Shown piece after piece: positions 1 to 64,000 of a stretch of 64,000 nt of DNA. The notes beneath the pieces are model-generated. The model searched no databases and was not told where the DNA came from. It saw only the letters and a list, made by a program, of their open reading frames with translations. Positions within the stretch are counted from its first letter, which is position 1. Each line of letters opens with the position of its first letter. The position numbers and the translations under genes are program-made. The DNA is from Streptomyces sp. 11x1 (lineage in GTDB: Bacteria > Actinomycetota > Actinomycetes > Streptomycetales > Streptomycetaceae), in assembly GCF_032598905.1 (NCBI RefSeq), contig NZ_CP122458.1, forward strand, positions 6,597,001 to 6,661,000, read 5' to 3'.

Positions 1-285
1 GCGTCCCTGCTGTCGCTGGGGACGCGGATGGCCACCGAGCCGAGCGCGCAGGCCAAGGTGGACAAGTGGGTCGAGGGCGCGGCCGTGCACGTCGTCACCA
101 CCTATCGCGCCGAGATCACCTCCCTCATCACCGAGACCGTCGCGAGCTGGGACGCCGAGCACACCACGAAGAAGATCGAGGCCAACATCGGCCGTGACCT
201 GCAGTTCATCCGGATCAACGGCACGGTGGTGGGTTCGCTGGCCGGGCTGCTGATCTACACGGTGTCGCGGGCGCTGGGGGCGTAA
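1..285 (+). CDS. DUF445 family membrane protein, C-terminal fragment (5' end outside window)
   Basis: The reading frame is open from the first base to a TAA at 283-285, so the gene begins before the window. The visible ~94 residues resemble the end of DUF445 (YjiN-like) proteins: a charged helical stretch with the motif IGRDLQFIRINGTVVG, then a single hydrophobic segment (about GSLAGLLIYTVSRALGA) that would anchor the C-terminus in the membrane. The function of DUF445 proteins is not established. The family call rests on this tail only; the catalytic or structural core cannot be judged from here. A dispersed GC-rich repeat follows 12 bases after the stop. Confidence 0.75.
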   Translation, partial: ASLLSLGTRMATEPSAQAKVDKWVEGAAVHVVTTYRAEITSLITETVASWDAEHTTKKIEANIGRDLQFIRINGTVVGSLAGLLIYTVSRALGA

Positions 286-296
286 CCGCTGTTCGG

Positions 297-328
297 TCGC
301 GCAGTTCCCCGCGCCCCTTTGGGCGCGG
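297..328 (+). repeat. Dispersed 3'-end repeat, copy A
   Basis: This copy carries the core CAGTTCCCCGCGCCCCT inside TCGCGCAG...GCGCGG, directly after the DUF445 stop. The same core recurs on both strands near 1990, 24241, 27451, 32881, 32941, 50666 and 54958. It may act as a terminator or mRNA-end structure; that role is inferred from position only. Confidence 0.7.
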
Positions 329-420
329 CTCCGGTCGGCGTCTTCTGGGTATGGGGGAGTAGGGCGGTCTGAGTATCCGTACTCTGTCGGGTCGGCTCCC
401 GGGCCGGAAACCTCGTACGC

Positions 421-969
421 ATGACCGAGAAGCTGCTCCGCCCCCTGCGCACGCGCCCCTGGCCGGAACGCTGGCTGACCCGCCTGCTCGGCGCCGCGCT
501 CGCCGCGGCCGCGTACCGCCTGTGCCTGCCCTGGGATCTTCGCGACCGCCCCGAGCTGGAGGGCTCCCTCACGGAGACGACGCCCGTGACCGTCACGGGC
601 GTCGTCGTCCTCGCCCTCGTCCTGCTGCTCCTCGCGGCCTACTTCGGCCACCGGGACGCCCTGGCCTGGCCCCTGCTCCTGGTCGCCGTCCCGCCGTCCG
701 CCCTGATGTACGTGTCCTTCCACGCGCCCCCCGAGCCTCCGGACGCGGACGTATGGCCGCTGTCCTGGGCCTTCTTCACGCTGGTGCTCGGCGCGTGGGT
801 GCTGGTCGCGTCCTCGGTGGCACGCCGGTTCCGGACGGATCCGGTGGACGAGCGGTGGCTGATCCACAGCCGGTCCCAGGGCGGTAGCCGGTCCCAGGAC
901 GGTTCGGTCACCGCCCGGTTCGCCGAGCAGCCGCCGCCGGGCCGCCGTGCGGGCGCCCGTCAGCCGTAG
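421..969 (+). CDS. Hypothetical multi-pass membrane protein
   Basis: A 182-residue protein starting at ATG 421. Hydrophobic segments lie at about residues 24-40, 58-77, 83-100 and 118-135, giving roughly four membrane passes. The tail is polar and rich in Arg, Ser and Gly. I recognise no enzyme motif. The GC3 pattern is that of a normal Streptomyces gene. It runs convergent with the minus-strand gene that ends at 960, and the two reading frames overlap by 10 bases at their 3' ends, so transcription of the pair may interfere. The function is unknown. Confidence 0.65.
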   Translation: MTEKLLRPLRTRPWPERWLTRLLGAALAAAAYRLCLPWDLRDRPELEGSLTETTPVTVTGVVVLALVLLLLAAYFGHRDALAWPLLLVAVPPSALMYVSFHAPPEPPDADVWPLSWAFFTLVLGAWVLVASSVARRFRTDPVDERWLIHSRSQGGSRSQDGSVTARFAEQPPPGRRAGARQP

Positions 970-1475
970 AAGTACTGCCGGGCCTTCTGCTCGAAGAACG
1001 ACGAGTAGGCGAGGCCGATGGCCGGGGTGCCGCGGTACGAGCCCACGTACTGCTGGGTGCTGTCGACAACCACGGGGCGGGCCATGCACGCCCACTTGTT
1101 GCGCTGCTGGGCCTCCGCCCAGCGGACGGCCGCCGGGTCCACCCGGTCGCTGACCAGCACCGGGAACGCGCCGATGCCGTTCTGGATCCCGGCCGGCAGA
1201 CCGCCCTTGGTCTTCTTCGCGTACGTCAGCACCTGGTCGGTGAAGGTCTCGATGGTCGGGATGGTTATCTCCTGGACGGCCGCCGCGACCGTGAACAGGT
1301 GCAGCTTCGTCCCCATCCACCTCCACCGGAAGTCGGCCCGGCGCCCGACGAGCACGGGCACCCCGGCCCACTCCTCCCACCAGGTACGGCACTCGTCGGC
1401 GGCGAGACGGGCGGCCACGGAGGCGAGGTAGGTCTGGGAGGGCGTCTGCTGAGGATGCATGGCGGGATCATGCAC
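960..1475 (-). CDS. Hypothetical protein, no recognised domain
   Basis: A 171-residue soluble-looking protein on the minus strand. The start could be the ATG at 1475 (MHDPAMHPQQ...) or the in-frame ATG five codons later. It has no signal peptide or strong membrane segment. The N-terminal half is Trp- and Arg-rich (ECRTWWEEWAG, RWRWMGTKLH). The C-terminal half contains a SDRVDPAAVRWAEAQQRNKWAC segment, here described only as a helix with many charged residues. No family was identified. It is convergent with, and overlaps by 10 bases, the membrane protein ending at 969. Codon bias supports real coding. Confidence 0.6.
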   Translation of the reverse strand: MHDPAMHPQQTPSQTYLASVAARLAADECRTWWEEWAGVPVLVGRRADFRWRWMGTKLHLFTVAAAVQEITIPTIETFTDQVLTYAKKTKGGLPAGIQNGIGAFPVLVSDRVDPAAVRWAEAQQRNKWACMARPVVVDSTQQYVGSYRGTPAIGLAYSSFFEQKARQYFYG

Positions 1476-1497
1476 CCGCCAGAGCCGTGCTGGGAAG

Positions 1498-1835
1498 TCA
1501 GGCGCCCGTGGTCGAACCGGGCCGCACGATCATCAGGATCGTGACCGTGGCCCACAGCAGGTCGAACACGCCGGTGAACATGGCGAGTCGGACGGTGGCC
1601 CCGGCACCGGCACCGGCCCCGGCACCGGCACCGGCACCGGCACCGGCACCGGTGCCGGTGCCGACGGCGGTGCCGCCGAGTCCCTCCAGGATCTCCTCCT
1701 GCCGGGGCAGCACCAGCGCCAGCAGAACCATCGCCGCGAGGGCGGTCAGCAGCATCGACACGATCAGCCAGGCGTCCTTCAGCACCCCCATGCTCAGCGC
1801 CGTGGCGAACCCGAGCACGGGCACCGCGATGCCCA
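1498..1835 (-). pseudogene. 5'-truncated DUF2269-type membrane protein remnant
   Basis: Reading leftwards from about 1835 the translation gives GIAVPVLGFATALSMG, then DAWLIVSMLLTALAAMVLLALVLPRQ, and ends TILMIVRPGSTTG. This matches, from memory, the C-terminal half of Streptomyces DUF2269 integral membrane proteins. The expected N-terminal half (two membrane helices and an HRICRVY-type linker) is absent in all frames up to the next gene. The frame stays open to 1929 but encodes only Pro/Ser-rich noise there. A possible TTG start lies at the junction, so a short two- or three-helix protein could still be made. The coding part is interrupted by a (GGCACC)n tract that encodes Ala-Gly repeats. 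Confidence 0.6.
1601..1662. repeat. (GGCACC)n hexanucleotide microsatellite
   Basis: About ten copies of GGCACC and close variants (GGCCCC, GGTGCC) lie in tandem. On the minus strand they encode an alternating Gly-Ala run inside the DUF2269 remnant, at the place where the family has a variable loop. Hexanucleotide units preserve frame when copy number changes. Confidence 0.85.
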
Positions 1836-1989
1836 AGGGTGGTGGGAACGAGCCCGTACGCGTACCGGAGGGCGTTCCGGGGGGAGGGGAGTGGGCCGCG
1901 GGGGAGCTAAAGGGGGCGCAGCCCTCCAAGGCCGCGGCACTCGGGGCCGTGCCCCTCCCCAGCTGTGCCGTGTTAGGGGCCGTGCCCCG

Positions 1990-2018
1990 TCAGGGGCGCG
2001 GGGAACTGCGCGAGCAAC
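1990..2018 (-). repeat. Dispersed 3'-end repeat, copy B (inverted)
   Basis: CAGGGGCGCGGGGAACTGCGCGAG is the inverted form of the repeat seen at 297. Here it lies upstream of the truncated DUF2269 remnant, close to where homology is lost, so it may mark a rearrangement junction. Confidence 0.7.
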
Positions 2019-2050
2019 CACGGACGACCCGCGGCCCCCGACCGGCCGGA

Positions 2051-2122
2051 CCCCCTACCCCTTCCGGGGACGACTACCCTTCCGGCGGCGGCTACCTCTT
2101 CCGGGCACGGCTACCCCTTCCG
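2051..2122. repeat. Tandem ~19-bp repeat built from a gene's stop-codon region
   Basis: Four imperfect units of CTACCCCTTCCGG plus about six bases lie in a row. On the minus strand each unit reads CCGGAAGGGGTAG, which is exactly the last codons and TAG stop of the membrane protein ending at 2111. The stop region has therefore been duplicated several times downstream of the gene. Confidence 0.7.
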
Positions 2123-2416
2123 GTCGGCCACCACCCAGGACGCCAGCGCCACCACCCCGGCGACCCCGAACACCGCCGGCCAGGCCCCCATCTTCTTCGC
2201 CAGCGGATGCGACCCGGCGAACGCGGCCACGTACCCGGCGGTCAGCGCCCCCGCGGCCCTGCCGCCCGCCGCCTTCTGCCACTGCTGGGCCGCCGCGGCG
2301 CCCGCCACCGCGAGCACCGCCCCGCCCAGGGGCCGCTTCTTCGTCCAGCGAGCCACCCCGTACCCGCCGATGAGTCCGCTCGCGGCCACCGCCGCCGTCG
2401 GAACCCTCGCCATCAC
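2111..2416 (-). CDS. Small hypothetical membrane protein
   Basis: A 101-residue protein starting at the ATG pair at 2416/2413 (MMARVPTAAV). The composition is Ala/Gly-rich, with hydrophobic segments at about 5-22, 30-44, 55-68 and 78-95, consistent with a small polytopic membrane protein. It ends in the polar tail VADRKG. No enzymatic motif is visible and no family is recognised. The stop codon lies inside the tandem repeat at 2051-2122, which repeats the RKG-stop sequence. It probably forms its own transcript, because neighbouring genes are separated by non-coding DNA. Confidence 0.55.
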   Translation of the reverse strand: MMARVPTAAVAASGLIGGYGVARWTKKRPLGGAVLAVAGAAAAQQWQKAAGGRAAGALTAGYVAAFAGSHPLAKKMGAWPAVFGVAGVVALASWVVADRKG

Positions 2417-2878
2417 TGCCTCCCGCGTCCTACGCCAGGTCCGTCGCGCCCGAGGCTACTGCGCCGCCACCCGCCGGGCGCCCCGAGGCCCCCGAGCCGC
2501 GAGGATGCCGAGCGGTCGTTCCCCGGGCACCCGCACGACCTCACCGTCGTCGAGGACGCGGGCCACGACGTGCGTCTGGACCAGCCGTGCAGCCTGCACG
2601 CGGCGATGCGCCCCGATTCCTCAACTCTCCTCCTGGAAAAGGAAGTTGGGACGTGCAACAAGAGCAAGTAGCGTGAGCCAGGTCACAGGCCGGCTGTGGG
2701 GGAAGTGGTCCACGGCATCCCCTGGGCCTGGCATGCTCATGCGTGGCTACTGGGGGGTAACCGCCGCGTGCGTGCTGCCGTGAGGGCATGTGTGCCGCCA
2801 TGGCCCGCCCTCCGCCGCCTCGTTCTCTCTCCCCCTCCTGAAGCGCACCCCCCTGTCACCGCTCCCGAGGACTCACGC
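2417..2878. other. Intergenic region, possible gene remnant and promoter of the lipoprotein gene
   Basis: No convincing full gene is present. On the minus strand, 2456-2599 could encode a 47-residue peptide from a GTG (VQAARLVQTHVVARVLDDGE...RVAAQ) with codon bias that looks coding. It has no ribosome-binding site that I can see and is interrupted upstream by a stop at 2621-2623, so it may be a remnant. The right part (about 2690-2878) should hold the promoter and leader of the lipoprotein gene. Confidence 0.4.
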
Positions 2879-4405
2879 GTGCACAAGCTCAGAAGACACA
2901 CCCAGCTGTCGGCACTGTCGGCGATCACCGTCGCGACCCTGCTGATCACCGGCTGCTCCACCGACTCCCCCTCCACCGCCGACAAGGCGGCCGCCACGAC
3001 GGTCGAGTCTCCCGCGTCCGGCGGGGCCGAGGAACAACTCGCCGTCGTGTCCGCCCCCACCGGTGAGGCCACCCCCACCGCCGTGGCCGACGCGAACGCG
3101 GCCGACCAGGGCAAGGCCAAGAGGTCCGCGCTCAAGGTCGCGTCGTACGACAGCAAGAGCGGCCGGGCGGTGATCACGGCACCATCGTCCGGGTCGGACG
3201 CCGAACCGTCCGCGACTCCGTCGAGGACCCCCTCCGCCTCCCAGGACTCCGACGAGGCCGATACCGGAACCGACCCCGGAACCGATCCCGGCACCGACCC
3301 CGGTACCGGAACAGGTGCGAAGCCGAAGCCGAAGCCCGCCGTGGCCGTCGGCGACGTCATAGCCAGCGCACCCGCCCCCGGCGCCCCGGACGGCGTGCTG
3401 GCCGAGGTGACGGAGATCGTCGGCACGGCGGCGGACGGCGGCACGACCGTCGAGACGGAGCCGGCCAAGCTCAACTCCGTGCTGGGTGAGGGCAAGGCGG
3501 ACGGCACGGTCCCTGTCGACCCCTCCACCCTGGACGTCGACCCGCTCGTCCAGGGCGTGAAGGTCTCCTGGGCCAAGACCGGCGACCTCACCTTCGGCCC
3601 CGAGGGCGCGAAGCTCCCGCTCGGCAGCCTGCGTATCGACGTGGGTGCGGCGGTGGAGACCGCGCCGGGCGCCCCCGCCTCGGCCGCCGCGTCGGTCGAG
3701 GGCTTCGTCCAACTCGCCCCCGAGGTCGCCTTCTCGTACGACGGCTCCGGCGCCGGCACGGGTTCGTCGCCGGGCGGCGCGTTCCTGGGCCTGACCGGCG
3801 ACTGGGCCTCGCAGTGGTCGCTGAAGGGCCGCGCGGCCGGCTCGACCGACGGCAAGCCGATCCGTATCCCCTTCGCCGAACTGCATGCCGATCCCGTCAT
3901 CCAGGTCGGCCCCGTCCCGATCGTCGTCAACCTGGACCTCGTCTGCTACTTCCAGGTCGACGCAGACGGCCGCGTCACGGTCGACGTCGAGCAGGACCTC
4001 AAGGGCGACTTCCGCGTCGGCGGCAACTTCACCTGGGCCAAGGGCTGGCAGGGCGTGAGCGAGTCGAACATGACCGGAGAGCCCCTGAAGACGACGGTCA
4101 CGGCCGTCGGCGACGTCAAGGCCGCGATGGGCGCGGAGGCGACGGTCGGCCTCTACGGCACGGTCGGCGTCACCGCCGACATCGCCCCGTACCTCCGAGC
4201 CGAGGCCGACGCGACCGCCGAGGGCTCGGCGGACGGCACGGGTTCGGCGAAGGGCTCCTGGGCCCTGTACGGCGGCATCGACCTCACCGGAACCCTGAAC
4301 CTCCAGCTCTCCATCTTCGGCACACCGATCTTCCAGACGAAGATCCCCCTGGGCGCCCTGCACGAGGAGTGGCTCCTGACGAAGGGCGAGGCGAAGACGC
4401 CATAG
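2879..4405 (+). CDS. Secreted lipoprotein of unknown function
   Basis: I place the start at GTG 2879 because GAGGA lies 8 bases before it and translation then gives a classical lipoprotein signal (VHKLRRHTQL..., lipobox LLITGC near residue 27). The mature protein (about 480 residues) begins with a Ser/Thr/Asp-rich linker that contains a repeated (T/P)DPGT unit near residues 129-145. A Gly/Val/Thr-rich, probably beta-structured domain follows. Cys appears only once in the mature part apart from the lipid anchor (LDLVCYFQ). No catalytic motif was recognised. The upstream in-frame ATG at 2696 would add 61 implausible residues. Likely an envelope-attached surface protein. Confidence 0.75.
   Translation: MHKLRRHTQLSALSAITVATLLITGCSTDSPSTADKAAATTVESPASGGAEEQLAVVSAPTGEATPTAVADANAADQGKAKRSALKVASYDSKSGRAVITAPSSGSDAEPSATPSRTPSASQDSDEADTGTDPGTDPGTDPGTGTGAKPKPKPAVAVGDVIASAPAPGAPDGVLAEVTEIVGTAADGGTTVETEPAKLNSVLGEGKADGTVPVDPSTLDVDPLVQGVKVSWAKTGDLTFGPEGAKLPLGSLRIDVGAAVETAPGAPASAAASVEGFVQLAPEVAFSYDGSGAGTGSSPGGAFLGLTGDWASQWSLKGRAAGSTDGKPIRIPFAELHADPVIQVGPVPIVVNLDLVCYFQVDADGRVTVDVEQDLKGDFRVGGNFTWAKGWQGVSESNMTGEPLKTTVTAVGDVKAAMGAEATVGLYGTVGVTADIAPYLRAEADATAEGSADGTGSAKGSWALYGGIDLTGTLNLQLSIFGTPIFQTKIPLGALHEEWLLTKGEAKTP
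3264..3312. repeat. In-frame tandem repeat coding for TDPG units
   Basis: ACCGACCCCGGA-type 12-base units repeat about four times inside the lipoprotein gene and encode a flexible (TDPG)n linker between the lipid anchor and the folded domain. Confidence 0.7.
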
Positions 4406-4535
4406 GGCGCGCCCGCCTCCCTGTGACCCGTAGGCCCTGCCCTCCTCCCGACGGAAAGGGCAGGGCCTACGGCTCAGACCGAAGAGGGCGCAGGAACCGC
4501 GGAGGGCGCGGCGGGCGACGGGAGAGAATCCCCTC

Positions 4536-5714
4536 ATGGGGACCACGAAACTCACCGCCCGCGCCCTCAACCGAGCGACACTCGCCCGCCAACTCCTCCT
4601 CAGCCGCGTCAAGTTGGACGTGCCGACGGCGATGGGACGCATCGTGGCCCTCCAGGCCCAGCACCCGGCCTCCCCGTACATCGCTATGTGGAACCGCCTG
4701 TCCCCCTTCGACCCCACCACCCTGGACGCGGCGCTCGCCGACCAGCGCCTCGTCCGGGCGACCTTGATGCGCGTCACCGTCCACACGGTCCACGCGGAGG
4801 ACTACACCCCGTTCCGCGAGGCGATGGAACCGACCCTCCGAGGCTCCCGCCTGGGCGACCCCCGCTACCGCGCCTCCGGCCTGACAGCCGCCGACACCGA
4901 CGCCTTCCTCCCACACCTCCTGACGTACGCCGAAGCGCGCCCGCGCACAGCAGCCGAACTCAGAACCTGGCTGGAAGACCACCTGGGCACTACCGCCACC
5001 CCGGCGGACACCGCCGCCCACCGCATGCTCCGTCACTACGCGCCCCTGTGGCACGCCCCGACCGGCGGCCCCTGGTCCTTCGACGCCCGCCAGTCCTACG
5101 TGGCGGCCTCCCCACGACCGTCCCTCACGGACCCGGAAGCGGCCGCCGAAGGCCTCCGCACCCTCATCCGCCGCTACCTCCAGGGCTTCGGCCCGGCGAC
5201 GGTCGCGGACATGGCCCAGTTCGCACTGATCCCACAGCGCCGCATCAAAACGGCCCTGTCCGCCATGCCGGAGGAACTCGAAACCCTGCACGCCACGGAC
5301 ACCGGCCAAACCCTGTACGACATCCCGGGCGCCCCACGCCCCTCGGAGGACACCCCCGCCCCACCCCGCCTGCTGCCCATGTGGGACAGCACGCTCCTGG
5401 CCTACGCGGACCGGGGCCGCCTCCTCCCGACCGAGTACCGCCCGTACGTGACCCGCGTGAACGGCGACGTACTCCCGACCCTCCTGGTGGACGGCAAGGT
5501 GGCCGGCATCTGGCGCCCCCTGCCCGACTCCATCGAGGCCACGGCCTTCCACCCCCTCCCCACCGCTGCCTGGGACGCCCTCACGGAGGAGGCCACCGCC
5601 CTGCACGCCTTCCTCACCGCCCGCTCGGACCCCACCCCGTACCGCCGCCACGACCACTGGTGGACCAAGCCGCTCCCGGCCACGGCGGAGACACGCGTAC
5701 TCCCCGCCGATTGA
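4536..5714 (+). CDS. Winged helix DNA-binding domain protein (HTH_42 / PF06224 family)
   Basis: A 392-residue protein from ATG 4536. The N-terminal pattern (LTARALNRATLARQ..., then VALQAQHP and an RATLMRVTVH segment) and the C-terminal LLPMWDSTLLAY...R...P and VLVDG-like GKVAGIW blocks are typical of the HTH_42 family. That family includes AlkX/YcaQ-type DNA glycosylases and many uncharacterised actinobacterial members. Expected role: binding, and possibly base-excision activity, on DNA. The catalytic QxQ-like motif of AlkZ/AlkX glycosylases is present as LQAQHP near residue 48. The enzymatic role is an inference from family; the family assignment is strong. It stands alone with a short leader. 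Confidence 0.8.
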   Translation: MGTTKLTARALNRATLARQLLLSRVKLDVPTAMGRIVALQAQHPASPYIAMWNRLSPFDPTTLDAALADQRLVRATLMRVTVHTVHAEDYTPFREAMEPTLRGSRLGDPRYRASGLTAADTDAFLPHLLTYAEARPRTAAELRTWLEDHLGTTATPADTAAHRMLRHYAPLWHAPTGGPWSFDARQSYVAASPRPSLTDPEAAAEGLRTLIRRYLQGFGPATVADMAQFALIPQRRIKTALSAMPEELETLHATDTGQTLYDIPGAPRPSEDTPAPPRLLPMWDSTLLAYADRGRLLPTEYRPYVTRVNGDVLPTLLVDGKVAGIWRPLPDSIEATAFHPLPTAAWDALTEEATALHAFLTARSDPTPYRRHDHWWTKPLPATAETRVLPAD

Positions 5715-5790
5715 CGGGGCCCCGCTCCTTGCCGCACCTCGCCCACCACTTCTTCCACTCCTCCGAGTGATGGCGGGCGTACGAATTTCG

Positions 5791-5805
5791 AAGTACTTTC
5801 AAAGT
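5791..5805. promoter_or_regulatory. Overlapping palindromes at the toxin-antitoxin promoter
   Basis: AAGTACTT (5791-5798) overlaps the perfect 11-base palindrome ACTTTCAAAGT (5795-5805), which ends one base before the ATG at 5807. TACTTT at 5794-5799 fits a -10 box (TANNNT) placed for a leaderless transcript. This is the place where a Phd-type antitoxin would autoregulate. The roles are inferred. Confidence 0.5.
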
Positions 5806-5806
5806 C

Positions 5807-6286
5807 ATGGGTACCGAGAGCGCCGCCGTGAACTTCTCCGAGCTGGTGAACAAGAACAAGCAGACACTCGCTCGGCTCCAGGAATCGCCGAGACTGCTCC
5901 TGCACCGCCGGGACGGGGAAGATCTGGTCCTCACCACCGCGGCGCGGGCGGAGCAGGACCAGACGGTGGTGTCCGCGGCGACTCGGATGCTGGCCGCGAT
6001 GGCTCGCCGGGAGCCCGGCAGCATGGAACTGCTCCTCGACATACTGCCGGAGGCGTTCCCCTGGGTCCGTTTCCTGTCCGAGCCCGATCTCCACGCCTTC
6101 GCCGTCGAACTGGTCGACACCATGCGGGCCGCCGACTCGGTGGGCAACAGCGCCTCCGTCGCCCAGCTGCTCATCGCCTGGCAGCACACCGCGGAGGTCT
6201 ACTCCGACGCGGAACTCCTGGCCGCGCTGACCCGGCACCACTCCGAGGACTACGGCCCGGTACCCGACCCCAGGAACATCGCATGA
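5807..6286 (+). CDS. Prevent-host-death (Phd/YefM)-like antitoxin
   Basis: A 159-residue protein. Its start, MGTESAAVNFSELVNKNKQTLARLQESPRL, fits the Phd/YefM DNA-binding fold (a short strand, then N-x-x-x-x-L and a basic helix). It continues with LLLHRRDGEDLVLTTAAR, the second strand and helix. The rest (about residues 50-159) is a helical extension longer than classical Phd and presumably binds the toxin. The gene overlaps the next one by four bases (ATGA), as in toxin-antitoxin operons. No Shine-Dalgarno sequence precedes ATG 5807; GTG 5828 is an alternative start. Palindromes at the start codon suggest autoregulation. Confidence 0.7.
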   Translation: MGTESAAVNFSELVNKNKQTLARLQESPRLLLHRRDGEDLVLTTAARAEQDQTVVSAATRMLAAMARREPGSMELLLDILPEAFPWVRFLSEPDLHAFAVELVDTMRAADSVGNSASVAQLLIAWQHTAEVYSDAELLAALTRHHSEDYGPVPDPRNIA

Positions 6287-6642
6287 CCGGGGGCCGCGGA
6301 GACCGCGCCGCCCCACCGACGCCCCACGGGCACTGGGAAGTCCGCTTCGCGGACGCGGCGTCGGCCAAGGGCTGGGAGAGCCTCGCGCAACAGGCCCGCG
6401 AGAACACCTACCGCGCCCGGATCACCATGCGCACCACCCCGAGGCCGACCATCGAGACACCCCGGCACCATCGACTCAAGGGCGCCTTGGCACACGGCAC
6501 CCATCGAGGGCAGACCTGCGAGCAGTGGCAGATCGAGGTGACCGGCGGAGGCCGCGTCTGGTACCTCCTGGACACAGCGAACGACACGTGCTGGATCACC
6601 TTCGCCGACACCGGGCACCCGAGAGCCACGGACCGACGCTGA
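6283..6642 (+). CDS. RelE/ParE-like toxin partner
   Basis: A 119-residue basic protein whose ATG overlaps the antitoxin stop (ATGA). The layout fits a small RelE-like cytotoxic translational repressor: WEVRFADAASAKGWESLAQQA at the N-terminus (strand-helix), then RLKGALAHG, and a C-terminal WQIEVTGGGRVWYLLDTANDTCWI block (antiparallel strands). RelE enzymes cleave mRNA on the ribosome. Conserved basic residues are plentiful, but I cannot prove the catalytic set from one sequence. The order antitoxin then toxin and the coupling support the call. It opens the accessory island that runs to about 17.8 kb. Confidence 0.65.
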   Translation: MTGGRGDRAAPPTPHGHWEVRFADAASAKGWESLAQQARENTYRARITMRTTPRPTIETPRHHRLKGALAHGTHRGQTCEQWQIEVTGGGRVWYLLDTANDTCWITFADTGHPRATDRR

Positions 6643-6672
6643 CCCCGACGGGCCCAGCCGGCCCGACTACCC

Positions 6673-7107
6673 TCACCCCTCCCGGCCCCACCCCTCCGCG
6701 TTCGACCCGGTCTCGTAGGAGTACCGGGTCCCCCGGTCCCACTCCCGGCCGGTGATCCACTCGTACGCCAGATCCGGCACGTAGAGCAGCGGCTCCGCCC
6801 AGACGAGTTCCGTGGCGTACGGGACGAAGCGTGCCGGATCCCGCAGCACAGCCTCGTAGACGTCACGCCCCTCGGCCACGACAGCCGCGCGCGTGTAGAG
6901 AAAGCCGTCACCGGAGAGATCGTCCCCGAACTCCTTCCGATCCAGCCGATAGAGAGCCCACGCCAACTGCTCCGCGAACCCCACCACGACCGAAACAGGC
7001 TCACCCACAAGCCGCCCCACCAACGCGTCCGCAAGGACCTCGGCATCGGGGTCGGGCCCCTCGGGCCGGCGCTCGTCGATGAACTGCCAGAAGGTGTTCT
7101 CATCCAT
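6673..7107 (-). CDS. DUF4240 domain protein
   Basis: The family signature is at the N-terminus: MDENTFWQFIDERRP. I therefore take the ATG at 7107 as the start (144 residues) rather than the ATG at 7137, which would add ten residues. The C-terminal block LVWAEPLLYVPDLAYEWITG is also typical of DUF4240 proteins. The function of the family is unknown; members are small, soluble and common in Streptomyces. The gene is convergent with the toxin gene (30-base gap) and is not obviously coupled to anything. Confidence 0.7.
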   Translation of the reverse strand: MDENTFWQFIDERRPEGPDPDAEVLADALVGRLVGEPVSVVVGFAEQLAWALYRLDRKEFGDDLSGDGFLYTRAAVVAEGRDVYEAVLRDPARFVPYATELVWAEPLLYVPDLAYEWITGREWDRGTRYSYETGSNAEGWGREG

Positions 7108-7188
7108 GCGCTGGAGCATGAGGCACACCACTGACACCCGAGCCTCGGCGATGGCGTCCGCTCACTACTCAGGACGCCGGACTGGACA

Positions 7189-7734
7189 TCACCTGAAGAG
7201 GAGGTTCGGCTCGGCGAGAATGTCCCGCCCCAGTTCGCTCTTGTAGATCAGATCGATGCTGCCGAAGCGGGCGTGGGCGTAGTCCAGGCCCAGAGCCGCT
7301 ACGGCGCCCCGCACCGCCGCCTCGGAAGAACCCTCGATCTCCAGGAAGGTATCCAGCTCCGGCCAGGTGTCGAAGTCGTAGGTGACGCCGTCCAGCTGCC
7401 ATTCCTCGCGGTAGTTCTGCTGATAGCGGACCTGCCGCAGACCGAGCGCCGCGAGCAGCTCCGCGGTCTTGGCCAGGTCGTCGACCTCGATCTCGATCTC
7501 GGTGGTTCCGTTGATGTGCGTGGCGTCGGTGACCTGCTTCAGGGTGAGTGTGGTCCTGCCGCCCTCGTCCCGCAGCCGCAGCCACTGTTCCCCCTGCACA
7601 GCGTCATTCTCGAAGATCAGGCGGGTGAACATGGTCCTGGGGAAGACCTGTTCGGCCCCGGCGGCACGCAACGCGCCGACAGTGGCCTGCACGTCGATCT
7701 TCAGGAACTTCGCCTCGTACTCGTGTTGCGGCAC
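7189..7734 (-). CDS. CYTH domain protein (class IV adenylate cyclase / triphosphatase-like)
   Basis: A 181-residue single-domain CYTH protein. The signature ExExK is at residues 5-9 (EYEAK). Further charged strands of the triphosphate tunnel are visible: WLRLRDEGGRTTLTLKQV at about 51-68, EIEIEVDD near 80, YRE near 108 and the conserved DTWPELDTFLEIEG block near 121-134. Members either cyclise ATP to cAMP (class IV cyclases) or hydrolyse inorganic or thiamine triphosphate; sequence alone does not separate these. It starts 10 bases downstream of the radical SAM gene on the same strand, so the two are very likely co-transcribed. Confidence 0.8.
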   Translation of the reverse strand: MPQHEYEAKFLKIDVQATVGALRAAGAEQVFPRTMFTRLIFENDAVQGEQWLRLRDEGGRTTLTLKQVTDATHINGTTEIEIEVDDLAKTAELLAALGLRQVRYQQNYREEWQLDGVTYDFDTWPELDTFLEIEGSSEAAVRGAVAALGLDYAHARFGSIDLIYKSELGRDILAEPNLLFR

Positions 7735-7743
7735 GGTTCTCCT

Positions 7744-8853
7744 TCACACATGACAGCTTCTACGCGTCAGGTCGTGGAACTCCTGCTCGCGCATCTTGGT
7801 GATCTCGCTGCAGACGGCACTGTCCAGGAACTGGTCCAAGGGCAGACACAGGTCCATGCGCTGAATGCAGACTCCTACGTGGAAGGTCCCTTTGGCGTCT
7901 CGGTAGAGGCGGACCCCGTAGTAGCCCTCCTGGCAGTCGGTCGGGTTGTTGAAGCGACAACTCGCGCACGTCTCCGGCAGACGTACCTGACGAATGTGCT
8001 TGGCCTTGATCAACCTCCCGTCGGGCAGCCGGTACGAGACGCGGAACCCTGATGCTCCGGCGATGAGATGGATTTCCTGCGGCACGGCTCGGAGGTCGAC
8101 GAGTAGCTGGTTGATGGCGTCCAAGGACACGACGCCGTCCGCAAGCGAGGACAGGACCCGTAACGAGACATGTGGGGTGTATCGATCGAGAAGACGGTGT
8201 ACGCGCTCGACGTGACTGTGGTCGGGCACCACCACATTGGCACGCACATCGATTCCTTCGTCAGCCGCCACCTTGATCGACTGCTCCAGGGCTTCGATCT
8301 TGCGTCTCGCCAGGGAGGCCGACTTGTACCGCACGTTCTGCACCTGCGCCAGTTCCTCCGGTGTGGTGCCGAAGACCGAGAAGTTGATCCGGTCCAACCC
8401 GGCCTGCGCGCAGCCAGGAAGAATCCTGGCGCCGTTCTCGCCGTTGGAGGTGACCCCCACGCTGTACCCCTCCTCCCTGGCCAGGGCCACGATCGCGGGG
8501 AGCTTGGGATGCAGCGTCGGTTCGCCCCCTGTCAGATGAACCTCCTCGAACCCCAAGGCGTCACGGAGCTCCCGCAACGCAGTGCGGAACGTCTCGTCAG
8601 GGAAGACGGGCGCTGCCGTGAAGCGTGCTCCATTGGTCGCGAGGTAGATGGAGACACGTTCGGAACGGCCGACGGCACCGAACTCGCCGGCGACCTGAGC
8701 ATGGTTGTCGGCGGCCACCGGCGTGCCCTCGTTGTGGCAGAACGTACAGGTCATCCCGCAGGCGTCGATGACCTTCACCCGCAGAGTGCGGTCCATGGTG
8801 ACCCTGACGGGGACGTGGTCTCTGATGCCGGTCAGGGCGCGATGCTCGAACAC
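7744..8853 (-). CDS. Radical SAM enzyme, MoaA-like with C-terminal cysteine cluster
   Basis: I chose GTG 8853 as the start (369 residues) because GAAGGAG sits 9 bases upstream and the residues before it are low-quality. The CxxxCxxC motif (CGMTCTFC) binds the 4Fe-4S cluster that cleaves S-adenosylmethionine. LTGGEPTLHPKL is the GGEP motif, and VTSNGENG the next strand. The C-terminal part has CASCRF..., then DCQEGYYG, and GVCIQRMDLC, which suggests an auxiliary Fe-S cluster (SPASM/Twitch-like). The substrate is unknown. It is followed directly by the CYTH gene. It is not linked to molybdopterin or peptide-maturation genes here. Confidence 0.75.
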   Translation of the reverse strand: MFEHRALTGIRDHVPVRVTMDRTLRVKVIDACGMTCTFCHNEGTPVAADNHAQVAGEFGAVGRSERVSIYLATNGARFTAAPVFPDETFRTALRELRDALGFEEVHLTGGEPTLHPKLPAIVALAREEGYSVGVTSNGENGARILPGCAQAGLDRINFSVFGTTPEELAQVQNVRYKSASLARRKIEALEQSIKVAADEGIDVRANVVVPDHSHVERVHRLLDRYTPHVSLRVLSSLADGVVSLDAINQLLVDLRAVPQEIHLIAGASGFRVSYRLPDGRLIKAKHIRQVRLPETCASCRFNNPTDCQEGYYGVRLYRDAKGTFHVGVCIQRMDLCLPLDQFLDSAVCSEITKMREQEFHDLTRRSCHV

Positions 8854-9066
8854 GACGTGCAACTCCTTCGTCGGAGACGTGGCGGTTGGAGCGTCCGTGC
8901 CTGCCTGGTTTGGGCAGTACGGCAGAGGCGGCCGGCACATTCGCCTGTCGTGGCGTGACGGGGGTTGGGGCGTGCCATCCCGGGCCCGAGGGCGGCCTTG
9001 TGACGCCAACGACCCTAAGGAAGGCCGGAGTATGGCCTCAATGAGATTGCGGGAAGTTGCGAAGCG

Positions 9067-9915
9067 TCATCCGAGGGAGTCGATCGCGGTGTTGATCAGG
9101 GACCGTGCCGCGTTGCCGTGGACCGCCATCTTCATCAGCTCCCCGAATGCCGTGCGGTAGTCGGTGAGTTCGCGCGGCTGGACCACGTTGATCTCGGCTG
9201 TGAGAGTTTCCACGACGCTGCGTGTGCCGTCGTGGAGGTAGAACGCTTCCAGAGGCCACATGGTCCTTTGAACTGTGAAGGGGATGACGCCCAGGGAGAC
9301 CGAGGGGAGCGGCATCACAGTCAACAGATGCCTCAGCTGGCCGGTCATCGTCTCGGCGTCTCCGACGCGATAGCGCAGCACGCTTTCCTCCATGAGTACG
9401 ACGAACCGGTGTCCGCCCTCGTAGAGAAACCGGCTTCGGGCGACGCGGGCGGCGACCGCCTCGGAGACGTCGTTGGGGGTGCCCTGAAAGTCGGTGATGG
9501 CCTCCATCAGGGCTGTGGCGTAAGCAGGTGTCTGGAAGAAGCCAGGTACCACGTTGGAGACGTAGGCGCGAGTGACGGCCGTCTGCGCGTAGAGGTCGAA
9601 GAAGCCCTCTTGGGTCTTGCGCATACCGGTCTGGTGGCGCCTCCGCCACTCCACGTACATCGAGTCGACGGCACGGGCCGTGGCGATCAGATCGTCGGCC
9701 TGGCCGGCGGCGTCACAAGCGGCGCACCAAGCGCGGATGTCCGCGTCGGTGGGCTGCACCTCGGCCTTCTGGATGCGCGTGGTCTTCGCTGGGTGCCAGC
9801 CGCACCGGGCCGACAGCTCCTTCCCGGTGAGGCCGGCGTCTTTGCGCAGGTGCGTCAGGCGCACGGCGAGCGCCTCGCGGGCCGCTTGAGCGCTGGACGA
9901 AGGGGAGGCGGGCAT
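9067..9915 (-). CDS. XRE-family HTH regulator with DUF5753 domain
   Basis: The start is placed at ATG 9915 (MPASPSS), giving 282 residues. An XRE helix-turn-helix occupies about 15-70 (RLTHLRKDAGLTGKELSARCGW...KTTRIQKAE). The remainder is a DUF5753 domain, recognisable by VPGFFQTPAYA, the VAARVARSRFL segment, and VVLMEESVLRYRVGD with the TMTGQLRHLL block. Such proteins are a large Streptomyces family related to WhiJ-type regulators. It lies 14 bases downstream of the DUF6879 gene on the same strand and 213 bases upstream of the radical SAM gene, so all may form one transcription unit. Confidence 0.85.
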   Translation of the reverse strand: MPASPSSSAQAAREALAVRLTHLRKDAGLTGKELSARCGWHPAKTTRIQKAEVQPTDADIRAWCAACDAAGQADDLIATARAVDSMYVEWRRRHQTGMRKTQEGFFDLYAQTAVTRAYVSNVVPGFFQTPAYATALMEAITDFQGTPNDVSEAVAARVARSRFLYEGGHRFVVLMEESVLRYRVGDAETMTGQLRHLLTVMPLPSVSLGVIPFTVQRTMWPLEAFYLHDGTRSVVETLTAEINVVQPRELTDYRTAFGELMKMAVHGNAARSLINTAIDSLG

Positions 9916-9929
9916 GGGGCGGCAGGGGC

Positions 9930-10463
9930 TCAGACGGTGTACTTCGCGTGGTCGACGGCCCGCTCCCATACGGCCTCGAACGCGTTGGAGCACAGCTTGA
10001 CCACTGCGGGGTCCTCGCTGAACTCCTTGGGCGGATCTGCCCAGTCGCCGTCTCCGGTAAAGATGTTGAACTGCACCAGACGGTCATCGATCAGCCAGAA
10101 GTCGGCCCCCGGCAGGGCGAGGTCCACAGCCTGCCGACGGGGCAGCCAGCGCACCCGTTCGCCTGCCTCGACATTCAGAGCAGTGGCGGCGTGCTCCCAG
10201 CGGATGTAGTCCGTCACGGGCTCGGAAACGATTCTGGCCCGGCGCATCACCACGCCACGACCCACGGCCTCCCGTACGAGGCCCAGCCAACTGGGCCACC
10301 AGCGCGCCGTCGGGTCGAGGTGGACCTGCCCGGTGCGCTTGAACTCCTCGAACTCCGCGGCCTCGTCACCGACTCCGTACGCGTCGCGCATCTCCAGATG
10401 CACCGCGCTGCAACGCGCACCCGCCAGCAGCTCAGCGAAGCTCGGCACGCCGCTCTGCGACAT
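9930..10463 (-). CDS. DUF6879 family protein
   Basis: A 177-residue soluble protein with the features of DUF6879: AVHLEMRDAYG, FKRTGQVHLDPTARWWPSWLGLVREAVGRGV, RARIVSEPVTDYIRWEH and the FWLIDDRLVQFNIFTGDG block. The family has no established function but regularly sits beside XRE/DUF5753 or DUF397 genes in Streptomyces, which suggests a partner of the regulator. The start overlaps the end of the upstream 89-residue gene by 32 bases, indicating translational coupling. Confidence 0.8.
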   Translation of the reverse strand: MSQSGVPSFAELLAGARCSAVHLEMRDAYGVGDEAAEFEEFKRTGQVHLDPTARWWPSWLGLVREAVGRGVVMRRARIVSEPVTDYIRWEHAATALNVEAGERVRWLPRRQAVDLALPGADFWLIDDRLVQFNIFTGDGDWADPPKEFSEDPAVVKLCSNAFEAVWERAVDHAKYTV

Positions 10464-10698
10464 CGCACGCCTCCCTCAGAATCGGCACCATGCGGGCGGG
10501 GATTCGGATCACCGTCTCATGAGCAGGAATCCCCACCGCGTGACCGACGACCCACTCCGTACCGCTGACCAGCGCCTCCAGCACTTCGTCGGCCCTGACA
10601 CCCTGGAGCACCAGGTCAGCCGTCTCATCCTCCACCCACACCGTCGGCGACCCCTCGCCCCCCGTGTTCGGGTCGATCCCGATGAACTGTAGGTCCAT
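10432..10698 (-). CDS. Small hypothetical protein of the DUF6879-XRE module
   Basis: An 88-residue acidic protein beginning MDLQFIGIDPNTGG. The ATG at 10698 has a GGGAGGGC ribosome-binding site just upstream, and the in-frame ATG at 10716 is less likely. The middle reads PTVWVEDETADLVLQGV and the end RIPARMVPILREAC. I recall similar small proteins next to DUF6879 genes in Streptomyces, but no function is known. The 3' end overlaps the DUF6879 start, so the three genes (this, DUF6879, XRE) form a tight unit. Confidence 0.7.
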   Translation of the reverse strand: MDLQFIGIDPNTGGEGSPTVWVEDETADLVLQGVRADEVLEALVSGTEWVVGHAVGIPAHETVIRIPARMVPILREACDVAERRAELR

Positions 10699-11131
10699 GG
10701 TGCCCTCCCGGATCAAGTAGGTTGCGCATTCTTGCGTGAGACGTTTTCGAAGAAGGCTACGAACGTCAAGAGCTCAGGGCGAGTCGAGGAATTATGGCCT
10801 AATTGCGTCATCCTGAGCTGCGGTAGCCCTGAAACAACTGCTCATTGCGCACGGCATCGCGCATGGCTACCGGCGCCCATCTCCCGCCACAAGTGCCTCA
10901 GCCCGACAGGCCGCGGTGGAGTGAACGGCATGCCCCCCGGGAGGGTGCCGACCTCCAGCGGGGCGGCGCATGGGGACGCGGAGCGTCTCCCGTTAGTGTC
11001 ACTAGCTAGTTTGCGCGTCGGGGGACTGGGGCTGAGGCGAGGGTCTGTCGGGTGTGCGAGCCACACCTGCTAGGTCGGGTTCGAGGGTGCACAGCACCGG
11101 CGCGAGCGAACAGCTGGCTGCCGCAACGGGT
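10699..11131. other. Intergenic region between two HTH modules
   Basis: No gene is supported. The left part should hold the promoter of the minus-strand module; TTGACG on the minus strand (10764-10769) is a possible -35 box. The right part contains a perfect 11-base palindrome (see 10994-11004). The composition is less GC-biased than the coding neighbours. Confidence 0.5.
10994..11004. promoter_or_regulatory. Palindrome TAGTGTCACTA, possible operator
   Basis: TAGTG-T-CACTA is a perfect inverted repeat, immediately followed by CTAG repeats (ACTAGCTAGT). It lies in the intergenic region between the two XRE modules. A regulator site is a reasonable guess; nothing in the sequence says which protein binds. 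Confidence 0.35.
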
Positions 11132-11326
11132 TCACTTCAGTGCGGCAGCCACGAACCTGCCCCAAGCCTTCGTCGACACCGTGAGGTGAGCGAAGTCTGG
11201 CCGTTTGGAGTCCCGTATCAGTACGCCAGCCGGGACGAAAGCAGCCTCTAGGCACTCAGTTGTGTTTGCTCCGCTATAGGACGACTTGAACCATGCACGT
11301 TCCGGATCGGCCGGGGGGACTGGCAT
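11132..11326 (-). CDS. DUF397 domain protein
   Basis: A 64-residue protein with the DUF397 pattern: WFKSSYSGANTTECLEAAF, then IRDSKRPD and WGRFVAAAL. DUF397 proteins are small partners of XRE/DUF5753 regulators in Streptomyces; AmfC/BldB-type and WhiJ-associated members influence development. The ATG begins immediately after the TGA of the XRE gene, so the two are translationally linked. It probably acts with the upstream regulator. Confidence 0.9.
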   Translation of the reverse strand: MPVPPADPERAWFKSSYSGANTTECLEAAFVPAGVLIRDSKRPDFAHLTVSTKAWGRFVAAALK

Positions 11327-12172
11327 TCAAAGCTCCTTACGGATCCGATGGATCAGGGAGGAGGAAGCCTCCATGTCCAACGCTTGTGCCCGGAGGTACT
11401 CGAACGCAAGTCGGTAACGCTCCAGTTCCTCCTCCTTCTCCAGGAAGAGGGACCCGGTGTGGAAGTCCACGTACACGACGTCGAGGGCCGGCTCCCTGCC
11501 TCCGAAAGTTACGAAGCTTCCGAGAGCGGCCGCATGTGCTCCCTTGGAGAATGGCAGCACCTGGAGGGTGATGTGAGGAGACTCGTTCGCTTCAAGCAGC
11601 CGACTGAGCTGCTGTTTCATCGTTTCCGGTGAGCCAACGACCCGGCGGATCACTGACTCGTCGAGGATGGCCCAGAGGCGAGGCGGCTTCGGGCGTCTGA
11701 GGATCTCCTGCCGCTTCATGCGGATGTCGACGAGCCGCTCGATCTCCTCCGGCTCCAGAGGCACTTCGTTAGCCTTCTGAAGTGCTGTGTTGTAGGCACG
11801 CGTTTGCAAGAGACCGGGGACGTACACGCAGGAGAAGTGATTCTCATGAACTGCCTCGTCCTCAAGGGTGAGGAGAAGGTTCATGCTCTCCGGGATGGAG
11901 TCAGCGAAGGAGCTCCACCAGCCCTGCTGCTTGGCGTCCTTGGCGAGATTCACGACGGCCTTTCGCTCGTCCTCTGCGGCCTCGTACTCGCGGCACAACG
12001 CCTCAACCACGATCCACCGGACCGGACCTGCTTGAGTCTCGTACCGGCTGACCGTGGCTTTGGACACACCCACCAGTCGCCCTGCCTCCTCAAGGGTTAG
12101 CCCCTTCCTGGCTCGCAACTTCCTCAACATCGCGCCCAGTTGGCGGCGGCGGGTCGTGGTCCGGACGGACAT
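11327..12172 (-). CDS. XRE-family HTH regulator with DUF5753 domain (WhiJ-like)
   Basis: A 281-residue protein. The HTH is at about 10-60 (QLGAMLRKLRARKGLTLEEAGRLVGVSKATVSRYE). The DUF5753 domain follows, with VYVPGLLQTRAYN, an RMKRQEIL helix, LWAILDESVIRRVVG and ITLQVLPFSKGAHAA. The C-terminal helix is LAFEYLRAQALD. The gene is directly followed by DUF397 and is divergent from the HATPase gene at 12388. This three-gene arrangement resembles the abaA/whiJ-type regulatory loci of Streptomyces. Confidence 0.9.
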   Translation of the reverse strand: MSVRTTTRRRQLGAMLRKLRARKGLTLEEAGRLVGVSKATVSRYETQAGPVRWIVVEALCREYEAAEDERKAVVNLAKDAKQQGWWSSFADSIPESMNLLLTLEDEAVHENHFSCVYVPGLLQTRAYNTALQKANEVPLEPEEIERLVDIRMKRQEILRRPKPPRLWAILDESVIRRVVGSPETMKQQLSRLLEANESPHITLQVLPFSKGAHAAALGSFVTFGGREPALDVVYVDFHTGSLFLEKEEELERYRLAFEYLRAQALDMEASSSLIHRIRKEL

Positions 12173-12280
12173 CGTGCTCCTCTGCGTCAGTTCGGACGGC
12201 TGTCCGGGAACGCAAGCAGGCTAGGCAGCGCCGGGCTTGAAGTACCAGCCGGTTCACTCGATAGATACGCGTGAGAAGTT

Positions 12281-12300
12281 ACATAGAGAGATTTCTCTGT
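12281..12300. promoter_or_regulatory. Imperfect palindrome in the divergent promoter region
   Basis: AGAGAGATTTCTCT forms a short inverted repeat (AGAGA/TCTCT) in the 215-base region between the XRE gene (minus) and the HATPase gene (plus). It is well placed to act as a shared operator; this is inferred from position. Confidence 0.3.
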
Positions 12301-12387
12301 GCCATGCTTCTCGCAGACCGCTACGCAGTGCAGCCGTCTGAGTACGGCTGGTGCAGCGCCTGTGTGGCCTGAGAGGGAGGAGTGGCC

Positions 12388-13020
12388 GTGCCCGGCTACG
12401 AAGTCACCGAACCTCAGCTTCGATGCGTGCTGCCCTTTGAGGCGGCGCCGACGGAGGTATCTCTGCTCCGTAAGGCAGCTACCGCGCAGCTCAAGCGGTG
12501 GGGTATGGAAGGAAATGTCGAGGAAGTGGCGCTGTTGGTCACGGAGTTGGCGACGAATGTTCTCAAACACGTCGGGGACGGTGCGTCGGCGACCTTGATC
12601 CTTGAGACGAGGAGTGAGCGGCTCCGCCTAGAGGTTCACGACAAGAGCCGTGTGGTCCCGTCCCCCAGAGGCTTGGACTGCGCAGCGGAGTGTGGTCGTG
12701 GCCTTCACCTGTTGGCGGCCCTTGCTCTGGACTGGGGTACGGAACACACGGCCGGGGGCAAGGCAGTATGGTGCGAGGTTCTTCTTGACCCCGCTCATTA
12801 CTGTCGCCGTATCGCGCGAGCCGTCGCCGCGTTGTCGGGCTATCGGCGAGTACGCGGGCGAGCGATCACGCCGGGTGGCCGGAAGTCGGCCGGACTTGAG
12901 GAGTCAGCCGTCGAGCTGATCGCAGACCTCCTCCACTGGACCACGTCCCTAGGCTGTGATCCGGACGACGTCCTTGATCTCGCTCAGACGTGCTACGAAG
13001 CCGAAGCGGACGCTGCCTAG
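12388..13020 (+). CDS. HATPase_c ATP-binding protein (RsbW/anti-sigma-like)
   Basis: About 210 residues. GTG 12388 is preferred over GTG 12382 because GGGAGGAG is then at normal spacing. The GHKL ATP-binding fold is visible: EEVALLVTELATNVLKH (N box), LRLEVHDKS (G1, D-x-S type) and CGRGLHLLAALALDWG (G2). The C-terminal part (about 145-210) carries the LIADLLHWTTSLGCDPDDVLDLAQ block common in this Streptomyces subfamily. These proteins are related to serine-kinase anti-sigma factors. It is divergent from XRE-DUF397 and convergent with the HNH gene, with a 4-base overlap of 3' ends. Confidence 0.85.
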   Translation: MPGYEVTEPQLRCVLPFEAAPTEVSLLRKAATAQLKRWGMEGNVEEVALLVTELATNVLKHVGDGASATLILETRSERLRLEVHDKSRVVPSPRGLDCAAECGRGLHLLAALALDWGTEHTAGGKAVWCEVLLDPAHYCRRIARAVAALSGYRRVRGRAITPGGRKSAGLEESAVELIADLLHWTTSLGCDPDDVLDLAQTCYEAEADAA

Positions 13021-13766
13021 TGGGTCCCGAGCTGTGCGGCCTTCCGTATCTCGTCCCGGAGGTCGTCGGGAGTGCGCCAGGATTCTCCTGGTCGGCTCGT
13101 GTGGCACATGCGGTGGCAGTTGGCGCACAGGCAAGCAAGGTCGTCGAGTCTTGTTTTCCGGGTGCCCGAAATGTAGAGGGGGGTGACGTGATGCACTTCG
13201 ATGAAGCCCTCGCCAATACTGCCGTAGATACGGGCGAAGTCGAAGAGGCAGACCTCGCACCGCAACGGCTCGCCGCTGTTGAGGACCTGCTGGATCTTCA
13301 GTTTGCGCAGCTTCCGATCCCGTTCGCGGACGAGTGCCCGGCGGACCAACAGCCGTCCCTCGATGGCGGTCAACCCGTCGTCGTCAACCTCATCGGGCTG
13401 CTGTGGGAGAAGCTGAAGTTCGCCCGAGCCCATGCTTTCCACGATGGCCTCGGCCGCCTGGAGCATCTCAGCTTCACGCTCAGTGAACGCCTTGATCATC
13501 CGAAGGGTACCCTCGCCGCCCTTGGTGCCCTTGCCGGAATAAGACTGGTAGTTCGTGGCGAAGTCGCTGGTCTTGCGGCTGACGCTGTCCGGCGACCGGA
13601 ATTCGGGCAGCGCGCGTGCTTCTGGACTGTGCAGCGGCAGCGAGCGGAGCAGCTCGGACAGCTCATGCACCTTCTGGTCGCCAGTCCGCAGCTCACGCCA
13701 GCCGTTCTTCACGACGAGCGCGCCGGCCAGTACAAGTTCATCCTCAGTCCACGCAGGGCTTCGCAT
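13017..13766 (-). CDS. HNH endonuclease
   Basis: A 249-residue protein. The C-terminal third contains a zinc-stabilised HNH domain: LRCEVCLFDF, then FIEVHHVTPLYISG (the HH core) and LACLCANCHRMCH (CxxC and the final His). The N-terminal region (about 1-100) has a WTEDELVLAGALVV start and an RSPDSVSRKTSDFATNYQS segment, which is common in HNH restriction-type enzymes and may read DNA or regulate cleavage. It is divergent from the methyltransferase gene with a 161-base gap. It could be a methylation-dependent (McrA-like) or a conventional nuclease; the sequence does not decide. Confidence 0.8.
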   Translation of the reverse strand: MRSPAWTEDELVLAGALVVKNGWRELRTGDQKVHELSELLRSLPLHSPEARALPEFRSPDSVSRKTSDFATNYQSYSGKGTKGGEGTLRMIKAFTEREAEMLQAAEAIVESMGSGELQLLPQQPDEVDDDGLTAIEGRLLVRRALVRERDRKLRKLKIQQVLNSGEPLRCEVCLFDFARIYGSIGEGFIEVHHVTPLYISGTRKTRLDDLACLCANCHRMCHTSRPGESWRTPDDLRDEIRKAAQLGTH

Positions 13767-13927
13767 GAAGAATATCGTATGAGTGTTCGCTGCGGCGGAG
13801 GGTGCGTTAAGCGATCAGTCGGCCGTGCTGCACACTGGGGCAGGTCGCGTTGTCAGTGGGGTCTGTCACCCTCAGTGATGGTGGATTGCAAGATGTGTCT
13901 GCCGCTGTACGGCTGCAAGGAGGGGGC

Positions 13928-15151
13928 ATGACCCACGTGAATGGACCCGAGCGCTCTGCGGAGGAGATCGAGGAGCCCGAGTTCACCTCGATCGAGATCT
14001 GTGCAGGAGCAGGGGGGCAGGCTATCGGGCTGCACCAGGCCGGGTTTGGCCACCTAGCCTTGGTAGAGATCGACGCGTACGCGGCTGCGACGCTGAAGGC
14101 GAACGTTGAGTCTCATCCTGGGTGGGTTTGGGAGAGAGAGAACTGTGACGTTCTGCCGCCGACGGACGTCAATGACTTCGAGCGGGACAAGCATCTCAAG
14201 AAGAGCAAGGAACTGTTCCAGCGCCGAGGGCTCGATCTCTTGGCCGGCGGCGTCCCTTGCCCGCCCTTCTCGCATGCTGGTAAGCAGCTTGGCAAGGATG
14301 ACGAGCGCGACTTGTTCCCGAAGATGTTGGACCTCGTCGAGAAGCTCAATCCACGGGCTGTGATGATCGAGAATGTGCGCGGGATCAAGGACCCAAAGTT
14401 CGAAGACTACCGTGGCTGGATCGAAGCGAAGCTCCAGGGCGGATGGTACCGGGGCGACGACGGTCAGATGGTCTGGGAAGAGGGTCTTGGCTACAAGGTG
14501 TGTGAGTGGGACGTCTTGGAGGCCAGCGACTTCGGAGTTCCGCAGCTTCGCCCTCGTGCCATCCTCGTTGCATTCCGCAGCGACGTCCTGAAAGACGTTA
14601 AGTATGAGTGGCCCGCCGCCACTCACGACGAACACGTCAGCGTTGCCAAGGCACTTGAAGAATCCATGAAAGCCCGGTATCAGCCGTACTTCAAGGGTGC
14701 GGATGCCGACCGAGCCCGCAAGGCGTACGAGCGCTGGCTTGATACAGCTCGGCTGCGTCACGAAGCGCTTCGCGAAAAGGGTGGCGGTATCGCGCCCACG
14801 TTGGTCGGTGGCTCGAAGAAGCACGGAGGAGCCGATCTTGGCCCAAGCCGTGCGAAGGCAGCGTGGAAGCAACTCGGCGTCAGTGGCCTGGGCGTTGCTA
14901 ACGATCCGGAGACGTGCAAGAAAAAGAAAAGTGAGGATCGGGACCTTTTCGGTCCGGACGGGCCAATGCTCACTGTGCAGCAGGCTGCAATCATCCAAGG
15001 CTTCCCGCCAGAGTGGCAGTTCGCGGGCGGCAAGACTGCACAGTACCGGCAGGTGGGCAACGCTTTCCCGCCCCCGGTCGCCAAGGTGGTAGGTCAATCG
15101 ATTGCAGATGTCTTGAGGGCAGCGCGTGAGCGGGACAGCAAGAAGGGCTGA
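13928..15151 (+). CDS. C5-cytosine-specific DNA methyltransferase
   Basis: The start is ATG 13928, with AGGAGGGGG directly upstream (407 residues). All key C5-MTase motifs are visible: ICAGAGGQAIGL (motif I, SAM), GGVPCPPFSHAG (motif IV, catalytic Cys), MIENVRG (motif VI), QLRPRAILVAF (motif VIII) and YRQVGNAFPPPVAKVV (motif X). The target-recognition region lies around 220-340, just before the GPMLTVQQAAIIQGFP stretch. Because a Vsr and a NaeI-family endonuclease follow, it most likely protects GCCGGC or a related site; the specificity is inferred. It ends 4 bases before the convergent vsr gene. Confidence 0.9.
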   Translation: MTHVNGPERSAEEIEEPEFTSIEICAGAGGQAIGLHQAGFGHLALVEIDAYAAATLKANVESHPGWVWERENCDVLPPTDVNDFERDKHLKKSKELFQRRGLDLLAGGVPCPPFSHAGKQLGKDDERDLFPKMLDLVEKLNPRAVMIENVRGIKDPKFEDYRGWIEAKLQGGWYRGDDGQMVWEEGLGYKVCEWDVLEASDFGVPQLRPRAILVAFRSDVLKDVKYEWPAATHDEHVSVAKALEESMKARYQPYFKGADADRARKAYERWLDTARLRHEALREKGGGIAPTLVGGSKKHGGADLGPSRAKAAWKQLGVSGLGVANDPETCKKKKSEDRDLFGPDGPMLTVQQAAIIQGFPPEWQFAGGKTAQYRQVGNAFPPPVAKVVGQSIADVLRAARERDSKKG

Positions 15152-15155
15152 TCTA

Positions 15156-15626
15156 CTACCCGCTCTTCTTGCCCCGGCGTGCTTCAGCGCGACGCATTGC
15201 TACTTCTGCCGCGATCTGCGCCGCACACTCTGAAGACGATTCGTGCTCCCAGAACCGGAGCACCGTCCAGCCGGCCTCCATTAGCCGCTGGTCGGTGTCC
15301 CGGTCTCTGGCCATGTTCCGGGCAACCTTGTCTGACCAGTAGCCCTGGTTGGTTTTCGGCGGGACGTAGTGTTCTGGACAGCCATGCCAGTAGCAACCGT
15401 CAATGAACACGGCAACCTTCGTCGGACGGAAGACCATGTCTGCCGTCCGACGAAGCTTGGGTAGCGGTCGGGCCGCTACCCGGTAGCGGAGGCCTTGCGC
15501 GTGGATAAGCTGCCGGATCAGTCGTTCAGGCGTGGTATCCCGGCTGCGGATGGCCTGCATATTGCGGCGGCGAGCAGCGGACGATGCCCAGGAGCCGCTG
15601 GGTGGCTCCCACGGGTCTTCGGACAT
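15156..15626 (-). CDS. vsr: Very short patch repair endonuclease (Vsr)
   Basis: A 156-residue protein from ATG 15626 (MSEDPWEPP). The typical Vsr features are all present: RRRNMQAIRSRDTTPERLIRQ at the N-terminus, the TADMVFRPTKVAVFIDGCYWHGCPEH core with catalytic Asp and zinc ligands, and TVLRFWEHES near the end. Vsr nicks DNA at T:G mismatches created by deamination of 5-methylcytosine and so accompanies C5 methyltransferases. It is the last gene of the minus-strand run NaeI-like, NgoMIV-like, vsr and is convergent with the methyltransferase. Confidence 0.95.
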   Translation of the reverse strand: MSEDPWEPPSGSWASSAARRRNMQAIRSRDTTPERLIRQLIHAQGLRYRVAARPLPKLRRTADMVFRPTKVAVFIDGCYWHGCPEHYVPPKTNQGYWSDKVARNMARDRDTDQRLMEAGWTVLRFWEHESSSECAAQIAAEVAMRRAEARRGKKSG

Positions 15627-15646
15627 CTGAAGTTCTCCCGTCTCGG

Positions 15647-16621
15647 CTACAGGATGTCGCCGCTGTTCCTGAGATCTTTGACCAGGACATCTAGTCCGTT
15701 GAGTGCGAGCGTTTGAGCCCGGTTGATGCCTTCTTGCTTCAGGGCAGCCAAGTCCGGCCAGCGTGCCAGTGCCGAAGCGTCGGCGGCAAGCTCGTTCACT
15801 GCCATCCACGATCCAACCCAACCAGGGCAGATGTGATAGGTGCGATCTTCAATGCTCTCGCGCGCAACGCCTGCTGCCCGGGGGAACTCGGCTGTTGCCA
15901 TCGCATAAGGCACGTCAGGTCTGTAGCGGGTGAGCGGCACCATCTGAGCGGCCTCAGTACCGCGGTCGGAGCGCCACGTCCACTTGGACGACAGGGCAGC
16001 GACTAGGCGGCCACCTTCGTCGATGATCAGGATGTCGCTTTTGCGGTCGCCTACATCACGACGCATATGAAGCCCTCGGATATGGGTGAGAGGAACCTCA
16101 TGCCGCACCTGCCAACCGGTCGGCAGGCTTTTGCTAAGAAAGTGAATCAACAGGTCCCGGAAGCGAGCCCCGCGCAGGTTCCTGTCCAGCTTGCATGGTC
16201 TCTCGATGCTTACATTCCGGCTGGTCACGACATGCGTCCATAGTGAAAGAACTGCGATTTCTCCGCCGATTCGCCGCCGCTTACTGTGGCCGGTAGCTGT
16301 GTCTTTTACCTTGTCATCTAGCCGATGAGTTCGCACGGGGGGATCCCAATGCATCTGTCCTTGAGTGTGACTTTCTTCCTCAAGTGCGGTCCCTGCCGAG
16401 TCATAGGCAGTAAACCCGGCTTCTGTTAGCCAAGCTGGATTCCAGCCCAGTTTGTGACGCAGGCTGGCATCTGATAGCGATTCATTTGGATGTAGATCCA
16501 GTCGTGCTTCGCTGGCGAGAATGGATTCATTCCAGCATAGTCCGAGAAAAATCGCACTAATTGCTTCCGGGTCCTCTAGATAACTTTCAATCAGGGCTTT
16601 GTGAGTGGGTTCGAGAGGCAT
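15647..16621 (-). CDS. Putative type II restriction endonuclease, NgoMIV/SgrAI-like
   Basis: 324 residues from ATG 16621; an upstream ATG at 16753 would overlap the NaeI-like gene by 83 bases. The diagnostic stretch is SSKWTWRSDR (residues 211-220), which resembles the catalytic Lys plus base-reading RSDR of NgoMIV-type enzymes (family known to cut GCCGGC-like sites). Downstream YAMATAEFPR and DRTYHICPGW also recall that family. However, the nearest acidic residue before Lys213 is Asp196, only 17 residues away, unlike the roughly 46-residue spacing of NgoMIV, and the downstream catalytic Glu position is uncertain. The call is moderate. GC content is clearly lower than in surrounding genes. 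Confidence 0.55.
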   Translation of the reverse strand: MPLEPTHKALIESYLEDPEAISAIFLGLCWNESILASEARLDLHPNESLSDASLRHKLGWNPAWLTEAGFTAYDSAGTALEEESHTQGQMHWDPPVRTHRLDDKVKDTATGHSKRRRIGGEIAVLSLWTHVVTSRNVSIERPCKLDRNLRGARFRDLLIHFLSKSLPTGWQVRHEVPLTHIRGLHMRRDVGDRKSDILIIDEGGRLVAALSSKWTWRSDRGTEAAQMVPLTRYRPDVPYAMATAEFPRAAGVARESIEDRTYHICPGWVGSWMAVNELAADASALARWPDLAALKQEGINRAQTLALNGLDVLVKDLRNSGDIL

Positions 16622-16670
16622 GGAATGCTTTCCGGGCAGGTGACTATCAAATCGCCTTGGCGTTGGCTTG

Positions 16671-17783
16671 CTAAGGACGAGCTGTGGTTGCCGGTAGGTT
16701 TGGGGCCATTTCGGCAGGGTCGTAATCATTGGCGACTGCCCAGTGTCGGCCATCCAGGTACACGTAGGGCTTCACATTCTGACCTGCTTGCACCGAGGCC
16801 ACGCGTACACTCACGAACTCGCCCTCGCGGGGAGGGGTGAGTCCAAGTTGCTCTGCCACAGCTCGGTGGCTGTCGTAGTCGCCCATAATGATTATGCCTT
16901 CAGGTCTGAGTGCTGAGCGAGAACCTCCGTTACCGCGAACGCGCTTCATGTAGTCTTTTTGTTGTGCGACTGTGCGCACGACGTTGCGGCCTATTCCCCT
17001 TCCCTGCACCCGTCGGAACAACTCGTTGAGTCGTTGCTGCCCGGACTTCTGTGCAAAGACGGCAGCACGGTCAGCTGGGTGCATATGGAGAAGAACGTTT
17101 TCCGGGAGGTCGAAGTCTCGCCATAGCCAGAGAATCTTGTTGCGGTGTTCGGCTTTCACGGTGAGCTTTGCATCGCGATTTCTGCCCAGGTTTAGCCATT
17201 CTTCTCTTACCCGGAACAGGCCAGCGCTCCATCTGCTCTGGTAGTCGTCAGCCCAGACAAGGAGGCAAAGGTGTCCTATCGCCTCCGGTGGGATCATCCA
17301 GCCGCTGAACTTTTGAGAATACTTGCAGTCCACTTCGATGCCGCTGATTCTGTAATCCATGGCCTGGCCATCGGCGAACCTGAACTCGCGTTGCAGGTTG
17401 ATCTCGACCAAGGTGCCGGCATGGGTTCTCTCGGTCTTGTTCAGATTTGCCCAATCGTAGCGACCTGTGATCTCGCCGTTCAGCAACTGATCAATGGTGT
17501 CCCGGAGCACGCTGGCAAATCGTTCGCCAAAGGGATCCATATCCAGCAACTCCGCATGCACCGCGAGGAGCTCAGTGTCACGCTTCAGCTCCTCGGTTAC
17601 GACGAGGTTCTGTGCAGCATGGATATCGTCGAATGGCAGCAAGCAATCCCCCTGGGTGAACTGAGCTGAATCGCGGCGCTGTTGGGCAAGCCGCTCTGGC
17701 TTGTTGATGAGAGGCGAGCCTCTCAGACTCAGACGATCAGTCTGACCGTACTGCAAAGGTAGGACACCGAGGTGCCCCTCCAA
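16671..17783 (-). CDS. NaeI-family type IIE restriction endonuclease
   Basis: Alignment from memory to NaeI is strong through the whole length: RDTIDQLLNGEITGR, KTERTHAGTLVEINLQREF, VDCKYSQ, PPEAIGHLCLLVWA, NELFRRVQGRGIGR and VAQQKDYMKRVRG. Counting from TTG 17783, the catalytic set falls at Glu127, Asp143, Asp152 and Lys154, with the same spacing as NaeI Glu70/Asp86/Asp95/Lys97. The equivalent of NaeI Leu43 is Leu100, so the wild-type nuclease, not the topoisomerase-like, residue is kept. NaeI cuts GCC^GGC after binding a second effector site. The N-terminus is about 57 residues longer than NaeI; the true start is unresolved. AT-richer than the flanks. Confidence 0.9.
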   Translation of the reverse strand: MEGHLGVLPLQYGQTDRLSLRGSPLINKPERLAQQRRDSAQFTQGDCLLPFDDIHAAQNLVVTEELKRDTELLAVHAELLDMDPFGERFASVLRDTIDQLLNGEITGRYDWANLNKTERTHAGTLVEINLQREFRFADGQAMDYRISGIEVDCKYSQKFSGWMIPPEAIGHLCLLVWADDYQSRWSAGLFRVREEWLNLGRNRDAKLTVKAEHRNKILWLWRDFDLPENVLLHMHPADRAAVFAQKSGQQRLNELFRRVQGRGIGRNVVRTVAQQKDYMKRVRGNGGSRSALRPEGIIIMGDYDSHRAVAEQLGLTPPREGEFVSVRVASVQAGQNVKPYVYLDGRHWAVANDYDPAEMAPNLPATTARP

Positions 17784-18144
17784 GCGAGCAGACCCTGGTG
17801 GGCAGGCGGCGGTGCTGCTGGGCTTGCCCGTGCCTTCTCTTGCTGCCTGCTCCGCAGTGGCCGTAGGGCCACTCGCTTCTTTGGCAGTGTCGTGATTCCG
17901 CGGCCCGCCTCAAGGGCGCTGCGCGTCGCCTTCGGCGATGGCCCTGCGGGCCACCCTTGACCCGGGCCGCGGAATCACTGGGAGAGAAACGAGCGAGCGG
18001 CCCGGGAGGGTGGGTGGCCCGGCCGAGTTCAGGTGGAGGTCGGCCGGGTTGTGGGCGCGTGCTCGTCTCGCATGCAGGGCGGGTCGGCTCAGCGGCTTGC
18101 CGTGAGTAGCGGGTGGTTCGGTCGCGCCCGTGCGTGGTTCGCGG
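17784..18144. other. Intergenic region at the right edge of the R-M island
   Basis: No gene is supported. It contains the promoter side of the NaeI-like gene and an 87-base imperfect inverted repeat (17892-17978). Base composition returns to the normal high-GC level within this stretch, so the island boundary probably lies here. Confidence 0.5.
17892..17978. repeat. Long inverted repeat (16-base perfect arms) at island edge
   Basis: GTGATTCCGCGGCCCG (17892-17907) is the exact reverse complement of CGGGCCGCGGAATCAC (17963-17978). Inside it a second pairing exists (CAAGGG with CCCTTG) and a GC-rich apex. The whole could fold as one long hairpin or cruciform. It may be a terminator, a recombination site or a remnant of mobile DNA; no matching copy was found elsewhere in the window. 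Confidence 0.75.
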
Positions 18145-19155
18145 CTATGCCCCGTGACACCCCTCATACGCCCGCCCCGAACCGCACCAGCACGCGCTTC
18201 CCCTCTGTGGGGGCCACGAGACTGCCAACCCCCGCGCCGCCAGCGTCGTGGCGTACTGCGGCAGCAGGGTCACGTCGTCCGGGGATGCGCTCTCCGACGC
18301 CGCGAACGCCTCGTACGACGGGACCGTGCCCGTCACGATGCCCAGGTTCGGCGTGCCGGAGGTCGCCAGCTCCCGCAGCGAGGCCTCTATCGTCGCCAGG
18401 TGCTCCTCGTGCGAGGGGTACTCCGCGGTCAGGCCCGGGTACGCGCCCACCAGTTCCGCCAGTTCCGGGGCCGGCCAGTGCAGGACCGCCACCGGGAAGG
18501 GGCGGGACAGGGCTTCGCGGTAGGCGCCCAGTTCTGCTCGTAGGCGGGAGATCTCGGCCTGGAGTTCCGCCGGGTTGTCCGAGCCCAGGGACCAGACGCG
18601 TTTCGGGTCGTGGAGTTCGTCCAGGGAGATCGAGGACGAGTGGAGGGTGTCCGCCACGGCGTCCCAGTTGTCGTGCGTCGCGCCCAGCATGCGGCGGACC
18701 CGGTGGCGGCCGAAGAGGAGGGGGCGGGTGGAGTACGGGGGCTCCGCCACGTCCGTCAGGAGGAGGGTCACGGCTGCGGTGAAGGTGTCCTGGGCCGCCT
18801 CCAGCTCGTCGTGGGCCTCCAGGGCCTCGGCGACGATCACCCACGGGGCCGGGTCGCGCGGGGCGGCCGCGCGGACTCCGTCGATGATCGCGCGGGCCTC
18901 GGCCTCGTGGCCGTACTCCCAGAGGTTGGAGGCCTTGAGGGCGCGTACCAGGTGGGGGTTGTCGAGAGGGGCGGACGACGACAGCAGGCGGTCGTAGAGG
19001 GCTGTCGCGGTGGGGCGGTCGCCGGCCAGTTCCCGGTGGGCCGCGGCCTGCAGGAGCAGGTGCTCGGTGTCCTCCGGGTAGAGGTCGGCGGTCCGCTCCA
19101 GGCGTGCCGCTTCGGCGGTGTGGTCGACGTTCTCGGCAGGCGTGTCGGGGCGCAT
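18145..19155 (-). CDS. Tetratricopeptide-like protein with C-terminal SEC-C zinc motif
   Basis: 336 residues from ATG 19155 (MRPDTPAENVDH). The N-terminal half is a helical repeat array (LYPEDTEHLLLQAAAHRELAGD..., ASNLWEYGHEAEARAIIDGV..., WVIVAEALEAHDELEAAQDTF), which looks like TPR. The last 20 residues contain ACWCGSGRAYEGCHG, the SEC-C (SecA C-terminal) zinc-binding motif CxC-x8-CH. SEC-C tails in SecA bind SecB or ribosomes; in stand-alone proteins their role is unknown. It is followed on the same strand, after 116 bases, by no coupled gene. Confidence 0.85.
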   Translation of the reverse strand: MRPDTPAENVDHTAEAARLERTADLYPEDTEHLLLQAAAHRELAGDRPTATALYDRLLSSSAPLDNPHLVRALKASNLWEYGHEAEARAIIDGVRAAAPRDPAPWVIVAEALEAHDELEAAQDTFTAAVTLLLTDVAEPPYSTRPLLFGRHRVRRMLGATHDNWDAVADTLHSSSISLDELHDPKRVWSLGSDNPAELQAEISRLRAELGAYREALSRPFPVAVLHWPAPELAELVGAYPGLTAEYPSHEEHLATIEASLRELATSGTPNLGIVTGTVPSYEAFAASESASPDDVTLLPQYATTLAARGLAVSWPPQRGSACWCGSGRAYEGCHGA

Positions 19156-19271
19156 GGACGACACCGTACTGCCGATGGGCGACGGAAAGGGGGCGGAGGC
19201 GAGGTGCGGGTGGAGGCGGGGAGGTGGGAGGGCGCCACCGCCGGGGCGCGCACGCTCCCACCTCCACCCCG

Positions 19272-20831
19272 CTAGATCGTCACCCCGTCGATCTGCAGTG
19301 TCTGCACCGCGCCCGCCGCGAACGGGACCGCCACCGACTTGCCGTTCAGGAACGTGTCCGAGTACGCGCGGTAGCGGTCGGAGCCGCCCGAGGTGTGGGT
19401 GTTCCAGCGGGGGACCAGGCCGTTCGTGCCGCCGGTCACCGTCGTGAAGTTCGAGAGGTTGAAAGTGAAGGTCTGGGCCGTGGTCGCGGTGTTGATCGCC
19501 ACGATCACGAGGCGCCGCGCCGCCGCGTCGTACGCCGCCGCCGTGAAGCTGGAGCCCGCGTCCAGGATCGTCATCCCCGGGCGGATGTGGCGGCTGAACT
19601 GCGCCATCACGTAGTACTTCGTCTCGATCGCGCCCGGCTGGAGCGTGTTCGCGTCGTACTTGATCATGCCCCAGCCCGCCGTCGGGTCCATCACCTGCCA
19701 GTAGACCCAGGCCGTGGGGTGCAGCCAGCGGAAGTCGTAACAGAGGTTGCGGGCGAGGGTCCAGCCCGAGCCGTCGCTGTCGCCCGTCTCCGAGTTCCAC
19801 AGCTTCTTGCCGGACGTCGTCACCACGTCCGTGTAGAGGAGGTCCCGGCGGCCGCCCGCGCCCTGGTAGCCATGCACGTTGACCTGGCTGACCAGGGACT
19901 TCGTGGACGCGTTGAAGGAGTTCCACGTCGAGCGGGCCGTGTCGTAGTTCGTCTCGTCGGAGGCGGTGATACGGATGTTCGTCAGGCCCCGCTTGTCCAG
20001 CTCGCTGCGCATGTGGGGGAGTACGGCGGCCTGGACCGCCGGGTCCATGTGGCAGCCCTCCTGGGTGCCGGTCGCCGTCCACCACGACGACGCCGGCTCG
20101 TTGAAGGGGTCGACCGTCGCGAAGTTCACGCCCCAGTTGTTCTTGGCGCGCAGGGCCGTCGCCGCCAGGTGGGAGGCGTGCTGGCGGTAGTTCCAGGACT
20201 GGAGGTTGTTGCCGCCGCCGGAGGCGCCCGAGGGGTTGTGGTTCAGGCACATCCACCACATCGGGGAGTTCGCGAAGAGTTCGGTGGTCGCACCGCGCGC
20301 CACCGCCTTCGTCAGGGCCGCGCGCTGGTTGCCGTCCGCGTTCCAGTTCCAGGCCGAGGACGCCGGGTCCTCGTTGGTCCAGTTCTGCCAGAAGCCCTCG
20401 ATCTGCTTGAAGGCGGGGATGTTCGGGGACTTGACCATGGCCGAGCCCTCCACCGTGTTCCAGCTGCACGCGCCGAGGTTGTAGCGGGCGATGTTCATGC
20501 CCAGGCCGGGCAGCGCCGTGCCGTTGTACGTCGTCGTCTTCGTGGTGAACCACAGGTCGGCGAAGTCGTCCCGGGCGCCGAACACATTGGCCCACCAGGC
20601 GAGGGAGGTGCCCCAGCCCTCCCAAGTGCCGTACTTCGTGGCCGGGTTGACGGCGATCGTCGCGTCCGCGCTCGCCGTGCCCGTGCCGAATGCGGTGCCG
20701 ACGACCGCGCCGCCGGCCGCCGCCAGGAGCGCTCTGCGGCCGAAGGCGGGCGAGTGCCCCGCGGTCCTGTCGGGGGTCGGGGACTCCGCCGGTCTCTGGC
20801 GGTCGTTCGTGGGGTCGGGGGATGCGGTCAT
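19272..20831 (-). CDS. Secreted GH30 family glycosyl hydrolase (endo-beta-1,6-galactanase-like)
   Basis: 519 residues from ATG 20831. A twin-arginine signal is visible (GRRALLAAAGGAVVGTAFGTGTASA). The mature protein has the GH30 TIM barrel: YGTWEGWGTSLAWWANVFG at its start, NIARYNLGAC, MWWMCLNHNPSGA, VDPFNEPASSWW (acid/base Glu) and KKLWNSETGDSDGSG (nucleophile Glu). A beta-sandwich flank follows (AAYDAAARRLVIVAINT...). The pattern best fits the GH30 subgroup that attacks beta-1,6-galactan side chains of arabinogalactan. Exported folded by Tat. It is divergent from the class E sortase gene. Confidence 0.85.
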   Translation of the reverse strand: MTASPDPTNDRQRPAESPTPDRTAGHSPAFGRRALLAAAGGAVVGTAFGTGTASADATIAVNPATKYGTWEGWGTSLAWWANVFGARDDFADLWFTTKTTTYNGTALPGLGMNIARYNLGACSWNTVEGSAMVKSPNIPAFKQIEGFWQNWTNEDPASSAWNWNADGNQRAALTKAVARGATTELFANSPMWWMCLNHNPSGASGGGNNLQSWNYRQHASHLAATALRAKNNWGVNFATVDPFNEPASSWWTATGTQEGCHMDPAVQAAVLPHMRSELDKRGLTNIRITASDETNYDTARSTWNSFNASTKSLVSQVNVHGYQGAGGRRDLLYTDVVTTSGKKLWNSETGDSDGSGWTLARNLCYDFRWLHPTAWVYWQVMDPTAGWGMIKYDANTLQPGAIETKYYVMAQFSRHIRPGMTILDAGSSFTAAAYDAAARRLVIVAINTATTAQTFTFNLSNFTTVTGGTNGLVPRWNTHTSGGSDRYRAYSDTFLNGKSVAVPFAAGAVQTLQIDGVTI

Positions 20832-21004
20832 GTCAGCTCCGGGGGGTGCGGGTGCCGAGGAGAGGGAAGGGAGAACGGACGGGCATCCGTCGCCTTCCGG
20901 ACTGCTGAGTGGGGACATCGGAAGAGTCAGGGGTGAGTGGTGAGGTTGTCGAGAGGTCTGACAGCGCTTTCTCCGTTTTCTTCCAAGGGTTGTGAGAAGG
21001 GGAG

Positions 21005-21736
21005 ATGAAAGTGCGTGAGGCGACGCTGTCGGGCCGGGCCCGCCCGCTCTGGGTGGCCGCGGAGGGCGCCGTCACCCTCGGGCTTGTTCTCCTTCTCTTC
21101 GTCGCCCATCAGCTGTGGTGGACCAATCGGCAGGCCCAGGAAGGGGCGGCCCGGGAGGTGGCCGCGCTGGAGCGCGCCTGGGCGGAGGAGGCACGACCGG
21201 AGAGGGCGTGGGCGGTACGGGCCGAGGGGAGCGACGGGGGCGATGGGGGCGGCAAGGGCGGTGCGGGGAGCGTGGGGTCAGGGGTCGTTCGGGCCTACGC
21301 CGTGCTCGTCATCCCCCGGCTCCGTCTGCGGGCACCCGTCGTCGAAGGGGTCGGGAGGGCGGAGGTCCTCGACAAGGGGTTCGTCGGGCACTACCCGGGG
21401 ACCGCGCTGCCGGGTCGGCCCGGGAACCTCGCCCTCGCCGGGCACCGCACCACCCACGGCGAGCCCTTCCGCCACCTCGACCGGCTCGACACCGGTGACG
21501 AGGTGCGCGTCGAGACGCGGGACGCCGTCCACACGTACGTCGTCGACAGCACGCTCCCGCAGACCGCGCCCGGCGACGGCGGGGTCCTGCGGCCCGTCCC
21601 GCGCAGCGACGTGCGGCCGTCGTACGGGTATCGCGAGCCCGGGCACTACCTCACGCTCACCACCTGCACGCCCGCGTACACCTCCACGTACCGGCTCGTT
21701 GTCTGGGGGAAGCTGCGCTCTGTGCGCCTCAGATGA
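21005..21736 (+). CDS. Class E sortase
   Basis: A 243-residue membrane-anchored transpeptidase. The N-terminal transmembrane segment is at about 22-38. A long charged, Gly-rich stalk follows to about 95. The sortase domain has AGHRTTHG (His147), LTLTTCTP (Cys221) and TYRLVV (Arg230), the catalytic triad; TLTTC-TP with the final YRLVVWG is typical of class E. Class E enzymes of Streptomyces recognise LAxTG signals of chaplins and other surface proteins. The start ATG 21005 has AAGGGGAGA upstream. The stop overlaps the long frame of the next gene, whose real start is at 21802. Confidence 0.9.
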   Translation: MKVREATLSGRARPLWVAAEGAVTLGLVLLLFVAHQLWWTNRQAQEGAAREVAALERAWAEEARPERAWAVRAEGSDGGDGGGKGGAGSVGSGVVRAYAVLVIPRLRLRAPVVEGVGRAEVLDKGFVGHYPGTALPGRPGNLALAGHRTTHGEPFRHLDRLDTGDEVRVETRDAVHTYVVDSTLPQTAPGDGGVLRPVPRSDVRPSYGYREPGHYLTLTTCTPAYTSTYRLVVWGKLRSVRLR

Positions 21737-21801
21737 GAGCATGTGTGCGAGAGTCGTTCGGGAGTCCCGAGAGTTGCGAGAGCTGTTGGAGAGGGGGAGC
21801 C

Positions 21802-22113
21802 GTGATCCGTAGCTGGGCCAGTCTTCGCCCCGCCGCGATGTTGCTGCTGCTCCTCTTCGAGGTCGCCGTCCTCGACACCGGCACGCTCTCCGCCGCCGTC
21901 GCCTTCGCCGCGACCGCCGCGGCCGGCTCCGCGTTCGCCGCCTGCGCGCTGATCACCGCGCGCTGCGCGCCCGTCGTCCCCCGTACGCGCGTCCGTACGG
22001 CCATCCGGGACCGTGAACGCCGTACGGCGTTCCTGCCCCAACGCGATCCCGACGCACGCGGGCGTACGCGCCCTCGCGCGCCCGGACATGCCCTCCTGAC
22101 GGCCACCGCGTAG
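21802..22113 (+). CDS. DUF6412 domain membrane protein
   Basis: 103 residues. GTG 21802 is preferred because GGGGGAG lies 4-10 bases before it; the frame is open further upstream but the extra residues overlap the sortase stop. It has two hydrophobic segments (about 8-27 and 31-52). A conserved basic tail follows (RTAIRDRERRTAFLPQRDPDARGRTRPRAPG), which is the DUF6412 signature. In Streptomyces this small gene regularly precedes a second YidC-type insertase, as it does here (150 bases downstream). It probably works with it at the membrane; direct evidence is lacking. Confidence 0.8.
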   Translation: MIRSWASLRPAAMLLLLLFEVAVLDTGTLSAAVAFAATAAAGSAFAACALITARCAPVVPRTRVRTAIRDRERRTAFLPQRDPDARGRTRPRAPGHALLTATA

Positions 22114-22263
22114 GGCACACCCGCACCCCGATTCTCTTCTCTCTTTGGCTGAGGTCCGTGCTCCGCACGTGGGCCGTCGCGCCGAGTCCGGTCGTCCGAC
22201 CACTTTTCCGGTCGTCCGACCACTTCTCACCGGCCCGACGAGACCCCTGGAGGGCTCACACCC

Positions 22264-23172
22264 ATGTCCGTATTCGCCGACCTTGTCGCGCACCTCGCCG
22301 ATCTGCTCCAGCCGCTGTTCCACGCCTCTGCGACCGCCGTCGCGATCGTCCTGTTCACGGCGCTCGTACGACTGCTCGTGCACCCCCTGTCGCGGGCGGC
22401 GGCGCGGGGACAGCGGGCGCGCATCGCGTTGCAGCCGCAGATCGCGGAGCTGCGGAAGAAGCACGCGAAGAACCCCGAGAGGCTGCAGAAGGCACTGCTG
22501 GAGCTGCACACGAAGGAGAAGGTGTCGCCGCTGTCCGGCTGCCTGCCTAGCCTCTGCCAGCTGCCGGCCTTCTTCCTCCTCTACCACCTGTTCTCCAACA
22601 CCACGATCGGCGGCGAGGCCAACGCCCTCCTCACCCACCGGCTCTTCGCCGCCCCGCTCGGCGACCGCTGGGCCGACGCGCTCGCCCACGGCGGCGTTCT
22701 CGGGGCGCAGGGGCTCGTCTACGTCGGGCTGTTCGTGATCGTCACGGGGGTCGCGGCCTTCAACTTCCGGCGTACGAAGCGGATGATGGCCGCCGGTACG
22801 GCCGGGGTGCCGGCCGTGTCGGACGAGCAGCTGCCCGGGATGGCGGCGAGCATGGGGGCCGTCAGCAAGTTCATGCCGTTCCTGTCCTTCTTCACGCTGG
22901 TCACCGTGGCGGTGGTGCCGCTGGCGGCCGCGTTGTACGTGGTGACCAGCACGACGTGGACGGCGGTGGAGCGGGCGGTGCTGTATCCGTTGCCGGAGGC
23001 CGAGACCGACGGGGCCGCCGGGGCCGGGGCCGAGGTGGCGGCCGCCAAGACCGGCAGGGCCGCAAAGACTGCCAAGACCGCCAAGACCGACGGGGCCGCA
23101 AAGACCACCAAGGTTGGGGCTGCCAAGACATCTGGGAGGCCGGGTAGGTCGGCGGCTGCTACCAAGCGGTAG
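22264..23172 (+). CDS. YidC/Oxa1-type membrane protein insertase (second paralogue)
   Basis: 302 residues from ATG 22264. Helices at about 12-36, 95-115, 150-170 and 200-235 give the Oxa1 fold; the cytosolic coiled segment QPQIAELRKKHAKNPERLQKALLELHTKE between helices is typical, as is KVSPLSGCLPSLCQLPAFFLLYHLF. The C-terminus carries a Lys/Ala/Thr-rich tail built on an AAKT unit (about 260-300) that could contact ribosomes. It lacks a lipobox, unlike the housekeeping Gram-positive YidC. It follows DUF6412 and probably inserts particular membrane proteins. The tail repeats suggest recent slippage. Confidence 0.9.
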   Translation: MSVFADLVAHLADLLQPLFHASATAVAIVLFTALVRLLVHPLSRAAARGQRARIALQPQIAELRKKHAKNPERLQKALLELHTKEKVSPLSGCLPSLCQLPAFFLLYHLFSNTTIGGEANALLTHRLFAAPLGDRWADALAHGGVLGAQGLVYVGLFVIVTGVAAFNFRRTKRMMAAGTAGVPAVSDEQLPGMAASMGAVSKFMPFLSFFTLVTVAVVPLAAALYVVTSTTWTAVERAVLYPLPEAETDGAAGAGAEVAAAKTGRAAKTAKTAKTDGAAKTTKVGAAKTSGRPGRSAAATKR

Positions 23173-23309
23173 TGATCCGAGGCGCGGGGCGGGCGGTCCA
23201 GTCCGTGAACCGGGTCTTGCGGAGTGGACCATGACCTTGGACGATCGACCAGTCCTCCGATGGCCGCACCCATCGGTCGGGCTGCGGACGATCGAGGGAG
23301 TTGGCGACC

Positions 23310-24167
23310 ATGAAGCTGCTGAGAGTCGGTACGGCGGGTGCGGAGCGGCCCGCGCTGCTCGACGCCGAGGGGGTCCTGCGGGACCTCTCGGAGGTCGTGC
23401 CGGACATCGACGGCGCGCTGCTCGCGGACGAGGCGGCGCTCGGGCGGGTCCGCGAGGCGGCCGAGAGCGGGGCGCTGCCCGTGCTGGACGCGGCGGGGCT
23501 GCGCATCGGACCGCCGGTCGCCCGGATCGGCAAGATCGTCTGCATCGGGCTGAACTACCACGACCACGCGCGCGAGACGGGGGCCGAGCCGCCCGCCGAG
23601 CCGGTGATCTTCTTCAAGGCGGCGGACACGGTCGTCGGGCCGCACGACACGGTGCTCGTGCCGCGCGGGTCGACGAAGACCGACTGGGAGGTCGAGCTCG
23701 CCGTCGTCATCGGGCGGACCGCCCGGTACGTCGAGTCGCGCGAGGCCGCGCTGGAGCATGTCGCCGGGTACGCCGTCTCGCACGACGTGTCCGAGCGGGA
23801 GTTCCAGCTGGAGCGCGGCGGGACGTGGGACAAGGGCAAGAACTGCGAGACGTTCAACCCGCTGGGCCCGTGGCTGGTCACCGCCGACGAGGTGCCGGAC
23901 CCGCAGAAGCTGGGACTCCGGCTGTGGGTCAACGGGGAGCTGAAGCAGGACGGCACGACCGGGGAGCAGATCTTCGCGGTGAGTGAAGTCGTCAGGTACG
24001 TCAGTCAGTTCATGACGCTGTATCCCGGGGACGTCATCAATACGGGGACGCCGGCGGGGGTGGCTCTGGGGGAGCCCGAGCCGAAGCCGTTCCTGCGGGC
24101 CGGGGATGTCGTGGAGCTGGAGATCGACGGGCTGGGGCGGCAGCGGCAGGAGTTCGGCAACGCGTAG
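23310..24167 (+). CDS. Fumarylacetoacetate hydrolase (FAH) family protein
   Basis: 285 residues from ATG 23310, with GAGGGAG nine bases upstream. The FAH fold is clear: IVCIGLNYHDHARETG, PVIFFKAADTVVGPHD, DWEVELAVVIGR (metal-binding Glu pair), VAGYAVSHDVSEREFQ, LGPWLVTADEV and the GDVINTGTPAGVALG block. Relatives are 2-hydroxyhepta-2,4-diene-1,7-dioate isomerases, acylpyruvases and oxaloacetate decarboxylases; the sequence does not single one out. It is probably a cytosolic Mg-dependent hydrolase or decarboxylase of small keto acids. It stands alone and convergent with the UPF0303 gene. Confidence 0.9.
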   Translation: MKLLRVGTAGAERPALLDAEGVLRDLSEVVPDIDGALLADEAALGRVREAAESGALPVLDAAGLRIGPPVARIGKIVCIGLNYHDHARETGAEPPAEPVIFFKAADTVVGPHDTVLVPRGSTKTDWEVELAVVIGRTARYVESREAALEHVAGYAVSHDVSEREFQLERGGTWDKGKNCETFNPLGPWLVTADEVPDPQKLGLRLWVNGELKQDGTTGEQIFAVSEVVRYVSQFMTLYPGDVINTGTPAGVALGEPEPKPFLRAGDVVELEIDGLGRQRQEFGNA

Positions 24168-24240
24168 GCGCTCCGCTTGGGGGCGAGTGCCTAAGGGGTG
24201 GGGGGCTGCTGTTTGTTGGCGGCTGCGGGTGCGTGGGGGC

Positions 24241-24276
24241 TTGTCGCGCAGTTCCCCGCGCCCCTGAGGGCGCGGG
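24241..24276 (+). repeat. Dispersed 3'-end repeat, copy C
   Basis: TTGTCGCGCAGTTCCCC and GCGCCCCTGAGGGCGCGG lie between the convergent FAH and UPF0303 genes. GCGCCCCTGAGGGCGC can itself fold into a short stem. Placement fits a bidirectional terminator. Confidence 0.7.
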
Positions 24277-24291
24277 TGGACCCGGCGGTTG

Positions 24292-24765
24292 TCAGGTGCT
24301 CTTGAAGCGTTGCAGGGCCTCCACCACCATGGCGTGGTCCTCCAGTTGGGGGAGGCCCGAGACCGTTACCGTGCCGATCACGCCTGTTCCCTCCACCGTC
24401 AGGGGGAAGGAGCCGCCGTGTGCGGCGTACTGGTCCGGGTCCAGGCGGGAGGACTCCTCGAAGGTCGTGCCCTTGGCGCGGAAGCGGGCGCCGACGAGGT
24501 AGGAGGAGCTCGCGTAGCGCTCCACGACCCGGCGTTTGCGGTCGATCCAGGCGTCGTTGTCCGCGGCCGAACCGGGCAGGGCGGCGTGGAAGAGCTGCTG
24601 GGGGCCGCGGCGGATGTCGATGGCCACGGGGGCGTTCCGCTCGCGGGCCAGCTCCACCAGCAGGGAGCCCAGGGTCCAGGCGTCCTCGTGGGTGAAGCGG
24701 GGGAGCACCAACTGGCGCTCCTGTGCTTCCAGTTCCTCGATGGTCGGGGTGTCGTGGGTCGTCAC
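24292..24765 (-). CDS. UPF0303 / heme-degrading-domain protein
   Basis: 157 residues starting at GTG 24765, which overlaps the stop of the upstream oxidoreductase (GTGA). UPF0303 features: ARERNAPVAIDIRRGPQQLFHAALPGSAADNDAWIDRKRRVVERY, GAHGGSFPL-like AAHGGSFPLTVEGTGVIGTVTVSGLPQLEDH. The fold is related to HbpS/GlcG heme- or flavin-associated proteins. The function in Streptomyces is not settled. It is translationally coupled to a Gfo/Idh/MocA dehydrogenase, so a role in the same sugar or polyol pathway is possible. Confidence 0.85.
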   Translation of the reverse strand: MTTHDTPTIEELEAQERQLVLPRFTHEDAWTLGSLLVELARERNAPVAIDIRRGPQQLFHAALPGSAADNDAWIDRKRRVVERYASSSYLVGARFRAKGTTFEESSRLDPDQYAAHGGSFPLTVEGTGVIGTVTVSGLPQLEDHAMVVEALQRFKST

Positions 24766-25847
24766 AGCCTCACCGCCGCGCCCTCGCTCGCGGACTTGCG
24801 GGCCGCCTCCAGTACGTCGAGCGCGGCGGCGGCCTCGTACGCCGTGACCGGGTTCTCGCCGGTGCCCTGCAGTGCGGCGGCCACGGCCGCGTAGTACGCG
24901 GGGTAGTCGCCGGGGAGGGTCGGGACGGGGCGGCCGCCGTCGGTCAGCGGGGAGTCGCCGGCGCCGACGCGGCCCCAGAACTCCTCGGGCTCCTGGCCCC
25001 AGGCGGCGTCGGGGGTGGGGCGCTCGCCCTCGCGGAGGGCCGCCTCCTGGGGGTCGAGGCCGTACTTGACGTAACCCGCCTCGGAGCCCAGCACGCGGAA
25101 GCGCGGGCCGAGTTGGGGGGTGACGGCGGAGGCGTGGAAGTGGGAGCGGACGCCGTTCGCGTGCGTCACGGCGATGAACGTGTCGTCGTCCGTCTCGGCG
25201 CCGGGGCGGCGCAGGTCGGACTCCGCGTACACCAGGGTGGCGGGGCCGAAGAGGGTGAGGGCCTGGTCCACGACATGGCTGCCCAGGTCGTAGAGGAGAC
25301 CTCCGATCTCCGTGGGGTCGCCGGACTCGCGCCAGCCGCCCTTCAGTTGGGGGCGCCAGCGCTCGAAGCGGGACTCGAAGCGGCGGATCTCGCCCAGTTC
25401 GCCGTCGGCGAGGAGGCGGCGGAGGGTCAGGAAGTCGTTGTCCCAGCGGCGGTTCTGGAAGACGGAGAGCAACAGACCGCGCGCGTCCGCGAGGGCGGCC
25501 AGCTCGCGCGCCTCGGCCGCCGTACCGGCCACCGGCTTGTCGACGACGACCGCGAGGCCCGCCTCCAGGGCGGCGGTGGCGATCGGGACGTGCGTCTTGT
25601 TGGGGGAGGCCACGACGACCAGGTCCAGCTCGTCCGCCCGGGACCAGAGCTCGTCCGCCGTGGCCGCGAACCGTACGTCCGGGAACTCGGCGCGGGCCTG
25701 CGCCTGGCGCTCCGCGTTCGACGTGACGACCGTGTCGAGGGTCAGACCCTCCGTCGCGGCGATCAGCGGGGCGTGGAAGACGGAGCCGGCGAGGCCGTAG
25801 CCGACGAGGGCGACGCGCCGGGGCCTGTCGGTGCTGGTACCTGTCAT
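24762..25847 (-). CDS. Gfo/Idh/MocA family oxidoreductase
   Basis: 361 residues from ATG 25847 (an ATG nine bases further upstream is possible). The N-terminal Rossmann fold shows VALVGYGLAGSVFHAPLI. It continues with VVVASPNKTHVPIATAALEAGLAVVVDKPVAGTAAEAREL, the EKP-like (here VDKP) motif with catalytic Lys. The C-terminal domain includes GGLLYDLGSHVVDQAL, the conserved GxxxDxGxHxxD. These enzymes oxidise sugars or inositols with NAD(P). It is coupled to UPF0303 and divergent from the ROK regulator, which likely controls it. Confidence 0.9.
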   Translation of the reverse strand: MTGTSTDRPRRVALVGYGLAGSVFHAPLIAATEGLTLDTVVTSNAERQAQARAEFPDVRFAATADELWSRADELDLVVVASPNKTHVPIATAALEAGLAVVVDKPVAGTAAEARELAALADARGLLLSVFQNRRWDNDFLTLRRLLADGELGEIRRFESRFERWRPQLKGGWRESGDPTEIGGLLYDLGSHVVDQALTLFGPATLVYAESDLRRPGAETDDDTFIAVTHANGVRSHFHASAVTPQLGPRFRVLGSEAGYVKYGLDPQEAALREGERPTPDAAWGQEPEEFWGRVGAGDSPLTDGGRPVPTLPGDYPAYYAAVAAALQGTGENPVTAYEAAAALDVLEAARKSASEGAAVRL

Positions 25848-25903
25848 ACCACCCACTTAAGCAACGCTGTTGCCAAAGTGCAAGCACGAGGGACAATGGG
25901 GGT

Positions 25904-27355
25904 GTGGACGGCAACGGGATCGGTGACGGGTTCGGCGACAGGTTCGGCGAGGGGATCGACGACGGCGGCGCCGGCGGTGGCGGCGACAGGGACGACCGGG
26001 GCGGTGCGGGCGACGGGATCGGTCAAGGGCACCAGAACGGCAATGGCGGCGGTAACGGCGGCGGCAACGGGGGCGGTCTCGGGCGGACCGGTGGTGTCGC
26101 GGGAGTGAACCTGCTCGCGTTGCGTAGTCACAACGGGGCGCTGGTGCTGGATCTGTTGCGCAGGGCGGGGGCGGCCGGGATAAGCCGGCTGGAGCTGGCG
26201 GAGCGGACCGGGCTCACTCCGCAGGCCGTCAGCAAGATCACCGCACGGTTGCGGGCGGACGGGTTGGCGACGGAGGCGGGGTACCGGGCGTCCACCGGTG
26301 GCAAGCCGCGCACCGTACTGCGGCTCGTGCCCGACGCCGGGCACGCGATCGGCCTCCACCTCGACCGCGACGAGCTGACGGCCGTGCTCTGCGATCTGAC
26401 CGGGGCGGTGGTCGCGCTGCGACAGGCGCCGCTGGATCTGGGCGCCGGGGCGGACAACGTGGTCGAGGGCGCGGCGCGTGAGGTGGAGGCGTTGCTGGCG
26501 GAGGCGAGTGAGGGGCGGGGGGTGGGGGCTGGGGGCTATCGGGGCGGTGACTACGGCGGCGATGCCGACGCCGGTTCCGGTTTCGGTTTCGGTTCCGATG
26601 GCGGCGTCGACACCGACACCGACACCGACACCGGTGCCGCGTCTGTGGCCGCCGTGGCTTCCGGCTCCGATCCTCACGGTCCCCCTCTCCTCCCCGTGCT
26701 CGGTGTCGGAGTCGCTCTGCCCGGGCCTCTCGATCATCTGCACGGTGTCTTGCACCGGGTCACCGGGTTTCCGGAGTGGGACGGGTTTCCGTTGCGGGCG
26801 GCGCTGGCGCGGCGGCTGGGGATGCCGGTGGTCGTGGACAAGGACACCAACGCGGCGGCCCTGAGGCTCGCGGCGGCCGCAGGGGCGCACGGGTCCTTCG
26901 CCTACCTCCACCTCGGTACGGGGCTGGGTGCCGGACTCGTGATCAACGGGTCCGTCCACCGGGGGGCCCGGACCCGTGCCGGGGAGTTCGGGCACCAGGT
27001 CGTTCAGCTGGACGGGCCGAGGTGCGAGTGCGGGAACCGGGGGTGCATCGAGGCGCTGTGCCTCGCGGCGATGGCGCGGGGGGACGTGGAGGCGGCGGCG
27101 CGGGTGCTCGGGACGGGAGCCGCCAACCTCGTGGGGCTCCTCGACATCGAGGTCGTGCTGTTGGGCGGGCGTACGGTCGAGGCCCGGCCGGAGGAGTTCG
27201 TGCGGGGGGTCGGGTTCGTGCTCGACGAGTGGGCTCGGTTGCAGGGGGAGGATCCGGCTGTGCCGGTGCGGGTTGCCGGGGGTGGGGTGTCGGCGGTTGC
27301 GGAGGGGGCGGCTCAGCTGCTGCTCGCGCCGTTGTTCGGACGGGAGGATGGGTGA
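25904..27355 (+). CDS. ROK family transcriptional regulator with Gly-rich insertions
   Basis: 483 residues from GTG 25904. The first ~65 residues are a Gly/Asp/Asn-rich low-complexity region. A winged HTH follows (LLRRAGAAGISRLELAERTGLTPQAVSKITARLRADGL), then the ROK sugar-kinase-like domain with the zinc motif CECGNRGCIEAL and HLGTGLGAGLVINGSVHRGARTRAGEFGH. A second Gly/Thr/Asp-rich insert (about 210-245) splits the ROK domain near the phosphate-binding region. Such regulators repress sugar genes; the divergent oxidoreductase-UPF0303 pair is the likely target. An alternative start inside, near the HTH, cannot be excluded. Confidence 0.85.
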   Translation: MDGNGIGDGFGDRFGEGIDDGGAGGGGDRDDRGGAGDGIGQGHQNGNGGGNGGGNGGGLGRTGGVAGVNLLALRSHNGALVLDLLRRAGAAGISRLELAERTGLTPQAVSKITARLRADGLATEAGYRASTGGKPRTVLRLVPDAGHAIGLHLDRDELTAVLCDLTGAVVALRQAPLDLGAGADNVVEGAAREVEALLAEASEGRGVGAGGYRGGDYGGDADAGSGFGFGSDGGVDTDTDTDTGAASVAAVASGSDPHGPPLLPVLGVGVALPGPLDHLHGVLHRVTGFPEWDGFPLRAALARRLGMPVVVDKDTNAAALRLAAAAGAHGSFAYLHLGTGLGAGLVINGSVHRGARTRAGEFGHQVVQLDGPRCECGNRGCIEALCLAAMARGDVEAAARVLGTGAANLVGLLDIEVVLLGGRTVEARPEEFVRGVGFVLDEWARLQGEDPAVPVRVAGGGVSAVAEGAAQLLLAPLFGREDG

Positions 27356-27683
27356 CGGGGGCGCCGGTGAGGGGGCGCCGGTGAGGGAGTGACGGGGATG
27401 CGCCGGGGTGCCGTGGGGGGCGGTTGGCGGGCGGCTGCGGGTTGTGTGGGGTTGCTCGCGCAGTTCCCCGCGCCCCTGAAAATCGACCGGGGGTGTGCGC
27501 AGCCGGCGTTTGAAAGTGGCCGGCGGCTTCTCGTGCCCGCCCGATGGCCCGCGGTTTCTCGTGCCCCCGGTTCTCGAAGCGAGCCGGGGGCTCCGCTGAT
27601 CGAGCGGATATTCGGGTCTGATCCCGGGGCCTCGGGGCGTGGCGGGGCTTGTCGGGGCGGGTGGGTGGCATGGTCATGTGTTC
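27356..27683. other. Intergenic region with repeats
   Basis: No gene is supported. It contains copy D of the dispersed repeat. A short direct repeat also occurs (GCGGCTTCTCGTGCCC and GCGGTTTCTCGTGCCC, about 27522 and 27552), followed by the inverted pair CCCCCGGTTCTCG/CGAGCCGGGGG. The right end should carry the promoter of the surface protein gene. Confidence 0.5.
27451..27483 (+). repeat. Dispersed 3'-end repeat, copy D
   Basis: GTTGCTCGCGCAGTTCCCC followed by GCGCCCCTGAAAA is the same element as at 24241, here about 100 bases after the ROK stop. It precedes a gene on the same strand, so bidirectional termination is not required here. Confidence 0.7.
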
Positions 27684-28583
27684 ATGCGACTGTGTACGTG
27701 CCTGACCCTTGCCCTCGCCGCCGCAGCCGCGATCGTCAGTGGTCCCGCGGCGGCGGCCACCGTGCCCGCGCCCGCGTCGGACGCCCTGCGGACCGGCTGC
27801 GTCGGTGACGACAGCGGCGCCTTCCCCATCCGGACCCGTATCCGCGGCGGCCCCACCACCTACGTCGCCGGCGGCGGCTTCCACACCTGGGCCGTGGAGC
27901 TCACCAACACCACCTCCCGGACCTGCGGCAACATCCACCCGGTCGTCGTGCTGGCCGACAGCGCGCGCACACTGAAGCGGAGCCAGCTGCAGCTGGAGTT
28001 CTACGACGACGCCGACGACACCACCCCCCGGCCGGTGACCTTCGAACGGACCGACGCGGACGAACTCGTCGGCGTTCTCGGCGGGGATGGTCACGGCGGC
28101 GGAACCGGCTTCACCGTGCTGCCCGGCCGCACCCTCGCCGTCAAGGTCCGCCTCTCCCTCACCTCCGACGCGACCGCGCCGAACGAGGTCGTGGCGAACG
28201 CGGCCGTCGTCGAGCGGCGTGGCGACGACGGCACGTGGGTGGGGGAGTCGAACGACTACCGCTTCCGGATCACCGACGAGGAGGAGGACGAGGACGGGAC
28301 GGAGGCCGGCCAGGACAGCGGCGGGGCGGAGGACGAGGACGGGACGGAGGCCGGCCAGGACAGCGGCGGGGCGGAGGACGAGGACGGGACGGAGGCCGGC
28401 CAGGACGGCGGTGGGGCGGCGAAGGAGAGGGGCGGCACGACGGCCGTACCGGACGAGCGGCGGCCGTACCCCGACGAACTGGCCGCCTCGGGCATGCGCG
28501 AGGCCCTCCCGTACGTCACCGGCCTCCTGCTCCTGGTCGCCGGCGGCCTACTGACGGCCACGGTCCGCAGACGGGCCCGCTGA
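27684..28583 (+). CDS. Probable cell-wall-sorted surface protein (LAASG signal)
   Basis: 299 residues from ATG 27684. A signal peptide (MRLCTCLTLALAAAAAIVSG, cleavage near AAA-ATV) is followed by a beta-rich domain with two Cys (TGCVGDD, RTCGNIH). An acidic linker is made of three 15-residue repeats (EDEDGTEAGQDSGGA). The C-terminus reads ELAASG, a hydrophobic helix (LPYVTGLLLLVAGGLLTA) and RRRAR. That arrangement is a sorting signal; LAASG is a variant of the LAxTG motif used by class E sortases, and such a sortase lies at 21005. Anchoring is inferred, not proven. Confidence 0.75.
   Translation: MRLCTCLTLALAAAAAIVSGPAAAATVPAPASDALRTGCVGDDSGAFPIRTRIRGGPTTYVAGGGFHTWAVELTNTTSRTCGNIHPVVVLADSARTLKRSQLQLEFYDDADDTTPRPVTFERTDADELVGVLGGDGHGGGTGFTVLPGRTLAVKVRLSLTSDATAPNEVVANAAVVERRGDDGTWVGESNDYRFRITDEEEDEDGTEAGQDSGGAEDEDGTEAGQDSGGAEDEDGTEAGQDGGGAAKERGGTTAVPDERRPYPDELAASGMREALPYVTGLLLLVAGGLLTATVRRRAR
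28284..28418 (+). repeat. Three tandem 45-bp in-frame repeats
   Basis: Each unit begins GAGGACGAGGACGGGACGG and encodes EDEDGTEAGQDSGGA. The first two are identical, and the third has two changes near its end. Identity at silent positions indicates recent duplication. Confidence 0.9.
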
Positions 28584-28732
28584 CGACACGAGACCGACAC
28601 CCGCCCCCGACGTCCACCCGTGCATGGCGGCCACGCCCCCCACGCCCCCGCTGACCTGAAGCGACCCCGGTCTCAGCGGCCAAGATCGGCCTCCTCTTTT
28701 CGGCCAGGGCTCACTAGGGTTGGGACGACCCG

Positions 28733-28790
28733 GACGTACGGGCGACGGAAGTACGGACGTACGGAGGTACGGACGTACGGCAGGTATCGA
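28733..28790. repeat. CGTACG-type repeats before the HAD gene
   Basis: GGACGTACGG and GGAAGTACGG/GGAGGTACGG units occur about five times in this stretch; the core CGTACG is palindromic. The stretch ends 25 bases before the HAD start codon and could be an operator array or simple slippage. Confidence 0.6.
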
Positions 28791-28813
28791 CAGACGCCGG
28801 CAGGAGATCGCAC

Positions 28814-29593
28814 ATGGCAGAGCGCAAGCCCATCGAGTCGTGGCTCACCGACATGGACGGGGTGCTCATCCATGAGGGCGTGCCGATCCCCGGCGCCGAC
28901 GCCTTCATAAAGAAGCTCCGCGACTCCGGCCGCCCCTTCCTGGTGCTCACCAACAACTCGATCTACACCCCACGCGACCTGCACGCCCGCCTCTCCCGCA
29001 TGGGCCTGGACGTGCCCGTGGAGAACATCTGGACCTCCGCCCTGGCGACCGCCCAGTTCCTGGACGACCAGCGGCCCGGCGGCACCGCGTACGTCATCGG
29101 CGAGGCGGGGCTGACGACCGCGCTGCACGACATCGGGTACGTCCTCACCGACCACGAGCCCGACTACGTCGTCCTGGGCGAGACCCGCACGTACTCCTTC
29201 GAGGCCATGACGAAGGCGGTCCGGCTGATCAACGGCGGCGCCCGGTTCATCGCCACCAACCCGGACGAGACCGGGCCCTCCACCGAGGGCCCGCTGCCCG
29301 CGACGGGGGCCGTGGCCGCGCTGATCACCCAGGCGACCGGGCAGAAGCCGTACTTCGCCGGCAAGCCGAACCCGCTGATGATGCGCACCGGGCTCAACGC
29401 GATCGGCGCGCACTCCGAGACCAGCGCGATGATCGGCGACCGTATGGACACCGACGTCCTCGCGGGCATCGAGGCCGGGATGGAGACCTTCCTCGTCCTC
29501 ACCGGTCTGACCACCCCTGAGCAGATCGAGAAGTTCCCCTACCGCCCCTCGAAGGTCGTGAACTCGATCGCGGACCTCGTGGACCGTCTCTGA
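28814..29593 (+). CDS. HAD-IIA family sugar or nucleotide phosphatase (NagD-like)
   Basis: 259 residues from ATG 28814. HAD motifs: WLTDMDGVLIHEG (motif I, nucleophile Asp), LVLTNNSIYTPRDL (motif II), GKPNPLMMR (motif III Lys) and MIGDRMDTDVLAGIEAGMETFLVLTG (motif IV). The C2a cap between motifs II and III is typical of NagD/PNPase-type HAD-IIA enzymes, which dephosphorylate UMP, GMP or sugar phosphates. Cytosolic. It stands as a single gene with a repeat-rich promoter region. Confidence 0.92.
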   Translation: MAERKPIESWLTDMDGVLIHEGVPIPGADAFIKKLRDSGRPFLVLTNNSIYTPRDLHARLSRMGLDVPVENIWTSALATAQFLDDQRPGGTAYVIGEAGLTTALHDIGYVLTDHEPDYVVLGETRTYSFEAMTKAVRLINGGARFIATNPDETGPSTEGPLPATGAVAALITQATGQKPYFAGKPNPLMMRTGLNAIGAHSETSAMIGDRMDTDVLAGIEAGMETFLVLTGLTTPEQIEKFPYRPSKVVNSIADLVDRL

Positions 29594-29597
29594 GCCC

Positions 29598-29690
29598 GGT
29601 TGGCCGGTTGGCCGGTCGGTCGTTCGGCCGTTCGGATGGTCGGCCCGGCCGGTCGGGATGGTCGGCCGACCATCCCGGCGAGGCCGCCGG
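29598..29690. repeat. Low-complexity GGTTGGCC/GGTCGG repeats
   Basis: Directly after the HAD stop, short units (GGTTGGCCGG, GGTCGGTCG, GTTCGGCCG, GGATGGTCGGCC) repeat imperfectly for about 90 bases. They can pair with each other. They probably form a 3' UTR structure or are slippage products. Confidence 0.6.
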
Positions 29691-29801
29691 GTGCCCGGCC
29701 CCGGATAAACCCCCTGACACCCGTACGGAGCAGTCGGGGCGCCTCCCCGGATGCGTCCCGGCGCCCGGCGGGAGAGTCTCTGGGGTGTCTGGAGGTTCAC
29801 C

Positions 29802-30653
29802 ATGGGCTCAGTGCGAGTCACTCTCTGTGCCGGGGTGGTGGCCGCGGCGGCGCTAGCCGCGTCGGCACCCCCGGCCCACGCGACCGACCCGGGAAACACC
29901 TCGGGAAATGTCTCGGAGAACGTCTCGGTGGTGCCGGCCTCGCCGGTCCCGGGCACCGACATCCAGGTGCGGGCCGGGGGCTGCGGCGGGAAGACGGGAA
30001 CGGCCGTCTCGGCCGCGTTCGTCGCGGACGCGCGGCTCACCCAGCTCACCGGCAGGAGCCCCGGCACGCTCGCCGGGGAGACCCGCGTCCGCTCCTCGCT
30101 CGACCCCGGCACCTACGTGGTACGGATCACGTGCGACGGCAGGGAGGACAAGGTCACGGGGACGATCAAGGTCGGCGGCGAAGGAAAGCCCACGACCGGC
30201 CTCAGACCCCCGCCGGGCCTCGCACCACCGACGGATCTCAGATTCCCGACGGATCTCGGACCACCGACAGATCTCAGACCACCGACCGGCATCACGCTCC
30301 CGACGGCCAAGCCGTCCGGGATCAGGCCGCCCGTGACCGGGCCGACCGCGACCGAAGCTTCACCGGTGGCCGAGCGGCCCGCCGGCGAGCGCCCCGCCGG
30401 CCGGCAGCCCTCGGCGCCCTCCTCCCCGATCGCCCCCGTCCGTGCGGGCGGTGGCGGAGCGGCCGCCCACCTCGCGGCTGCCGACCCGGTGGGCGCGCGC
30501 GGCTCGGCCGACCCGGCCAACTCCATGGACGACGCCCGGCACACCGGCCCCGGCGCCCGCCACGCGGTGGTCGGCCTGGTCCTCGCCGGCGTCGCGGCGG
30601 TGGCGGTCGTGGCGCGTGGTGCGCGCCGGGGCCGCGACCGCCGTACGGAATAG
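29802..30653 (+). CDS. Secreted, membrane-tethered hypothetical protein (sortase F partner)
   Basis: 283 residues from ATG 29802, with GGAGG ten bases upstream. The signal peptide is MGSVRVTLCAGVVAAAALAASAPPAHA. A beta-type domain with one Cys pair (GGCGG, ITCDG) is followed by a Pro/Thr repeat linker (LRPPPGLAPP, PPTDLR units). The C-terminal hydrophobic helix (HAVVGLVLAGVAAVAVVA) ends in RGARRGRDRR. No canonical LPxTG/LAxTG lies before the helix; RHTG is the nearest thing. The class F sortase gene begins 9 bases after the stop, so the two are co-transcribed and functionally linked. Confidence 0.75.
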   Translation: MGSVRVTLCAGVVAAAALAASAPPAHATDPGNTSGNVSENVSVVPASPVPGTDIQVRAGGCGGKTGTAVSAAFVADARLTQLTGRSPGTLAGETRVRSSLDPGTYVVRITCDGREDKVTGTIKVGGEGKPTTGLRPPPGLAPPTDLRFPTDLGPPTDLRPPTGITLPTAKPSGIRPPVTGPTATEASPVAERPAGERPAGRQPSAPSSPIAPVRAGGGGAAAHLAAADPVGARGSADPANSMDDARHTGPGARHAVVGLVLAGVAAVAVVARGARRGRDRRTE

Positions 30654-30662
30654 GGGGCCGTC

Positions 30663-31385
30663 GTGTCCGGACGGGACTATTCCGACAACGGCTACGACTA
30701 CGGCGGCGTCGGCGAACGCGGTCTCGGCGGAGGGTCCGGCGGAGGGACCGGCCGGGTCGTCACCGGTGTCGCGTGGGCCGTACTGCTGCTCGGGCTGTGG
30801 CTGTGGGGCCGCGAGGTCACCGACGTGCGGCAGGGCGGCTCCGCGCCGACCACCGGGGACGTGGCCGCCGTGGGACGGCCCGCCCAGGCCGAACTGCCGC
30901 CCGCCGCAGAGCCGTTGAAAGGCGCGCGGCCGCAGCGGCTGGACATCCCCTCGATGGGGGTGCAGGCGCCGGTCGTGGCGCGCGGCCTCGACCGGGACGG
31001 GGCGGTCGAGCCGCCGTCGTACGGTCAGCCGGGCGTCGTCGGCTGGTACGCGGGCGGCGCGCGGCCCGGCGCGGCGGGGGCCGCGCTGTTCGTCGGGCAC
31101 GTCGACACCGAGACCCGACCGGCCGTCTTCTACAAGCTGAGCGCGCTGCGCGTCGGCGAGAAGATCCGGGTGGCCCGCAGCGACGGGCGGATGGCCGAGT
31201 TCACCGTGGACGACGTGCGGGTCATCGGGCGGGACGAGTTCGACGCCCGACAGGCCTACGGCGTACGGCAGTCCGGGCGCGCTGAACTCCGACTCGTCAC
31301 CTGCGGCGGCACGTTCGACAAGGCGAGCCGCACCTACACGGCGAACGTCGTCGTCAACGCGTACCTGAGCGGAACGAGGCCCTGA
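30663..31385 (+). CDS. Class F sortase
   Basis: 240 residues from GTG 30663. A Gly/Tyr-rich cytosolic start, one transmembrane helix at about 32-49 and a linker precede the catalytic domain: LDIPSMGVQAPVVARG, ALFVGHVDTE (His146), ELRLVTCGGTFD (Cys214) and SRTYTANVVV (Arg223). LVTCGG is characteristic of class F, the actinobacterial sortases of less known specificity. It is paired with the secreted protein just upstream. It probably attaches that protein, or others, to the cell wall. Confidence 0.9.
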   Translation: MSGRDYSDNGYDYGGVGERGLGGGSGGGTGRVVTGVAWAVLLLGLWLWGREVTDVRQGGSAPTTGDVAAVGRPAQAELPPAAEPLKGARPQRLDIPSMGVQAPVVARGLDRDGAVEPPSYGQPGVVGWYAGGARPGAAGAALFVGHVDTETRPAVFYKLSALRVGEKIRVARSDGRMAEFTVDDVRVIGRDEFDARQAYGVRQSGRAELRLVTCGGTFDKASRTYTANVVVNAYLSGTRP

Positions 31386-31787
31386 CCGCCACAGCGCTTG
31401 GTCCCGCACGACGCTGTGACGGGCGGGACTTTGACCGGAAAGCGATCCACGCGCAGCCCCCGGTGGTACGGAACCCCGGCACCTGCGAAGACACCGTGCT
31501 CCCGGCCCGGTCGGCGACCCGCTCCCCCTGGGGCCGCCGACCGGGGGCCGTTCGACTGCGACTTCAGGGCGTGGGGGCGGCACCCGCCAGCGGTTGTTTG
31601 GCGCCAAGTCGACGGATCGTGGCTCTCTGACATGGAGGCAGATGGAGGCAGGTGGCGGCCGTGCGGGCGCGTTCCGGTGCGTGTGCTCCCGGCGGTGCCG
31701 CCGGGCGGATGGTGATGACCTCGTGGGCGAGGCGGGACTTATGTCAGGATTGGGGCTTACGACACGGTGCACCCAAGGGGGAGTTGG
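31386..31787. other. Intergenic region with terminator and promoter of the GH6 gene
   Basis: No gene is supported. A strong stem (CCCGGTCGGCG with CGCCGACCGGG, 31506-31545) can terminate the sortase transcript. The right part lies upstream of the endoglucanase gene and includes GGAGGCAGAT repeats around 31631-31650. Confidence 0.5.
31506..31545 (+). terminator. Hairpin terminator after the class F sortase gene
   Basis: CCCGGTCGGCG and CGCCGACCGGG pair perfectly over 11 bases with an 18-base GC-rich loop. No U-tract follows, as usual in Streptomyces. Confidence 0.55.
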
Positions 31788-32819
31788 ATGTACGGCGGTA
31801 GGGGGGCCGGGGTTCGGGCATGCGGGGCGGTGATGGGGGTGGCGTTACTGCTCGCCGGCTGTTCCGGGGGAGAGGACGGGGACGACGGCGACGGCGGGAA
31901 GGACCGGGCCTCCGGTTCCGGCATCACCCAACAGCCCAACGGCACGGACCCGTTCTGGGTCAACCCGGAGGGGAACGCGGCGGCGCAGGTCGCCGCCTAC
32001 GAGAAGGCCGGCAAGGACAAGGACGCCAAGCTGATCCGCAGGATCGCCGAGCAGCCGACCGGCGAGTGGATCGGCCCGGAGAACCCGGAGCGGGAGGCCA
32101 AGGGCTTCACCGTCGCCGCGGAGGAGGCCGACCGGGACGCCGTGCTCGTCCTCTACAACATCCCGCACCGCGACTGCGGCCAGTACTCCGGCGGGGGCGC
32201 CGCCGACGGCGACGCCTACCGGGCGTGGATCGACGGCGTGGCCCGGGGCATCGGGGACCGCCCGGCCACGATCGTGCTGGAGCCGGACGCGGTGCTGCAC
32301 GTGGTCGACGGCTGTACGCCGGAGGAGTTCCACGAGGAGCGGTACGACCTGCTGAAGGGCGCGATCGAGACGCTGGGCGGACTGAAGAACACGAAGGTGT
32401 ACCTGGACGCGGGCAACGCGGGCTGGGGCGACCCCGAGCAGATCTACGACCCCCTCAAGTGGGCCGGTGTCGAACAGGCCGACGGCTTCGCCGTCAACGT
32501 CTCGAACTTCTACACCACCGAGGACTCCATCGAGTACGGCAGGCAACTCTCCGCGAAGATCGGGGACAAGCCCTTCGTCATCGACACCAGCCGCAACGGC
32601 AACGGCCCCTGGAACGAGGGCGACGAGGACGAGCGCTGGTGCAATCCGCCGGGGCGGGCCCTCGGGGAGACCCCGACGACGAAGACCGCGGACCCTCTCG
32701 TGGACGCGTACCTCTGGGTCAAGCGCCCGGGGGAGTCGGACGGGGAGTGCAAGGGCGGGCCCAAGGCGGGCGAGTGGTGGCCGGAGTACGCGCTGGATCT
32801 GGCGAAGGCGTCCGACTGA
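31788..32819 (+). CDS. cslZ: GH6 family endoglucanase-like lipoprotein (CslZ-type)
   Basis: 343 residues from ATG 31788, with GGGGGAG upstream. A lipobox LLAGC (Cys25) implies attachment to the outer face of the membrane. The GH6 barrel is recognisable: VLVLYNIPHRDCGQYSGGG (Asp129), RPATIVLEPDAVLHV (Glu165, Asp167), KVYLDAGNAGWGDP, AVNVSNFYTTED, FVIDTSRNGNGPW and EDERWCNPPGRALG. It lies next to glxA-cslA, as does the endoglucanase CslZ of S. lividans/S. coelicolor. It probably trims the beta-glucan made by CslA at hyphal tips. Here it is convergent with glxA. Confidence 0.85.
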   Translation: MYGGRGAGVRACGAVMGVALLLAGCSGGEDGDDGDGGKDRASGSGITQQPNGTDPFWVNPEGNAAAQVAAYEKAGKDKDAKLIRRIAEQPTGEWIGPENPEREAKGFTVAAEEADRDAVLVLYNIPHRDCGQYSGGGAADGDAYRAWIDGVARGIGDRPATIVLEPDAVLHVVDGCTPEEFHEERYDLLKGAIETLGGLKNTKVYLDAGNAGWGDPEQIYDPLKWAGVEQADGFAVNVSNFYTTEDSIEYGRQLSAKIGDKPFVIDTSRNGNGPWNEGDEDERWCNPPGRALGETPTTKTADPLVDAYLWVKRPGESDGECKGGPKAGEWWPEYALDLAKASD

Positions 32820-32880
32820 CGGTCGGCACGCCCCACGGGGTGGGCTGCGGTTGTTCGGGCGACTCCGGGCGGGGTGTGGT

Positions 32881-32970
32881 TGCTCGCGCAGCTCCCCCCG
32901 CCCCTGAAAGCGAAAAGCACGGGCCGCAGCCCGTGCTTTTCAGGGGCGCGGGGAACTGCGCGACCAGCCC
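32881..32970. terminator. Long bidirectional hairpin between cslZ and glxA, built from two inverted repeat copies
   Basis: The centre is a perfect 12-base stem (AAAAGCACGGGC/GCCCGTGCTTTT, loop CGCA, 32913-32940). The outer arms are two copies of the dispersed repeat in opposite orientation (CGCGCAGCTCCCCCCGCCCCTG and CAGGGGCGCGGGGAACTGCGCG, shown in part). Together they fold over about 90 bases between two convergent genes, an ideal bidirectional terminator. Confidence 0.8.
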
Positions 32971-33011
32971 CCACGCACCCGCACCCGAAAACGGCGAAAC
33001 CCAGCGGAGCG

Positions 33012-34949
33012 CTACGGCACCTTCACCCACCGAGCCTTGCTCGGCACCCCCGCGTCATCCGTGACGAACAGCATGTACCAGCCCGACTGCACCAGATTCC
33101 GGTTCTTCGGCACGGTCACCGTGATCTCGTCCCCGGTCACCTCGAAGTCCACCTCGATCGACTTCTGGTCCACATCGGTCACATGCGTCGACGCGCTGGG
33201 CCGGATCAACCGCGCCGACTCGATCGACGACCCGTGCCGCGTCCCGAATGTCGCCTTCCCGCCGCGCGCCGCCGTCTTCGGTCCACCCGTCAATGTCGGC
33301 CGGGCGTCCTGGAAGAGGTACGGCGGCGTGTAGATCTCGATCCGCTGTTCGAACTCTCCCGGCTTGGTGTTGGCCTTGTCGGCGTACAGGGAGTCGGATC
33401 CGAAGAAGACGACACGTCCGTCCGGCAGCAGGATCGACCCGGAGTGGTAGTTCCGGCCCACCAGCGGGTCGGCGACCCGTCGCATCTGGCCCGTCCGCGC
33501 GTCGTACAGCCGCGCTTCGAGGATGTTGGAGTCGCCGCGCCCCCGGTAGTCCTCCGAGCCGCCGGAGATGAGGACGGTGTCGTCGGGCAGGATCGAGGCC
33601 TGCGGGTACCGCGTGCCCTTCGCCAGCCGCGGCCCGTCCACGAACCGCGGCCGGTCGTCCAGCAGATCGATCACCCGGGTCCGCTTGCTGGACCGCTCCG
33701 ACTCACCGACCCCGCCCCCGCCGATGACCATGTACCTCTCGTCCTGCGCCGGGGGCAGCAGCACGGTCCCGGCGGTCTCCAGCAGCTTGCTGTCGCTCAT
33801 CCCGGGGACCTTGGTGAACTTGTTGGTCTTCAGGTCCCAGATCCCGGGGTCGCGCCCGATGTCGTCCGGCCCGTACCCCGCGTTGGCGCCCGAGTAGAAC
33901 AGCTTGCCGTTCTGCATCAGGGAGATCGCCGGGTAGGTCGGGAACTGTTGTTCCTCCTTCGTGTAGGTCCACTTCTTCGTTCCGGGGTCGTAGATCTCGT
34001 TCTTGCCCGGGACCAGCTGTCCGATCTCGTCGAGGCCGGACAGCGACAGCACGGTGCCGTCCGACAGGGTCGTCAGCGTGGGGTACCAGCGTGCCTCGTT
34101 CATCGGGTCGACCTTGATGTACTTCTCGGCGACCGGATCGAACTCGTAGGCGTCCTTGATCCCCTGGAAGTCCTTCTTGTCGAGGGCGAGTTTCTGCGCG
34201 ATGCCGTACGTGTTCCGCGCGTCCTCGCCCGTCAGTCCGACGACCTTGTAGTTGTCCTCCGTCCCCGTCTCGTACCGCTTGCCGCTGCGCTCGGCCTCGA
34301 CGTAGGCGCGGGCGATCCCCGGTTCGTTGCCGGTGAACTTGCCCGTGTCCGGATCGAAGGTCTTGACGGCCTTCTTCAGCTCGACGGTGTCCTTGAGGAC
34401 GAAGGTCTTGCCGTTCGCCTTGCCGACGAACCGGGTCCCCGCCTTCAGCCTCATCCCCTTGTCGGGATTCTCGTTGTGGATGATCATCAGGCCGCCGGCC
34501 TTGGTGACATCGCCCTTCAGCTTCTCGTAGCGCTTGGTGCCGCCCGCGATCAGCAGATTGCCGTTGGACAGCTGGGTGTGACCCGTGCAGAACAGGTCGG
34601 CCGGGGTCGGCACCCGCTTGATCGTCTGCTTGACCGGGTCCCAGACACGGGTGTCGAACTTCTTCTTGTCGAAGTTCTCGGCGTCGTTGCCCGAGCCGGC
34701 GATCAGCAGGATCTTGCCGGTGTGCAACAGGGCGGCGTGGATGGTGTTCTGACGGTACTTCTCCGGGAACTCCACGATCTGCCAGTGCCCGTTGTCGGCC
34801 TTGTACTCGGGTCTGTTGATCTTGTACTCGTGGTACTTCTCGGTACTGAAGCGGTACACCCACGGCCCGTTCATCCCGGCGAGCGCGAGGACCACCGCCG
34901 CGCCGATCGCGAGGCGACGGGCACGGCGGCGGCCTGCACGGTCCTTCAT
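33012..34949 (-). CDS. glxA: Copper radical oxidase GlxA (galactose-oxidase-like)
   Basis: 645 residues from ATG 34949, overlapping the cslA stop by four bases (ATGA), so translation is coupled. An N-terminal signal anchor (about 12-27) tethers it outside. Seven kelch-type blades follow. Active-site residues can be placed: Cys121 (LFCTGHTQL) that cross-links to Tyr289 in ARWYPT (Trp288 adjacent), Tyr501-His502 in GRNYHSGS, and His589 in STHVTD. The C-terminal domain is Ig-like (SGWYMLFVTDDAGVPS). GlxA oxidises a glycan made by CslA and is needed for tip growth and aerial development in S. lividans. Confidence 0.95.
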   Translation of the reverse strand: MKDRAGRRRARRLAIGAAVVLALAGMNGPWVYRFSTEKYHEYKINRPEYKADNGHWQIVEFPEKYRQNTIHAALLHTGKILLIAGSGNDAENFDKKKFDTRVWDPVKQTIKRVPTPADLFCTGHTQLSNGNLLIAGGTKRYEKLKGDVTKAGGLMIIHNENPDKGMRLKAGTRFVGKANGKTFVLKDTVELKKAVKTFDPDTGKFTGNEPGIARAYVEAERSGKRYETGTEDNYKVVGLTGEDARNTYGIAQKLALDKKDFQGIKDAYEFDPVAEKYIKVDPMNEARWYPTLTTLSDGTVLSLSGLDEIGQLVPGKNEIYDPGTKKWTYTKEEQQFPTYPAISLMQNGKLFYSGANAGYGPDDIGRDPGIWDLKTNKFTKVPGMSDSKLLETAGTVLLPPAQDERYMVIGGGGVGESERSSKRTRVIDLLDDRPRFVDGPRLAKGTRYPQASILPDDTVLISGGSEDYRGRGDSNILEARLYDARTGQMRRVADPLVGRNYHSGSILLPDGRVVFFGSDSLYADKANTKPGEFEQRIEIYTPPYLFQDARPTLTGGPKTAARGGKATFGTRHGSSIESARLIRPSASTHVTDVDQKSIEVDFEVTGDEITVTVPKNRNLVQSGWYMLFVTDDAGVPSKARWVKVP

Positions 34950-36943
34950 TCCTTACGTCCCCCAAGTCCGCCCAGGGCGATCTGCATGGTCTGGTCGCTA
35001 CTCCCGCCGCCCGACCCGGACGCCGCCCAGCTCGGCTTGTGCTGGGGAGCGTGCGGCGCGTGTGGGGCGTGCGGTGCGCGGGGTGGCGCGAACGGTGCGG
35101 GAGCCGCCTCGGGCGGCGCCACCATGGACCCCTGCAGTTCGGCCGCGGCGGCGGCCTTCTTCCGGTCCTGGCGCAGCATGTAGCGCCAGGCGAAGATGGG
35201 GAGGGCGGTGATCATCATGGCGAAGGTGGCCCAGATGATCATCGCTGGGTGCGCGTTGCCGAAGACGAACCCGGCGGCGATCGAGGCACCGAAGATGACG
35301 ATGAAGTACCAGTGGTACCGGAAGGTGCCGAACCACCGGTCCGGGCTCGCCGAGTCCCCCTTGGGCGTGACCACGAACTTGCTCTTGCGCCGCAGCGCCG
35401 AGTCGATCAGCGCCTTCGCGTAGAGCGGCGCGGACAGCGCGGACATCACCATGCCCGCCACACCGCCGGAGCCCTCCGGCTCGTGCGGGGAGACGTTGTG
35501 CCGGCGGTTCCAGACGTACAGGCCTATCTGGAGCGCGGAGGCGTTGCCGTAGAGCATCAGCCACACCACCGGGTCGATGTTCACGCCCGAGGCGCCGAGG
35601 CCCAGGAACAGGGCACAACTCAGCGCCGCCAGGATCCAGTTGAGCGCCGACATCGGGTAGAAGATGATCATCATCGTGTAGTTGAAGAGCTTGGTCGGCG
35701 GCAGTGAGTACCAGCCCTTCCAGTACTGCTTGAGGATCGTCTCGTACGTCCCGCGCGACCAGCGCATCTGCTGGGTGAAGAAGTCCGTCCAGGCGCTGGG
35801 CCCCTCACCGACCGCGAGGACGTCCGGGGTGTACACCGAACGCCACTTGCGGCCCGTCGCCGGGTTCTTGTGCCGGTGGATCTCGAAACCGGTGGCCATG
35901 TCCTCGGTGATCGAGTCGTACAGCCCGCCGATCTGCTTGAGGGCCTTGATCCGTACGGCGTTGGAGGTGCCGACGAACATGGGGGCCCCGTACTTGTTGC
36001 CGGCGCGCTGGATCAGCGCGTGGAACAGGAACTGCTGGGACTCGGCGGCCTTGGTGACGAAGTTGTCGTAGTTGCCGTACACCTGCGGGCCGATGACGAA
36101 GCCGATGTCCGGGTCCCTGAAGAAACCGAGCATCCGCTCCAGGTAGTTGGGCAGCGGGATGTGGTCGGTGTCGACCGAGGCGAAGAAGTCGTAGTCGTCG
36201 CCGTGCGCGTCGAGCCAGGCGTTGTAGTTGCCGTGCTTGGTCTTGGCGCGGTGCGGTCCCTTGGGCTGGTTCCACTTCGCGATGCCCTTGCGGGAGAAGT
36301 GGTGCACGCCCAGGCGTGCGCAGACCGCCTTCACATCCGGGTCGTCGCCCTCGTCGAGCAGCCACACGTGCAGCAGTCCGCGGTGGCGCAGCCGCACCGC
36401 GGCCTCCAGGGTCTTCGTCACCATCTCCAGCGGCTCCTTGCCGGGCACGAAGGAGGTGAGGAAGGCGACTCGGGTGCCGGTCTCGGGCACCACCGGGATC
36501 GGGTCGCGGGCGACCAGGGTGGCGTGCGCGTTCGACAGCACGTTCATGCAGCGGAAGAACTCGATCAGGCCGATCGAGATCAGCATGACCAGGTCGAGGG
36601 CGGGCAGGAACTCGTACTCGACGTAGTCGCGCTTGGTCCAGTGCTCCTGCTGCAGCAGCCAGGCCAGCAGGACCAGGGAGAGCAGCGGCGCGGCGGCCAG
36701 CATCAGGGCGACCCTGAGGCGGTGCGGCTCCTGGGAGATCAGCGACCGGTACTGCACCTTGTAGGGCTTGGTCGGGTCGGGTTGGGTGAGCGGGCCGGCG
36801 AGGCGGCTGTAGTGCTCGTAGTCGTATCTCGGAAGTGCCTTCCTGAGCTTGCGCAGGGCTCCGGTGCGGTGTGACGGCACCTTGAGCCGGGTCGTATCGG
36901 ATGGGTCGTGGTTGTGCCGGGCGCCCGTCGGCGTCGACGTCAT
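34946..36943 (-). CDS. cslA: Cellulose synthase-like glycosyltransferase CslA
   Basis: 665 residues from ATG 36943. Family 2 glycosyltransferase motifs: LLDEGDD (about 195-201), SVDTDH (DxD, 258-260), ITEDM (TED, catalytic base, 346-348) and QQMRW (QxxRW, 391-395). Membrane helices lie at about 78-98, 115-131 and then several after 415. The C-terminal tail is Ala/Pro/His-rich (APHAPHAPHAP). It polymerises a beta-glycan at the hyphal tip and secretes it through its own channel. The N-terminus is cytosolic and basic. glxA is coupled downstream. The promoter should lie in 36944-37422. Confidence 0.95.
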   Translation of the reverse strand: MTSTPTGARHNHDPSDTTRLKVPSHRTGALRKLRKALPRYDYEHYSRLAGPLTQPDPTKPYKVQYRSLISQEPHRLRVALMLAAAPLLSLVLLAWLLQQEHWTKRDYVEYEFLPALDLVMLISIGLIEFFRCMNVLSNAHATLVARDPIPVVPETGTRVAFLTSFVPGKEPLEMVTKTLEAAVRLRHRGLLHVWLLDEGDDPDVKAVCARLGVHHFSRKGIAKWNQPKGPHRAKTKHGNYNAWLDAHGDDYDFFASVDTDHIPLPNYLERMLGFFRDPDIGFVIGPQVYGNYDNFVTKAAESQQFLFHALIQRAGNKYGAPMFVGTSNAVRIKALKQIGGLYDSITEDMATGFEIHRHKNPATGRKWRSVYTPDVLAVGEGPSAWTDFFTQQMRWSRGTYETILKQYWKGWYSLPPTKLFNYTMMIIFYPMSALNWILAALSCALFLGLGASGVNIDPVVWLMLYGNASALQIGLYVWNRRHNVSPHEPEGSGGVAGMVMSALSAPLYAKALIDSALRRKSKFVVTPKGDSASPDRWFGTFRYHWYFIVIFGASIAAGFVFGNAHPAMIIWATFAMMITALPIFAWRYMLRQDRKKAAAAAELQGSMVAPPEAAPAPFAPPRAPHAPHAPHAPQHKPSWAASGSGGGSSDQTMQIALGGLGGRKE

Positions 36944-37422
36944 GAGTCATCCCCCCCGCACACACGTCGAGTGTGTGTTCGTCGGTCTTTCGTCCGAATC
37001 GGTCCCCCTCGACCGTTACGGACGCATCAGTGGGTTATCGTCACCATGTGATCTACACCATGGAGACACGGGACGAAGACCATCCGGTTGCATTGATGCC
37101 CCCTCGGCATCTTTTGTGCCTGAGCGCGTACGGTGCGCACCTCGTCGAGGGCCCCAGATCCCCATCCCAGGGCGCAAAGCGCCCAAGGCTCCCCAACCGC
37201 CATGTATCCGCAGTCTCTTACGGCCCAGGGTTCTATGGTGTTCATCTTGATCGCAAGGTGCGAAACACGGCGTTTACCGGTCATACGCGGACATGGGTGC
37301 ATTGATGGAGAATCTGTAGGGAGTGGGAGGGGAGTGCGAGGGGGGCGAGGGGAGCGCCCGGGGTGATGCGCACATGCGGAGAGGCCCCTCGCGATTCACT
37401 CGCGAGGGGCCTCTCCGGTCTG
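36944..37422. other. Intergenic region upstream of cslA
   Basis: A 480-base region with a lower GC level than its neighbours. No supported gene; a plus-strand frame from ATG 37060 is rejected for poor codon bias. It holds the promoter of cslA (minus strand) and the terminator of tRNA-Lys-1 (37381-37413). Confidence 0.5.
37381..37413 (-). terminator. Terminator of tRNA-Lys-1
   Basis: GAGGCCCCTCGCGA and TCGCGAGGGGCCTC form a perfect 14-base stem with a 5-base loop, 10 bases after the tRNA 3' end. Confidence 0.85.
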
Positions 37423-37496
37423 TGCGCCGCCAGGGACTCGAACCCCGGACCCGCTGATTAAGAGTCAGCTGCTCTAACCAACTGAGCTAGCGGCGC
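37423..37496 (-). tRNA. tRNA-Lys (anticodon CTT), copy 1
   Basis: The minus strand folds as a standard cloverleaf: acceptor GCGCCGC pairs with GCGGCGC, discriminator A, D-arm with AGTTGGTTAG, anticodon arm GCTGA-CTCTTAA-TCAGC with CTT, and T-arm with GTTCGAGTCC. CCA is not encoded. Two identical genes occur at 45666 and 60139. Confidence 0.97.
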
Positions 37497-37687
37497 GCGA
37501 GAAGAACTTTACCGGAGGGGCGGGGGTGCTCCCGACCACGCGCGCTCCGGCTGAACGGCCGGGGGCGTCGTCCGCGGCGGCCGGGTACATCATTTGGACC
37601 GTCAACATGCGACACGGGAGGACAGTTGCGAAACTGACGGGCGTGCAGAAGCGTGGAATTCTTCGGTCGGTTCGCGAGGGGAATCGT

Positions 37688-39439
37688 ATGGGGACTCCGG
37701 TATTCGAGGAGGTCGATCCGGGAGCCGATTGCGAATGCCCCGGCTGTGTCCACTGGCGGCGGGTCATGCCGTACTCGACCCGGTACGCCCATCTCAGTCA
37801 TCCGGCGGCCAGGACCGCCCGGAGCGCCCTCGTCGTGGCCACCGCCGCCGGTGCCGCACTCGGCGCGGGGCATGCTGTGCCGGCGGTCGCGGCGGTCCAC
37901 GGCCCGACCGTCCCCGCTGCCGTTCCCGAAGGTGAGGACCCGAAGACCCCGCAGGGGAAGAAGGCGCCGCTGCACGGCCCCGGCGGGCGTCCGACGGGCG
38001 GGGGCAAGCCGCTGAAGGGGGTGAGGACACCGCCCACCACACGCGCCGAGATCATCGAGCGGGCCAAGAAGTGGATCGCGGACGAGGTGCCGTACAGCAT
38101 GCGCGAGTACTGGTCCGACGGATATCGCCAGGACTGCTCGGGGTTCGTTTCCATGGCCTGGAACCTCCCCGGAAACGAATGGACGGGCAGCCTCGACAAG
38201 TTCGCGCAGCGGATTTCCAAGGACCGGCTGGAACCCGGCGACATTCTGCTCTTCCACAATCCGAAGGACCCGCAGCAGGGCTCGCACGTCGTGATCTTCG
38301 GCGGCTGGACGGACCGTGCGCGGACCCAATACATCGCCTACGAGTCGGCCCGCCCGTACGCCCGCAGGCAGGCCACGCCGTACGGGTACTGGAACAACGC
38401 GACCCGCTATGTGCCGTACCGCTACAAGGGGTTGGTCCCCGACGGCGCGGGTTCTCCGGACGACGAGACGGACGGCACGAACGGCTCCGGCGGCTCCGGC
38501 GGCTCCACCGGCGGCGGTTCCGCCAGCGGCTCTGGCGGCATCGAGGGCGTGGGCGCCGGCGCACCCGCCGCCCCGGGGGGCGAGCCCGGCGCGAAGGGGG
38601 CCGCCGGGCCGTCCGCCGGGGATCGCTTCCCCGGCGCCGCCGCCTTCGGGCCCGGCGCGCGGAACAAGCACGTCGCCCGGCTGGGGCAGATGCTGGTGGC
38701 ACGCGGCGGGGCCCGTTTCTACACCGGTGGCCCGGGACCGATCTGGTCGGACAGCGACCGCAGGGCCACCCGGGCGTTCCAGCGGGCGCAGGGCTGGTCC
38801 GGCCGGCACGCCGACGGGATTCCGGGGCCGCTGACCTGGTCGTACCTGGTCACCGGGAGGGGCAGGGACATCCCGCCGGCGCCGGCCGGAAGCCCCGGCC
38901 CCCAGGGCGCACCGGCCGGCCGGCCCAGGCCCCCCGTGGTGCACCGCCCGACGGGGAGTCCGGGAGCACCGGACAGGCCGGGCCCGTCCGCCAGGCCCGG
39001 CTCACCCCACAAGCCCGGCTCCCTCCACGATCCCGGCTCACCCCTCCGACCCGGCTCACCTCTCAAGCCCGGGTCGTCCGTGAGGCCCGGGTCGAGCCTC
39101 GGGCCCGGCTCGTCCACCATGCCCGGCTCGTCCGGGGTGCCCGTCGAGTCCGGTGCCCCGGACACCGTGGGCACCCCCCTGACACCCGCCTCGCACGGTG
39201 TCCGCGGCTATCCGGGGCGCGGCATGTTCCGGCCGGGCGCGGACAACGCGTTCGTCACGCGGCTGGGGAAGCGGCTGGTCGAGAAGGGGTTCGGCAAGTA
39301 CTACACCTCGGGTCCGGGGCCGCGTTGGGGCGAGTCGGACCGGCGGAACGTGGAGGCGTTCCAGCGCGCCCAGGGGTGGCGGGGCGGCGCGGCGGACGGC
39401 TACCCGGGTCCGGAGACCTGGCGCCGCCTGTTCTCCTGA
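37688..39439 (+). CDS. NlpC/P60 cell-wall hydrolase with two peptidoglycan-binding repeats
   Basis: 583 residues from ATG 37688. An N-terminal DCECPGCVHWRR (Cys15, 17, 20) precedes a signal-like hydrophobic segment (about 44-70). The NlpC/P60 domain (about 118-235) has catalytic Cys150 (RQDCSGFVSMAW) and His200 (GSHVVIFGG). A Gly/Ser linker and a first peptidoglycan-binding repeat (RNKHVARLGQMLVARG...AFQRAQGWSG) follow, then a long repeated PGSP/PGSS linker and a second such repeat (ending AQGWRGGAADGYPGPETW). It cleaves peptide stems of peptidoglycan. It lies beside cslA-glxA and could remodel the tip wall for the glycan to pass. Confidence 0.85.
   Translation: MGTPVFEEVDPGADCECPGCVHWRRVMPYSTRYAHLSHPAARTARSALVVATAAGAALGAGHAVPAVAAVHGPTVPAAVPEGEDPKTPQGKKAPLHGPGGRPTGGGKPLKGVRTPPTTRAEIIERAKKWIADEVPYSMREYWSDGYRQDCSGFVSMAWNLPGNEWTGSLDKFAQRISKDRLEPGDILLFHNPKDPQQGSHVVIFGGWTDRARTQYIAYESARPYARRQATPYGYWNNATRYVPYRYKGLVPDGAGSPDDETDGTNGSGGSGGSTGGGSASGSGGIEGVGAGAPAAPGGEPGAKGAAGPSAGDRFPGAAAFGPGARNKHVARLGQMLVARGGARFYTGGPGPIWSDSDRRATRAFQRAQGWSGRHADGIPGPLTWSYLVTGRGRDIPPAPAGSPGPQGAPAGRPRPPVVHRPTGSPGAPDRPGPSARPGSPHKPGSLHDPGSPLRPGSPLKPGSSVRPGSSLGPGSSTMPGSSGVPVESGAPDTVGTPLTPASHGVRGYPGRGMFRPGADNAFVTRLGKRLVEKGFGKYYTSGPGPRWGESDRRNVEAFQRAQGWRGGAADGYPGPETWRRLFS
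38990..39140 (+). repeat. PGS-repeat linker coding region
   Basis: Around ten imperfect units of CCCGGCTC(A/C/G) with 9-15-base spacing encode PGS(P/S/L) repeats between the two peptidoglycan-binding domains. They give a long flexible, Pro-rich spacer. Confidence 0.7.
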
Positions 39440-39540
39440 CCCTCGTTCCAGCCCCCTCACCCCTCGCCTCTCACCCCTCGCCCTTTCCCCCTCACCGACT
39501 CTCACCACGGTTCTTCCTGCGCGGAGGCATGGAGGCACGT

Positions 39541-40686
39541 ATGAGTACGACCACCTCACACACCCCGGAGCCCGAGGGGGCCGCGCGGCCCGCCCGGCTC
39601 ATCCAGAACGAGACGACCACCGAGATCCCCGTCCACCTGCTGTTCCGCGACGACCCCGCCCCGGTCTCCGTACCGGTCACCCCCGCCGTCGTGGGCCGTC
39701 GGCGCGGCACCGGTGAGCAGCCGAGGGCGCGGCAGGGGCCCGCGTCCATGAAGCCGCGTCCCACCGTCGAGGTCGACCCCGAACTGGCCGAGCGCCCGGC
39801 GCGGGTGGTGCCCGGGACGGTCGGAGTGCTGGGCGGGGCGTGCGGGATGGCCGGGTGCGTGCTCACCTCCTGGTGGGCCGGGGTGCTGCCGGGCCTCGCG
39901 GTACGGGCGCTCGGGCTGCCGGCCGCGTACGCGGGCGCCGGGCTCGGGCCGGCGCAGTGGGCCGCGTACGCGGGGGCCGGGGCGCTGACGATGTTCGGCT
40001 TCGGCGGGCTGGCCCGGGGACGGACCGGACGGGCCTGGGTGCTGGGGCTGTTCGGCCGGTACCGGGGGACGGTCCGCCGCACCGGACTGCTCTGGGTGAA
40101 CCCGCTCGTGCTGCGCCGTCGCGTCGACGTACGGCTGCGGCACTGGCGGAGCGAGCCGATGGCGGCCGTCGACGCGAACGGGGTGGCGCTGTGGGTCGTC
40201 GTTCTCGTGGCGTGGCGGGTCAGGGACACCGCGCGGGCCCTGCTCGGGATCGAGGACCACGAGCGGTATCTGCGCGAGTGCGTGGAGGCGGCGGTCTCCC
40301 GGGTGCTGTCGCAGTTGCCGGCGGACGTGGCGCCGGGCGCGCTGGTGCGGGACTCGACGCTGCGCAACACGGAGGCGGTGGGGGAGGCGCTGACCCGGCT
40401 GGTGGCGGCGGACACGGCGCCGGTCGGGATGGAGGTGTTCTCGGTCCAGCCGGTCCGGATCGAGTACGCGCCCGAGGTGGCTGCCGTGATGCAGCGCCGC
40501 CGGATCGCCGCGCTCGACGCCCAGCACCGGGACACCGTTCTCACCTCGGTCGTCGACTCCGTCGAGGACACGGTGACCCGGCTGACCGTACGCGGTCTGG
40601 TCGAACTCGACGACTACGAGCGCAAGGCGCTGGTGAAGGACCTGACGGTGGCGTTCTATACAGGGCGCCGCGAAGTGTCCCCGTGA
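39541..40686 (+). CDS. SPFH / Band 7 domain protein
   Basis: 381 residues from ATG 39541; GGAGG lies 5 bases before it. A disordered N-terminus (about 1-85), two or three hydrophobic segments (about 88-150), then the SPFH core: WVNPLVLRRRVDVRLRHWRSEPMAAVDANGVALWVVVLVAWRV, which is the usual stomatin-like beta-start, and EAVGEALTRLVAADTAPVGMEVFSVQPVRIEYAPEVAAVM. The coiled-coil tail is short. SPFH proteins organise membrane microdomains. It follows the P60 gene by about 100 bases. A role at the hyphal tip is plausible but only positional. Confidence 0.8.
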   Translation: MSTTTSHTPEPEGAARPARLIQNETTTEIPVHLLFRDDPAPVSVPVTPAVVGRRRGTGEQPRARQGPASMKPRPTVEVDPELAERPARVVPGTVGVLGGACGMAGCVLTSWWAGVLPGLAVRALGLPAAYAGAGLGPAQWAAYAGAGALTMFGFGGLARGRTGRAWVLGLFGRYRGTVRRTGLLWVNPLVLRRRVDVRLRHWRSEPMAAVDANGVALWVVVLVAWRVRDTARALLGIEDHERYLRECVEAAVSRVLSQLPADVAPGALVRDSTLRNTEAVGEALTRLVAADTAPVGMEVFSVQPVRIEYAPEVAAVMQRRRIAALDAQHRDTVLTSVVDSVEDTVTRLTVRGLVELDDYERKALVKDLTVAFYTGRREVSP

Positions 40687-40696
40687 GCCCGGGAAT

Positions 40697-40748
40697 TGGT
40701 ATGGACATGTTCAATCCGCACGCATAATCTGGGACTTGGTCTAGACCT
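40697..40748 (+). promoter_or_regulatory. Chitin-type regulatory region with DasR-like site before the LPMO gene
   Basis: TGGTCTAGACCT (40737-40748) contains the palindromic core GGTCTAGACC of DasR (dre) sites. A second, 9/12-matching copy TGGTATGGACAT lies at 40697-40708, so the pair forms a 12-base direct repeat as in Streptomyces chitinase promoters. CATAAT (40723-40728) between them is a likely -10 box. This predicts induction by chitin-derived aminosugars. Confidence 0.75.
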
Positions 40749-40782
40749 GGAAACACCCCCACGTACTCCAGGGAGCGGCAGC

Positions 40783-41400
40783 ATGCGCACACGCACGCAC
40801 AGCAGGACCAAGTGGTACGCCGTCGGGGTCGGCCTCGCCACCACCGGAGCGCTCGTCCTCTCCAGTGGTGGCGCCACCGGCCACGGCTACACCGACCTTC
40901 CCGTCAGCCGGCAGAAGCTCTGTCAGAACGGCACCGTGACCAACTGCGGCGACATCCAGTGGGAACCGCAGAGCGTCGAGGGGCCGAAGGGCTTCCCGGG
41001 CTCAGGGCCGGCTGACGGCCAGATCTGCTCCGGCGGCAACAGCAGGTTCAACCAGCTCAACGCGTCCACGAAGCCGGGCGGCGGCGCCTGGCCCACCACC
41101 AGGGTGACGGGAGGTCAGAACTACACGTTCCGCTGGCAGTTCACGGCCATGCACGCCACCACCGACTTCAAGTACTACGTCACCAAGGCGGGCTGGAACC
41201 AGAACCACGCCCTGGCCCGCTCCGACCTCAACCTGACCCCGTTCTTCACCGTCCCCTACAACGGTCAGCGCCCCCCGTCCACGCTCTCCCACACGGGACG
41301 CCTGCCGTCCGGGCTGAGCGGCCGCCATGTGATCGTCGCCGTCTGGACGATCGCCGACACCACCAACGCGTTCTACGCCTGCTCGGACGTCACCTTCTGA
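40783..41400 (+). CDS. AA10 lytic polysaccharide monooxygenase (chitin-binding type)
   Basis: 205 residues from ATG 40783. After the signal peptide (MRTRTHSRTK...LSSGGATG) the mature protein begins with His34 (HGYTDLPVSRQKLC), as all LPMOs do. The second copper-brace His is His124 (FTAMHATTDFKYYV). C-terminal features FTVPYNGQRPPSTLSHTGRLPSGLSGRHVIVAVW fit AA10. It oxidises crystalline chitin or cellulose with copper and a reductant. In S. coelicolor the related gene near cslA (SCO2833) is linked to tip-glycan handling. A DasR-like site precedes it. Confidence 0.92.
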   Translation: MRTRTHSRTKWYAVGVGLATTGALVLSSGGATGHGYTDLPVSRQKLCQNGTVTNCGDIQWEPQSVEGPKGFPGSGPADGQICSGGNSRFNQLNASTKPGGGAWPTTRVTGGQNYTFRWQFTAMHATTDFKYYVTKAGWNQNHALARSDLNLTPFFTVPYNGQRPPSTLSHTGRLPSGLSGRHVIVAVWTIADTTNAFYACSDVTF

Positions 41401-41519
41401 GCGGCTTCCCCTCCGGCCCCGCCAGTTCTGAGGATCCCTTGAGCTGCGCGGGGCCCCCACCCGGGTACGTTCCCCTCACGCCACCGACCAGGGTGGCGGC
41501 CGGACTTCGGGGGAACATC

Positions 41520-41990
41520 ATGGACGTCTTCTTCTACCTCATTCCCACGGTCATGATGACCTTCATCGGGTTCATGGCCTACCGCGTGCTGAGCCGCTGG
41601 CTGCGGATCCGCCGTGCCTGGAACAGCGGACTGACGGCCGAGGCACGCTGTCTGAAGGCGTTCACGACGGTCAGCAAGGGCGCGGGGGATCACAGCTCGG
41701 TGCACACCACGATCCACCACGTGTACGAGTTCAGCACCCATGACGGCCGCCGGATCCGGTTCGAGGAGGAGGGTGGGCCCCTGACGACGGTCGAGGGCGA
41801 CTTCGTCAGCGTCCACTACACCGACGGCCCGAACGTGGTGGCCACCGCCCACGCCCCCGGCGAGCGGGTCAAGCAGGCGGCGGCCGGTGTCGGCCTCCTC
41901 GCCTTCCTCGGGGTGGCCTTCGCGTTCTGTGTCTTCTTCATGGTCACCTACCACCAGTTCTCGACGGACCCGTCGTTCCCGACGCCGTGA
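41520..41990 (+). CDS. DUF3592 domain membrane protein
   Basis: 156 residues from ATG 41520. A transmembrane helix at about 4-22, an extracytosolic or cytosolic beta-domain with TAEARCLKAF..., HHVYEFSTHDGRRIRFEE and VSVHYTDGPNVVATAH, and a second helix near 118-142. This fits DUF3592. The function is unknown. The 3' end lies 40 bases upstream of the acyl-CoA synthetase gene, and the two might be co-transcribed. Confidence 0.75.
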   Translation: MDVFFYLIPTVMMTFIGFMAYRVLSRWLRIRRAWNSGLTAEARCLKAFTTVSKGAGDHSSVHTTIHHVYEFSTHDGRRIRFEEEGGPLTTVEGDFVSVHYTDGPNVVATAHAPGERVKQAAAGVGLLAFLGVAFAFCVFFMVTYHQFSTDPSFPTP

Positions 41991-42030
41991 CCCTCCTCAA
42001 CTGACGGCATGTCAACTACCGTGCGCCGAC

Positions 42031-43677
42031 ATGGAGTCCACGAGGCGCACGGTCGCACAGCTCGTCGCCGACCGGTGGGGCGACCACCGGCCCGGGCTGT
42101 GGTTCGAGGAACAGGTCCTGACCCACCACGAGGTCGCCGCCGCGGCCGCCGCCCGCGCGGCCCTGCTCGCCGACCTCCTGCCACCGGACGCCCATCCGCA
42201 CATCGGCGTCCTCCTCGACAACACCCCTGAGTTCGCGCTCTGGTTGAGCGCGGCGGCCCTGGCGGGCGCCGCAGTCGCCGGTGTCAACCCCACCCGACGG
42301 GGCCCCGAACTGGCCCGCGACATCCTGCACACCGAGTGCCGCCTGCTGATCACCGAACGGGCCCACCTCCCGCTCCTCGACGGCCTCGAACTCCCCGGCG
42401 TACGCGTCCTGGTGACGGACACCGAGCCCTACACCGACCTCCTCGCCCCGTACGCGGGCGCCGAGCCCGACCCCACCCGGGCCACCCCCGCCGACCGTCT
42501 CCTCCTCTACTTCACCTCCGGTTCCACCGGCGCGCCCAAGGCCGCGATCTGCTCCCAGGGGCGGCTCGCGGCGGCCGGACGGGCACTGGTGGACCGCTTC
42601 GGGGTGCGGCGGGACGACGTGCACTACGTCTGCATGCCGATGTTCCACGGCAACGCGGTCATCGCCGACTGGGCCCCCGCCCTGGTCGCCGGGGCCGGCG
42701 TCGCCCTGCGCCGCCGGTTCTCCGCCTCCGGCTTCCTGGACGACGTACGGGCCTACCGGGCCACATACTTCACCTACGTCGGCCGGGCCGTGCAGTACCT
42801 CCTCGCCACCGAGCCCCGCCCCGACGACCGGGACACACCGCTGCGCATGGGCTTCGGCACGGAGGCTGGCGCGGTGGACGCGGCGGCGTTCGAGGAACGG
42901 TTCGGGGTGCGGCTGGTGGAGGGGTACGGGTCGTCCGAGGGCGGGGCGGCGATCCAGCGCACGCCCGGGGCGCCGCCGGGCGCGATCGGACGGGCGGCAC
43001 CCGGCGACGACCTCGCGGTGGTGGACCCCGAGACCCGGAAGGAGTGCCCGCCGGCCCTCTTCGGCGACGACGGCCGACTGCTCAACGGCACCGACGCGAT
43101 AGGGGAGTTGGTCAACCGGGGCCCCAACCCTTTCGAGGGCTACTGGCGCAACCCGGAGGCGGACGCCGCCCGCCGCCGCGACGGCTGGTACTGGACCGGC
43201 GACCTCTTCTACCGCGACACCGACGGCTTCCTCTACTTCGCAGGCCGCACCGACGACCGTCTCCGCGTCGACAGCGAGAACCTCGCCGCCGCCGTCATCG
43301 AGAACATCCTCGCCCGCTACGAGGGCGCCGAGGCCGTTGCCGTGTACGCGGTCCCCGACCCGGTCGCCGGGGACCAGGTCATGGCCACCGTCGCCGGCAC
43401 CTTCGACCCCTGCCGCTTCGCCGAGTTCCTGCTGTCCCAGCCCGACCTGGGCACGAAGATGACCCCGCGCTTCGTCCGGGTCGTCCGGTCCATGCCGGTC
43501 ACCGCCACCAACAAGATCCAGCGCGCCACCCTCCGCCGCGAGGGCTTCCGCTGCCCCGACCCGGTCTGGTGGCGCCCGCCCGGGAAGTGGGCGTACCGCA
43601 AGTTCTCGGCGGTGGACCTCGCGCGACTGGTGACGGAGTACCGGGCGCGCGGACGGGAGGACCTGCTGACGAGGTAG
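42031..43677 (+). CDS. AMP-dependent acyl-CoA synthetase
   Basis: 548 residues from ATG 42031. ANL superfamily motifs: LLYFTSGSTGAPKAAICS (P-loop), MPMFHGNAVIADW, VEGYGSSEGG, GWYWTGDLFYRDTDGFLYFAGRTDDRLRVDSENLAAAVIENIL (hinge and A8) and TATNKIQRATLR (A10 Lys). It activates a carboxylic acid, probably a fatty or related acid, with ATP and then CoA. The substrate cannot be read from sequence. Cytosolic. It stands between a DUF3592 gene and a two-component system. Confidence 0.9.
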   Translation: MESTRRTVAQLVADRWGDHRPGLWFEEQVLTHHEVAAAAAARAALLADLLPPDAHPHIGVLLDNTPEFALWLSAAALAGAAVAGVNPTRRGPELARDILHTECRLLITERAHLPLLDGLELPGVRVLVTDTEPYTDLLAPYAGAEPDPTRATPADRLLLYFTSGSTGAPKAAICSQGRLAAAGRALVDRFGVRRDDVHYVCMPMFHGNAVIADWAPALVAGAGVALRRRFSASGFLDDVRAYRATYFTYVGRAVQYLLATEPRPDDRDTPLRMGFGTEAGAVDAAAFEERFGVRLVEGYGSSEGGAAIQRTPGAPPGAIGRAAPGDDLAVVDPETRKECPPALFGDDGRLLNGTDAIGELVNRGPNPFEGYWRNPEADAARRRDGWYWTGDLFYRDTDGFLYFAGRTDDRLRVDSENLAAAVIENILARYEGAEAVAVYAVPDPVAGDQVMATVAGTFDPCRFAEFLLSQPDLGTKMTPRFVRVVRSMPVTATNKIQRATLRREGFRCPDPVWWRPPGKWAYRKFSAVDLARLVTEYRARGREDLLTR

Positions 43678-43748
43678 GGCCGGCCCTACCTCCCGAACAC
43701 CACCTGGGCGTATGGCCGCCGCCGGCAACCCCCGCCTACCGTGACCCC

Positions 43749-44987
43749 ATGATCCGAACGGTCGTACGGGATGTGCCGCGCGCGGTGGCCTACCTGCTGA
43801 GCGGTGTCCTTCTCGGCGCCACGCTGCTGGTGGTGCTCCTGGTCCTGGGCGCCCTCGGCCTCGCCCTGGCCCCCGTCCTCGTGGGCCTGCCGCTGCTCGC
43901 CGTGGCCGTCCTGTCGGGCATCCCCGTCGGCGCCCTCGAACGACGACGGCTCGCCCTCACCCGCACCCCGCCGCCGCCCGACCCGCACGCCACCCCGGCC
44001 GAACCCGGTCTCGCCGCCTGGGCCCGGCTGCGGCTGACCGAGCGGTCGACCTGGCGTGAGCTGGCGTACACCGCCCTGTTCGCGTTCGTGCTGTGGCCGT
44101 TGGACGTGGTCGTGCTGTTCGTCGCGCTGGTCGTGCCCGCGGCGATGGTCGCGGCGCCCGTGCAACTGGCGACGACCAGCAGCACGAGCGGTGACGCGCG
44201 CATCGCCAAGCTCTGGCTGATCGACTCCTACGGCCAGGCCCTGCTGTGCACGGCCGCCGGAGTCGTCCTCCTCCTCGCGCTGCTGTGGCCCCTGGTCCGG
44301 TACGCCCGACTGCGCGCCGCGCTCGCCCGACTGCTGCTCGCGCCGAGCGAGGCGGAGGCGGAACGGCGCCTGGGCGAGGTGACCCGGTCGCGCGCCCGCC
44401 TGGTGGCGGCCTTCGAGGCCGAGCGGCGCCGCATCGAGCGCGATCTGCACGACGGGGCCCAGCAGCGCCTGGTGTCCCTGAGCATGACCCTGGGCCTGGC
44501 CCGGCTCGACGCCCCACCGGAACTGGCCGACCGGCTCGCCGCCGCCCACCGGGAGGCCGACCGGGTCCTCGGCGAACTACGGGAGTTGATCCACGGCATC
44601 CATCCCCAGGTGCTGGCCGACTACGGCCTCCCGGACGCCCTCGCCGACGCGGCCGACCGGTCCGCCGTCCCCGTGGAACTGGACGTGGACCTGCCCCGCT
44701 TCGCCGAGTCCGTGGAATCGGCCGCCTACTTCGCCGTCCGTGAGGCGCTCGCCAACATCGGTCGCCACAGCGGGGCGGAGCGCGCGTGGATCACCGGGCG
44801 GTACACCGACGGACGGCTGCGGGTGGAGGTGCGCGACGACGGCACGGGAGGCGCCGACCCCGCACGGGGCACGGGGCTCACCGGGCTCGCCGACCGGCTC
44901 GCCGTGCTCGATGGGACACTGACCGTCCACAGCCCCGCCGGCGGCCCGACCGCCCTGTCCCTGGAGATCCCGTGCCCGCAGCGCTGA
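43749..44987 (+). CDS. NarL-type sensor histidine kinase
   Basis: 412 residues from ATG 43749. Four hydrophobic segments (about 15-35, 38-57, 100-140 and 160-180) form a membrane sensor of the actinobacterial DUF-sensor type. HisKA_3 follows: AFEAERRRIERDLHDGAQQRLVSLSMTLGLA with the phospho-His in RDLHDG. The HATPase has EALANIGRHSGAERA (N box) and EVRDDGTGGADPARGTGLTGLADRLAVLDG (G1 and G2). It overlaps the response regulator gene by 16 bases. The signal is unknown. Confidence 0.93.
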   Translation: MIRTVVRDVPRAVAYLLSGVLLGATLLVVLLVLGALGLALAPVLVGLPLLAVAVLSGIPVGALERRRLALTRTPPPPDPHATPAEPGLAAWARLRLTERSTWRELAYTALFAFVLWPLDVVVLFVALVVPAAMVAAPVQLATTSSTSGDARIAKLWLIDSYGQALLCTAAGVVLLLALLWPLVRYARLRAALARLLLAPSEAEAERRLGEVTRSRARLVAAFEAERRRIERDLHDGAQQRLVSLSMTLGLARLDAPPELADRLAAAHREADRVLGELRELIHGIHPQVLADYGLPDALADAADRSAVPVELDVDLPRFAESVESAAYFAVREALANIGRHSGAERAWITGRYTDGRLRVEVRDDGTGGADPARGTGLTGLADRLAVLDGTLTVHSPAGGPTALSLEIPCPQR

Positions 44988-45625
44988 AGATCGTGCTCGC
45001 CGAGGACAGCGTGCTGCTGCGGGAAGGGCTGGTCGGCGTCCTGACCCGCTTCGGCCACGAGGTCGTCGCGGCGGTCGGGGATGCGGAGTCGCTGGTCGCG
45101 GCCGTGCGGTCGTACGCCCCCGACCTGGTCGTCACCGACGTACGCATGCCGCCCGGCCTCACCGACGAGGGCCTGCGCGCCGCGCTCGCACTCCGCGCGG
45201 CGAACCCCGCCCTGCCGGTCCTCGTCCTCAGCCAGTACGTCCAACGGGCCTATGCCGCCGACCTGTTGGACACCGGGGACGGCACCGGCGTCGGCTATCT
45301 GCTCAAGGACCGCATCGGCCAGGTCGAACAGTTCGCGGAGGCGGTGGGGCGGGTCGCGGCCGGCGGCACGGTCGTCGACCCCGAGGTCGTACGGCAGCTG
45401 CTGCGGCGCCGGCGTGATCCGCTGGCGGCGCTCACCCCGCGCGAGCGGGAGGTGCTGGAGCTGGTCGCCGAGGGGAAGTCGAACGGGGCGATCGCCCGCG
45501 ACCTGGTCGTCACCGAGGCGGCCGTCGGCAAGCACATCGGCAACATCCTGGGCAAGCTGGACCTGCCGCCGGCGGAGGACACGCATCGGCGGGTGCTGGC
45601 CGTCCTCGCCTACCTGCGCGCGTAA
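44972..45625 (+). CDS. NarL/LuxR-type response regulator
   Basis: 217 residues from GTG 44972, inside the end of the kinase gene, with CTGGAG as ribosome-binding site. Receiver domain: KIVLAEDSVLLREGL (acidic pair), LVVTDVRMPPGLTDEG (phospho-Asp), VLVLSQYV and YLLKDRIG (Thr/Ser and Lys). LuxR HTH at about 150-205: LTPREREVLELVAEGKSNGAIARDLVVTEAAVGKHIGNILGKL. It is activated by the partner kinase and controls unknown targets. A hairpin shared with the convergent tRNA-Lys-2 follows. Confidence 0.93.
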   Translation: MPAALKIVLAEDSVLLREGLVGVLTRFGHEVVAAVGDAESLVAAVRSYAPDLVVTDVRMPPGLTDEGLRAALALRAANPALPVLVLSQYVQRAYAADLLDTGDGTGVGYLLKDRIGQVEQFAEAVGRVAAGGTVVDPEVVRQLLRRRRDPLAALTPREREVLELVAEGKSNGAIARDLVVTEAAVGKHIGNILGKLDLPPAEDTHRRVLAVLAYLRA

Positions 45626-45628
45626 CGC

Positions 45629-45660
45629 GGAAGGCCCCTCGCCGAAGCGAGGGGCCTTCC
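45629..45660. terminator. Bidirectional terminator between the response regulator and tRNA-Lys-2
   Basis: GGAAGGCCCCTCGC and GCGAGGGGCCTTCC form a 14-base perfect stem with a CGAA tetraloop. It serves the plus-strand regulator gene and the minus-strand tRNA. Confidence 0.85.
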
Positions 45661-45665
45661 TTCTG

Positions 45666-45739
45666 TGCGCCGCCAGGGACTCGAACCCCGGACCCGCTGA
45701 TTAAGAGTCAGCTGCTCTAACCAACTGAGCTAGCGGCGC
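45666..45739 (-). tRNA. tRNA-Lys (anticodon CTT), copy 2
   Basis: Identical over 74 bases to the tRNA genes at 37423 and 60139. Acceptor GCGCCGC/GCGGCGC, anticodon CTT. CCA not encoded. Its terminator hairpin is at 45629-45660. Confidence 0.97.
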
Positions 45740-45878
45740 AGACTCCGTCGCTCTTCCGCTTTCGCGGCTGGCGACAGAGAAAATACTACCTGGTCCGCAG
45801 GGGTGCCCTCGACCACTTAAACGTGAGCTGGATCTCTGCGGGATGTCGGGTGTCGGGAGTCGGGAGTCTCCTGCGTGT

Positions 45879-46637
45879 CTAGATCGCCAACGACAGCAGC
45901 ACCGGCGCCGCTCCCCGGTTCAGCGAGTTCGCCGCCGCCCGCAGCCGGTGCGCCTGCCGCAGCGGCAGGGACAGGGCGAGGCAGCCGACGGCGGAGCCCG
46001 CGGTGAGGGGGACGGCCGCGCAGACCGTGCCCGGCGCGTACTCCTGGAGGTCGAGGACCGGGACCGTGGGGGTCTGGGCGTCGAGTTTGCTCAGCAGCAC
46101 CTTCTCGTTGGTGATCGTACGGGCGGTGAGCCGGGCCGGGCGGTGCCGCGAGAGGTGGTCGCGGCGGCCGTTGAGGTCGAGCTGGCCCAGCAGGCCCTTG
46201 CCGAACGCGGTGGCATGGGCGGAGGAACGGAAGTCGACCCACTCGTGGACGGCGGGCATGGCCGGGCTGTCGGCCCAGCCGGTGACCTGGATCTCCCCGT
46301 CCAGATAGCGGGTGACGTAGACGGCCGCGCCCACGGAGTCGCGCAGCCGGTCGAGGGTGTGCTGGAGCTGCTCGCGCAGAGCCTGGTCATGACCCTGCGT
46401 GGAGCCCAGCCGGGCGAGTGCGGCACCGGTGACATAGGCGCCGTCGGTGGTCTGTTCCACGTACCCCTCGCGACGCAGCATTCGCAGGAGCGCGGTCAAC
46501 CGCTCACTGTCGACGCCGGTGCGACGGGCGATCTCGGCGTCGGCGACGCCACCTGCGTGCCGCGCCACCGTCTCCAGGACGCGCAGCGCGTCCTGGGCCG
46601 AGTGGTACGGCGCGGTCGGCTCGTGCTTGAGCGCCAC
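45879..46637 (-). CDS. IclR-family transcriptional regulator
   Basis: 252 residues from GTG 46637, with GGGGGAA upstream. The N-terminal winged HTH is DALRVLETVARHAGGVADAEIARRTGVDSERLTALLRMLRREGYVEQT, with an unusual EIARRTGVDSERLTALL recognition helix. The C-terminal effector domain has VGAAVYVTRYLDGEIQVTGW, SSAHATAFGKGLLGQL and a Cys-containing GTVCAAVPLTAG. The frame continues further upstream but without coding quality. It follows the ehuA-type gene on the same strand and most likely controls the transporter and the catabolic genes. A palindrome lies at 46774. Confidence 0.88.
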   Translation of the reverse strand: MALKHEPTAPYHSAQDALRVLETVARHAGGVADAEIARRTGVDSERLTALLRMLRREGYVEQTTDGAYVTGAALARLGSTQGHDQALREQLQHTLDRLRDSVGAAVYVTRYLDGEIQVTGWADSPAMPAVHEWVDFRSSAHATAFGKGLLGQLDLNGRRDHLSRHRPARLTARTITNEKVLLSKLDAQTPTVPVLDLQEYAPGTVCAAVPLTAGSAVGCLALSLPLRQAHRLRAAANSLNRGAAPVLLSLAI

Positions 46638-46773
46638 GGTTTCCCCCTGCGCTTCTCGGGCCGTTTTTCGGACAGCTTGCCGTGTCCCACGATACGGGCC
46701 AAGAAGCGTACGTGGAGGGGTTGTTCGCGAGAAAATGCCGGTATCACCGGGCCTCCCAACAGCCGGACCAGCA

Positions 46774-46791
46774 CTCTGGCACATGCCAGAG
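46774..46791. promoter_or_regulatory. Palindrome CTCTGGCA-CA-TGCCAGAG
   Basis: Eight-base perfect arms around a 2-base centre, 61 bases downstream of the ATPase gene stop and 137 bases upstream of the IclR start. It could be the IclR operator, or a weak terminator of the transporter operon. Confidence 0.45.
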
Positions 46792-46851
46792 GCATGGCCC
46801 GGCAGATGGACCTCGGGTGTTCCCGCGTGATCAGTCGTTCACGTGCCGTAG

Positions 46852-47649
46852 TCAGAGGACGGCGCCGAGGAATTCCCGCGTACGTTCGTGCGACGGATCG
46901 CCGAAGATCTTCTCGGGGCTGCCCGACTCGATCACCTGGCCAGAATCGAACATCAGAACTTGATCCGAGATGTCCCGGGCGAAGTTCATCTCGTGGGTCA
47001 CGCAGAGCATCGTGATGTCGGTGGTGCGGGCGATGTCCCTGAGCAGGTCGAGCACGCCCGCGACCAGCTCGGGATCGAGCGCGGACGTCACCTCGTCGAG
47101 GAGCAGCACCTGCGGGCGCATAGCCAGGGCCCGTGCGATGGCCACCCGCTGCTGCTGCCCGCCGGAGAGCTGGGTCGGGTACGCGTCGCACTTGTCGGCG
47201 AGCCCGACCATGTCGAGCAGTTCCCGGGCCCGCGCCTCGGCCTCGTCCTTGGAGAGCCCGAGGACGGTGACGGGCGCCTCGGTGATGTTCCGCAGCACCT
47301 TCATGTTGGGGAAGAGGTTGAACTGCTGGAACACCATCCCGATGTTCTTGCGGACCTCACGGCACTGCTTCTCGCTCGCCGGGAACAGCCGCTGCCCGCC
47401 GACGGTGATCGTGCCCTCGTCGGGCTTGGTCAGGGTCATCAGCAGGCGCAGGATCGTCGTCTTGCCGGAGCCGGACGGGCCGATCAGCGTGACGTGCTTG
47501 CCCGCGTCGACGGAGAAGTCCAGCCGGTCGAGGACGGTGTTGCTGCCGAATCGTTTGGTCACGTTCTCGAAGCGGATCAGCTCGCTCGTGTCCGCCACGC
47601 GCTCGCCGGGCGACTCGGGTTCTTTCATCAGCGGGGTGTCAGCGGACAA
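46852..47649 (-). CDS. ehuA: Polar amino acid / ectoine-type ABC transporter ATP-binding subunit (EhuA-like)
   Basis: 265 residues from ATG 47649 (an ATG seven codons in is an alternative). ABC motifs: [16 protein letters not shown] (Walker A), [15 protein letters not shown] (Q-loop), [20 protein letters not shown] (signature), [14 protein letters not shown] (Walker B) and CVTHEMNFA (H-switch). The GlnQ/HisP/EhuA subgroup is clear. The start overlaps the permease stop by 11 bases. It completes an operon in the order substrate-binding protein, permease, permease, ATPase. Confidence 0.9.
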
Positions 47650-48289
47650 GGCGTCGCTCCAGGGTTCGCAGAATCAGGGAGGCCGAATAGGAGATGAGGA
47701 TGAAGGCCACCCCGATGACGGTCAGGGGCTCGGTGAAGCGGAAGGTCTCCTGGGCGTAGAGCCGTGCCTCGCTCAGCATCTCCGGGACCGTGATCACCAT
47801 CAGGATCGGAGTGTCCTTGAGCATCGAGATCACGTAGTTGCCCAGCGCGGGCACCACCCGGCGGACCGCCTGCGGCAGGATCACCACCGTCCAGGTGCGT
47901 CGCAGCGGCAGGTTCAACGCCGTGGCCGCCTCCCACTGGCCCGTCGGCACCGCCTCGATACCGGCCCGGTAGACCTGCATCGTGTACGTCGAGTAGTGCA
48001 GGCCGATCGCGAAGACGCCCGTGGTCAGCGCCGAGAAGGTCAGACCCCACTCCGGCAGTACGTAGAAGAGGAAGAACAGCTGGACCAGCAGGGGAGTGTT
48101 CCGGATGAACTCCGTGACCACGCCCACCGGCCAGCTCACCCAGCGGGTCGGCGTCCGCACCAGCAGCGCCCACACCAGGCCGAGCAGGAAGGAGACGACC
48201 GAACCCAGGGCCAGCGCCTGCAGCGTGACCAGCAGTCCGTCCCGGAAGTGCGGCAGGAAGTCGGTGACAGCGTTCCAGTCCCAGTTCAT
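47639..48289 (-). CDS. ehuD: ABC transporter permease (EhuD-like)
   Basis: 216 residues from ATG 48289, overlapping the previous stop by one base (TGATG). About five membrane helices. The polar amino acid permease signature appears as [20 protein letters not shown] and [23 protein letters not shown], with [22 protein letters not shown] as the EAA loop that meets the ATPase. It pairs with the other permease to form the channel. Confidence 0.9.
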
Positions 48290-49005
48290 CAGGCACCACC
48301 TCCCGCGCCCGCGCCCTCGGGGACACGCGCCGACGGCACAGCCGCCTTCCTCACCGGGGCCTTGCCCACCCCGGCCTTCAACCGCCGCTCCAGCGCCCGC
48401 ATGGCCCGGGTCAGCAGGAAGGCGATCACGAAGTAGATGAGCAGCAGATACGCGTAGATCTCCACGCTCTCCTGGAGCGCCAGCCGCACCAGGCTGCCGC
48501 TGAACGCCAGGTCGCCCATGCCCATGACCGACACCAGCGCCGTGCCCTTGAGGAGTTCGACCACCAGGTTGGCGAAGGGCGGGATCATCTCGGGGACCGC
48601 CTGCGGCAGCAGGATCAGCCGCATCCGCTGCCACGGGGTGAAGCTCAGCGCGATACCGCCCTCGCGCTGCGCCGGATCCACCGCGGTCAGGGCGCCGCGC
48701 ACGATCTCGGCGCCGTACGCCCCGTACGTCAGTCCGAGGGCGAGGACGCCCGCCCACATCGGGACGAGCTGCCAGCCGAAGGCAAGCGGCAGCACGAAGT
48801 ACACCCAGAAGATCATGATCAGCGCGGAGGTACCGCGGAACACCTCGGTGTAGAGGCCCGCGACGAAGCGGACGATCCAGCGCCGGTGGGTGCGGGCGAC
48901 CCCGACCACGAAGGAGACGGCCGTGGCCAGCAGCGCGCCGAACACCAGCAGCTGGAGGGTGACCCAGACACCGCGCAGTACCAGTTCCCAGAGTCCCGGT
49001 GTCAT
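48289..49005 (-). CDS. ehuC: ABC transporter permease (EhuC-like)
   Basis: 238 residues from ATG 49005, overlapping the end of the substrate-binding protein gene (ATGA). Five membrane helices; [21 protein letters not shown] and the [23 protein letters not shown] signature, [27 protein letters not shown] loop. The C-terminus is a basic and Gly-rich cytosolic tail ([21 protein letters not shown]). It is the second half of the transmembrane channel. Confidence 0.9.
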
Positions 49006-49925
49006 GCGCGACAGAGCTCCTTCGTGGTCAGGTCGGTCATCTCGGCCTTGGTGAACCCGAAGGGCCGCAGCACCCGCAGCAGTTCGCCGCTCTCCTTCAT
49101 CTTCCGCAGCTCGACGTTGAAGGCGTCCCGCAGCCGGGTCTCGGTCGGCCGGAACGCGAAGCCCGCGCCGTCCACCCGCGGCTTGCCGTCGACGAGCGCG
49201 GCGAAGGGCTTCGTGGCCTCCGTCGTGCGGGACTTCTTGACCACCTCGCGGGTGGTCAGCGAGGTCCCCGCGAACACGTCGACCCGGCCCGCCTCCACGG
49301 CGTTCAGCCCGGCCACCTGGTCGGGCACGATGACGATGTCGCTCTCGGAGTACCCGGCCTCGACGGCGTGCGTGATCTGCGCGTACCCCGACCCCGTGGC
49401 GAACTTCGCCTTGGCCCGGATCACGTCCGCGTAGTCGTTGAGCCCCTTCGGATTGCCCTTCCGTACGACGAACGCGTCCAGCATCTGGTGGTCGGGCTCG
49501 GAGAAGATGACCTCCGCGCAGCGCTCGGGGTTGATGTACATCCCGGCCGACACGACATCGAACTGCTGGGAGTTCAGCCCGGGTATGAGTGACCCGAACT
49601 CGGTGGGCACGGGCTGGACCCGCTCCACGCCGAGCCGCTTGAAGATGACCCTGGCCACTTCCGGCCCCTCGCCGGTCAGCTCTCCGTCGGTGTCGATGTA
49701 GCCGAACGGGATCTCGCCCGCGATACCGAGCCTGACGACGCCCTGCGCCCGCAGCCGGTCCAGCAGCTCACCCCCCTCCGTGCCGGAGGCCGTGGCCACC
49801 CTGCTGCACCCGGCGGCGCCCAGCGCGCCCGCCGTGGCGAGCGCGGAGGCGCCGACGAGCAGGGACCGGCGGCTGGGGTCGCGTGTCTTCCCGGTTCTCC
49901 CGGAGGTCTTCGTTGCTGGAGCCAT
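49002..49925 (-). CDS. ehuB: ABC transporter substrate-binding lipoprotein (EhuB-like)
   Basis: 307 residues from ATG 49925. A Tat-type lipoprotein signal (RRSLLVGASALATAGALGAAGC, lipid Cys40) is followed by the SBP_bac_3 fold: GVVRLGIAGEIPFGYID, GEGPEVARVIFKRLGV, NSQQFDVVSAGMYINPERC and IVIVPDQVAGLNAVEAGRVDVFAGT. The profile matches EhuB proteins that bind ectoine/hydroxyectoine or polar amino acids. Actual ligand unknown; the neighbouring amidase and isomerases argue for an acid or amide compound. Divergent from DUF3830. Confidence 0.88.
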   Translation of the reverse strand: MAPATKTSGRTGKTRDPSRRSLLVGASALATAGALGAAGCSRVATASGTEGGELLDRLRAQGVVRLGIAGEIPFGYIDTDGELTGEGPEVARVIFKRLGVERVQPVPTEFGSLIPGLNSQQFDVVSAGMYINPERCAEVIFSEPDHQMLDAFVVRKGNPKGLNDYADVIRAKAKFATGSGYAQITHAVEAGYSESDIVIVPDQVAGLNAVEAGRVDVFAGTSLTTREVVKKSRTTEATKPFAALVDGKPRVDGAGFAFRPTETRLRDAFNVELRKMKESGELLRVLRPFGFTKAEMTDLTTKELCRA

Positions 49926-50059
49926 GGGCGCGCGGCTACCCGACCCGATGCGATGTATTCACGTCACCGCGGAGCCCTTCACGACCCCCGCACACACCCG
50001 GGCCGGGCCCTGCCGCCCCTCGGAGGCACCCTTGACCCCGACGGCACCATGGAAGACAT

Positions 50060-50572
50060 ATGGAAGACATGACGGACACCACCGACCGCTATCTGGAGAT
50101 CTCCCTGCTCAAGCGTCAGGTCGTGTGCCGGGCGAAACTCCTCGACGACCGCGCGCCGCGCACGTGCGCCGCCGTCTGGGACGCCCTGCCGCTGTCCGGG
50201 GACGTCTACCACGCCAAGTACGCCCGCAACGAGATCTACGCCCTCTTCCCGCCCTTCGCCCCCCAGGAGCCACCCCTGGAAAACCCCACCGTCACCCCCA
50301 TCCCCGGCGACCTCTGCTATTTCTCCTTCGCCGGCACGGAACTCGCCACGCAGGCGTACGGCTACGACGCGCAGGTCCGCCCCGACACCACCCTGGTGGA
50401 CCTGGCCCTCTTCTACGAACGCAACAACCTGCTCCTCAACGGCGACGTCGGCTGGGTACCGGGAATCGTCTGGGGCCAGGTGGTCGAGGGCCTGGAGGAG
50501 ATGGCGGCCGCGTGCAACGACCTGTGGAGAACAGGGGCGGCGGGGGAGACACTCCGGTTCAGCAGGGCGTAG
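50060..50572 (+). CDS. DUF3830 (cyclophilin-like fold) protein
   Basis: 170 residues from ATG 50060 (ATG 50069 is also possible). DUF3830 features: VVCRAKLLDDRAPRTCAAVWDALPLSGDVYHAKYARNEIYALFPPF, TVTPIPGDLCYFSFAG and LFYERNNLLLNGDVGWVPGIVWGQV. The fold is cyclophilin-like; members are not known prolyl isomerases and sit in catabolic operons with amidases and racemase-type enzymes. It may bind or isomerise the pathway substrate. Divergent from ehuB and convergent with the amidase. Confidence 0.85.
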   Translation: MEDMTDTTDRYLEISLLKRQVVCRAKLLDDRAPRTCAAVWDALPLSGDVYHAKYARNEIYALFPPFAPQEPPLENPTVTPIPGDLCYFSFAGTELATQAYGYDAQVRPDTTLVDLALFYERNNLLLNGDVGWVPGIVWGQVVEGLEEMAAACNDLWRTGAAGETLRFSRA

Positions 50573-50635
50573 GGGGCGCCTCATGGTTCGGGGGTCCGTG
50601 TGCGTGGGCGGCTGTCGGTCCGGTGGGGCCGCGGG

Positions 50636-50691
50636 ATGAAAAGCACGGGGGGCAGCCCCTGCTTTTCAGGGGCGCGGGGAACTGCGCGAGC
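50636..50691. terminator. Hairpin plus dispersed repeat copy F between DUF3830 and amidase
   Basis: AAAAGCACGGGG pairs with CCCCTGCTTTT (one bulge), then CAGGGGCGCGGGGAACTGCG follows. The AAAAGCA/TGCTTTT stem is nearly the same as the one at 32913. It lies between two convergent genes. Confidence 0.7.
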
Positions 50692-50828
50692 AACCCCCAC
50701 CCACCCGCACACGCCCCAACCACCCCAGCCCCCCCACCCCCTCCGACAACCCACCCACCCACCCCCTCGGGGTCGAAGGGGCAGCGCCCCTGGGTGGGGG
50801 AGGGACGGGTAGGGGCGGCGGGGGCGAA

Positions 50829-52244
50829 TCAAACGCGGGAGCCACCGACGGCAGGCGCAGGCACCCCCGCCACCCCCGCCGCGTACAACGCATGCCCCAC
50901 CCGCAGCACCAGATCATCCCGATGCCGGGCCGCCACCACCTGAAGCCCCACCGGCAACCCACCCCCGTCCACCCCCACCGGCACACTCGCCGCCGGCTGC
51001 TGCGTCAGGTTGAAGGGATACGTGAACGGCGTCCACCCCGTCCACCGCCGATGCCCCGAACCCCCCGGCACCTCCACCCCCGCCTCGAACGCCGTCACCG
51101 GCAACGTGGGCGTCACCAGCACGTCGTACCGCTCATGGAACGCCCCCATCCGCCGCCCCAGATCCATCCGCACATCCACCGCGGCCAGATACTCCAGCGC
51201 CGACAGCCGCGCCCCGGCGTCCCGGATCTCCCGCAACCCGGGATCCAGCAGCGCCCGCTGCCCCGCCCCCATCCGCTGCGTCACCCGCGCCGCCCCGCTG
51301 AACCACAGCGTGTGGAACGCCTCCACCGGATCACAGAAGTCGGGGTCGGCCTCACTCACGTACGCCCCGAGCCCGGCGAGCCCCTCCACCGCCCGCCGCA
51401 CCACGCGAGCGACCTCCGGCCGCACGGCGACCTGCCCGCCCAGCGTCGCCGAGTACGCGACCCGCAGCCCCCGCACCCCACCCGCGAGCGCGTCCACGAA
51501 CGATCCGGGGACCGGCCCCAGCCCCGACCAGTCCCGCGCGTCAGGTCCGGAGATCACGTCGAGCATCAGCGCCGCGTCGGCCGCGTCCCGGGTCAACGGC
51601 CCCACGTGCGACAGCGTGCCGAACGCGCTCGCCGGATACAGAGGCACCCGCCCGTACGTCGGCTTCAGCCCGAACACCCCGCAGAAGGCGGCCGGAATCC
51701 GCACGCTGCCACCCCCGTCCGTGCCCAGCGCCAGCGGCCCCGCCCCGAGCGCGACGGCCGCCGCCGCGCCCCCGCTCGAACCCCCGGCCGTACGCGAGAG
51801 GTCGTACGGGTTCCTGGTCACCCCGCTGAGCGGCGAGTCCGTGACGCCCTTCCAGCCGAACTCGGGCGTCGTGGTCTTCCCCAGGAAGACGGCCCCCTGC
51901 TCCCGCAGCCGGGCCACGGAGGGCGCGTCCTCGTCCCAACTCCCCTTCTCCGCGATGGTCCTGGAGCCCTTCAGGGTCGGCCCGCCCCGCATCAGCAGGA
52001 TGTCCTTCACCGTGACCGGCACCCCGTCCACCGCCCCGGCCGGCTCCCCGCGCCGCCAACGCCCCTCCGACTCCCGCGCCTGCGCGAGCGCCGACCCGGT
52101 GTCGATCCGGACGAACGCGTTCACGTCCGGCTGCACCCGCTCGGCCCGTTCCAGCACCGCCCGGGTCACCTCCACGGGACTGAACTCGCCCTTGCGGTAC
52201 CCCTCGACCAGTCGTACGGCGGACAGTTCCGTGAGCTCCGACAT
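50829..52244 (-). CDS. Amidase signature family enzyme
   Basis: 471 residues from ATG 52244. Ser-cisSer-Lys catalytic triad visible: GVPVTVKDILLMRG (Lys), GTDGGGSVRIPAAFCG (first Ser) and RTAGGSSGGAAAAVALG (nucleophile region). LVTPTLPVTAF and PFNLTQQPAASVPVG near the end are typical. It hydrolyses a carboxamide or half-amide to acid and ammonia. It lies immediately downstream of the dehydrogenase on the same strand (20-base gap). The joint presence of two maleate-isomerase-like proteins suggests dicarboxylic half-amides as substrates; this is a guess. Confidence 0.9.
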   Translation of the reverse strand: MSELTELSAVRLVEGYRKGEFSPVEVTRAVLERAERVQPDVNAFVRIDTGSALAQARESEGRWRRGEPAGAVDGVPVTVKDILLMRGGPTLKGSRTIAEKGSWDEDAPSVARLREQGAVFLGKTTTPEFGWKGVTDSPLSGVTRNPYDLSRTAGGSSGGAAAAVALGAGPLALGTDGGGSVRIPAAFCGVFGLKPTYGRVPLYPASAFGTLSHVGPLTRDAADAALMLDVISGPDARDWSGLGPVPGSFVDALAGGVRGLRVAYSATLGGQVAVRPEVARVVRRAVEGLAGLGAYVSEADPDFCDPVEAFHTLWFSGAARVTQRMGAGQRALLDPGLREIRDAGARLSALEYLAAVDVRMDLGRRMGAFHERYDVLVTPTLPVTAFEAGVEVPGGSGHRRWTGWTPFTYPFNLTQQPAASVPVGVDGGGLPVGLQVVAARHRDDLVLRVGHALYAAGVAGVPAPAVGGSRV

Positions 52245-52264
52245 CCGGCCCCTCCCAGGGGAGT

Positions 52265-53224
52265 TCAATGCCCGGGCACGTACCCGCGCTGCTTGTCGAC
52301 CACGTTGGGCAGCGGCTTTCCCGCCTCCCACAGTTCGAACAACTCCACGAACTGGGCGCCGAGTTCGTCCCGCCACCCCACCGTGTCCCCGCTCATGTGG
52401 GGCGAGACGATCAGCCCGGGGACGTCCCACAGCGGGTCGTCCGGGCCCAGCGGCTCGCGCTCGAAGACATCCAGCGCCGCCCCCGCGATCCACCGCTTGC
52501 GCAGCGCCTCCACGAGCGCGTCCTCCACCACGAGCTGCCCGCGCCCCACGTTGACGAACCGCGCGGACGGCTGCATGACCCCGAACCGCCGGGCGTCGAA
52601 CATGCCGTACGTCGCCTCCGTCAGTGGCGCGGCCGCGATCACCCAGTCGGCGCGGGCCAGCAACCGGTTCAGCTCCTCCGGACCGTGGACACCGGGCCGC
52701 GCGACCCGCCCGACCAGGGCCGTGTGCAGACCGAGGAGCCCCAGGTGACGCTCGATCGCCCGCCCGATCGGCCCGGACCCCACCACACACGCCCGGCCGC
52801 CCGCCACCCGCAGCGCCTCCCGGTGCCGCCACTCCCGCCGCCCCTGCAACTCCCAGCTGCGCGGCAGATCCTTGGCCATGGCGAGAACGAGCGCGGCCAC
52901 GTACTCGGCGATCGGCGCCTCGAACACGCCGCGCGCGTTGGTGACCACCGTGTCCTCGGCGGCAACCAGTTCGGGGCAGAGCAGATGGTCGACGCCCGCG
53001 CTGGCGGTGTGCACCCAGCGCGGCCGGGGCCCGCCCCCCGGCCAGGCGGCGCGCACCGCGCGGGAGGTGAAGTCCCACACCAGCAGCACATCGGCGTACG
53101 GCAGCCGCTCGGCCAGCGTCGAGGCGTCGGCGTACTCGACCGTCGCCTGCCCGGTGAGCCGCCCGAGCCGGGGACGCGGTTCGGCGTCGAGGACGAGGAG
53201 ACGCGGACGCTGGGACGAGGTCAT
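52265..53224 (-). CDS. D-2-hydroxyacid dehydrogenase
   Basis: 319 residues from ATG 53224 (MTSSQRPRLLVLDAEP). NAD fold: RACVVGSGPIGRAIERHLGLLGL; catalytic Arg in FVNVGRGQLVVEDALVEAL, Glu in AALDVFEREPL, and His in LIVSPHMSGDTVGW. NARGVFEAPIAEYVAALVLAMAKDL is the usual helix after the first domain. It interconverts 2-oxo acids and D-2-hydroxy acids. It is in an apparent operon with the amidase and divergent from the isomerase pair. Confidence 0.9.
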   Translation of the reverse strand: MTSSQRPRLLVLDAEPRPRLGRLTGQATVEYADASTLAERLPYADVLLVWDFTSRAVRAAWPGGGPRPRWVHTASAGVDHLLCPELVAAEDTVVTNARGVFEAPIAEYVAALVLAMAKDLPRSWELQGRREWRHREALRVAGGRACVVGSGPIGRAIERHLGLLGLHTALVGRVARPGVHGPEELNRLLARADWVIAAAPLTEATYGMFDARRFGVMQPSARFVNVGRGQLVVEDALVEALRKRWIAGAALDVFEREPLGPDDPLWDVPGLIVSPHMSGDTVGWRDELGAQFVELFELWEAGKPLPNVVDKQRGYVPGH

Positions 53225-53374
53225 GGGCGAGGCCCCCGGGGCGAGACGTGGCCGTTGGAGATGCGTGTGACATGCACTGATTGACCACGCTCGCACCCGA
53301 ACCTACCTTCGTCAACACGGACTTGCGCACGTTCTGTCGTCCGCACATCTCTCTCCGTGAGGCCGGTGGCTGTC

Positions 53375-54184
53375 ATGAACGTCTCCTTCCTCGGTGGACC
53401 CCGTCCGCAGCGCGGCGTCGGTGTCATCGCCCCGTTCGACTTCGCCCTCGACCGCGAGCTCTGGCGCTGGGTGCCGGACGACGTCTCCCTGCACCTCACC
53501 CGCACTCCGTACGTCCCCGTCGAGGTGAGCCTCGACCTGGCCCGGCTGGTCTCCGAGCACGAGACGCTGCACGAGGCGGTGCGGGCCCTGAACGAGGTCG
53601 CGCCCGAGGTGGTGGCCTATGCCTGCACCAGCGGCAGCTTCGTCGGCGGGGTCGCGGGGGAGCGCGCGATGGGCGAGGCGATGATCCGCGCGGGCGCCGC
53701 GCACGCCGTCACCACCTCCGGCGCGATGCTCGCCGCCCTGGCCGAGCTGAACGCGCACCGCATCGCCCTGGTCACCCCGTACACCGTCTCCGTCACCCAG
53801 TCCCTGGAGGAGTACCTCGCCGAGGCGGGCATCCTGGTCACCGGCCGCGCCTCGCTCGGCCTGGTCCGGCACATCTGGAAGGTCCCGTACCGCGACGTGG
53901 TGGCCATGGCCCACCGCGCGGTACGGGCGACCGCACCGGACGCCCTCTTCATCTCCTGTACCAACCTCCCCACCTACGACGTCATCCCCCAGCTGGAAGC
54001 GGAACTGCGGATGCCGGTGATCTCGGCCAACCAGGTGACGATATGGGCGGCACTGCGTCAGCTGGGTACTCGGGCGGTGGGTCCGTACCAGGCTCTGCTC
54101 GACGAGTCGGCCAGGCAGACGTTCGGTGCGGGACCTGTTCCGCCACCGCCGGTACTGCCGGAAGAACAGGAAGGTTGGGCATGA
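53375..54184 (+). CDS. Maleate isomerase / Asp-Glu racemase family protein 1 (EutA-like)
   Basis: 269 residues from ATG 53375; a GTG at 53357 would add six residues. Both catalytic Cys of the superfamily are present: VVAYACTSGSFVGG and ALFISCTNLPTYDVIP. GVGVIAPFDFALDRELWRWVP at the start and ISANQVTIWAALRQLG near the end match maleate cis-trans isomerase and EutA-type proteins. It likely acts on a 2-carbon-activated dicarboxylic acid. It overlaps the next family member by four bases (ATGA). Confidence 0.85.
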   Translation: MNVSFLGGPRPQRGVGVIAPFDFALDRELWRWVPDDVSLHLTRTPYVPVEVSLDLARLVSEHETLHEAVRALNEVAPEVVAYACTSGSFVGGVAGERAMGEAMIRAGAAHAVTTSGAMLAALAELNAHRIALVTPYTVSVTQSLEEYLAEAGILVTGRASLGLVRHIWKVPYRDVVAMAHRAVRATAPDALFISCTNLPTYDVIPQLEAELRMPVISANQVTIWAALRQLGTRAVGPYQALLDESARQTFGAGPVPPPPVLPEEQEGWA

Positions 54185-54912
54185 CCGCACTCGGTTTCCT
54201 CTATCCGGGCCACTCCGCCGAGGACGACTATCCGCGCATGGAGCAACTGCTCGGCAGCGACATCCGGGTGGACGTGGTGCACACCGACATCGGCGAGGAC
54301 GCCCACCGCGTCGACGCCCTGCGGGAGATGGGTGCCCCCGAACGCCTCGCCGCCGGCTGCGAGGCCCTCCGCCTGTCCGGCGCGGAGGCCGTCGTCTGGG
54401 CCTGCACCAGCGGCAGCTTCGTCCACGGCTACGAGGGCGCGCACGAGCAGATCCGCTCCCTCGCCCGCACGGCCGGCCTCCCCGCCTCCTCCACGTCCTT
54501 CGCCTTCGCCCACGCGGCCCGGGAGGTGGGCGCCACCAGGGTCGCGGTCGCGGCGACCTACCCCGACGACGTGGCCCGTCTCTTCGTCGACTTCCTCGCG
54601 GCGGCCGGCATCGAGGTCCTCTCCGTCCGGGGCGCCGGCATCGTCACGGCGGCGGAGGTGGGGACGTGGACCCTGGACGACGTCCTCACCCTCGCCCGCG
54701 CGGCCGACCACCCCGACGCGGACGCCCTGCTCCTGCCGGACACGGCCCTGCACACCGCCTCCCACATCCCCACCTTGGAGAAGGAACTCGGCAAACCGGT
54801 CCTCACCGCCAACCAGGTCACCCTCTGGGAGGCCCTGAGGCTGGCCGACAGAAGGGTCAACGCCCCCGAACTGGGCACCTTGTTCACCCGCGAACCGATC
54901 GTGCAGGCATAG
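54181..54912 (+). CDS. Maleate isomerase / Asp-Glu racemase family protein 2, second Cys replaced
   Basis: 243 residues from ATG 54181. The first catalytic Cys is kept (VVWACTSGSFVHGYEG). Where partner 1 has ISCTNLPTYD, this protein reads LLPDTALHTA, so Asp takes the place of the second Cys. VLTANQVTLWEALRLAD matches the partner. A one-Cys enzyme of this fold could act as a decarboxylase, or as an inactive subunit in a heteromer with protein 1. Translationally coupled with protein 1. Confidence 0.85.
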   Translation: MTALGFLYPGHSAEDDYPRMEQLLGSDIRVDVVHTDIGEDAHRVDALREMGAPERLAAGCEALRLSGAEAVVWACTSGSFVHGYEGAHEQIRSLARTAGLPASSTSFAFAHAAREVGATRVAVAATYPDDVARLFVDFLAAAGIEVLSVRGAGIVTAAEVGTWTLDDVLTLARAADHPDADALLLPDTALHTASHIPTLEKELGKPVLTANQVTLWEALRLADRRVNAPELGTLFTREPIVQA

Positions 54913-54925
54913 CACCGGGCGAGCG

Positions 54926-54982
54926 CCCCTGAGGAAGAGGCCCGCAAGGCCGGTTCCTCAGGGGTGCGGGGAACTGCGCGAG
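54926..54982 (+). terminator. Hairpin plus dispersed repeat copy G after the isomerase pair
   Basis: CCCCTGAGGAA and TTCCTCAGGGG form an 11-base stem around a GGCC-containing loop. The repeat GGGGTGCGGGGAACTGCGCG follows. It probably ends the isomerase transcript. Confidence 0.7.
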
Positions 54983-55158
54983 AAGCCCCACCGGGCCGCG
55001 GACAGGCATCGACCCGGCGGGCCGAAGGGGCGCAGCCCCGTGAGGGCGGGACGGGTAGGGGCGGCGGGGGCGAGGAATAACCGGAGCCACCCTCCTGTTA
55101 CCCACCCTGTACGCGCCCGCGCACCCCGCGACCCCGCACGCCCCCAGGAGGCCCCACC

Positions 55159-56249
<1,091 letters not shown>

Positions 56250-56259
<10 letters not shown>

Positions 56260-58202
56260 GGGCAGGCCGCCGCCCCCAGCAGTTCCGCGATCCGCTCCGG
56301 CGGCACCGCGCGGGAGTACAACCACCCCTGCCCGGTGTCGCAGCCGAGCCGGCGCAGCCGTGAGGCCTGCGCGTCGGTCTCCACGCCCTCCGCCGTGACG
56401 GACAGCCCGAGCCGGTGGGCGAGTTGGACCAGTGCCTCGACGATGATCTCGTCGGCGGGGTTGGGCTGTCCGGCGTCCCCGACGTCACCGGCGGTGGCGG
56501 GAGCCCCGGCCCCGCCGGGAGCCCCGCCCTCCTCGCCGTCCTCGTACTGGAACCCCCGGACGAACGCGCCGTCCAGCTTCAGCACCGACACGGGCAGGCG
56601 GCTGAGGTAGGCGAGGTTGGAGTACCCGGTGCCGAAGTCGTCGATGGCGATGCGGACGCCCATGTCGCTGAGGGCCTTGAGCGCCTGGAGGGGGCGTCCG
56701 GCCGAGCCCATGAGCGCGGACTCGGTGAGCTCCAGCTGGAGCAGGTGCGGGGCGAGGCCGGTCTCCGCGAGGATCTCGGCGACGTCGGCGACCAGATCGG
56801 AGTCCCAGACCTGGCGGACGGCCACGTTCACACTGACGAAGATCGGGGCCCGGTCGGGATGGTCCGTCTGCCAGCGGCGCGCCTGCCGACAGGCGGTGGC
56901 CAGAATCCACCGTCCGAGCTGGACGATCGAACCGTCCTCCTCGGCCAGTGAGATGAACCGATTCGGCGTCAACAGGCCGAACTGCGGGTGATGCCAGCGC
57001 ACCAGCGCCTCGACCCCGCGCACCTCGCCCTGCGCCATGCCCACCAACGGCTGGTACTCCAGGACGAACTCGCCCCGCCCGACGGCCGCCCGCAGCGTGG
57101 ACGACAGGGCCTGACGGGTCATCCGGTGGGCGTTGCGTTCCGGGTCGAACAGCGTCCAGCGGGCCTTGCCGTCGGCCTTCGCCCAGTACAGCGTGGTGTC
57201 GGCGGCCTGCATCAGCCCCGTCGCCGTGGTGCTCGCCGACTGCCGTTCGACGACTCCGATCGAGGCGGAGACCGACAGCCGTTGACCGGCCAGGTCGAAG
57301 GGCGCCTGCAGCGCCTTGAGGACCGAGTCGGCCAGATCGGCGAGTTGCTCGGTGCCGGTGGAGTCCTCCACGAGCAGCGCGAACTCGTCACCGCCGAGCC
57401 GGGCCACCAGCGGTGCCCCGGCCGCCGTTCCGGCCGTGCGCAGGAGCGCGGCCTCGTCGGCGCAGCGGGTGAGCCGCTCGGCGACGGCCGTGAGGAGCCG
57501 GTCGCCGGCGCGGTGGCCGAGGGTGTCGTTGACCGCCTTGAACCCGTCCAGGTCCAGGTAGACCAGGCCGATACGGCCGGTGCCGGCCTCGTCGTACGCC
57601 TCCCGTTCGAGGGCGGCGGAGAGCTGTTCGAAGAACAGGGTGCGGTTGGGAAGGCGGGTCACCGGGTCGTGCATCTGCAAGTGGCGGAGCCTGGCCTGAA
57701 GCTGACGGTTCGCGCTGATGTCGGCGACCGAGAGCAGGACCGCCCGCTCCTCCTCGGGCAGCGGCGCCACCGAGACCTGCACCCACAACCAGGTCCCGTC
57801 CGGCTGTTTCAGCCGTCGGGTACAGCGCAGCCTGGCCTGGCGTCCGCGCAGCACCTCGCGGTACGCGTGCCAGGTGCGGGTGTCCGAGGTCAGGTCCACC
57901 AGGTCGGCGGCGACCCGCCCGACGAGTGGTTCGGAGGCCGTCCCGAGCAGGGTCTCCATCGCCCCGTTGGCGGTGACGACCAGCCCGTCCCGGTCGACGA
58001 CGGCCATGGCGAGCGGCGCGAGGGAGAAGGCGGCGGGTGTCGTGGGACTCTCCTCCGACGACTGAGGCGGCTGAGACGGCTGGGGCGACTGAGGCGGCTG
58101 GGGCGACTCAGACGACTGAACTGAGGCATTGGCGTGACGCTCTGTAATTGCCGGCCGGACGAGATCTGCCGCGGGCGCCGGCCCTTGGGACGTTCCGCTC
58201 AC
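56250..58202 (-). CDS. cdgA: PAS-GGDEF-EAL cyclic-di-GMP enzyme (probable CdgA)
   Basis: 650 residues from ATG 58202. A Ser/Pro/Gln-rich N-terminus (to about 52) is followed by PAS (about 55-170), GGDEF (178-355, intact RLGGDEF at 268-274) and EAL (370-645). No RxxD inhibitory site precedes GGDEF. The EAL domain keeps EAL (398-400), ELTES, DDFGTG (521-526), KLDGAF and EGVE (605-608), so phosphodiesterase activity is expected. A Gly/Ala-rich 30-residue insert (about 553-583) sits between two catalytic blocks. S. coelicolor CdgA (SCO2817), a BldD-controlled protein of development, has the same architecture and a similar location. No membrane segments. Confidence 0.85.
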
Positions 58203-58599
58203 CGTTCGCTCCCGCAGTGCACTCGTTTTCGTACGGATCTCATATGTCTCGTCGGAGCGGCCGAACCTGGTACGTAGGGGCGCTCAAGCCGTGTCCGTGC
58301 AGGAAAGTGTGCCGATCATAGAGGCTGACCCCAGGGCCTTCTAGCCACTCTCCAGTCTCCCTGAACAACGACCTGATCTGACAGATCGTTTCTGCCCCGA
58401 GCTGAACGGCTTCCCCGTTCCGTGGATCGCTTGTGACGTTCCGTGAGCACCCGGGGTGTCGGCGGCCGTACCCCGAGGCGCGGGCGGGCGGGGTCGAGCG
58501 ACCGCTCTTCACCCTTCTGGTGCAGGCAAACAGGGCGTAGTACTACAAATTCCGAAAATCTGGACGCGGCGTCCCCAAGATCCGCATCCGGAGGTCCCC
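58203..58599. other. Divergent promoter region of cdgA and the metalloprotease gene
   Basis: No gene is supported. It contains a perfect 13-base palindrome GATCTG-A-CAGATC (58375-58387). TAGTACTACAAA around 58538 precedes the protease gene and may be promoter sequence. GC content is lower than in the coding flanks. Confidence 0.5.
58375..58387. promoter_or_regulatory. Palindrome GATCTGACAGATC
   Basis: Perfect 6-base arms around one A, about 172 bases upstream of cdgA and 212 upstream of the protease gene. It could be a regulator site; no match to a known Streptomyces box is recognised. Confidence 0.4.
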
Positions 58600-60054
58600 G
58601 TGCAGCGTCCGCTCCCCTGGAAGGAACTCCTCGGCGACCGGGCGCCCGTGCTGCGCAGCACAGCGGCCATGCTCACCTCCCTCACCGCACTCGCCGCGAC
58701 CTCCCTGATCACGGCTCCTTCCGCCGTACCGCTGTCGGAGCCGTGCACCCTGCGGCGCACCCAGGCACACCACTCGGAGGGCCTCGACACCTGGAATTCC
58801 GCGTATCCACGCCCCACCCGCGACCTCGACGCCGTACTCGTATTCTTGTCATTCCCGGACGCGGCCCCTCTCACCACACCGGCCGAGCTGACCGCAGATC
58901 ACTTTCCGGCCACCAGCGAGTTCTTCGAACGCGCGTCGTACGGCAAGTTCGCCCTCCGTTCCCATCCGCGCCGCGAGTGGCTGGAGATGCCCCAGCCGTC
59001 GACGGCGTACGCCATACGCCGTGACTGGAATGCGACGCACCGGGCCGCCTACCTCAGGGACGCCCTCGCCACGGCCGACCCGCACGTCGACTTCTCCCGC
59101 TACGACATCGTGTACTTCGTGGCCGACCCGCACGCGCCCGGCGTCGACTCGGACGCGACGAAGGTGGTGAACCTCCAGACCCCGCTGAAGGTCGACGGCA
59201 CGGGTCTGCGCCGGGTGGTCACCGTGTTCGAACGGCATCCGCCGGACCGCCTCGTCCTCGCCCATGAGACCGGCCATGTCTTCGACCTCCCCGACCTCTA
59301 CCACCGCCCCGCCGACGGCAAGGGTGACTGGGACACCCACGTCGGCGACTGGGACCTCATGGGCAGCCAGTTCGCCCTGGCCCCGGACCTGTTCGCCTGG
59401 CACAAGTGGAAGCTGGGCTGGCTGGAACCCCACCAGGTGACGTGTGTGCACGGCGCCGGGACGACCCGGTTGACGCTGGAGGCGGTGGGGGCGGGCCCGC
59501 GGGGGGCGTACGAGGGGGAGACGGAGGAGGGCGCGGAGACCGGTGCCGGCGAGGTGGGGCACGCGGGCGGAGGGGGGCGGCGTGGTGCTGGTGCCGGTTC
59601 CAGGGCCGATATCCGTGCCCGTGACGAGGCCGGTGAGGCGGCTCCCGGTCCCGGTGTCGGCACCAGTGGTGGAGGTGTCACCGGCGTGGCGGCCGGGGTG
59701 CGAGGGTTCGGCGCCGGCCGGGGTGTGAAGCTGGCGGTCGTGCGTACGGGTCCCGACAGCGCGCTCGGTATCGAGGCGCGGGGCGCGGTCGGGAACGACG
59801 CCTCCGTCTGCACGCAGGGCGTCCTAGTCTACCGCATCCGCAGCGGGGCCGAGTCCGGCGGCGGCCCCATGGAGGTCCTCGACGCCCACCCGCGCACCGA
59901 GGCCTGCTGGGAGGAGTCCGTCTACCCGCCCCTCGCGGACGCGCCGGTCGGCGTGGGCGAGAGCTTCACGGTGCCGGGGGAGGCCGTGCGGGTGGACGTG
60001 GAGGGGCGTACGGCGTCCGGCGCGTGGACCGTGCGGATCACGACGGGGCGGTGA
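58600..60054 (+). CDS. Secreted M6-like metalloprotease with low-complexity insertion
   Basis: 484 residues from GTG 58600, with GGAGG six bases upstream. A signal peptide (about 1-45, hydrophobic AMLTSLTALAATSLITAPSA) leads to the catalytic domain: VLVFLSFPDA, SEFFERASYGKFAL, the zinc site LAHETGHVFDLPDLYH (His222, Glu223, His226) and GDWDLMGSQFALAPDLFAWHKWKLGW, which is the M6 (immune inhibitor A) pattern. A Gly/Ala/Arg/Glu-rich insert (about 300-375) separates it from a C-terminal beta-domain (VLVYRIRSG..., TEACWEES). Divergent from cdgA. Confidence 0.85.
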   Translation: MQRPLPWKELLGDRAPVLRSTAAMLTSLTALAATSLITAPSAVPLSEPCTLRRTQAHHSEGLDTWNSAYPRPTRDLDAVLVFLSFPDAAPLTTPAELTADHFPATSEFFERASYGKFALRSHPRREWLEMPQPSTAYAIRRDWNATHRAAYLRDALATADPHVDFSRYDIVYFVADPHAPGVDSDATKVVNLQTPLKVDGTGLRRVVTVFERHPPDRLVLAHETGHVFDLPDLYHRPADGKGDWDTHVGDWDLMGSQFALAPDLFAWHKWKLGWLEPHQVTCVHGAGTTRLTLEAVGAGPRGAYEGETEEGAETGAGEVGHAGGGGRRGAGAGSRADIRARDEAGEAAPGPGVGTSGGGVTGVAAGVRGFGAGRGVKLAVVRTGPDSALGIEARGAVGNDASVCTQGVLVYRIRSGAESGGGPMEVLDAHPRTEACWEESVYPPLADAPVGVGESFTVPGEAVRVDVEGRTASGAWTVRITTGR

Positions 60055-60098
60055 GGCGCTGTGCATGGGGGCGGAGGGCCCGCGTGGCGGCATACGAG

Positions 60099-60130
60099 AA
60101 GAAGCCCCTCGCTTCCGCGAGGGGCTTCTT
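60099..60130 (-). terminator. Terminator of tRNA-Lys-3 (also serves the protease gene)
   Basis: AAGAAGCCCCTCGC and GCGAGGGGCTTCTT form a 14-base perfect stem with a TTCC tetraloop, 8 bases from the tRNA 3' end. Confidence 0.85.
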
Positions 60131-60138
60131 CCGTGTCG

Positions 60139-60212
60139 TGCGCCGCCAGGGACTCGAACCCCGGACCCGCTGATTAAGAGTCAGCTGCTCTAACCAACTG
60201 AGCTAGCGGCGC
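60139..60212 (-). tRNA. tRNA-Lys (anticodon CTT), copy 3
   Basis: Identical to the copies at 37423 and 45666. Its 5' end (GCGCCGCTAG) contains the stop codon of the upstream protein gene, so the two genes overlap by 10 bases on the same strand and the tRNA may be cut from that mRNA. Confidence 0.97.
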
Positions 60213-60874
60213 CTGCTGACGTCGTAGACCTTAGCACCCTGATCGGCGGGAGGAAAAATCGATACACGCACGGTCGCGGAGGCCCTCGACCGGGCCGCCC
60301 GCACCGCCGCCCAGAGCAGTACCTCGGGCCCCGGAAGCCAAGGTCGCCGGGTGTCCGGGGCGACGAGCCAGCGGGAGCCGAGGCGGGTGACACCGGGGGT
60401 GTCGGAGGTCCGGGCGGCCGGGGAACCGTCGGTGCCGCGGGAGCCCTCGGGGGCCAGCACGGGCGGGACGGTGACCGCGTCGCCGGTGCCGTGACAGAGC
60501 AGGGGCGGGACCGCACCGGTACGGCCGGGGGAGCCCCACTCCTCCCACTCCAGGAGGGTGGGCAGCCGCTGGGCGGTGCCGGGGGCGCCGAACAGGAGCA
60601 CGCGCCCGCGGTAGACGGCGACCGGTCCGGAGCCGGGGCCCTCGGCCCATAACCGGTCGAGCATGCGCCGCCCGAAGAGCGCCGGCACGCTGACGACATC
60701 GAAGACGGAGCCGCACGGCAGCACCACGGGGGCGGTCGGCCTCTCCTCCCACAGCGTCAGCGTGCTCCGCGGATACGTTCCTGCCGAGGCGAGCCAAGCG
60801 GCCCCCTCCGCCGTGACGCCGGCGATATCGACCCCGTCCTCCGGATACCTGCCCGTCCCCACTCCACCGCTCAT
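60203..60874 (-). CDS. Hypothetical protein resembling the actinobacterial primase/polymerase-annotated family
   Basis: 223 residues from ATG 60874. Landmarks: AAWLASAGTYPRSTLTLWEERP, VLPCGSVFDVVSVPALFGRRMLDRLW, PVAVYRGRVLLFGAPGTAQRLPTLLEWEEWG, GDAVTVPPVLAPEGSRG, SRWLVAPDTRRPWLPGPEVLLWAAVRAA and the ending KVYDVSRRR. I recall close Streptomyces homologues annotated as bifunctional DNA primase/polymerase N-terminal domain proteins. Clear catalytic Asp motifs of primases are not evident here, so the biochemical label is doubtful. The TAG stop is inside tRNA-Lys-3. Confidence 0.75.
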   Translation of the reverse strand: MSGGVGTGRYPEDGVDIAGVTAEGAAWLASAGTYPRSTLTLWEERPTAPVVLPCGSVFDVVSVPALFGRRMLDRLWAEGPGSGPVAVYRGRVLLFGAPGTAQRLPTLLEWEEWGSPGRTGAVPPLLCHGTGDAVTVPPVLAPEGSRGTDGSPAARTSDTPGVTRLGSRWLVAPDTRRPWLPGPEVLLWAAVRAARSRASATVRVSIFPPADQGAKVYDVSRRR

Positions 60875-61154
60875 GCGTCCAGGTCTACCGCCCGTGACCA
60901 CGCACCCCCGAGCAGTTACCGGAAACTGGTACACGAGATAAGCAAGTGGGGTATCTTGCCCACCCGGCATATGCCAGACGGTGTTTCAGGTCCGCCGGGT
61001 TAGGTGACTGCGGGCAGTCGTGCCGCTGGGGCGATGGGGGAGGGTGGGCGCAGCGGCACCCGTGCAAGCGCCGGTGAGCGAAACAGGCCCCCGACCCCGG
61101 GCAACGCGCAAGCCACCCCCACCCCGCCCAGCTCAGCGGCCCCCGCCCAGCCCC

Positions 61155-61517
61155 TCAGATGGACTCCGGCCCGCTCACATCCCGCCCCCGCAACAGATCC
61201 CGCCCGAACTCCACCATCTTCTTGGCGTAGTCCTCGGTCCACTCCGCCCGCTCCGCGATGTCCGCCGAGGTCAGCCGATCGAGCCGCCGAGGATCGGCGA
61301 GCTGGGCCGCGGCGATCGCCTGGAACTCCACGGCCCGGTCCGCCGCCGCCCGGAACGCCTGCGTCAACTCCGTCGCCCGCGACAGCAGCGCCCGCGGATC
61401 GTCGATCGACTCCAGATCGAAGAAGTGCTCGGGGTCGCCGGCCGCCTCCGCCGGCTCGAAGAGCAGGGGCGCGGGCCGCAGCCGCGGTTCGTTCCGACGC
61501 GACGTGGGCTCCGCCAT
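61155..61517 (-). CDS. Hypothetical helical protein
   Basis: 120 residues from ATG 61517, with GGAGGAGAAG just upstream. Mostly helical: PRALLSRATELTQAFRAAADRAVEFQAIAAAQLADP and LTSADIAERAEWTEDYAKKMVEFGRDLLR. The latter looks like a small HTH-like or coiled segment. No family recognised. It lies downstream of the ATPase gene on the same strand (182-base gap), so it could belong to the same locus. Confidence 0.65.
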   Translation of the reverse strand: MAEPTSRRNEPRLRPAPLLFEPAEAAGDPEHFFDLESIDDPRALLSRATELTQAFRAAADRAVEFQAIAAAQLADPRRLDRLTSADIAERAEWTEDYAKKMVEFGRDLLRGRDVSGPESI

Positions 61518-61699
61518 GTCTTCTCCTCCTCGTACGACGGTTCAGTCGGCCGACCCCCGGGGCGTCCCGGGTGGAGGGCCACCGTCCATTCTCTCGTGAC
61601 CGCGCAAGTGGGCATCGAGCCCGACCGGCGCCCCACACGCCGGCCCTCGCACACCCGCGCCCCCGCGACACCCCGGCCCACGCCGACCGGCCCCGCTCC

Positions 61700-63043
61700 C
61701 TAGGGCTCCCAGCTCACCCGATGCTCCGCCAGCGTCGCCAGCACCGCGTGGTTCGCCTCCCAGCCGTCCGGGAACTTCACGGTCACCCCCAGCTGGACCG
61801 GCTCGGTGGACGGGTGGTCGTCGAGCAGGTCGGTCACGCCCGCCCGGCACACCACGATGCAGGCGTGCCGGTGCCGGGAGGCGAGGACGCACAGCCGCCC
61901 GGTCTCCAGATGGAACGCCGTCGCGTCGGGGCGCCCGGACAGCGGGTGGAGGACGACAGTGACGTCGTACTCCCGCCCCTGGAGCCGGTTCGCCGTGTCG
62001 ACCACCACGTCCGCGACCCCCAGCTCGGCCAGCGCGGAGCGCACGGCGGCCGCCTGGTCACGGTGGGCCGTGCCGACGGCGATCCGGTCGGCGGTCAGCG
62101 GCACGGGCTCCTCGGACCGCTCCGAGGTCGCCGCCCCACCCCGGTCGAGGAGCCGCCGTACGACCAGCGCGACGGCCCGTACCACCTCGGGGTCGGTCCG
62201 TGGGGTGTGCCGGGCCGGCAGCTCCAGCAGCCCCCACCCCGACTCGGCGGCCTCGTCGATGACCCGGTCCGGGCCGGAGCCGTCCGCCGGCACCGCGAAC
62301 CCGAGCCGCCGGTCCCCGTGGTCCGTGCCGCTGCGGAACGGCGTGAAGGGGTAGAACGCGTCGGAGACCAGGGGTGCCGCCGACGCCGGGAGCCGCCAGG
62401 ACACCGGCAGCCGGTGCTGCGGCAGGTCGGGGTTGTGGGCCAGCAGCGTCGTCACAGCCGAGGCCGACGGGTCGTACGACAGCCCCGCCCACTGCTCGCT
62501 GCCCACGATCGCGAACGGGTCCAACTGCCCCGGGTCGCCCACGAACAGCGCCCGCTCGAAGAGCCCGGCCACCGCCAGCAGCGCGTCCGACCGCATCTGG
62601 TACGCCTCGTCGACGATCGCGTGCCGCCAGGGCTCGACGCCCTTGACGTGCGCCCACTTCGCGGCCGTGGAGATCACCACGTCCAGCCCGGCCAGCTCGG
62701 CGGCCTTCGTCGACTTCCGTACGTTCGGCAGGGTGTCCAGCGCCTTGTCGTACGGGTCGCTGTCGCTGCTGTGCAGTCGGCCGACCGGGAGTTCCGGGTC
62801 CTTCTCGGCGAGCCGGAGCACCAGGTCGTCGACCTGCGCGTTCGTCTGCGCGATGACCATCAGGGGGCGCCCGGCCGCGGCGAGTTCGAGCGCGGCGCGG
62901 ACGACGAGCGTCGACTTCCCGGCACCGGGCGGCGAGTCGACGACGACCCCACGCGCGTCGCCGTGCAGCGTGTCGCGCAGGATCGCGTCGGTCGCGCGGC
63001 CGGCCGCCGCCCCGGGATCGAGCACGGCCTCGGTGGGGGTCAC
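61700..63043 (-). CDS. Superfamily 1-type DNA/RNA helicase-like ATPase
   Basis: 447 residues from GTG 63043, overlapping the upstream gene stop (GTGA). Walker A SPPGAGKST (37-45), motif Ia VIAQTNAQVDDL, Walker B HAIVDEAYQ (Asp145, Glu146), motif III LFVGDPGQLDPF, motif IV/V WRLPASAAPLV and TANRLQGREYDVTVVLHPL (the QGxExD motif), and motif VI LASRHRHACIVV. This is a compact SF1 helicase of the Upf1/AAA_12 type with no fused nuclease. It probably acts with the upstream protein, since the genes are translationally coupled. Function unknown. Confidence 0.85.
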   Translation of the reverse strand: MTPTEAVLDPGAAAGRATDAILRDTLHGDARGVVVDSPPGAGKSTLVVRAALELAAAGRPLMVIAQTNAQVDDLVLRLAEKDPELPVGRLHSSDSDPYDKALDTLPNVRKSTKAAELAGLDVVISTAAKWAHVKGVEPWRHAIVDEAYQMRSDALLAVAGLFERALFVGDPGQLDPFAIVGSEQWAGLSYDPSASAVTTLLAHNPDLPQHRLPVSWRLPASAAPLVSDAFYPFTPFRSGTDHGDRRLGFAVPADGSGPDRVIDEAAESGWGLLELPARHTPRTDPEVVRAVALVVRRLLDRGGAATSERSEEPVPLTADRIAVGTAHRDQAAAVRSALAELGVADVVVDTANRLQGREYDVTVVLHPLSGRPDATAFHLETGRLCVLASRHRHACIVVCRAGVTDLLDDHPSTEPVQLGVTVKFPDGWEANHAVLATLAEHRVSWEP

Positions 63044-64000
63044 AGGATGTCCTCCTCGGTCACCGGGTCCGGCAGCGGTACGGCGTCCGGTTCACCCGGC
63101 GGCCCGCCGTGCGTCCACGGTGTCTCCTCCGGGTCCGGCAGCTTCGCCCCGCCCCGCTGGTCGTGTTCGAAGAGGGTGAAGCAGAGCCGGTCCCCCTTCT
63201 CGGGGACGGACCCCACCTCCGGCTCCTTGCCCCGGCCCATCTTGTCCATGATCCGCAGCACCAGCAGGGTCTCGCCCGCGTCGGCCGCCCCGTCGGGCCC
63301 GCCCGGCTCGTGCCCGACGAACTCCGCCGTCTGTGGCTTCCCGCCCAGCGAGCGGTACACCTTCGCCCGCTCCCCGAGATGCGGCCGGTCGCGTGTCCGT
63401 AGGGTCACCAGCGGCCGCGGGCTCGGGCGCTTGCCCTCGCTGTACGCCATCGCGACGTCCACGACCTCGCCGGCGAACGCCTCCCCGGCCAGCCGTCGCC
63501 CGGCCATCACGAGGGGGTCGTCCAGGGCCTCCTGGGCGTCGAGGCGGGCCTGTTCGCGCTCGCGCGCGGCCAGCTTGTTCGCGGCGGTGACCGCGTCGTC
63601 GACGCGCGGCTGCGGGGGCTCCCCTGCGACGATCCGGTCGCGGTGGCCGGTGAAGGACCAGCGGTCGCGGGTCCACCGGTCGGCCGCGTGGGCGCCCTCC
63701 GGCAGGGCGCGCAGCAGATCCAGGCCGTGCCAGACCGCGTCCCAGGTGGGCCGGGTGCGGCTCTCGACCAGGGCGCGGATCTCCCGCTCGGCGGCGGTCA
63801 GCGCCCCCAGCCGGTCGTCGGCCTCCAGGCCGTCCTCGGCGGCGGCCAGCGCGAGCCGCGCCCGGTCGTACCGCTCGATGGCCGGGGCCAGCAGCTTGTT
63901 GTCGAACGCCGGGTCGGTCGCGGGCCCGGCGGGCGGGCACAGCAACTGGCCCTCGGCGTCCCGCGCCAGCTCGGCCCGCCGCGCCGCAGCCTCGCCCGAC
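63040..64000 (-). CDS. Conserved hypothetical protein coupled to the helicase gene (5' end outside window)
   Basis: The frame is open from the window end to the stop at 63040 (320 residues visible). The visible part starts with helical, charged sequence (EAAARRAELARDAEGQL, ALAAAEDGLEADDRLGALTAAEREIRALVESR), then a beta-rich C-terminal region with RPLVTLRTRDRPHLGERAKVYRSLGGK, TLLVLRIMDKMGRGKEP and LCFTLFEHDQRGGA. No catalytic motif recognised. The helicase GTG overlaps the stop by four bases, so both are made together. Confidence 0.75.
   Translation of the reverse strand, partial: SGEAAARRAELARDAEGQLLCPPAGPATDPAFDNKLLAPAIERYDRARLALAAAEDGLEADDRLGALTAAEREIRALVESRTRPTWDAVWHGLDLLRALPEGAHAADRWTRDRWSFTGHRDRIVAGEPPQPRVDDAVTAANKLAAREREQARLDAQEALDDPLVMAGRRLAGEAFAGEVVDVAMAYSEGKRPSPRPLVTLRTRDRPHLGERAKVYRSLGGKPQTAEFVGHEPGGPDGAADAGETLLVLRIMDKMGRGKEPEVGSVPEKGDRLCFTLFEHDQRGGAKLPDPEETPWTHGGPPGEPDAVPLPDPVTEEDIL

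Follow-up and report, generated by a model that had tools for sequence, protein, structure and literature searches.

A type II restriction-modification system, as commonly portrayed, pairs one nuclease with one methylase. Why, then, would a single methyltransferase (MTase) gene in Streptomyces sp. 11x1 be accompanied by what appear to be two type II nucleases, and do the two read the same site? All coordinates here are positions in the window, the whole stretch of 64,000 nt that was analysed. The reading that we consider probable is that of a NaeI-type GCCGGC restriction-modification locus where a second nuclease, itself exchangeable, has the same specificity and operates under one MTase. The features on which the argument turns are as follows.

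11327..12172, minus strand: XRE-type regulator with DUF5753 (PF19054, 9.8e-54; PF13560, 1.1e-16); recurrent flank of the module
12382..13020, plus strand: RsbW-like histidine-kinase-type ATPase (PF13581, 1.6e-10); recurrent flank of the module
13017..13766, minus strand: HNH nuclease with a McrA-like C-terminal half (PF01844, 1.3e-6)
13928..15151, plus strand: C5-cytosine MTase (PF00145, 3e-52); frame open from 13850
14789..14896, plus strand: type A target-recognition core of the MTase, IAPTLVGGSKKHGGADLGP...; 28 of 36 residues as in the MTase beside NgoMIV
15156..15626, minus strand: Vsr very-short-patch mismatch endonuclease (PF03852, 1.7e-19; TIGR00632, 1.8e-39; PDB 1cw0, 4.7e-19)
15647..16621, minus strand: P4, the second nuclease, a predicted CCGG-family restriction endonuclease of 324 aa
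15953..15991, minus strand: S211-E223 of P4 (SSKWTWRSDRGTE), with the predicted catalytic S-x-K and E and the predicted CCGG-recognition R-S-D-R (invariance in a 100-sequence alignment)
16034..16036, minus strand: codon of P4 D196, the predicted metal-binding Asp (invariance in the same alignment)
16671..17783, minus strand, start uncertain: NaeI-family type II restriction endonuclease (PF09126, 6.5e-123; PDB 1ev7, 1.9e-91)

Each of the five open frames claimed in an earlier note is unbroken at the coordinates listed above, and Pfam bears out its identification of four of the products as an HNH nuclease, a C5 MTase, Vsr and a NaeI homologue (PF01844, PF00145, PF03852 and PF09126, respectively). 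The XRE-type and ATPase genes, absent from that note, flank the cluster again in relatives and in the same positions; judging from this placement, their products are probably regulators. That note had also called the AT-richer DNA consistent with acquisition. GC content per kb is indeed lower in the cluster (0.56-0.63) than just beyond the low stretch (0.69-0.73), which is compatible with acquisition, but it falls short of proof, since the low stretch, at about 7 to 18 kb of the window, is wider than the nuclease and MTase cluster and further dips occur elsewhere in the window (for example, 0.64 at 34-35 kb).

NaeI is a type IIE enzyme that makes a blunt cut, GCC|GGC. Its homologue in the window scores 410 bits against PF09126 (cut-off 25 bits), with the Pfam domain at residues 74-357 of a frame that extends to the TTG at 17783, and the match to the NaeI structure 1ev7 spans residues 68-368. 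In the 1ev7 alignment, with positions counted by hand, it keeps E70, D86, D95 and K97, which we take to be the catalytic residues of NaeI, together with Leu43. A topoisomerase-like variant of NaeI was considered and dropped, Leu43 being retained.

The MTase bears on the target site. Its description as a complete C5 enzyme holds, both the PCPP and the ENV motif being present in the translation, and ATG 13928 is likelier than 13850 as its start, since in the longer frame the PF00145 match starts at residue 45. Its counterpart next to NgoMIV in Neisseria gonorrhoeae shows 43% identity to it across 380 aligned columns and is also the enzyme that shares those 28 core residues; given this common recognition core, the window MTase probably protects GCCGGC. 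The type A core was found in 62 of the 80 loci examined, and the MTase tree was restricted to MTases with E values up to 1e-100 (39 of 63 rows). A second, dissimilar type, B, defined by a pattern that includes a looser added alternative written for locus L168, is likewise found with NaeI, with NgoMIV and, in a single metagenome contig, with P4 on its own.

NgoMIV is a type IIF enzyme that cuts G|CCGGC. The earlier note called the 15647-16621 product NgoMIV-like, and this stands for the fold but not for family membership. We place the start of P4 at ATG 16621, as that note did; relatives are mostly about 324 aa long, matching this start, and a longer frame, from 16753, would overlap NaeI. No match was returned for the long frame in Pfam, NCBIfam or PADLOC, for the 324-aa protein in PHROGs, or in a single-sequence search of the PDB, and Foldseek alone gave no significant match. 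Likewise, no P4 was found in plasmids, phages and viral contigs, nor, besides the window's own copy, in a phylum sample of 396 genomes; a scan of genome contigs yielded seven P4 loci, two with identical sequence. Resemblance to NgoMIV is visible solely by profile (E 0.04) and by fold comparison. Against PF09015, the NgoMIV family (cut-off 23.2 bits), the window protein gives no hit and 15 of 29 relatives match at E 1 or better, the best at 0.0069; being below the Pfam cut-off, P4 is ruled out as an ordinary NgoMIV family member, and it belongs to a separate family. No member of this family emerged as characterised from the searches made here. One relative, P0102 from Mycolicibacterium, has already been named 'PDDEXK family nuclease' and 'Restriction endonuclease' by its sources.

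What P4 has in common with NgoMIV becomes apparent in the structure model, in which fold comparison recognises a PD-(D/E)XK fold of the NgoMIV/Cfr10I type. Across 100 sequences, down to 38% identity, D196, S211, K213 and E223 are invariant and form the permuted Asp ... Ser-x-Lys ... Glu arrangement, with the last Glu at K+10 rather than K+14 and the Asp without a preceding Pro. R217-S218-D219-R220 is equally invariant and represents the R-(D/E)R recognition motif, lying in the model at the N-terminus of a helix at 220-233. The helix at 147-165 bears no invariant acid in place of NgoMIV E70; E121, on the preceding helix, is invariant, and PfoI likewise displaces the residue equivalent to NgoMIV E70, as PMC6344858 describes. 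Given the kinship of the window MTase and the company that the type B MTase keeps, P4 most likely targets and cuts GCCGGC too, and the cut is expected before the first C (G|CCGGC), leaving a 5' overhang.

P4 lies between the NaeI and vsr genes, a slot that usually stands empty in Streptomyces; where it is filled, the occupant is NgoMIV, P4 or, in one case, a PIN-like pair. The slot survey comprised 39 rows, covering solely loci with a same-strand Vsr bearing the sought motif and omitting, for example, L048, L049, L052, L133, L134, L150 and L154; the slot is empty at 20 loci and holds a true NgoMIV at seven, one copy of which (L077) is split. NgoMIV occurs in 10 of 295 genomes, in eight of which NaeI lies in the same cluster. 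Of the Streptomyces NaeI loci that have an MTase, 36 in all, 25 showed no second type II nuclease with the queries used. P4 itself is found with both GCCGGC-linked MTase types, and at L033 it stands with an MTase and Vsr, NaeI being absent and no other type II nuclease being found by the queries used. The redundancy that the earlier note thought unusual is partly borne out: NaeI and an NgoMIV-fold nuclease come under one C5 MTase. The design recurs in Streptomyces and is not a one-off; of the note's two readings, isospecific nucleases or a changed specificity, the MTase evidence points to a common GCCGGC target and disfavours the latter. In the titles and abstract openings searched, with REBASE and most subscription journals outside the scope, no double-nuclease locus of NaeI with NgoMIV or a P4-like protein was described.

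Whether P4 is an active nuclease for some other site, longer or with different outer bases, and protected by overlap or by an MTase encoded elsewhere in the genome, deserves consideration, although we regard it as rather unlikely. Recognition of outer bases differs within the CCGG family, according to PMC6344858, P4 is distant from NgoMIV by the searches above, and a longer site containing GCCGGC would remain protected by the MTase. Against this, P4 is found with each of the two GCCGGC-linked MTase types, at one locus in the absence of NaeI, and true NgoMIV occupies the same slot. A nuclease-fold protein that does no cutting of its own, as a partner or a decayed copy, with NaeI alone restricting, would fit the many NaeI loci that do without a second nuclease and the split copy at L077; the invariance of the predicted catalytic residues and the gene content of L033 make it very unlikely.

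The roles might also be reversed, P4 being the true nuclease and the NaeI homologue an effector, topoisomerase-like or signalling. NaeI is linked to topoisomerases, and NaeI-like domains act as effectors in other conflict systems, as described in PMC4081073 and PMC7159879. The homologue nonetheless matches the NaeI family in full, keeps the residues, counted by hand, that we take to be catalytic, along with Leu43, and is the sole type II nuclease found by the queries at those 25 Streptomyces loci, so that we give this reading hardly any credence.

Of the up to three nucleases counted in the earlier note, the NaeI homologue and the NgoMIV-fold protein find support; the HNH protein, from a family over-represented at NaeI loci, may be a third restriction enzyme of this system. 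Residues 169-226 match PDB 6ghc (5-methylcytosine-specific restriction enzyme A; 1.1e-5), and a check for modification-sensing domains gave this HNH half as its sole match. The AlphaFold2 model is poor (pLDDT 56.6). The family is present at 22 of 45 NaeI loci and, in a 29-genome sample, in five of six genomes with NaeI versus three of 23 without. From its position, the protein is probably an accessory nuclease.

In the two-nuclease GCCGGC locus that we favour, the C5 MTase would mark the host's GCCGGC sites and Vsr would repair the T:G mismatches arising at 5-methylcytosine, and two unrelated nucleases, NaeI and P4, would cut GCCGGC left unmarked, NaeI bluntly and P4 with a staggered end, both acting together against incoming DNA. 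P4 occupies an exchangeable slot, filled in relatives by true NgoMIV, by nothing or, once, by the PIN-like pair. The locus shares with the NaeI system a NaeI-family nuclease, here next to a C5 MTase and Vsr; it would differ by the extra, unrelated nuclease gene between NaeI and vsr and by its HNH, ATPase and XRE genes. P4 is 36-75 residues longer than seven aligned NgoMIV homologues, and departs from NgoMIV also in the place of its last Glu (K+10), perhaps in the acid corresponding to E70, and in its sub-cut-off Pfam score; from the CCGG family (AgeI, BsaWI, SgrAI, PspGI, PfoI, Bse634I, Cfr10I) it differs by its two-nuclease locus. The 13017-13766 product resembles EcoKMcrA-type nucleases in its HNH half, whereas its N-terminal half matches no known modification-sensing domain.

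The layout recurs: two cutters of unrelated structure for a single inferred site, with the methylase constant and one cutter exchanged from family to family. It raises the questions of why two nucleases are kept and whether a restriction gene can move about with no methylase of its own. A more tentative reading, to which we give rather less than even weight, is that P4 and the NgoMIV found in the slot lack a methylase of their own and spread by insertion into resident GCCGGC restriction-modification loci, being tolerated solely through the protection of the resident MTase; the resulting blunt and staggered two-cutter system might make MTase loss more lethal and phage escape harder. More broadly, the CCGG restriction enzymes, which serve as a model for the reading of similar sites by similar folds, would gain in P4 a family of about 130 sequence clusters that has no library model.

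The five genes that the earlier note placed side by side are all intact in the open reading frames, and its overall observation of one methyltransferase (MTase) in the company of several nucleases holds:

13017-13766, minus strand, HNH protein
13928-15151, plus strand, C5 MTase
15156-15626, minus strand, Vsr
15647-16621, minus strand, P4, the 324-residue predicted second nuclease
16671-17783, minus strand, NaeI

The NaeI, P4 and vsr genes run in the same direction with gaps of 49 and 20 bases and meet the MTase gene head-on, while HNH and MTase diverge; a regulator gene of the XRE/DUF5753 type and a gene for an RsbW-like ATPase (Pfam) adjoin the five. The GC fraction per kb is 0.56-0.67 across about 7-18 kb of the window against 0.69-0.73 in the adjoining stretches, with further dips elsewhere in the window. 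The genome measures 10.67 Mb (the 64 kb being 6597001-6661000 of contig 1), and homologue searches place the nearest named relatives of the window's proteins in Streptomyces. Three minus-strand tRNA-Lys(CTT) genes also lie inside 23 kb of the window (37422-37496, 45665-45739, 60138-60212). Of the family assignments put forward earlier, Pfam bears out HNH, C5 MTase, Vsr and NaeI but not P4, which matched nothing in Pfam, NCBIfam, PADLOC or PHROGs; its fold and predicted catalytic residues are those of a CCGG-family restriction endonuclease.

Out of 392 Streptomyces genomes, four (counting the one the window comes from) have P4, in each case adjoining NaeI; seven further matches to its profile are NgoMIV proteins, weakly matched. 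Named genomes supply six distinct P4 loci. Four of them have NaeI alongside and L033 lacks it, while L035 does not allow a judgement, its contig starting within P4. Since L033 and L034 are the same sequence, P4 without NaeI is one observation. NgoMIV likewise keeps company with NaeI: across 295 Streptomyces genomes (NaeI in 45, NgoMIV in 10), NaeI occurs in 8/10 NgoMIV genomes versus 37/285 others (Fisher p 5.9e-6, uncorrected for kinship). Within about 8 kb of the 45 NaeI matches lie MTase (36), HNH (22), XRE and ATPase together (17), NgoMIV (8) and P4 (3), one of the 45 matches not being recovered by the query used here and some stretches being clipped at contig ends. In a class-wide sample NaeI occurs in 26/394 genomes, five of which have a second nuclease nearby (P4 in G000 and G344; NgoMIV in G291, G206 and G365).

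The space between the NaeI and vsr genes was measured from NaeI stop to Vsr motif in 39 rows. Where there is no second nuclease it spans 47-118 bases (20/23 rows), against 845-903 with NgoMIV (7/9 rows) and 1092-1101 with P4 (7/7 rows, 4 genomes). The exceptions have a different gene order (L057, L064, L054), NgoMIV elsewhere in the cluster (L073), or a slot otherwise filled (L144). In L144 (8865-10891) a PIN-domain-like protein, named by eye, and a 213-residue partner replace the second nuclease, so the slot accepts other cargo too. Two NaeI+NgoMIV loci, L072 and L136, have about 5 kb between Vsr and MTase, which makes this another place where the module takes up inserts.

The HNH protein resembles McrA in its C-terminal half (PDB comparison), the structure model giving no assignment for the N-terminal half, and is perhaps a type IV-like nuclease; its family comprises 1259 clusters. 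Being present in 5/6 Streptomyces genomes with NaeI and 3/23 without (8/29 in all), it often accompanies NaeI and can exist without it. In the three genomes without NaeI (G002, G010, G023), queries found neither MTase nor NaeI near the HNH gene; in one of them (L179) a Vsr-like frame adjoins HNH. A homologue with an additional N-terminal part (L181, 7857-8912) comes from a genome in which no NaeI was found. Other HNH proteins adjoin NaeI in L057-L060 and on Rhodococcus opacus plasmid pROB02; in L057, L058, L059 and L060, four actinobacterial genomes, a different HNH family sits between NaeI and an MTase with the type A recognition core.

NaeI cleaves GCC↓GGC. The form GCC↓CCG, printed in PMC4081073, is taken here as a misprint; NgoMIV cleaves G↓CCGGC (PMC6344858). 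In N. gonorrhoeae (L163), where the nuclease frame is the NgoMIV chain 1fiu (compared by eye), the adjacent MTase carries the core IAPTLVGGSKKHGGADLGP, to which the core of the window MTase is identical at 28/36 residues (43% identity across 380 columns overall), a kinship that points to GCCGGC as the likely target. Across 80 loci the MTase core is type A in 62, the dissimilar type B in 7, both in 0 and neither in 11. Type A accompanies NaeI alone, NaeI+NgoMIV, NaeI+P4, and NgoMIV where the stretch examined lacks NaeI; type B accompanies NaeI alone (L065), NaeI+NgoMIV (L070, L153), NgoMIV without NaeI on plasmids of Mycobacterium paragordonae (L164) and Rhodococcus antarcticus (L165), and P4 without NaeI (L033). 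Because two dissimilar cores each occur with all three nucleases, the pattern would be hard to explain unless NaeI, NgoMIV and P4 shared one site, or the P4 site contained it. By a looser match, a type B-like MTase also stands on a Sphingomonas plasmid (L168, 3911-6405) with Vsr and an HNH protein that bears no relation to the one in the window, no NaeI or NgoMIV being annotated in the surroundings; that HNH protein is possibly an enzyme for the same site. NaeI domains in L127, L137, L140, L145, L155 and L066, mostly in longer frames (up to 1117 residues) with no type A or B methylase nearby, are perhaps effector fusions like those in PMC7159879.

On a tree of 39 related MTases the NgoMIV label requires 7 changes and is not clustered (221/500 shuffles as low), and the P4 label requires 4 (15/500). 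The MTase nearest the window's, at 84% identity, belongs to L077, which carries NgoMIV; that gene (7856-8622) is broken into two overlapping frames by decay or sequencing error. The label changes and L077 together indicate that the second nuclease is gained and lost under a similar methylase. The literature searched, REBASE aside, yielded no paper on a NaeI and second-nuclease locus. The likeliest reading of the locus is a GCCGGC system in which NaeI is joined by a second nuclease that has its specificity and can be exchanged; P4 would then cut DNA at that site, or at one containing it, and a second nuclease would presumably be of benefit.
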